Of a stretch of 23,537 bases of DNA, positions 1 to 23,537 are shown in pieces. The DNA comes from an uncultured Halioglobus sp. (GTDB lineage Bacteria; Pseudomonadota; Gammaproteobacteria; Pseudomonadales; Halieaceae), in the NCBI GenBank assembly GCA_905480565.1, contig CAJQQW010000299.1, forward strand, positions 1-23,537, in the 5' to 3' direction. The translations under genes and the position numbers were made by a program. Position 1 is the first letter of the stretch. Each line of letters starts with the position of its first letter. The notes under the pieces are model-generated. The model was given only the letters and a program-made list of their open reading frames with translations. It was not told where the DNA came from and searched no databases.

Positions 1-21
1 AATCACCTCTGCCGCTAGCGC

Positions 22-50
22 TTGAGGGAGCCCCTTGAATGGGCTATCCT
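22..50 (+). promoter_or_regulatory. Sigma-70 type promoter of the tRNA-Val gene
   Basis: A -35-like TTGAGG (22-27) and a -10-like TATCCT (45-50) are separated by exactly 17 bp. They are followed by a GC-rich stretch (51-59) before the tRNA begins at 63. A GC-rich discriminator is typical of stable-RNA promoters under stringent control. Prediction from sequence only. Confidence 0.5.
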
Positions 51-62
51 CGCGTCCCTCTT

Positions 63-139
<77 letters not shown>

Positions 140-325
140 AACGTGAGACCCTCGCCATCGGCGGGGGTTTTTCGTTTGAAAGCTAGTCCGGAGGAGACCG
201 CCGACAGCGGTTCGACAAAATGCGACTACAGGCGCATTTTGGTCGCCAGAGCGCAGCGGCGGCGCCCCAAAGGGGTGAGAGCGCGCAAAGCAAGCGCGCT
301 CGAGACAATCCGCCTGGTCCTACCA
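140..325 (+). repeat. Structured tandem repeat unit 1, ending in a tRNA-Val 3' tail
   Basis: This 186-bp unit starts with the terminator hairpin and ends with an exact copy of the last 19 nt of the tRNA gene (307-325). Between these lie three hairpins. The first is CAAAATGCG/CGCATTTTG (216-224 with 233-241). The second is CCCC-AAA-GGGG (265-275). The third is GAGCGCGC/GCGCGCTC (279-286 with 294-301). The next unit has the same three hairpins in the same order with different stem bases, so the fold rather than the sequence is kept. The layout resembles the tyrT distal repeats of E. coli, which also carry 19 bp of the tRNA end (known from the literature). Function unknown. Confidence 0.85.
149..172 (+). 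terminator. Rho-independent terminator after tRNA-Val (first copy)
   Basis: An 8-bp stem, CCCTCGCC (149-156) with GGCGGGGG (160-167, one T-G pair), closes a 3-nt loop and is followed by five T. The same hairpin and T-run recur at 335-358. Confidence 0.85.
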
Positions 326-507
326 AATGACAAACCCTCGCCATCGGCGGGGGTTTTTCGTTTGAGGGTTTCGCTGGTTTGAAGCGCCGAAGGCGGTCGA
401 CAAATCACGACCCAAGGAGTGATTTGCATGGAGTCGCTTGCGACGACACCCGAAGGGTCAAAACGCGAGAGGCAATCGCGTTTTGATTAATCCGCCTGGT
501 CCTACCA
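326..507 (+). repeat. Structured tandem repeat unit 2, ending in a tRNA-Val 3' tail
   Basis: This 182-bp unit is the second copy. It opens with the duplicated terminator and ends with the third copy of the 19-nt tRNA tail (489-507). Its hairpins are CAAATCAC/GTGATTTG (401-408 with 419-426), ACCC-GAA-GGGT (448-458) and CAAAACGCG/CGCGTTTTG (459-467 with 477-485). The terminator and tRNA tail are nearly identical to unit 1, but the hairpin stems have diverged in a compensatory way. The last tail lies about 100 bp before an integrase gene, so it also fits an attachment-site core. Confidence 0.85.
335..358 (+). terminator. Rho-independent terminator, second copy within repeat unit 2
   Basis: Stem CCCTCGCC (335-342) with GGCGGGGG (346-353), loop ATC, then five T. 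It is identical to the terminator behind the tRNA and is part of the tandem repeat. Confidence 0.8.
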
Positions 508-610
508 AAATTGACGTAGGTCATTGATTTACCGAAAGTCGCACCAGCCACAGTGGACCAAAAACGCCCGATTTAAGGTATTGATCTACAAGCGATGAAC
601 GGAGGTCGAA

Positions 611-1114
611 ATGACTGTCTTTCGAGAAGTTTCAGAGGCTTGGATTGCCTCTAAAGAGCACTGCGCCGGCTCACTAGGCCGGATTCAATTTTGGGTCGAT
701 CAATTCGGTCCCATACCCATTACCGAAATTAGCGAAGATGACGTTGATAAGGCGCTGGAAGCCTTAGTCGCGCGGGGTAAACTCAAACCCGGCATAAACG
801 GCAAACCAGCCAAGCCCACAGGCGAGCCACTGGCGGGTAGCACGATCAACCGTTTTATCTCCACATTGGCTGGCATCTTCAAGTATGCGAGACGAGTGCG
901 CGCCCTGCCGCGCTCTCATACGCCGCCCACACGAGGCATCGAAAAGGCGCCTGAACCCGTCGATCCCGACAAATACTTTCGACCCGAAGAGGTCGATGAC
1001 CTCGTAAAAGTTGCTCGAGTTGTCGATCAAAAATGGCGAAAAATGATTTCGACCGAACCGTTGGCGTTCACCCCACCAGCGCCGAGGAGTTTGTCACCAT
1101 GCGTGAGTCGGTAA
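611..1114 (+). pseudogene. Truncated tyrosine-recombinase (phage-type integrase), N-terminal part only
   Basis: The first ~140 residues match the N-terminal and core-binding part of tRNA-targeting tyrosine recombinases. Visible are a short SAM-like segment (WVDQFGPIPITEISEDDVDK) and a helical stretch with SGxTINR-like and FKYARR motifs. The segment [10 protein letters not shown] normally precedes the catalytic domain. That domain, with its R-H-R-Y residues, is absent: homology stops near 1030 and an unrelated 3' sequence follows. The start has a strong Shine-Dalgarno, GGAGGT, 5 nt before ATG. Position and orientation just downstream of tRNA-Val tails are typical of an island integrase. It cannot be an active recombinase. 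Confidence 0.8.
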
Positions 1115-1122
1115 AAAATTAA
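1033..1122 (+). pseudogene. C-terminal tail of a glutathione reductase (gor) gene, fused to the integrase remnant
   Basis: Read in the frame of position 1036, out of frame with the integrase, the DNA encodes [18 protein letters not shown] followed by VTMRESVKN and a TAA at 1120-1122. The [15 protein letters not shown] string is the hallmark C-terminus of glutathione-disulfide reductase, including the HPT-EE dimer-interface segment with the active-site His and Glu. Only about 29 codons survive. The rest of gor is not in the window, so a deletion or illegitimate recombination joined the integrase 5' part to the gor 3' end. The call rests on motif recognition. Confidence 0.7.
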
Positions 1123-1269
1123 TACCGACCGTGTAGTTGTGCCCACTCTCACCCACGACCACTGCGCTAACGCTGAAAAAATTTGGAATCATCATGAATT
1201 AACAAAGCCATCCGCGGCCCTGCTCACCCTCAACGTGTAAATTGACATAGCTCTCGTGGCGAGCATTTC

Positions 1270-1314
1270 GAGGGAGCTGAGTGTGATCGAGTCCGTTCTG
1301 CGCGAGGCTCCCTC
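1270..1314. other. Inverted repeat in the gene-poor stretch 1123-1443
   Basis: The 8-bp arms GAGGGAGC (1270-1277) and GCTCCCTC (1307-1314) are perfectly complementary, with a 29-nt loop and AATTTTT following. It could act as a weak terminator on the plus strand. I see no gene in the rest of 1123-1443, which probably holds decayed island sequence plus the upstream region of the next gene. Confidence 0.45.
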
Positions 1315-1443
1315 AATTTTTACACCGCCTTTTCTTGCTAGTGCAAATTTTCGCTACGAACCAAACCAACGGTATGGCTGGCGAATATCTCCGCAATTGG
1401 CCGCCAGAACTTAATGTGACAGGAATTCCCTGATGATTAAATT

Positions 1444-1695
1444 ATGATCCGAGCTGAAGAATCTTCGTTTCAGCAGTGGCTCCGAGTCGCCAGCAGCAGG
1501 CCCGTCATTCGCCAAAGCACAAAAGTGTCGATGATCGTCGGTACAATCCTGATCGGGATCAATCAAGGCAATCTCATACTCGTTGGATCTCTCTCGCCGG
1601 ACCTCTTCTGGAAGGTGCCGCTTACTTATTGCGTACCATTCGCTGTATCCACCTATGCCGCAGTAAACGCGATCATTACCAGAGGACTTGACTAG
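1444..1695 (+). CDS. NrtS-like small membrane protein (nitrate/nitrite transporter family)
   Basis: This 83-aa protein has two likely membrane helices (about residues 28-47 and 57-77). They are joined by a short loop with the pattern NQG-x-LILVG-x-L-x-P-x-L-x-WK-x-PLTY-x-VPF. That pattern is the signature of the NrtS family, first described as small nitrate/nitrite transporters in cyanobacteria and common as singletons in proteobacteria. The family call is from recognition; transport activity is inferred. ATG 1444 is preferred because the upstream ATG at 1432 is out of frame and meets a stop at once. No strong Shine-Dalgarno is visible. It stands alone between an island scar and a convergent hydrolase gene, with no nitrate genes nearby. 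Confidence 0.7.
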   Translation: MIRAEESSFQQWLRVASSRPVIRQSTKVSMIVGTILIGINQGNLILVGSLSPDLFWKVPLTYCVPFAVSTYAAVNAIITRGLD

Positions 1696-1805
1696 GCCTG
1701 AGAGGTGGAAGAAACCTGAAAAAACAACGGCGAGTAGGTTCAATCGTACGAATTCGTCGTGTGAAGGCTAATCGCGCGCGCAATAAAGGCCTAAAACGAA
1801 ATGGC

Positions 1806-3194
1806 TTATTCGTCAGGAGCGCTAACAACCATGGCTGCAGCACTTTCTCGCAATTGTTTGGCACTGCTGAGGTAGTAGTTTCTGGCCGTCGTGGTGATTA
1901 CCACTTCCGCCAGTTTTGTCATAGCGTCCGCTTTGCGCAGCTTTGCATCTGTCGATCTAGGCTCAAGAGCGAGGATATAGTCGGAGAGTTTCAGCACCCA
2001 CTGGTAGTCACCCTCCTCCATGGCCGCTTCCGACTGAGCACGCAGTTGTGATATTCCACCTGCCATTTTAGCGAGGCGGGTTGCTTCTTCCTTGTCAGTT
2101 AACGGGAAGAGATTAGTCGCATTGCCATCAAACCACCCCAGATACCCAGCAAAAATTGATCTGACGGCCCATTCTGGGTTGCCGTAATGCGGTCGGAGAT
2201 AGTCCAGCGTCAGGTACTTTTCAGGCAACTGGACGTATTCAATGAGCTGGTTCGGCGTCAATCCTTCGTTGATTCCCTCAACCGTCTTATCGAACACAAA
2301 CTGAATCGCATCGCGGTAGTTGGTGAGCATTTCGGCCGCTACTTCTGACCCCACAATCGGTCGCGTGTGACCAGGTACTAAGACTTCAGGCTGCTCATTG
2401 AACATAGCGTCAACTGTCATCGCCCATGTTCTGACATCGCGATACGCTGAACCCCGAATCGGAGAGAGGTTGGGCCATGACTTGTAGAAATTGTCCCCCG
2501 CGAAGAGCACCGCCTCTTTGGGGAACCAAATGTACAGCGCATCGCTGGTCTCCCCATCAGCCACCACCAGGTCGAGATCTACCCCGGCGAAAGACACGCG
2601 AGTGCGATCGTCGGTCGTAAAGTGCGTCGGCTTGGCCTCGTGAGCGGATTCAAAAACCGCACCCCCGCGTTTTGGCCAATAAGCCTTGGCAATTCCATTA
2701 TTGATGCGCTGCTCAGGTTTCAGCATAAAGCCCGCCTGCATCGCCCCCCGCTTTCGCTGTCGGTTTATCCCCGCCTCGCGCAAGGTATTGGATTCATCCT
2801 GAAGCCCCTCCCGAGCCCAGACTTGCACATCTCCAGAATCGACAAACGCGGCGAGACCACCCAAGTGGTCAGGATGGCCATGAGTGATTACGACGCCGAC
2901 AACTGGCTTCTCGCTGATCTTCCGAAAGTCCTCCCGGATTTCGGCGCCACTAACAGTGTCGATGCCAGTGTCTATGATGACCAGACCGTCCTCACCCACG
3001 ATCATGCTTACCGCTGAGACTGCATAACCCACCGCTACATAGACGCTGTCGGATACTTTGATGATGTCCTTCTCAAACTCTGCATTTCTAAGTTTGAGTT
3101 CCCGCGTGGCCTCAGTATCGGCAAAAGCAAAGCCGCCACTGAGAATTAACGCCACTGTCATCAAGCTACGCAGATACAAGGACACGCTACACAT
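1806..3194 (-). CDS. Exported metallo-beta-lactamase-fold hydrolase, alkylsulfatase (SdsA/BDS1)-like
   Basis: This 462-aa protein has a signal peptide (hydrophobic 12-25, likely cleavage after AFA). The MBL domain carries the zinc motif THGHPDH (H105, H107, D109, H110), GET (E215), AGDN (D234) and PGHTRP (H276). After it comes the all-alpha region with GYLGWFDGNATNLFPL (around 350-370), characteristic of the type III alkylsulfatase dimerisation domain. The protein lacks the C-terminal SCP2-like domain of full-length SdsA1 (about 650 aa). The usual AEN glutamate appears as GDN, so substrate specificity may differ. It lies 67 bp behind the TonB receptor at 3262-5730 and is probably co-transcribed. 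Periplasmic hydrolysis of a sulfate ester or related ester is a reasonable guess, not proven. Confidence 0.8.
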   Translation of the reverse strand: MCSVSLYLRSLMTVALILSGGFAFADTEATRELKLRNAEFEKDIIKVSDSVYVAVGYAVSAVSMIVGEDGLVIIDTGIDTVSGAEIREDFRKISEKPVVGVVITHGHPDHLGGLAAFVDSGDVQVWAREGLQDESNTLREAGINRQRKRGAMQAGFMLKPEQRINNGIAKAYWPKRGGAVFESAHEAKPTHFTTDDRTRVSFAGVDLDLVVADGETSDALYIWFPKEAVLFAGDNFYKSWPNLSPIRGSAYRDVRTWAMTVDAMFNEQPEVLVPGHTRPIVGSEVAAEMLTNYRDAIQFVFDKTVEGINEGLTPNQLIEYVQLPEKYLTLDYLRPHYGNPEWAVRSIFAGYLGWFDGNATNLFPLTDKEEATRLAKMAGGISQLRAQSEAAMEEGDYQWVLKLSDYILALEPRSTDAKLRKADAMTKLAEVVITTTARNYYLSSAKQLRESAAAMVVSAPDE

Positions 3195-3214
3195 TCACCA
3201 ATTCACCAATTCAC
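3193..3214. repeat. Short tandem direct repeat ATTCACCA
   Basis: ATTCACCA occurs at 3193-3200 and 3201-3208, then ATTCAC at 3209-3214. The repeat covers the start codon of the hydrolase gene and its immediate upstream region on the minus strand, where the ribosome binds. Slippage here could alter the initiation region. Confidence 0.6.
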
Positions 3215-3261
3215 TGTTTAAACAACGGGGAACAACCATCGAAACCCACCAATATCTTTAT

Positions 3262-5730
3262 CTAGAAATTGAAGCGACCCTGAATCGCGACTTGCCGGCC
3301 GGGAGCCATGAACACCAATGTCGGTATTGCCGGCGTTACTCCTTGCTCCGGCAATAGATTCATCATACGGCCGTGATTCGCACCAGTGCCCACGTTCTCA
3401 TCATTGAGGTTTGTGCCGATTAAAGAAACACGCCACTTACCGTCGGCACTCGCCAGGAACAAACTGGCGTTGAACTTACCATAGGCCTCCTGCACATCAG
3501 CGGTAGGGTGATTTGTGGTCCCTATAAACTGATCATCCCGCCAGTTATAGGCAGCCCGCCAGCCCCACTCCATGTTCGCCGCAAAGGAGTATGCGCCATC
3601 AACCGAAAAGATGTACTGCCACTCTGGGGCGTATGACACGCTTTGGCCGGTAAGGCTCTGCTGTCTGCCAACACAGCCCATTTCTGGAGTCTGTCCTGGG
3701 TAGCAGTTAGCGCCCTCGTAAGAATCATACGTAGCATCGGTGTAGGCAAATGCAGCCGAGATTCGGTGCGAAGCGTCTGGCAGCCAGATGAAATCGCCCT
3801 CAACACCTTCAGACGTAGTTTGACCTGCGTTAACGATATTTTGTGCGGTGATGACTGGATCAAATGCGGCGACTTGCAGGCCCTGCACTTCAGTAGACCA
3901 GGCGGACCAATTTACCTGCAGCGTGCTCGCCAACAGGGTGTGCTTGCCGCCCGCCTCAAAGCTCTCGGCAGTTTCTCCGTCAAATTCGATCTCTGCGGCC
4001 GTTAGTGCGCCACCACCCACCGGCCACAATTGATAACCGCCGCCCTTGAATCCCTCTGAGTAGCTGACGTACAACATGTGCTCGTCGCTAGGTTGCCAGG
4101 TCAGCACAGCATTAGGAGAGAAGTCGTCCTCGCTTCGGGAAAAACTACCGCCATTGGATCCCGACACCAACGGGCCGTAACAGCCCACTGTTCGGCCATT
4201 CAAATCTCTTCGGGGCCCACCAAGTGAGGGAAGCGATGTGCAGCCACCACCCCCGGCGAAATCGGTACCGGGCAGAGGTGTTCCACCACCCATTTGGTGC
4301 CCAACAAAACCGCTCGAGCCGTCACCAAGGTCCGAAACCCATTTTCTCCCGTTAGCTTCCTTGTCTTCCGTTGTAAAACGGCCGCCAATGCCGAGGGTTA
4401 ATGTGTCGCCAAGACTAAAATCAATCTGACCGAACACCGAGATCGTCTCCGCATCTTGAGTAGAATCAAAGTTGCGCATCAGACCTCCGTATGTAGGCGA
4501 GGAAGCATCGGAGCAATTAACAGGGCCGCCGCAAAACAGTAATGAGTGAGCGGCATCGACTGTATTGTCGTTGTAATAGACCCCTGCAATCAGATCAACG
4601 GACTCCGATAGTGAGCCGAGCAACCGAACCTCCTGGCTAAATTGCTCAAACTCATCTTGAATCTGGGCCAATGTGGCATCGATAGTTTGATCGAAATTCG
4701 ATTCCGAAAGATCGTTGCCTTCATAAGAGGTGAAATTGGTCAACGATGAAAGTGTCCAGCTGTCATTGAGCTGCCAGTTAAATGTCAGCCCGACCATGGA
4801 ATAGTCGGTCTCCGTGACAAAATCGTCTTCCCGATTTTCACCCGCCCAGAATGCTGCCTCATACTTCACGTTATTGTATGAGCAGTCGTCAATCGGATGA
4901 GCCACGTTACAGTTACCACCTGCTTCTCGCGGGCGTGCACCCCTGTCGATCTCGCCATACTGATACAGAAGGGTCGCATCAACACGCTCGGTGATATCCC
5001 ACTGTACTATGCCTCGTATCGTAAAGTTGTCTCTAGCGCCCGAGACATCAGACCCAGTAAGCCCATGCTCCATATAGCCGTCTTTGTCTTCGAGCCTGGC
5101 AGCGATTCTGCTCCTAACATTGTTGCCAAGAGGCAGATCGACTGCGCCTTCTACAGCAAAACCCTCCCCAGCTTCAAAGTCATAAGAAGTGGCCAAATAA
5201 CCGCCAAATTCATCCCCAGGTTTACGCGTCGTAATGTTGATCGCCCCGGCCGTATTATTTTTCCCGATCAGGGTATTTTGGGGGCCTTTCAAGACTTCAA
5301 CTCGCTCCAGATCCAGAAACATTGTCTGACCGAATCGACTACGTCCAAAATAATATCCATCTATATTGAAACCAACCGCTTGCTCAAATCCGATATTGTT
5401 ACCGTTAGTACTGACACCTCGAATGGCGAAACGGTCAGATGAATTAAAGGCCTCACCAAATGATAGATTTGGTATTTCGTCAGCAAGCCCCAAAAGGTCT
5501 GACAGATTCGACTCCTGAAGAAAATCGCCTGACACCGCGCTGATCGAAATAGGCACGTCAGACAAACTTTCCTCTTTTTTACGCGCTGTAACGGTCACTT
5601 CCTCAAGCACTGCCGTGCCTGTTGCTTGCGCAACACTGACTGAGGGAGTGACCACTAATCCCGACGTTAAAAAAACCGTTCCGATAGCGATTGATGTTCT
5701 GGACAACACTGAGTGTTTGCTCGCTTCCAT
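3262..5730 (-). CDS. TonB-dependent outer-membrane receptor
   Basis: The protein is 822 aa from ATG 5728-5730. This start is chosen because it follows a strong Shine-Dalgarno (AAGGAGACGGAG) and opens directly on a signal peptide ending VSVAQA; an upstream in-frame start at 5820 would add 30 residues before it. A TonB-box region (LEEVTVTARKKEESLSDVPI) precedes a plug domain (FAIRGVSTNG, RVEVLKGPQNTLIGKNNTAGAI). A 22-strand-type barrel follows and ends in VAIQGRFNF with the expected terminal Phe. Several extracellular-loop cysteine pairs are visible (NCNVAHPIDDC, FCGGPVNC, GCTSLP..VGCYG, CYPGQTPEMGC). It imports a scarce or bulky ligand across the outer membrane. The adjacent sulfatase-like hydrolase suggests an organic or sulfated substrate rather than iron, but this is inference. 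Confidence 0.93.
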   Translation of the reverse strand: MEASKHSVLSRTSIAIGTVFLTSGLVVTPSVSVAQATGTAVLEEVTVTARKKEESLSDVPISISAVSGDFLQESNLSDLLGLADEIPNLSFGEAFNSSDRFAIRGVSTNGNNIGFEQAVGFNIDGYYFGRSRFGQTMFLDLERVEVLKGPQNTLIGKNNTAGAINITTRKPGDEFGGYLATSYDFEAGEGFAVEGAVDLPLGNNVRSRIAARLEDKDGYMEHGLTGSDVSGARDNFTIRGIVQWDITERVDATLLYQYGEIDRGARPREAGGNCNVAHPIDDCSYNNVKYEAAFWAGENREDDFVTETDYSMVGLTFNWQLNDSWTLSSLTNFTSYEGNDLSESNFDQTIDATLAQIQDEFEQFSQEVRLLGSLSESVDLIAGVYYNDNTVDAAHSLLFCGGPVNCSDASSPTYGGLMRNFDSTQDAETISVFGQIDFSLGDTLTLGIGGRFTTEDKEANGRKWVSDLGDGSSGFVGHQMGGGTPLPGTDFAGGGGCTSLPSLGGPRRDLNGRTVGCYGPLVSGSNGGSFSRSEDDFSPNAVLTWQPSDEHMLYVSYSEGFKGGGYQLWPVGGGALTAAEIEFDGETAESFEAGGKHTLLASTLQVNWSAWSTEVQGLQVAAFDPVITAQNIVNAGQTTSEGVEGDFIWLPDASHRISAAFAYTDATYDSYEGANCYPGQTPEMGCVGRQQSLTGQSVSYAPEWQYIFSVDGAYSFAANMEWGWRAAYNWRDDQFIGTTNHPTADVQEAYGKFNASLFLASADGKWRVSLIGTNLNDENVGTGANHGRMMNLLPEQGVTPAIPTLVFMAPGRQVAIQGRFNF

Positions 5731-5749
5731 GACTCCGTCTCCTTTTATT

Positions 5750-5782
5750 CTTATACTATATGCCTTTAGTTTTCGCCGAAAA
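5750..5782 (-). promoter_or_regulatory. Probable promoter and operator of the TonB receptor gene
   Basis: On the minus strand a -10-like TATAGT (5755-5760) or TATAAG (5750-5755) lies 20-25 bp before the start codon. Immediately upstream is a perfect 6-1-6 inverted repeat, TTTTCG-C-CGAAAA (5770-5782), in the spacer/-35 zone, where a repressor could act. The rest of the divergent gap to 6024 holds a further inverted repeat, ATATT-N6-AATAT (5893-5908). No protein gene is seen in the gap. Confidence 0.4.
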
Positions 5783-6024
5783 GTTGTGCCCGCCTGATCC
5801 CCTACCGTGGAACATTCCAATCAGTAGAGAACGGATTGAGGTCTCGCTTCTAAAGGTTTAGCCAAGTCTCAGGACGACTCTAATTGTTAGGCATATTGTT
5901 GATAATATCCTTCCACGAGCCCTCACTATTCTCGAATCGTGAACGTTCTATTTCAGACAAGAGCGCATAATTTCAACGCTGACATGCTGCTTGGACGACG
6001 GTTTACAACCGATTGGGGGAGCCA

Positions 6025-6345
6025 ATGAAGCAGATTGGAAGGGTTTTAAGCGTGCTGGCGGGTCTCAGATACAAGCCCCGGCGCGCCATTATCTTAGGTG
6101 CTGAACCACGGGAGTACAAACTTTATAACCGCCTACAGAGCGAGGGCGAATACGACGTGCTGTTCTTCATTGACGAGGAACCATGGAGTCACCGCAGCCA
6201 GCTCGGACATGCGCAGCTCCGCTACCCTTCAGAGCTTCCGGCTTTATGTGAGAATCACCAGATCGACGCAATCTTTTACTGCGATGACTCAAGAGTTGAG
6301 GCGCTGCCCGAACTGCGGTGCAAAGTAGTTAAAACAGAAGCCTGA
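6025..6345 (+). CDS. Small Rossmann-like protein, function unknown
   Basis: A 106-aa soluble protein. ATG 6025 is chosen because GGGGGAG lies 4 nt upstream; a TTG 12 nt earlier is possible but less likely. Residues about 18-30 (RRAIILGAEPREYKLYNRL) resemble the beta-turn-helix start of a nucleotide- or CoA-binding fold. The later YDVLFFIDEEPW and QIDAIFYCDDS stretches resemble beta strands 2-4 of the N-terminal domain of CapD/WbpM-type sugar-nucleotide enzymes, but no catalytic domain follows. It is a stand-alone half-domain with its own promoter region and terminator, not in an operon. It could be a sensor or an orphan domain. Confidence 0.65.
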   Translation: MKQIGRVLSVLAGLRYKPRRAIILGAEPREYKLYNRLQSEGEYDVLFFIDEEPWSHRSQLGHAQLRYPSELPALCENHQIDAIFYCDDSRVEALPELRCKVVKTEA

Positions 6346-6372
6346 CGCGGAGAAGAGCGTCAAATTCTTTTT
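6343..6372 (+). terminator. Rho-independent terminator of the small Rossmann-like gene
   Basis: Stem TGACGC (6343-6348) with GCGTCA (6357-6362), then AATTC and TTTTT (6368-6372). The stem begins inside the stop codon. Nothing else is seen up to 6452. Confidence 0.65.
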
Positions 6373-6452
6373 CACAGAGCCTGCGCTACATGGGCGCTCC
6401 GTCCATTCGAGGCTATTTGCGGTCGTGCTAGTCACCCGTCGTGCCAACGGCC

Positions 6453-6977
6453 TCAAGCAGAGCCCCGAGGGACCTTATTCACCTTATCGCCGATAAAGTC
6501 CACATATTCTAGGATGCCCTGAGGCTTGGCTCGGGCGAATGCACAAGAGGAAATCCACGACGCGAACACCTTGTGATTAGTACCGATCAGAAAATGCGCA
6601 GGCTCACAAAAAAGAGACATCTCTTCTTCTTTCGCTTTTGAGGACACAAACACCCCGAGCTCTCGCGCTTTATCGATCGGCATTTCGTAGCCCACCCGAA
6701 GACTTTGGAGATCTAGTTTTTTGTAAAATTCTAACGCGCGCTCCCGGGTGTCAGCACTTACAGCCACCACGGCTACACCGCGATTCGCAAACTCGGGAAC
6801 CAGTAGGTCCAATTCCTTCAGGTGACGTGCGCACTGGTGACACCACTTACCGCGATAAACGTTCAGTAAGGTAAAGCGCCCTGCTGCCACCACCTCTCGA
6901 CTGCGCCATACTCCGCCAGCAAGCAGGTTGACCTCGAATTCAGGAATTTCACCTCCGGTACGGCGCCAGGTCTCCAT
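6453..6977 (-). CDS. Peroxiredoxin-like / AhpC-TSA family protein
   Basis: A 174-aa thioredoxin-fold protein with the motif NVYRGKWCHQCARHLKEL (C46-x-x-C49). This is the YRG-x-x-C-x-x-C form found in the peroxiredoxin-like AhpC/TSA branch. The VVAVSADTRERA segment and a later FLIGTNHKVF strand pair complete the fold. No signal peptide, so it is cytoplasmic. The gene begins 9 nt after the aldehyde dehydrogenase stop and is the last gene of the six-gene operon. It probably reduces peroxides or disulfides formed during aromatic or aldehyde metabolism. A direct catabolic role is possible but unsupported. Confidence 0.8.
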   Translation of the reverse strand: METWRRTGGEIPEFEVNLLAGGVWRSREVVAAGRFTLLNVYRGKWCHQCARHLKELDLLVPEFANRGVAVVAVSADTRERALEFYKKLDLQSLRVGYEMPIDKARELGVFVSSKAKEEEMSLFCEPAHFLIGTNHKVFASWISSCAFARAKPQGILEYVDFIGDKVNKVPRGSA

Positions 6978-6986
6978 GCGTGTAAC

Positions 6987-8429
6987 CTAAGTCTTCGTCT
7001 GCATGGTTACCCACTTCAGCTCCGTGAGTGCGTCGATATCGGCTTCCGTACCCTCTCGCCCAAAGCCGCTGTCACCAACACCCCCGAAAGGCACATGAGC
7101 TTCATCAGTCACAGAGGGCCCATTCACATGGACCATGCCCGACTCAATAGCGCGCGCGTAGCGCAGCGCGCTATTAAAGTCATTCGTATAAATCGCGGAA
7201 CTCAATCCGTAGCGAGAGTTATTGGCCGCGACGAGACCTTCATCCAAATCTTCGACCTGATAGACGCTGACCACAGGACCAAAAGTCTCTTCTGCGTGAC
7301 ATTCCATGTCCTCTGTCACATTGGTTAAAACCGTAGGGTGGCAGCGATTGCCCTCCCAGTCTCCACCGACCACGATATTCGCACCTTTGTCCTGCGCATC
7401 CCTGATGTGCCGCTTGATCCGTTCGCGCTGCCGATCGCTGATAATCGGCCCAATAATCGTCGCGGGGTCACGCAGATCACCCACACCCAGCTTGGACACG
7501 GCGCCTGTGTACGCTTTGATAAATTCGGGGTATATGCCCTTCTGCACATAGATCCGACTTGAACTGATGCAGGCCTGCCCCTGATGCATAAACATACCGC
7601 GCACCGCGCCTTGCACGGCATCTGATAGCGTTGCGTCGTTCAAAATCACCAGAGGATTCTTGCCGCCCAGCTCCAGCGTCACATGCTTGTTATCGCGTGC
7701 ACACAACTGCTGGATGTGTTTCCCCACTACTGTAGAACCAGTAAAGGTTACTGACCTCACCAGCGGGTGGGTCACCAGGGAGTCGCCGATCGTGTAGCCG
7801 TCGCCCGCTACAACATTGACTGCACCGTCAGGGAAACCAGCCTCTGAGAGTAATTCCGCAAACTTAAGTGCGATCACCGGCGTGTGCTCCGAAGGGAGCA
7901 TTACCACAGTACTACCCGTTGCCAGCGCGTTGGCACAAAGGCGACTCGCTTTGATGAGCGGAACATTGAAGGGCGTAATGACAGCAACCACACCGCGGGG
8001 CTCACGCCAGGTCAGGCTAATCCGGCCCGGATAATCACTGGGCAACGTCTTGCCGCTTACCTGTCTTACCATGCCAATGGCAGCACGAATAAAGCTCACC
8101 GCTTTGCCCGTTTCAAATTGCGCTTTGGAAATAGTGGAACCCGCTTCGTCTATCAACAAATCGACAAATTCTGCTTTTCGCTCCTCCAGCATTGCGGCCG
8201 CATTAGCCAGCCAGCGTTCTCGCTCGTTCACCGACGTATGTCGGTATGTCTGAAAGGCGTCATGAGCAGCCTGGACCGCAAGATCCATCTCTACCGCTGA
8301 TCCCTCGGCCACCACCGAAAATGGGCTGTCATCGCTGGGATTGAATACGGTAAAAGTCGCACCTCCGGCCGAGGTACAATGCTCACCGTTGATCCAGTGT
8401 CCTAGGGCTTGCTGATCGTCTGTCGTCAC
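6987..8429 (-). CDS. NAD(P)-dependent aromatic aldehyde dehydrogenase (vanillin/benzaldehyde type)
   Basis: A 480-aa ALDH-superfamily enzyme of full length. Catalytic residues are in place: N155 (ITPFNVPL), E253 (VTLELGGKNP) and C287 (GQACISSSR), with the FTGS turn at 229-232. The C-terminal pattern VNGPSVTDEAHVPFGGVGDSGFGREG followed by TELKWVTMQ is typical of vanillin and benzaldehyde dehydrogenases. Oddly, the cofactor-binding Lys of the usual KPSE motif is Leu (LPSE, residue 178). The start is GTG, with GGAG about 9 nt upstream. It follows the SDR gene by 25 nt. Proposed role: oxidation of an aromatic aldehyde to the acid, which would feed protocatechuate. Exact substrate is inferred. Confidence 0.88.
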   Translation of the reverse strand: MTTDDQQALGHWINGEHCTSAGGATFTVFNPSDDSPFSVVAEGSAVEMDLAVQAAHDAFQTYRHTSVNERERWLANAAAMLEERKAEFVDLLIDEAGSTISKAQFETGKAVSFIRAAIGMVRQVSGKTLPSDYPGRISLTWREPRGVVAVITPFNVPLIKASRLCANALATGSTVVMLPSEHTPVIALKFAELLSEAGFPDGAVNVVAGDGYTIGDSLVTHPLVRSVTFTGSTVVGKHIQQLCARDNKHVTLELGGKNPLVILNDATLSDAVQGAVRGMFMHQGQACISSSRIYVQKGIYPEFIKAYTGAVSKLGVGDLRDPATIIGPIISDRQRERIKRHIRDAQDKGANIVVGGDWEGNRCHPTVLTNVTEDMECHAEETFGPVVSVYQVEDLDEGLVAANNSRYGLSSAIYTNDFNSALRYARAIESGMVHVNGPSVTDEAHVPFGGVGDSGFGREGTEADIDALTELKWVTMQTKT

Positions 8430-8454
8430 GCTCTGAGCTCCACTGCTGACTGAT

Positions 8455-9210
8455 TCAGTAGTTCAGCGCGCCACCATCCACATTGATGCACTGACCAGAA
8501 ATAAAATCGCTGTCTTCACTGGCAAGAAAGTAGACAGTTCCCAGCAGATCGTCCGGCATCATATCGCGCTGGAACGCACGCATATTCTCGTTCGCCGAGC
8601 GCGCCATATCATATTGCTTACTCTCCGCCACGCCTTCACTCTCCGTGAGTCCGACCATAATACAGTTCACATAGACGTTACTGGCCGCGAGCTCTCGCGA
8701 TAGGGCTCGTGTTTGGCCCACCACAGCACCTTTAGAGGCCACGTAATGGCAGAACATAGGCGCCCCTCGCAGGAACGTGCCAGATGAGATGTTAATGATC
8801 TTGCCACGGCCGTTCTTCTGCATACTGGGAAGCATCGCCTTGGTGGCCTGAAACGGCCCACGTGCGTTCACCCTCATTACCGCATCCCACTCTTCGTTAC
8901 TTAGCTCAGTAAACGGTTTAAATTGGATGGATGCAAAGATCGCAGCGTTGTTGATCAAAATTTCGATGGGCCCAAAGTGCCCCTCAACCTCGGCTACCAG
9001 GTTTTTCAGTGAGTCGTCGTCAGTGACATCAGCGCTGACACCCATCGCTGAACCGCCCTCTCCGTTGATCTCATCAACTACTGATGAGGTATCGGCAAGA
9101 TCACATACGACGACAAGTGCGCCCTGTGATGCCAGCCCTTTCGCATAGGCCGCTCCGATTCCCTGAGCAGCGCCGGTCACTACGGCAACTTTGTCCTTCA
9201 GTCTATCCAT
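8455..9210 (-). CDS. Short-chain dehydrogenase/reductase (classical SDR)
   Basis: A 251-aa classical SDR with cofactor motif TGAAQGIG (12-19), D37 after beta-2 (VVVCDLAD) suggesting NAD preference, and NNAA (87-90). Catalytic residues are N115, S143, Y156 and K160 (HYVASK). The C-terminal SGQCINVDGG is typical. It lies 19 nt downstream of a GST gene and 25 nt upstream of an aldehyde dehydrogenase, so it probably oxidises an alcohol or dihydrodiol intermediate. In Sphingobium lignin-dimer catabolism the SDR LigD and GST LigF act in sequence, which makes this neighbourhood suggestive. LigD-type enzymes are longer, however, so orthology is not claimed. Confidence 0.9.
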   Translation of the reverse strand: MDRLKDKVAVVTGAAQGIGAAYAKGLASQGALVVVCDLADTSSVVDEINGEGGSAMGVSADVTDDDSLKNLVAEVEGHFGPIEILINNAAIFASIQFKPFTELSNEEWDAVMRVNARGPFQATKAMLPSMQKNGRGKIINISSGTFLRGAPMFCHYVASKGAVVGQTRALSRELAASNVYVNCIMVGLTESEGVAESKQYDMARSANENMRAFQRDMMPDDLLGTVYFLASEDSDFISGQCINVDGGALNY

Positions 9211-9229
9211 AATTAAATAGTCCTCACCT

Positions 9230-10036
9230 CTATAGCCCGATGATTGTTTTCACTTCAGGCCAGCTCTGCGTGCCAAATTCTTTAAGGTCATCCGTGAGTT
9301 CTTCAGGACACCAGTCGAGAAATACCTCCTTGAAACGAGGCCGAGCCTTGATGGCAGAGAACCAGCGCTCAACCCCTAGCAGGCGTCCGGACCACATGCC
9401 CGACATGCTTAGCATATCGAGACGATTCACGTAGGGGGCCAAGCCGATATCGGCAAGCGAAAAGCCATCTCCGGCTAGCCATTTTTGTTGTAACAACACT
9501 TCGTTCATCTTCACCAGATAGTCGTAATACAACCCAATGGTGTCGCCTATGCCGGGCGCACTGAAACCCTCGCGAACGATTTCCTGTTTACGCGCCTTCC
9601 ACTTCGAGGTGACAGACTGATCCGGGGTGCTTTCTAGAAACTCTTCCAGCTTCTCGGGCGGCAAACGAAGAACAATATGGCGATGGCAGCAAACGAAGGT
9701 GAGCTCGCCACAGGCAGGATGGAGCTGCTCATCGACAGCCTTGGTCCACATGCGCATCTGTGCGCGACCATAGGCATCAGATGGAATCAGATCTGGCCCG
9801 GAGAATTCGTCGTCAATATATTCACATATTACCGTGGACTCATTCAGAATCTTGCCGTCATGAACCAGCGATGGCACCACCGCTTTAGGATTGATGGCCC
9901 GATACTCATCAGTGAACTGCTCGCCGGCAAGAATATCGATGTAGTGAGATTGATCGACCCCAACCCCCTTTTCAGCCAGCGCAAACCGCACCTTAGCGGC
10001 ACACACAGATGATCCGTGATGATAAAGCTCCAGCAC
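9230..10036 (-). CDS. Glutathione S-transferase, LigF (beta-etherase)-like
   Basis: A 268-aa cytosolic GST. The thioredoxin-like N-domain has HHGSSVCAAKVR (candidate catalytic S9/S10, C12), cis-Pro55 (VVPSL) and the glutathione gamma-Glu site ES (66-67, in LNESTVICEYIDDEF). The all-alpha C-domain contains RMWTKAVDEQLHPACGEL and a WLAGDGFSLADIGLAPYV capping motif. NESTVICEY plus MWTK-x-VDE resembles the beta-etherase LigF, which cleaves guaiacylglycerol ether bonds with glutathione. It is longer than the ~210-aa average GST, as LigF is. The start is GTG, overlapping the previous gene's TAG by one base (TAGTG), with GAGGAG upstream. This indicates translational coupling. Substrate inferred. Confidence 0.85.
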   Translation of the reverse strand: MLELYHHGSSVCAAKVRFALAEKGVGVDQSHYIDILAGEQFTDEYRAINPKAVVPSLVHDGKILNESTVICEYIDDEFSGPDLIPSDAYGRAQMRMWTKAVDEQLHPACGELTFVCCHRHIVLRLPPEKLEEFLESTPDQSVTSKWKARKQEIVREGFSAPGIGDTIGLYYDYLVKMNEVLLQQKWLAGDGFSLADIGLAPYVNRLDMLSMSGMWSGRLLGVERWFSAIKARPRFKEVFLDWCPEELTDDLKEFGTQSWPEVKTIIGL

Positions 10037-10812
10037 TATTTACTCCTCAGCATTTCAGGTGGGAACCAATCGACTACTGACTTCTGGAAACTGGGCCGTG
10101 ATTCGATACGCTTGACCCATTTGGCAATATTGTCGTACGAGTCAAATGAGTAACCTGCCAGCAGATCGAGCGTAAACTGCAGCGGCAGCCACGCTACGTC
10201 CGCCAGAGAAAAGGCGTCCCCAGCAATCCATTCACTCTCTGCCAGACCCCTATCCAGCGTTTGAAAGCAGTCATCGATGATTGCCTCTGCTGCACTCACC
10301 TCGTCCGCGGAGAAACCGGTAGTAGTGCTGCGGCGATGGAACTCCAAAAGCTCCCGATTCGTCTGCAGACTGCGGTACTTCTCCTCTTCCTCAAGATTCT
10401 GAGCCATATTCTTACCGACCCTTCTGTCATAGATGAAGGTCTTGATAGCTTTGACATGGATCTCGACAGCCTTGCGAAGCCAGAAGTACATCTGTTCCCG
10501 CTGCTGAGGATCTGAAGGTTTCAGAGGAGGCTCAGGAAAGGCATCATCGAGATGGTCGATAATGTCATCAGATTCGATGATAACCACGCCATCATTAACC
10601 AATGTTGGAACCAGCCCGGCAGGATTGATGCCGAAGTATTCAGGCGTTATGTGTTCCTTCTTGAGAATATTGAGGTGGTGGCTCTCCCACTCGAGGCCTT
10701 TCTCCTCAAGCACCATGCGAACACGCATGGAGCAGTTCGAAACACCACTGTGGAAAAGATGGAGGCCCGCGTAACTCAGGACCTCCTCATTGGTTGGCAC
10801 AATAACAGGCAT
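10036..10812 (-). CDS. Glutathione S-transferase, second paralogue
   Basis: A 258-aa GST with a short N-terminal extension before LHLFHSGVSNCSMRVRM (S25, C27, S28 near the active site). It has cis-Pro69 (GLVPTL), the ES glutathione site (80-81) and a C-domain ending in the WIAGDAFSLADVAWLPL motif. It differs clearly from its downstream neighbour, to which it is translationally coupled, so the two are not a recent duplication. Two different GSTs in one operon recall systems where one cleaves a thioether or ether stereospecifically and another removes glutathione. The gene starts 41 nt after the TonB receptor stop. Substrate unknown. Confidence 0.85.
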   Translation of the reverse strand: MPVIVPTNEEVLSYAGLHLFHSGVSNCSMRVRMVLEEKGLEWESHHLNILKKEHITPEYFGINPAGLVPTLVNDGVVIIESDDIIDHLDDAFPEPPLKPSDPQQREQMYFWLRKAVEIHVKAIKTFIYDRRVGKNMAQNLEEEEKYRSLQTNRELLEFHRRSTTTGFSADEVSAAEAIIDDCFQTLDRGLAESEWIAGDAFSLADVAWLPLQFTLDLLAGYSFDSYDNIAKWVKRIESRPSFQKSVVDWFPPEMLRSK

Positions 10813-10853
10813 CAGTTAATCCTTACCGGCATTAAGAAAAAATCAGACGTGAC

Positions 10854-13184
10854 TCAGTCGAATCTAGCTCGGAACTGAATAGCAATCTCTCTGGGAGGGT
10901 TCATGGCCGCTAGGATGTTAGGACCCGAGGGAATGCACCATGCGCAATAATCCTCGTTGCTAAGATTCTTTCCTATGAGGGAGACGGTCCAGTTCTCGGA
11001 AGGAGAAACCAAGCGCAGCACGGCGTTATAGAGCGTGAACGACTCGGTTAGTACGTTATCTTGGTAAGAGATGTCCGTGTAAAAGTCGTCGGAGTAAGAA
11101 ATATCGAGTCGCCCCCCGACACCCCACCCCGCAAAGACATCATCAACCTGAAAATCCGCGAACAGCGCAGCTTTCACCTCAGGTGCGAAAATGAGTGGCA
11201 AACCCGCTAGGTTACAGGTCCCAGTCTCAGCGTCTGGAACCACTGGAGTACCTGGATAACACTCTGCACCGGGGAAAGAGTCGTACTCGGCGTCGGTGTA
11301 GGCAAAGTTCGCCCCCAGAGTCCATACGCTGTTGAGGGCCCATGTCGAGTCAAATTCGATACCCTGACTGGTGGAATCCGCGGCATTTGAAACCGAAAAT
11401 GCGGGTATCTCACCCGGTATCTGCGTGGAAAGCTGCAGCCCCTCAATATCTATTCGGTAAAGTGCTACGTTCAGCGCCAGAGCCCCATCAAGTAGCGAGG
11501 CCTTCGCCCCGACTTCAAAAGAGTCCACGTTTTCATCGTCATACTCAAAATTTGCTTCAGGCCCCTCGATTCGATCACTGAAGCCACCGGTCTTATGCCC
11601 TTGTGAGTAGTTCGCATAGAGCATCGCGCTATCACTGACGTCCCACTGCAGCGTCACAGCACCTGTAAACTTGCTCTCGCTGCGACTATCCGAGGCAACC
11701 AAGGGAGGGCCCCCAGGGCCTCCTGGAATATCTAGGCGGTTGTTGGTCTGGTACTCGGCAAAGTAGCGCTCGAACGCAAAATCCTTTTCTTCGCGGGCGT
11801 AGCGACCGCCGAGGATAAGCGAGATGTCGTTAGAAACCTGCCAACGAACCTGGCCAAAGCCCGCAACGGTTTGGGTATCCTGATTCCACGGCTCGTACCG
11901 ATCCATGTATAAACCACCGGGATCAAGAAACACCGTGGACAGATTAAGGCTCGAATTCTGGAACCGCTTCAGCTCCGAATCTTCAAAATACGCGCCAAAG
12001 ATGTAGTCCATGGTATCGGTGGGTGTCGAGGCAAATCGAAATTCCTGAGTGAATCCCTCGTAGTCTTCGTTTCTTCGAGCCCGAAAGCCACTAGCTAGAC
12101 CCATATCAAGGCCCAAGAAATTGTGCTGGTAATCATAGGTCTGAAACGCCGTGACGGAAGTCAAAGTGCCCGCTTCAAAGTCATGCTCTACCCGCAGCGT
12201 TATGTTCTGGCTCTCCTGATCTCGACTTGGACAAAATGATCCCGTATTAAACGCGGTGTCTGCCGCGCCATCTCCTGTCGTATCGCGATTAGCGACCACA
12301 TCAGTACAATCAACGTCGTAGATCCAATCTAATTCCGGAGTGAAATCGGGCGAATGTGTTTGATAAACAAACAATGGCGGGCCGCCAGCATCATTCCATT
12401 CGGCGGTATCTGCGCCGTCTTCATCAAACTCGGCGTGCTCGAGTTTTAGGTCTACTCGTGTTCGATCTGTGGGCGTCCAGGCAAAACTCAGCCTAAACAT
12501 GCTCTCGTCACGGTTAGGTCCGCCAGGGCCAACCAGTCTGTTCTCATAGAACCCGTCGGCGTCGCGGTAGCGAACAGCAAGGCGCGCTCCAAGATTATCG
12601 GTTAGAGGCCCTGAGATGTAGCCCTCGACGTCGTTGTTGCCACCCGTCGTTTCATAAGTACTGGCAGATGCCGTAAAGCCTGCTTCAAATTCGGAAGTCG
12701 GCTTAGCGGTATGCATTATCAAGGCCCCAGCTACGGTGTTTTTCCCAAACAAAGTGCCCTGAGGCCCCCGTAACACTTCCACACCAGCGAGATCCATAAA
12801 CCCATGGAGATTAATCGCGGCGCGGCCGATGTAGACGTCATCAACAAAGCGGCCAACAGACTGCTCGATCGAGTGGCTAGCACCCGAGCCCAGCCCACGG
12901 ATATAAAGGTTTGGCAGAATAGATGCGCTGTTAATTTCAAAGTTTGGAATCAGCAATGACAGCTGTTCCATATCCATAATGCCAAGATCCTGAATCGTGT
13001 CGCCGCTCACCGCAGCAACGGAAATCGGAACATCTTGAATACTCTCTGCCCGACGCGTAGCAGAAACCACCACTTCTTCCAAAGCGCCCTGCGCAAACAC
13101 ACCGGTGCTAGCGCTGGCACTAGCAGAAATAAGTCCTAGATAAAGGCCTCTTCCCAACCACGCTCCGAGCCGACTTTTTGTCAT
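10854..13184 (-). CDS. TonB-dependent outer-membrane receptor heading the GST operon
   Basis: A 776-aa receptor. Signal peptide (cleavage near VFAQG), TonB box (EEVVVSATRRAESIQDVPI), plug motifs (LYIRGLGSGASH, VEVLRGPQGTLFGKNTVAGALI) and a barrel ending in REIAIQFRARFD. The final residue is Asp after Phe, a slight departure from a terminal aromatic. It is related to, but well diverged from, the receptor at 3262-5730. Being first in an operon with two GSTs, an SDR, an ALDH and a peroxiredoxin-like gene, it probably imports their substrate or a precursor. It is transcribed divergently from the LysR gene at 13344. Confidence 0.93.
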   Translation of the reverse strand: MTKSRLGAWLGRGLYLGLISASASASTGVFAQGALEEVVVSATRRAESIQDVPISVAAVSGDTIQDLGIMDMEQLSLLIPNFEINSASILPNLYIRGLGSGASHSIEQSVGRFVDDVYIGRAAINLHGFMDLAGVEVLRGPQGTLFGKNTVAGALIMHTAKPTSEFEAGFTASASTYETTGGNNDVEGYISGPLTDNLGARLAVRYRDADGFYENRLVGPGGPNRDESMFRLSFAWTPTDRTRVDLKLEHAEFDEDGADTAEWNDAGGPPLFVYQTHSPDFTPELDWIYDVDCTDVVANRDTTGDGAADTAFNTGSFCPSRDQESQNITLRVEHDFEAGTLTSVTAFQTYDYQHNFLGLDMGLASGFRARRNEDYEGFTQEFRFASTPTDTMDYIFGAYFEDSELKRFQNSSLNLSTVFLDPGGLYMDRYEPWNQDTQTVAGFGQVRWQVSNDISLILGGRYAREEKDFAFERYFAEYQTNNRLDIPGGPGGPPLVASDSRSESKFTGAVTLQWDVSDSAMLYANYSQGHKTGGFSDRIEGPEANFEYDDENVDSFEVGAKASLLDGALALNVALYRIDIEGLQLSTQIPGEIPAFSVSNAADSTSQGIEFDSTWALNSVWTLGANFAYTDAEYDSFPGAECYPGTPVVPDAETGTCNLAGLPLIFAPEVKAALFADFQVDDVFAGWGVGGRLDISYSDDFYTDISYQDNVLTESFTLYNAVLRLVSPSENWTVSLIGKNLSNEDYCAWCIPSGPNILAAMNPPREIAIQFRARFD

Positions 13185-13294
13185 TCTGAGATACCCTTTT
13201 TTAGTTATGTTTAATCGCCACCCTGCCCCTAGGCAGAAGCGCGCCCAAAGGCTGCGCCTAGCTCAGCACGGATAGTAAAAATGACTTTATTCGC

Positions 13295-13310
13295 AAACAA
13301 TATGCTGTTT
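13295..13310. promoter_or_regulatory. Candidate LysR-type operator between the TonB receptor operon and lysR
   Basis: AAACA (13295-13299) and TGTTT (13306-13310) form an inverted repeat with a 6-bp spacer, in the 159-bp divergent gap, 34 bp before the lysR start. LysR regulators usually bind T-N11-A-like palindromes in such gaps and repress themselves while activating the divergent operon. The assignment is positional. Confidence 0.4.
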
Positions 13311-13343
13311 AACTGACTCAATATTCGCGTTTCGAGAACAAAC

Positions 13344-14291
13344 ATGGACGAACTCAAATCCATTCGCTCCTTCGTCAAAGTCGTCGAGGCCGGCAGTTTT
13401 GCCGAGGCGGCGCGTCAGGAAGGCATCGCCAAGTCCGTCATCACAAAGCGAATCAACCAACTTGAATCCCATATGGAAATGGTACTACTGCAGCGCTCCA
13501 CCCGAAAAATGTCGCTCACCGACACGGGCGCTAACTTTTATGAACGCTGCGTCAAGATCGTCGGTGATCTCGACAATGCGAAATCCGCAGTGAGCACCAT
13601 GGAGTGGGGCCTGAGCGGGACATTCCGCGTCAGTTGTATTTCGTCTTTCACCTCAGTGTGCCTCGCTCAGGACCTGTGTGAATTCGGTCGCGATCATCCC
13701 GACCTGAGTATCGACCTTCAGCAGCACGATAGGTTCTGTGATCCGGTGCACGAAGGCTTTGATGTGTGTATTCAAGCCGGAAACACGCCGACCGGAGTGC
13801 TCGAAGCTACAGAGGTTTTGCCTGTGCGCCGTTTGCTAGTAGCGAGTCCCAGTTACCTCGAAAAACATGGCATCCCGTCCTCACCCGAGGACCTGGCCGA
13901 TCATCCTTTTGCGCTAAATAATTACGTGACGCCTACACTCAAGCTGAACCTGATGAAAGATGACCGGCCAGTTGAGATTCCTATTGAGCCCGTCATCGTG
14001 GCTAATAACATCTGGATGCTTCATGCCGCGGTCACGAGCGGTCATTGCCTGTCGTTGATGCCTATTTTCTTCATTGAAAAAGAGATTCTGTCTGGGAAAC
14101 TGGTGCCGATAATGGTCGAGTACAAAGTCCGCGAAGTATCTCTCCGCGCCTACTACCGTCGGTCACAGTATGTACCGATGAAAGTGCGCATTTTCATCAA
14201 TTTTCTGCGGCGTAAATATGGCGACCTACCCCCTTGGGATCTACGAGTAATGGAGAAAATGCCGGAGTTAAAGCTACTCCCCGAATCCTAG
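13344..14291 (+). CDS. LysR-type transcriptional regulator
   Basis: A 315-aa regulator of normal LTTR length. The winged HTH is at residues 1-60 (SIRSFVKVVEAGSFAEAARQ, then SVITKRINQLESHM). The effector-binding domain starts near 88 (GTFRVSCISSF), with SSPEDLADHPFALNNY as the usual hinge segment. It belongs to the CrgA/DsdC-like branch by N-terminal pattern. It is divergent from the TonB receptor-GST-SDR-ALDH operon and is its likely local regulator. It also lies upstream of the MFS gene on the same strand. The effector is unknown, probably an aromatic intermediate. Confidence 0.9.
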   Translation: MDELKSIRSFVKVVEAGSFAEAARQEGIAKSVITKRINQLESHMEMVLLQRSTRKMSLTDTGANFYERCVKIVGDLDNAKSAVSTMEWGLSGTFRVSCISSFTSVCLAQDLCEFGRDHPDLSIDLQQHDRFCDPVHEGFDVCIQAGNTPTGVLEATEVLPVRRLLVASPSYLEKHGIPSSPEDLADHPFALNNYVTPTLKLNLMKDDRPVEIPIEPVIVANNIWMLHAAVTSGHCLSLMPIFFIEKEILSGKLVPIMVEYKVREVSLRAYYRRSQYVPMKVRIFINFLRRKYGDLPPWDLRVMEKMPELKLLPES

Positions 14292-14415
14292 GCCCTTCTC
14301 GCTTCGGTATCTGACGGCGGTCACAAGGACAATCTCTGGAAAGGCACTATCGCGACCCGCCAGACACAGAAGCTTGAATGTCTACGTATTCGAATTCATT
14401 CGCTTTACACAAATG

Positions 14416-14446
14416 TTCATTAGCCACGCAATGTGGCTTTAATGAA
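14416..14446 (+). promoter_or_regulatory. Strong hairpin upstream of the MFS transporter gene
   Basis: TTCATTA-GCCAC (14416-14427) pairs with GTGGC-(TT bulge)-TAATGAA (14433-14446) around a 5-nt loop, giving 12 bp with one bulge. No proper T-run follows, so it is more likely an mRNA leader structure or operator than a simple terminator. The rest of 14292-14502 has no gene. Confidence 0.45.
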
Positions 14447-14502
14447 TGCTCGGCCTATCGATTCCGGATACCTACAAAAAACCAAATCGGAGCCACGCGA
14501 AG

Positions 14503-15717
14503 ATGAATGAGTTTTCTCAGGGTTGGAGGCCTCTGCTAGCCGCCACTATCGGCACCATGTGCGGCATTTTCACTCTGACGAACTACTCGCAGGGGTTTTT
14601 TGTAGGCCCCGTCACGGCAGAGTTTGGTTGGACACCGCCGCAGTTTTTCCTGAGCTACACCGTCATGATGTGTCTAGGCCTTATCACTGGCCCCATTGTT
14701 GGTTCTCTGGTCAAACGACATGGATTGCGCAGTATCGGCATATTCGGGCTCATTGGGCACTCCCTGGCTTACGTGCTCCTTTCATTCAACACGGGGTCCT
14801 TGGCCGTCTGGTGTGCAAGTTGGGCGCTGCTCGGTTTGCTTGGAGCAGGCTCCTTGCCAATAGTGTGGACCGGCGTCCTTAATGGCTGGTTCACAAAGCA
14901 CCGTGGCAAGGCTATTGGGATCACGATGATGGGAACGGGGTTGGGAGCCTTCATACTTCCGCCCATTGTGGAGTTCGTAATCTCAAATTATGGCTGGCGT
15001 CTGGGGTACAGAACTATCGGATTGGGAGCGATGTGCATATCACTGCCGATTGTTTTCTCTCTGTTTCGCGAGAACACCACAGCGCAAACCGGAGACGCGG
15101 GTGCGACAGGGCCGACTTCATGGGGCATTACTCGCTCTCAGGCCATGCGAACTACTAATTTCTGGCTACTTGGCGCCGTAATGTTCGTAACTGTTATCGT
15201 TCTTACCGGCTTGTTGTCCAACTTCCCGCGAATCATGGGCGAACAAGGTTTCGCGCCAAGCGCGATTGCAGGCATCGCATCGGTAATGGGTATTACCGTG
15301 GTGATTGGTCGTCTTGCGGTTGGGATCCTAGTCGATAAGTTTTGGGCGCCCGGTGTCGCCGCCGTTTTTTTTATGCTCCCGACCATCGCTCTTCTAATAA
15401 TCTTAAGAGGGGATGTGGGTACTTCAACCGCAATGATGATCGCTATCATGATTGGTCTGGCGGCCGGAGCTGAGCTGGATCTGCTGGCATACCTGACAAG
15501 TACGTTCTTTGGACCAGACCATTACCCGGAGATTTTCGGCGCCATCATTGCCTTTTTCTTAGTGGGTGCGGGCATTGCCCCACCGCTGTTCGGGGCTGTC
15601 GCGCAGGCCACAGGCGGCTACGCGACAATGCTTAGCGTGGCCGTGGGTATGCTTGTAGCCTGTATCGCCATGTTCCTGGCTATGGGGCGTTACCCAGAGC
15701 AGGTACGATCGCCTTAA
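14503..15717 (+). CDS. MFS transporter, monocarboxylate/organic-acid type
   Basis: A 404-aa protein from ATG 14503 with about 12 hydrophobic helices. This start follows GGAG by 10 nt and matches the family's usual N-terminus (MNEFSQGWRPLL). An in-frame ATG at 14446 would add 19 polar residues and begin inside a hairpin. The first-helix pattern GIFTLTNYSQGFFVGPVTAEFGW and the loop R-G-K-A-I-G-I (residues 147-153) are typical of oxalate/formate and monocarboxylate porters. It sits among aromatic-catabolism genes and converges with an arylsulfatase gene. Uptake of an aromatic or dicarboxylic acid is the best guess. Confidence 0.88.
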   Translation: MNEFSQGWRPLLAATIGTMCGIFTLTNYSQGFFVGPVTAEFGWTPPQFFLSYTVMMCLGLITGPIVGSLVKRHGLRSIGIFGLIGHSLAYVLLSFNTGSLAVWCASWALLGLLGAGSLPIVWTGVLNGWFTKHRGKAIGITMMGTGLGAFILPPIVEFVISNYGWRLGYRTIGLGAMCISLPIVFSLFRENTTAQTGDAGATGPTSWGITRSQAMRTTNFWLLGAVMFVTVIVLTGLLSNFPRIMGEQGFAPSAIAGIASVMGITVVIGRLAVGILVDKFWAPGVAAVFFMLPTIALLIILRGDVGTSTAMMIAIMIGLAAGAELDLLAYLTSTFFGPDHYPEIFGAIIAFFLVGAGIAPPLFGAVAQATGGYATMLSVAVGMLVACIAMFLAMGRYPEQVRSP

Positions 15718-15832
15718 AGCAAGCCGCAGATCCGCAAAGCTATACTCCAGCTGGAGCTGCAGTGCCACACCAAGCGCGCTAACGGCCTGATCTCGAGATA
15801 GATCGCAGCCAAGCCGTCTACTTTCAAAACCC

Positions 15833-17521
15833 TTAATCAGTCGGTAGCGGTTCCGGCGGCAGGATGCGGAAAGGCCCCTCAGGCAATACGACATTGTTCT
15901 CTGCTACGTAGCGCTCCCACGCCGCCTCAAGCTTGGCAAGCGTCTCGGGCTCGTCCTCAGCGAGGTTGTTCTGCTCAGCAGGATCAGCATCGAGATCAAA
16001 CAGCAGCCAACGATCATCGCTTAGAGGCTTTGGCATCCGCACGGCCTTCCAATTGCCGACCTTAATTGCTCGGCGGCCCCAGATTTCCACGCCGACATAA
16101 TCCCCATCGGTTCGCACGGAGTCAGATTCGTTTTTCATAAGCCGAGTGATGCTACGTCCCGAAAACTGGCTTTCTTCAAACGGTATATCCGCCAACTCCA
16201 TAATCGTCGGCGCGAAGTCTGTAATGCTGACCGTTTCCGTTGATATCCTGCCCGGCGACGAGATATCTGCTGAAGAAATAATAGCGGGCACGCGAATGCC
16301 ACCTTCAAACGTGGAACCCTTGTAGCCTCTGAATGGCGTACTACTGACCCAGCCCCAACCTCGATCAAACAGCGTGAAAGACCCCGGCCTGCCCATGTTC
16401 TCGTAGCGGTTGTCGAAGGTGACGGCATGATCTCGGACAGCAGGCGGTGCGTGACCGGCATCCCAGCTGTCAGCGCCATTGTCGGAGATGAAGATAACGA
16501 CAGTATCCTTTGCGAGATCCTTGAACTCTAGATACGCAAGCAATCGATCGAGCTCAGTGTCGAGCTTCTGGATCATGCCCGCGTAGATTTCCATCACTCG
16601 CGACGACCGCCGCTGACTCTCTACATCCAACTCATCCCAAGCGGGAACGCCTTCCGGTCGCGGCGCAGAGCTCTGCGCCTCGTCAAACAATCCCAGCTCG
16701 CGCTGCTTAGTGAGTCGTTCCTGCCACAGGATGTCGTAGCCCTGATCATAGCGGCCGGCGAAGGCATCAGCGTCATTGGAGGGGAGTTGGAGAGGCCAAT
16801 GCGGCGCGGTAAACGCCAGATAGGCAAAGAATGGCTTACCGGTGTGCGCCGTGCTCTCGAGACCCGCGATCACTTCCGAGGTAAAACTCGTCGTGGAATA
16901 GAAGTCATCCTCAAGTTGCGGATTGAGCACACCGTTCTTGCGATACAGAAGTTTCGGGCGATGCAGATCAGGACCCAGAAGATCCGAGTAATGGCTACCG
17001 CCGCCAAAGCTGAAACTCAGCGCATGATCGAAGCCCCGCGCTCCGGGGCTCAACTCACGCTTCATTCCCAGGTGCCACTTACCCGCCATCACAGTGCGAT
17101 AACCGTGCTCGGACAGGCGTTCGGCAATCGTCGGCACCTCCTCACTTAAATGACCTTCGTAGCCAGGCAGCCCCATCTGGTTGTCAGCCACGGTCTCGGC
17201 CATATTTCCGATACCCGCGATATGATTGTCCATACCCGACATGAGCATGGCCCGTGCTGGCGAGCAGGTAGGCGCCGCATAGAAGCTCGTAAACATCACA
17301 CCATTCTCGGCGAGCCGTGTGAGCGTAGGTGTTTCGATCTCACTGCCGAAAGGCTCGATGTCGGCGAAACCCATATCGTCGACAACTACCAGCAGGAAAT
17401 TGGGTCGAGTTTCTATGGCCGACAGCTCCGCCGGTTTAGTTTCTTCCAAGGCTTCACGTTGGCAACTAACCCCACCAGCGGCGAGCATACAAAGAATAAG
17501 TAATCGGGTTATTAGCTTCAC
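15833..17521 (-). CDS. Exported arylsulfatase (formylglycine-dependent, AtsA-like)
   Basis: A 562-aa sulfatase. The N-terminal hydrophobic segment ends at Cys20 (AGGVSC), a loose lipobox, so it is probably a lipoprotein or periplasmic. The alkaline-phosphatase-fold core has LLVVVDDMGFADIEPFGSEI (metal D48, D49). CSPAR (86-90) is where Cys is converted to formylglycine, and GKWHLGM, APHWPL and SDNGADSW follow. Size and motif spacing fit the Pseudomonas AtsA-type S1 family. Activity needs a formylglycine-generating enzyme encoded elsewhere. It would release sulfate from aryl or alkyl sulfates. Single gene, convergent with the MFS transporter; the 115-bp gap between them holds a perfect palindrome CTCCAGCTGGAG (15745-15756). 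Confidence 0.9.
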   Translation of the reverse strand: MKLITRLLILCMLAAGGVSCQREALEETKPAELSAIETRPNFLLVVVDDMGFADIEPFGSEIETPTLTRLAENGVMFTSFYAAPTCSPARAMLMSGMDNHIAGIGNMAETVADNQMGLPGYEGHLSEEVPTIAERLSEHGYRTVMAGKWHLGMKRELSPGARGFDHALSFSFGGGSHYSDLLGPDLHRPKLLYRKNGVLNPQLEDDFYSTTSFTSEVIAGLESTAHTGKPFFAYLAFTAPHWPLQLPSNDADAFAGRYDQGYDILWQERLTKQRELGLFDEAQSSAPRPEGVPAWDELDVESQRRSSRVMEIYAGMIQKLDTELDRLLAYLEFKDLAKDTVVIFISDNGADSWDAGHAPPAVRDHAVTFDNRYENMGRPGSFTLFDRGWGWVSSTPFRGYKGSTFEGGIRVPAIISSADISSPGRISTETVSITDFAPTIMELADIPFEESQFSGRSITRLMKNESDSVRTDGDYVGVEIWGRRAIKVGNWKAVRMPKPLSDDRWLLFDLDADPAEQNNLAEDEPETLAKLEAAWERYVAENNVVLPEGPFRILPPEPLPTD

Positions 17522-17564
17522 GTGATGACCTCTCGATGGAATTTCAAGCTACCGTTCAAAGCAA

Positions 17565-17864
17565 CTACCTCGCAGCCCCGCCAACGAAGGCTTGCTGAAA
17601 GAAATCCAATGTTCTGCGCTGCGCTAGCTCGGCTGCTTGCTCTCGAAAACTGGGCCGGACCGCGTTCGCAAACGCATGGCCTACCCCTTCGCACTCGAAG
17701 CACTGATCTGTGGGTCGGCCGCTATCCTTGACCACGTCGCGAGCCGAAGCAAAAATCATCGGGTCGTTCAGACCGAAGTGAAACCGGCAACGCGCCGCAG
17801 ATGTCGCCAGATAGACCGACAGGTTACGGCCATGTCTTGCCGTGGCTTTCACCCACTTCTCCAT
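17565..17864 (-). pseudogene. Dienelactone-hydrolase family C-terminal remnant
   Basis: This 99-codon frame shows RCRFHFGLNDPMI, then EGVGHAFANAVRPSF and AAELAQRRTLDFFQQ. That is the C-terminal third of dienelactone hydrolase (Asp of the GLND strand, His of GHAF as triad members). The N-terminal two thirds, with the nucleophile Cys/Ser motif, is missing. Upstream to 17939 I see only a 75-nt gap to galB. It is probably a decayed last gene of the galD-ligK-galB operon. It explains most of the otherwise empty stretch 17522-17939; nothing else is apparent there. Confidence 0.6.
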
Positions 17865-17939
17865 GCCCTATGCCCTTGTATTGCTATTTGCGATGCCACA
17901 TGCCCTGAATGAGAGAGGTGTGTCCCTGCGAATCGCTCC

Positions 17940-18674
17940 TCACAATTCATCGACGCATCGCGGATAGACGCTCTGAAAGCCCTCCGCATACTTCACGCTC
18001 TTGCCGCCCGCCTGGCCACCAGAGTTTCTCCGGAAGTGGTTGCCCCGGTTTTCAGCAACGTTCTCGTAGAAATGCCAAAGGTGTTCCTGCCCCTGCATAC
18101 ATTGAATCGCGGCCCATTTTTCGTCCCAGACCTCTGAAATATCTAAGAAAACATCGGGCTTCCAGCCCATCTGTTCAGTCTGGTGGGGCTCAAACAGATA
18201 AAGTTGTGGGGCACCAAGAACCTGTTCCTCAGGATTATGACCCCAGGCCTGCGCAATCATGCGGCATTGCATCGCGACCTCCGTGGCATACATATGGTCG
18301 GTGTTATAGGGATCGTACTTGGAATGGCTCAGCATGAAGGTGGGCTGTACCTTACGGATCAGATCGACAATTTTGTATTTGCCGTCTGTATCTATCTCCA
18401 GCGGATAATCACCAAAATCAAAGAACTGAATATCGTGGGCATTGAGCGCGGCTGCCGCTGCTTCGGCCTCATCACGCCGAACGGCTTTCACTTCGTCCAG
18501 ACTCATATTGCCTTTTTTCCACAGCTTGGCGGATTCACCCCTTTCGCCGAAAGACAGGCAGGCGATCGTGACGTCATAGCCGCGCTTCTGATGGAGTGCG
18601 ATGGCGCCACCGCACCGCCAAACAAAGTCCGCCGCGTGGGCACTGATTACCAGAACTGATTTGTTGTCACTCAT
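17940..18674 (-). CDS. galB: 4-oxalomesaconate hydratase, GalB-like (PIG-L/LmbE family)
   Basis: A 244-aa protein of the zinc-dependent PIG-L/LmbE family. The signature SAHAADFVWRCGGAI (H13, D16), then CLSFGERGESAKLWKKG and LSHSKYDPYNTDH (H117, D121, H127), match GalB of Pseudomonas putida gallate catabolism rather than deacetylases, which have HPDDE. It hydrates 4-oxalomesaconate or its keto tautomer to 4-carboxy-4-hydroxy-2-oxoadipate. In Sphingobium this step is done by the unrelated amidohydrolase LigJ. The gene follows ligK by 39 nt in the same operon. Cytoplasmic. Confidence 0.9.
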   Translation of the reverse strand: MSDNKSVLVISAHAADFVWRCGGAIALHQKRGYDVTIACLSFGERGESAKLWKKGNMSLDEVKAVRRDEAEAAAAALNAHDIQFFDFGDYPLEIDTDGKYKIVDLIRKVQPTFMLSHSKYDPYNTDHMYATEVAMQCRMIAQAWGHNPEEQVLGAPQLYLFEPHQTEQMGWKPDVFLDISEVWDEKWAAIQCMQGQEHLWHFYENVAENRGNHFRRNSGGQAGGKSVKYAEGFQSVYPRCVDEL

Positions 18675-18713
18675 TTTTTTCTATACCTCATGGTCCATGT
18701 TCATAGCCGTTGT

Positions 18714-19415
18714 CTATGCTTCAACCAGATCGGAGAGCGAGTCGAGATAAACGAGACCCGCCTCTTCTAGGCGCGGGCGCATGTTGTACATATCGAGGCC
18801 GAGTTCACCGCCGGCCAGGCGTTCCCGTTTGCTCGCCTCGTTATCTTCGCGAGCCTGCGCAGCATCTCGGGCGGCGTCGGCGCTGCTACGGGGCACGACA
18901 ACGACACCGTCGTCATCCGCCACCACCACATCGCCCGGCGTTACGAGTTGTCCTGCGCAGACCAGAGGAACGTTGACCGCGCCCAGGGTATTTTTCACCG
19001 TACCCTTGGCGGACACGGCGCGGGACCAGACCGGAAAGTTCATCTCGTGAAGGTCGGCCACATCGCGGACACCGGCATCAATAATCAAACCGCGGACGCC
19101 CCGGGCTTGGCAGGAAGTCGCCAGCAGGTCACCAAACATCCCGTCCGTATTGTCTGTGGTGCAACCGACCACCAGGACGTCGCCCGGCTGGCATAGCTCA
19201 ATCGCGACGTGGATCATCCAGTTATCTCCGGGTTGGGCCAGGACTGTAATAGCGCTGCCCCCGATCTGGGCGCGCGGATATATTGGGGTGATGTAGGGCT
19301 TCATGAGGCCTGAGCGGCCCTGTGCCTCGTGCACCGTTGCCACACCGAACGCAGCCAGGGCATCCACAGTGTCTGCACTCGCTCGGTCAATGTTTCTTAC
19401 TGCCACTGTCTTCAT
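18714..19415 (-). CDS. ligK: 4-carboxy-4-hydroxy-2-oxoadipate aldolase (LigK/GalC/ProA, RraA fold)
   Basis: A 233-aa member of the RraA-like class II aldolase family. Recognisable elements are GDLLATS (95-101), [10 protein letters not shown] (109-118) with R117 and metal-ligand D118, and the conserved [15 protein letters not shown] strand. It splits 4-carboxy-4-hydroxy-2-oxoadipate into pyruvate and oxaloacetate, the last step of protocatechuate 4,5-cleavage and gallate routes. The start ATG directly abuts the stop of the galD gene (TAAATG), so translation is coupled. The substrate assignment rests on the surrounding ligC/ligI/galB/galD genes. Confidence 0.9.
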
Positions 19416-20504
19416 TTATGGACCTCGCTTGGCTGGGGCAGGAACGAAAAGCACGCCACGGCTGAGCAGTCGTGCCGTGCGCAGTACTCCCGCTTTCTTG
19501 ATCTCTGGAAGCTCACCTGATTCGTCGACCTCAAGGGAGATAGAGAATTCTCCCGAAGGATGCTCAACGGAAATCTGCTTGGTCTCACCTTGCGGCACAT
19601 TGACCAGACCTTCGGCCACCGAGCCCGGGATGATGGCCGCCGTTGCGGCCGATACCGCTCCCAGCACGCCTACGGCGCTGTGGCATTTGTGAGGGATAAA
19701 GGTTCGGGTATTGATCAATCCGCCGTGCAGAGCCGGGGAAATCAGACACATCTTTGGCACCGCTTTGTCAGCGACATCACCGAGGTTCATCATTGGCCCC
19801 AGTTCGATACGGATGGACTCCAGTCGGGTTTTCAGAGCCTGATCGCTGTTGAGCTTTTCCGGGCTTTCATGCCCCGTCAGACCAAAGTCTTTAGCCAGTA
19901 ACGCCACCACCGGCATCCCGTTATCCACGCAAGTGACCCGAACCCCACCAACGGAATCAACAACGTTCCCAGTGGGTAGCAAGGCACCACAAATAGAACC
20001 GGCCACATCCAGATAGTTACAGACAACCGCAGCCGATGTGCCGGGCACACCATCAATCGCCGTATCACCCTCGTATTCCATAACGCCATCTGGTGTGGCC
20101 AGAAGCAGTGCACAGAGCTTCCCGCTATTGACCATATGCACGGTAACGCAGGTCTTTCCGGGTTGAGCCCGGACCAGCCCCGCTTCAACAGCGAACGGCC
20201 CCACACCCGCTAATATGTTGCCGCAGTTGGGCGTGGTATCGACCACATCTTGGCCTACAACCACTTGGGCGAAAAGAAAGTCGATGTCAGCATCAGCACG
20301 GGTCGAGGGCCCAACGATGGCGACTTTGCTCGTGAGGGGGTCTGCACCGCCCAAACCGTCTATTTGCCGCGAGCCTCGGCCAACAGCATCAACAAGTATG
20401 GCGTTCCGCACATCAGCTTCAGATGGTAGATCAGAGGCCAGAAAGTAAAGCCCTTTCGAGCTACCTCCGCGCAACTGCATGAAAGGGATCTCCAGCTGTT
20501 TCAT
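19416..20504 (-). CDS. galD: 4-oxalomesaconate tautomerase (GalD/LigU, PrpF family)
   Basis: A 362-aa PrpF-family isomerase. N-terminal MRGG-type segment (MQLRGGSSKGLYFLASDLP), GLGGADPLTSKVAIV with K60, and TPNCGNILAG with C94 are the family's conserved stretches. The Lys/Cys pair corresponds to the residues implicated in LigU allylic isomerisation. A second NCG-like site is absent. It converts the ring-opening-derived 4-oxalomesaconate to the tautomer used by the hydratase. It is the first gene of the galD-ligK-galB operon, divergent from the double-HTH regulator. GalD and LigU belong to one family and cannot be told apart here. Confidence 0.88.
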   Translation of the reverse strand: MKQLEIPFMQLRGGSSKGLYFLASDLPSEADVRNAILVDAVGRGSRQIDGLGGADPLTSKVAIVGPSTRADADIDFLFAQVVVGQDVVDTTPNCGNILAGVGPFAVEAGLVRAQPGKTCVTVHMVNSGKLCALLLATPDGVMEYEGDTAIDGVPGTSAAVVCNYLDVAGSICGALLPTGNVVDSVGGVRVTCVDNGMPVVALLAKDFGLTGHESPEKLNSDQALKTRLESIRIELGPMMNLGDVADKAVPKMCLISPALHGGLINTRTFIPHKCHSAVGVLGAVSAATAAIIPGSVAEGLVNVPQGETKQISVEHPSGEFSISLEVDESGELPEIKKAGVLRTARLLSRGVLFVPAPAKRGP

Positions 20505-20626
20505 GGAGCCAACCTTGATGACGAGCTGCTAGTTTAGGGACGCGCTACTATTACAGCCAATGCAATTTCATTGAGTGTCCATGGGAAAAGTTTGCTGCTG
20601 AGGAGGCACTAGTGACGGAGATTTTC

Positions 20627-20640
20627 CATGAAATTTCGTG
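20627..20640. promoter_or_regulatory. Palindrome, candidate operator for the double-HTH regulator
   Basis: CATGAAATTTCGTG is a 14-bp palindrome with one mismatched pair, centred in the 180-bp gap between the divergent galD operon and the regulator gene. A related imperfect repeat, TTTCC-AT-GAAA, overlaps it on the left. A TTTC...GAAA pair also occurs at about 20567-20587. The site is 45 bp before the regulator start. Confidence 0.45.
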
Positions 20641-20684
20641 AATCAGATGCTATCTTGTAACAGAAATTCATAGATCTTTTACCC

Positions 20685-21923
20685 ATGACCGCAACTCACC
20701 TGGGCATCACCGAAATCAGTTTGCGCCATCTCAAATCCGCGCTATATGTCTATGACTACAAAAATGTCACCCGTGCCGCCAACAAATTGAACCGTTCGCA
20801 GACTGCTGTCACTAAGGCAGTGGGAGAGCTAGAGGCAGAGCTGGGTTGCGTCTTATTCGACCGATCGTCGGTCGGCATGATGCCCACTGTTCATGGGGAA
20901 GCCCTGGCACATCGGGTAAAGCTTGCAGCAGCAGAATTTGACCGAGCAGGTGCGGCCTATCAGTCCTTTGTACCCGGTGGTCGGAGCTACCAATCCATAC
21001 CCATATTCTCGATGGACATCAGCTATAAGCGCCTGGCGGCCTTTGTCGCATTGTTTCAGGCCCGCGACATCAATGAGGCCGCAAAGCTTCTCGGGGTGAC
21101 TAAAGCGGCGATCTACAACTCGGTTCGTCAGATGGAGGAACTGCTCGATCTGGAGCTTTTTGAGAGGGGGCCGGGCGGCGTATCCCCGACTAGCTTCTGC
21201 GCTGTTCTCGCACGACACACGAAGATGGCGTTCGCCGAAATCCGTCACGCACTCGACGACCTTGCCAGCTTAGATGGCGTTACCAGTGGGAATGTCGCCA
21301 TTGGCACATTGCCCTATACGCGGACCTATCTCACTCCCAAAGCGATCAATCGGCTTCTTAGCCGACACCCACAACTCGGCGTAACAACTCAGGAAGGACC
21401 CTACAACCTCATGCAAGCAGACCTTCGCAGCGGCGATCTAGATGTCATTGTTGGAGCCGTTCGCCCTGCTGAGGCGGGTGCCGACTTCAAAACGGAAACG
21501 CTCATAGAGGATCGCCTCGCTGTAATTGCGCGCAAGGATCACCCTCTTGCGCAACAAAAGAAAATCGACTTTCAGGATCTACAGAATCTGGAGTGGGTTT
21601 TGCCGGCCGCAGAGACGCCCGCGCGACTGCTGTTCGACGAGACATGCCGGGGATACAACATGGAAACGCCCAAACATGCTGTTCAAACCAGCTCACAGTC
21701 GATGGTTCGGGGCCTACTCCTCGATAGCGATCGCGTGGCCTTGGTATCAGAGCACCAGATCTTCTACGACCGAAAGGCGGGCTTGCTAGAGGTTCTGCCC
21801 GTAGACCTCGAAGAAACTTATCGCCCTATCGGCATCACCCTGCGTGCCCACACACAACCTTCACCGGCGGCATCGCTACTTCTTGAGGAACTTCGTCGAG
21901 TCGCTGAAGAACTTAAGCGGTGA
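20685..21923 (+). CDS. LysR-type regulator with two tandem N-terminal HTH domains
   Basis: The protein is 412 aa, about 100 longer than a normal LTTR. Residues 12-72 form a complete LysR HTH (LRHLKSALYVYDYKNVTRAA, then AVTKAVGELEAELG, LFDR). Residues 112-175 form a second one (YKRLAAFVALFQARDINEAA, then AIYNSVRQMEELLDLELFER). A single effector domain follows (from about 198, GNVAIGTLPYTRTYLTPKAI). Both HTHs keep the A-A-x-x-L and recognition-helix patterns, so neither is obviously dead. The gene is divergent from galD and overlaps the 3' end of ligC by 11 bp tail to tail. It is the likely pathway-specific regulator of the protocatechuate 4,5-cleavage genes. Confidence 0.92.
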   Translation: MTATHLGITEISLRHLKSALYVYDYKNVTRAANKLNRSQTAVTKAVGELEAELGCVLFDRSSVGMMPTVHGEALAHRVKLAAAEFDRAGAAYQSFVPGGRSYQSIPIFSMDISYKRLAAFVALFQARDINEAAKLLGVTKAAIYNSVRQMEELLDLELFERGPGGVSPTSFCAVLARHTKMAFAEIRHALDDLASLDGVTSGNVAIGTLPYTRTYLTPKAINRLLSRHPQLGVTTQEGPYNLMQADLRSGDLDVIVGAVRPAEAGADFKTETLIEDRLAVIARKDHPLAQQKKIDFQDLQNLEWVLPAAETPARLLFDETCRGYNMETPKHAVQTSSQSMVRGLLLDSDRVALVSEHQIFYDRKAGLLEVLPVDLEETYRPIGITLRAHTQPSPAASLLLEELRRVAEELKR

Positions 21924-22878
21924 GCTTTCGCTCAATGCGATCCAGCACGCGCATGGCGGGCAAACACTGACCGATACTGCCATTTGGCTCACGCCCTTGT
22001 TCAATGGCTGAGAAAAACTCGCGGTCGATCAGTTCGATACCATTCATGGAGACATCGACCCGGGACACATCAATCTGCTTGCCCTTGCCATCACAGAGAT
22101 CATCGTAACGAACGAGGTAGGTGCCGTTATCGCAAATGTATCGGAAGTCAGTACCCAACGGTCCATCATTATTGAAGGATAGGGACAGGGTGCAAACCGC
22201 ACCCGAAGCGCTCTTCATCAAAATCGCCATATCCATGGCGATACCGAGCTCTTCATTTATTGGCCCTTGCACCGCAAAACAATCCGCAATTTCTTCTCCA
22301 GTTTGGTACATAAACAGATCGACTGTGTGACAGGCATGATGCCAAAGTAGGTGATCGGTCCAGCTTCGCGGCTGACCCAGCGCATTGAGATTACTGCGAC
22401 GAAAGAAATACGTCTGCACATCTAGCTGCTGAATCGACAACTCCCCCCCTGCAATACGCTCATGTATCCATTGGTGACTGGGGTTGAAGCGGCGAACATG
22501 GCCCGCCATTGCAACCAAACCCGTTTCGAGCTGCAGCGCAGCAAGAGCCTCAGCCTCTTTCAAATTGTCTGCCATAGGAATCTCTACCAAGACATGCTTG
22601 CCAGCGCTGAGGGCTTGCATCGCCTGTGAGGCATGCAAAGGAGTGGGTGTTGCCAGAATCACCGCTTCGACTCCTGGCTGGGCGAGCCCCACTTCCAAGT
22701 CCAATGACCAATGGGGAATGTTACGCTCGTCAGCCACCTTTCGAGTCGCTTCTTCCAGGCCACCGACGAGAGACACCACTTCAACACCGTCGATACACGC
22801 AAGAGCATCCAAGTGCTTGTTCCCAAAGGCGCCCTCACCGGCGAGACAGATCTTTATAACGCGGACCCCTCGGGCCAA
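21913..22878 (-). CDS. ligC: 4-carboxy-2-hydroxymuconate-6-semialdehyde dehydrogenase (LigC, Gfo/Idh/MocA family)
   Basis: A 314-321-aa NAD(P) oxidoreductase. The Rossmann motif LAGEGAFGNKH is followed by the lysine motif GKHVLVEIPMAD. RRFNPSHQWIHERI, LDVQTYFFRR, PRSWTDHLLWHHACHTVDLF and LSLSFNNDGPLGT-FRYICDNGT match the LigC/PmdC signature. It oxidises the ring-opened semialdehyde (as its hemiacetal) to 2-pyrone-4,6-dicarboxylate. The given start is TTG 22878, 25 bp inside ligI. Relatives begin M-K/R-I-x-LAG, and the matching codon here is ATA (22855-22857). It sits 8 nt after GAGGGG and overlaps the ligI stop as ATAA, so the true start may be AUA. Confidence 0.93.
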   Translation of the reverse strand: MARGVRVIKICLAGEGAFGNKHLDALACIDGVEVVSLVGGLEEATRKVADERNIPHWSLDLEVGLAQPGVEAVILATPTPLHASQAMQALSAGKHVLVEIPMADNLKEAEALAALQLETGLVAMAGHVRRFNPSHQWIHERIAGGELSIQQLDVQTYFFRRSNLNALGQPRSWTDHLLWHHACHTVDLFMYQTGEEIADCFAVQGPINEELGIAMDMAILMKSASGAVCTLSLSFNNDGPLGTDFRYICDNGTYLVRYDDLCDGKGKQIDVSRVDVSMNGIELIDREFFSAIEQGREPNGSIGQCLPAMRVLDRIERKLTA

Positions 22879-23537
22879 TAAAGGCGCATAGGATTGTCGA
22901 CAAGAAGCTTCCGCTGCAACTCCCTCGTCACCGCGATTTTAGGAACGAAATCCACCAGCTTTCCGTCGTCAGGCATGTGGGTTTTCATGTTTGGGTGGGG
23001 CCAGTCTGTTCCCCAAAGCACACGATCAGAAAAGTTCTCCACCACGGTGCGAGCAAATGGCACAACATCCTCGTAACCACCCTCAGGCCCAACACCAGAA
23101 AGACGCTCCGGGCAGCTGACCTTGGACCAGAAGTTGTCGTTATCACTCAGCAAACGCAGAAATAACTCAAAATCCGGTCCATCGATGGGCGCCGTAATAT
23201 CCGGCCTTCCCATGTGATCAACGACTACTGTCGTGGGAAGCGCCGTAAAAAATTCGTAATACTCTGAGAGATCAGCGGCCTCAAAGTAAATGACGATGTG
23301 CCAGCCAAGAGGCGCAATTCTCTCGGCTATGCGTTGCAGATCGTCGAAGGGTAAGGCATCGACCAGTCGCTTGACGAAGTTGAAGCGCACACCCCGCACA
23401 CCCGCATTGTCGAGCAGCTTAAGCTCCTCGTCGGTGACGCTGGCACGCACGGTCGCCACCCCGCGGGCCTTTCCCCTAGAGTCCGCCAGTGCGTCCACTA
23501 GAGCCCGGTTGTCTGCACCGTGACACGTGGCCTGAAC
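22854..23537 (-). CDS. ligI: 2-pyrone-4,6-dicarboxylate hydrolase (LigI, amidohydrolase family), 5' part outside window
   Basis: The partial frame (about 227 codons) has no start inside the window. It is open to the right edge, where VQATCHGADNRALVDALAD precedes the internal GTG at 23498. Amidohydrolase TIM-barrel elements are visible: GVRFNFVKRLVD, GWHIVIYFEA, VVDHMGRPD, and the catalytic-Asp strand LWGTDWPHPN. The C-terminus NPMRLYWPEGS closes the barrel. These match LigI, which opens 2-pyrone-4,6-dicarboxylate to 4-oxalomesaconate/4-carboxy-2-hydroxymuconate without needing metal. It is upstream of and overlapping ligC, one operon. The ring-cleaving dioxygenase is probably beyond the right edge. 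Confidence 0.92.
   Translation of the reverse strand, partial: VQATCHGADNRALVDALADSRGKARGVATVRASVTDEELKLLDNAGVRGVRFNFVKRLVDALPFDDLQRIAERIAPLGWHIVIYFEAADLSEYYEFFTALPTTVVVDHMGRPDITAPIDGPDFELFLRLLSDNDNFWSKVSCPERLSGVGPEGGYEDVVPFARTVVENFSDRVLWGTDWPHPNMKTHMPDDGKLVDFVPKIAVTRELQRKLLVDNPMRLYWPEGSAL

Follow-up and report, generated by a model that had tools for sequence, protein, structure and literature searches.

The window, by which we mean the whole 23,537-nucleotide stretch of DNA analysed here, comes from an assembly assigned to an uncultured Halioglobus sp. and starts 62 bp upstream of a tRNA-Val(GAC) gene that ARAGORN places at 63-139. As a preliminary description of this DNA had reported, the 19-nt tail of this tRNA, AATCCGCCTGGTCCTACCA, occurs exactly at 121-139, 307-325 and 489-507, with spacings of 186 and 182 bp. 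These three sites are the only matches with up to two mismatches in the assembly (3,115,436 bases, 74% complete), whereas the reversed pattern, searched in the same assembly as a control, gave 0 matches, which excludes chance as the source of the three copies. The features of the locus are as follows.

63-139, + strand: intact tRNA-Val(GAC) (ARAGORN; Rfam tRNA, 73.5 bits)
121-139, + strand: tail of the functional tRNA, A58 to A76 (sequence)
140-177, + strand: hairpin and T run resembling an intrinsic terminator, 3' of the tRNA (fold of 140-180, z -5.1; repeat D1)
178-210, + strand: unit 1 (U1) spacer, ending in the T-stem 5' strand GCGG; the inverted arm of the tRNA 3' end is weak (sequence)
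211-215, + strand: unit 1 T-loop 5' half, TTCGA (sequence, model R1)
216-307, + strand: unit 1 insert, right end accurate to 1 nt either way (R1, 119.9 bits at 205-314; inverted repeat I3; folds)
~216-241, 265-275 and 279-301, + strand: unit 1 insert hairpins, respectively hairpin A, a CCCC/GGGG hairpin and the terminal hairpin (folds, inverted repeat I3)
307-325, + strand: tail copy 2 (sequence)
326-363, + strand: terminator copy 2 (repeat; terminator consensus scan)
364-395, + strand: unit 2 (U2) spacer, its 3' end being the T-stem strand GGCG(G) (sequence)
396-400, + strand: unit 2 T-loop 5' half, GTCGA (sequence, model R1)
401-489, + strand: unit 2 insert, of another lineage, with a terminal hairpin at 458-486 (R1, 101.1 bits at 390-496)
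489-507, + strand: tail copy 3 (sequence)
508-1037, + strand: left end of a tyrosine-integrase element, in which an ORF starting at 611 encodes the N-terminal part of the enzyme (74% identity over 154 aa to the integrase of genome G156)

The terminator consensus scan listed the second terminator copy (326-363) and not the first (140-177). Downstream of the third tail lies the left end of the integrase-bearing element, with no further unit. When 63-560 is folded as RNA, it is far more stable than its shuffled counterparts (z -7.8).

Each unit is a copy of the tRNA 3' end whose T-loop is interrupted at the junction of positions 58 and 59 by a structured insert about 90 nt long. The order of parts is a spacer, the 5' strand of the T-stem followed by the T-loop half (TTCGA or, in unit 2, GTCGA), and then some 90 nt of hairpins ending on the next tail. 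We define membership by a T-loop split at 58|59 by a hairpin insert, a criterion derived here from E. coli and relatives, and both window units have this split. The preliminary description gave the tails and their arrangement correctly but missed the insert, which is the defining part of the unit. Its further statement that the units are tandem and ~184 bp long holds for the spacing, but the units are not tandem duplicates. Ungapped identity between the two units is limited to the tail and terminator (59 nt, 93%), while outside these it is structure rather than sequence that is kept (65% identity), and each unit is nearer to units of other genomes than to its neighbour: U1 is 90% identical to a unit of HTCC2080 and 87% identical to units at tRNA-Phe, and U2 is 99% identical to a unit of genome G122. 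Judged by these sequences, the two units are of separate ancestry and did not arise by duplication, and we reject simple tandem duplication as a full account of the locus.

The contig that carries the window is, on sequence comparison, probably mis-binned. Positions 1037-1760 are 99% and 97% identical to two genomes of the genus that we label g12 (G116 and G155), positions 508-1760 have no match in 17 other genomes of the assigned genus, g1, and the closest relatives of both units lie in g12 as well. The other lineage in which the preliminary description saw an E. coli-like arrangement would therefore be that of an HTCC2080-like bacterium. Several other observations concern the same DNA. The ORF at 611-1122 (167 aa) joins the N-terminal part of the tyrosine integrase, near 1037, to the shifted 3' end of a gene for a pyridine nucleotide-disulphide oxidoreductase, of which G116 has a complete copy. 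Genes for MFS transporter, sulfatase, PIG-L, RraA-like and PrpF proteins are clustered at 14446-20501, resembling a catabolic cluster, and genes for a TonB receptor and a LysR regulator lie near by. The source assembly also holds a third, weaker unit, with a short tRNA-Arg-like tail (C76:16843-16941).

Units of this kind recur in related bacteria. A covariance model built from five units (R1) has matches in 79 of 140 genomes of the family at E <= 0.01, and a second model built from 128 hits (R2) has matches in 74 of 369 genomes of the class at E <= 1e-3 and in 14 of 398 genomes drawn from the phylum at E <= 1e-4; each count includes the window's own genome, and the searches used stricter filters and scored part of the candidates. 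Carriers include marine gammaproteobacterium HTCC2080 (judged to be genome G028), Halieaceae MAGs, Pseudohalioglobus sediminis, an Ectothiorhodospiraceae bacterium and Microbulbifer yueqingensis. The unit structure is thus present in related genomes, and the suggestion that the repeats belong to a general class of tRNA-tail repeat is supported by units at many unrelated tRNA genes in many genomes. Outside cellular genomes, blastn of window 140-507 against phage and plasmid sequences found nothing, and a scan of viral contigs with an exact pattern gave two loci, neither with a model hit; the same pattern gave 71 loci in genome contigs, and 12 of the 73 loci, viral ones included, had model hits.

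For the relation of units to their host tRNAs we used 236 distinct units, namely 253 hits in five alignments less one at a locus end and 16 duplicates; the loci are best-scoring or chosen hits rather than a random sample, and the units are not independent. A tRNA on the same strand lies within 700 bp upstream of 160 of the 236. Measured from position 59, with one mismatch permitted and a maximum of 18 nt, the host tail is copied over 15-18 nt in 81 of these 160 units, over 7-14 nt in 54 and over fewer than 7 nt in 25, the last class being partly expected because the models themselves end in AATCC-like columns. No tRNA was detected for the remaining 76 units, nine of which give an ARAGORN call when the insert is removed, one of them doubtful. 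The nearest tRNAs are those for Ser (four anticodons), Val, Arg (five), Lys, Asp, Phe, Gln, Glu and Pro, together with one assignment each to Met and Asn, where the tRNA may lie near by chance. In an earlier set, which comprised 128 hits, the unit's own tRNA tail was found with at most 4 mismatches in 19 positions in 46 cases and with 5-7 mismatches in 19 more; a further 19 had a tRNA and no tail copy, 43 had no upstream tRNA, and one had a tRNA only at more than 1500 bp. When the units of that set were compared with the tails of other tRNA types, 28 of 608 comparisons gave a match. Tail copies, for example those at loci L048, L085 and L125, have a fixed start and often end after 7-14 nt, roughly where the T-stem strand ends or further on.

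Many units carry, upstream of the insert, an inverted copy of the 3' end of the host tRNA, such as TGGCGGAGAGAGAGG..GAACCC beside tRNA-Ser. In 122 of 144 units this arm scores higher with the host tRNA than with other tRNAs on average, and pairing between spacer and tail prefers the own tail in 58 of 75; no such preference appeared at tRNA-Ser(GGA) (own -9.7, other -10.5), and little at tRNA-Ser(GCT). In both window units the arm is weak, and that of unit 1 was not among the best 45 arms listed. The idea that the unit is a tRNA mimic with a free CCA is weakened, since some inverted arms match the complement of the CCA too.

The fold of the insert is conserved by covariation. In an alignment of five units (U1, U2 and those of G028, G029 and G024), 14 of 28 pairs have changed on both sides, and 93.6% of cells are paired, against 30-44% in slid controls. 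To ask which strand folds, G-U mismatches may be set against A-C mismatches. The ratio is 38:9 in the terminal hairpin (p 2.5e-5, 156 distinct stems), 16:7 in hairpin A (p 0.09, 108 stems) and 6:1 in tRNA acceptor stems at the same loci. G-U pairs are few; the stems were picked regardless of mismatch type, and the units are related, so that the p values are indicative. In the inverted arm, wobble-type changes number 80 of 834 and A-C changes 42 of 979, with 224 of the 346 changes being of other kinds. These mismatch patterns lean, though not strongly, towards folding of the sense strand, that is, as RNA, and they disfavour folding of DNA alone.

Island ends at tRNA-Val show that the insert behaves as a separable block. 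Among 16 distinct partial 3' halves of tRNA-Val found there by pattern, nine have an insert at A58|N59 and seven are empty; the gap measures 87 or 90 nt in eight of the nine occupied halves, and in the other (L104) the tail missed the pattern and the insert was placed by the model. An occupied and an empty island end (L103 and L106) are 96% identical over 55 nt, a stretch of which 27 nt lie beyond the tRNA, and two further ends with different inserts (L108 and L264) match an empty one (L034) in alignment A8. The occupied and empty pairs give no sign of a target duplication longer than 1 nt. At the tRNA-Val loci of genus g12 (L103 1-14697, L106, L104 and L069), consecutive islands of 1-9 kb are each ended by a partial tRNA-Val copy, some of which have the T-loop insert. 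Full tRNA-Ser bodies with a T-loop insert also lie upstream of intact tRNA-Ser at five loci (L118, L120, L202, L203 and L225). Some of these loci also repeat the stretch that precedes the tRNA. When the inserts of 153 units with host tRNAs are compared, 126 pairs within an isotype and 78 pairs across isotypes reach 80% identity or more. Given that such inserts are alike across isotypes while their flanks match the local tRNA, inserts appear to pass between tRNAs.

The closest described counterpart is the tyrT repeats of E. coli (rtT/rttR), with units of 178 bp and 19-nt copies of the tRNA tail, much as the window has 19-nt tails spaced by 186 and 182 bp. The E. coli T-loop copy is interrupted at the corresponding position, AAGGTTCGA..insert..ATCCTTCC, and the inverted arm, GGGGAAGGATGAGAAGC, reaches a score of 24 with tRNA-Tyr, where 44 tRNA ends of the studied loci give at most 20. 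The 3' terminus of the annotated rttR (1267-1437) coincides with the final nucleotide of a tail copy. The two systems differ in that the E. coli units stand at a different tRNA, have a diverged insert and are near-identical to each other, whereas the two window units are of different lineages. Under model R2 the E. coli units score 9.8, 9.3 and 7.0 bits (E 0.57-2.4), on a par with chance hits in the window, and the three best places in the E. coli locus are these units, in register. The kinship claimed for the window and the tyrT repeats therefore rests on architecture, namely the split T-loop and the tail copies, with an inverted arm that E. coli shares with many units but that is weak in the window, and the model score does not bear it out. 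Likewise, the Rfam RtT family, which we take to be RF00391, was not found on the window at its gathering score, nor on positions 1-700 at E <= 5. An Aggregatibacter sRNA family, AaHKsRNA22 (RF02902), matches window 205-317 with the same order of hairpins, at 27.9 bits (E 0.0042) and so under its gathering score of 39.8. In 229 genomes of the class this family gave nine hits at E <= 1e-3, all below gathering, at least six of which are R2 units; its Rfam entry makes no mention of tRNA. We found no description of the units as a class in the literature searched, subscription papers being mostly beyond reach.

The preliminary description had suggested that the repeats were possibly spawned by repeated site-specific integration. 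Partial tRNA copies near the complete gene are indeed known after island integration (PMC9897764), and the accessible part of that paper describes such fragments at island ends with neither a T-loop insert nor an inverted arm. The left end of the element that begins at 508 directly follows an intact tRNA-Val in seven of nine other loci examined, and follows a tail behind an insert in the other two (G109 and G029). The integrase of G156 carries PF00589, and the window's integrase fragment, searched alone, had no Pfam match. Displaced tRNA-Val fragments start at the anticodon loop and may keep an intact T-loop, from which it appears that the integrase family at tRNA-Val acts at the anticodon loop. 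This integrase is therefore no evident maker of the units. We consider it very unlikely that the tails are the leftover attachment sites of repeated gain and loss of tyrosine-integrase islands: the position of the third tail, directly before an element end that elsewhere directly follows tRNA-Val, is what such a history would leave, but the insert, the inverted arm and the spread over many tRNAs would go unexplained, and both the covariation and the starts of the displaced copies weaken it.

Two other kinds of mover were sought and rejected as mobilisers, neither being associated with the units. The integron integrase scored over the cut-off in 33 of 140 family genomes and in 0 of 30 unit-bearing g12 genomes (Fisher p 0.84), and the Y1 transposase (PF01797) was likewise found in 33 of 140 and 0 of 30 (p 0.42), many of the 30 being incomplete MAGs. 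The window's own assembly (G000, 74% complete) has no integron integrase over the cut-off and no Y1 transposase. Integron attC sites are palindromic, are conserved in structure, occur in arrays and leave no target duplication, and the units resemble them in all these respects. One may therefore picture the unit as a folded single-stranded attachment site, the T-loop as its landing site and the cargo arrays as cassette arrays; a target duplication of at most 1 nt in the pairs seen, the inverted T-arm copy, the L103 arrays, in which 1-9 kb of cargo separates the units, and a structure kept over sequence would all suit this picture. However, the units have tRNA-specific flanks, their covariation points, if not strongly, to the sense strand, the cargo arrays are consistent with ordinary islands that integrate at the anticodon loop and whose end copies come with or without the insert, and the expected integrase shows no association, so that we judge integron-like recombination to be decidedly unlikely. 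A palindrome of the REP or IS200/IS605 type, moved by a Y1 transposase with the T-loop as its target, we regard as highly improbable in view of the lack of association with PF01797, even though hairpins near both insert ends, the missing target duplication and the TTCGA before the insert are in keeping with it. The accessible parts of two papers bear on the same point, one assigning rtT-like elements in Enterobacteria to BIMEs (2010; PMC2965389) and the other listing rttR among REP-containing sRNAs (2025; PMC12306157). Nor need anything be mobile: slippage or template switching at the T-arm palindromes, along with gene conversion, could have produced and spread the copies. That the tail and terminator repeat at 93%, that some genomes have near-identical tandem units (L058, L060 and L080, for example) and that four island-end inserts at L103 resemble the unit at L103:88 all speak for such local duplication, yet the divergence of U1 from U2, each nearer to units elsewhere, and the 78 cross-isotype pairs with flanks matching the local tRNA make it, in our view, unlikely as the general explanation.

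We propose instead that the window holds an array of T-loop-insert units, that is, non-functional spare tRNA 3' ends with an insert, which accumulate and are read as an rtT-like RNA, an account in which our belief and our doubt are about evenly matched. Its direct support lies in the anatomy of the units, their specificity for the local tRNA, the covariation, the occupied and empty sites, and the separate ancestry of the window units. The insert would be gained and lost as a block in spare tRNA copies that stem from duplication or island integration; it would be confined to such copies because in the sole functional copy it would destroy the tRNA. Units would then accumulate beside the tRNA. 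By analogy with rttR, which ends at a CCA, a unit may be transcribed in the same sense as the tRNA, by polymerase that passes the terminator, and the transcript cut back to the CCA of the tail; given the terminator that separates tRNA and unit, the predicted transcription is not assured. The product would be a structured RNA with a tRNA-like 3' end, similar to rtT RNA. The many truncated tails, the weak inverted arm of the window units, the mixed evidence on the strand and the chance-level scores of the E. coli repeats also count against this account. A bolder reading, which we offer tentatively as possible though doubtful, is that the insert is a new kind of mobile non-coding element. Its target would be the T-loop, the one sequence common to almost all tRNA genes, which it would enter precisely at 58|59 with no duplication of the target. 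It would move from one isotype to another, possibly by way of an RNA intermediate, and be maintained in spare tRNA copies as an RNA of the sense strand whose 3' end resembles that of a tRNA.

The E. coli tyrT repeats have long been an oddity with one debated RNA product. From the evidence above, they look like one member of a general and largely undescribed class. For those who study such elements, the class offers a defined site (T-loop 58|59), a defined 3' end (the CCA of the tail) and natural pairs of occupied and empty sites. Its units may also mislead the annotation of tRNAs and the calling of island boundaries. If the tyrT repeats, the Aggregatibacter sRNA family and the units at other tRNAs are one class, then a structured non-coding unit would stand at tRNA genes across many gammaproteobacteria.
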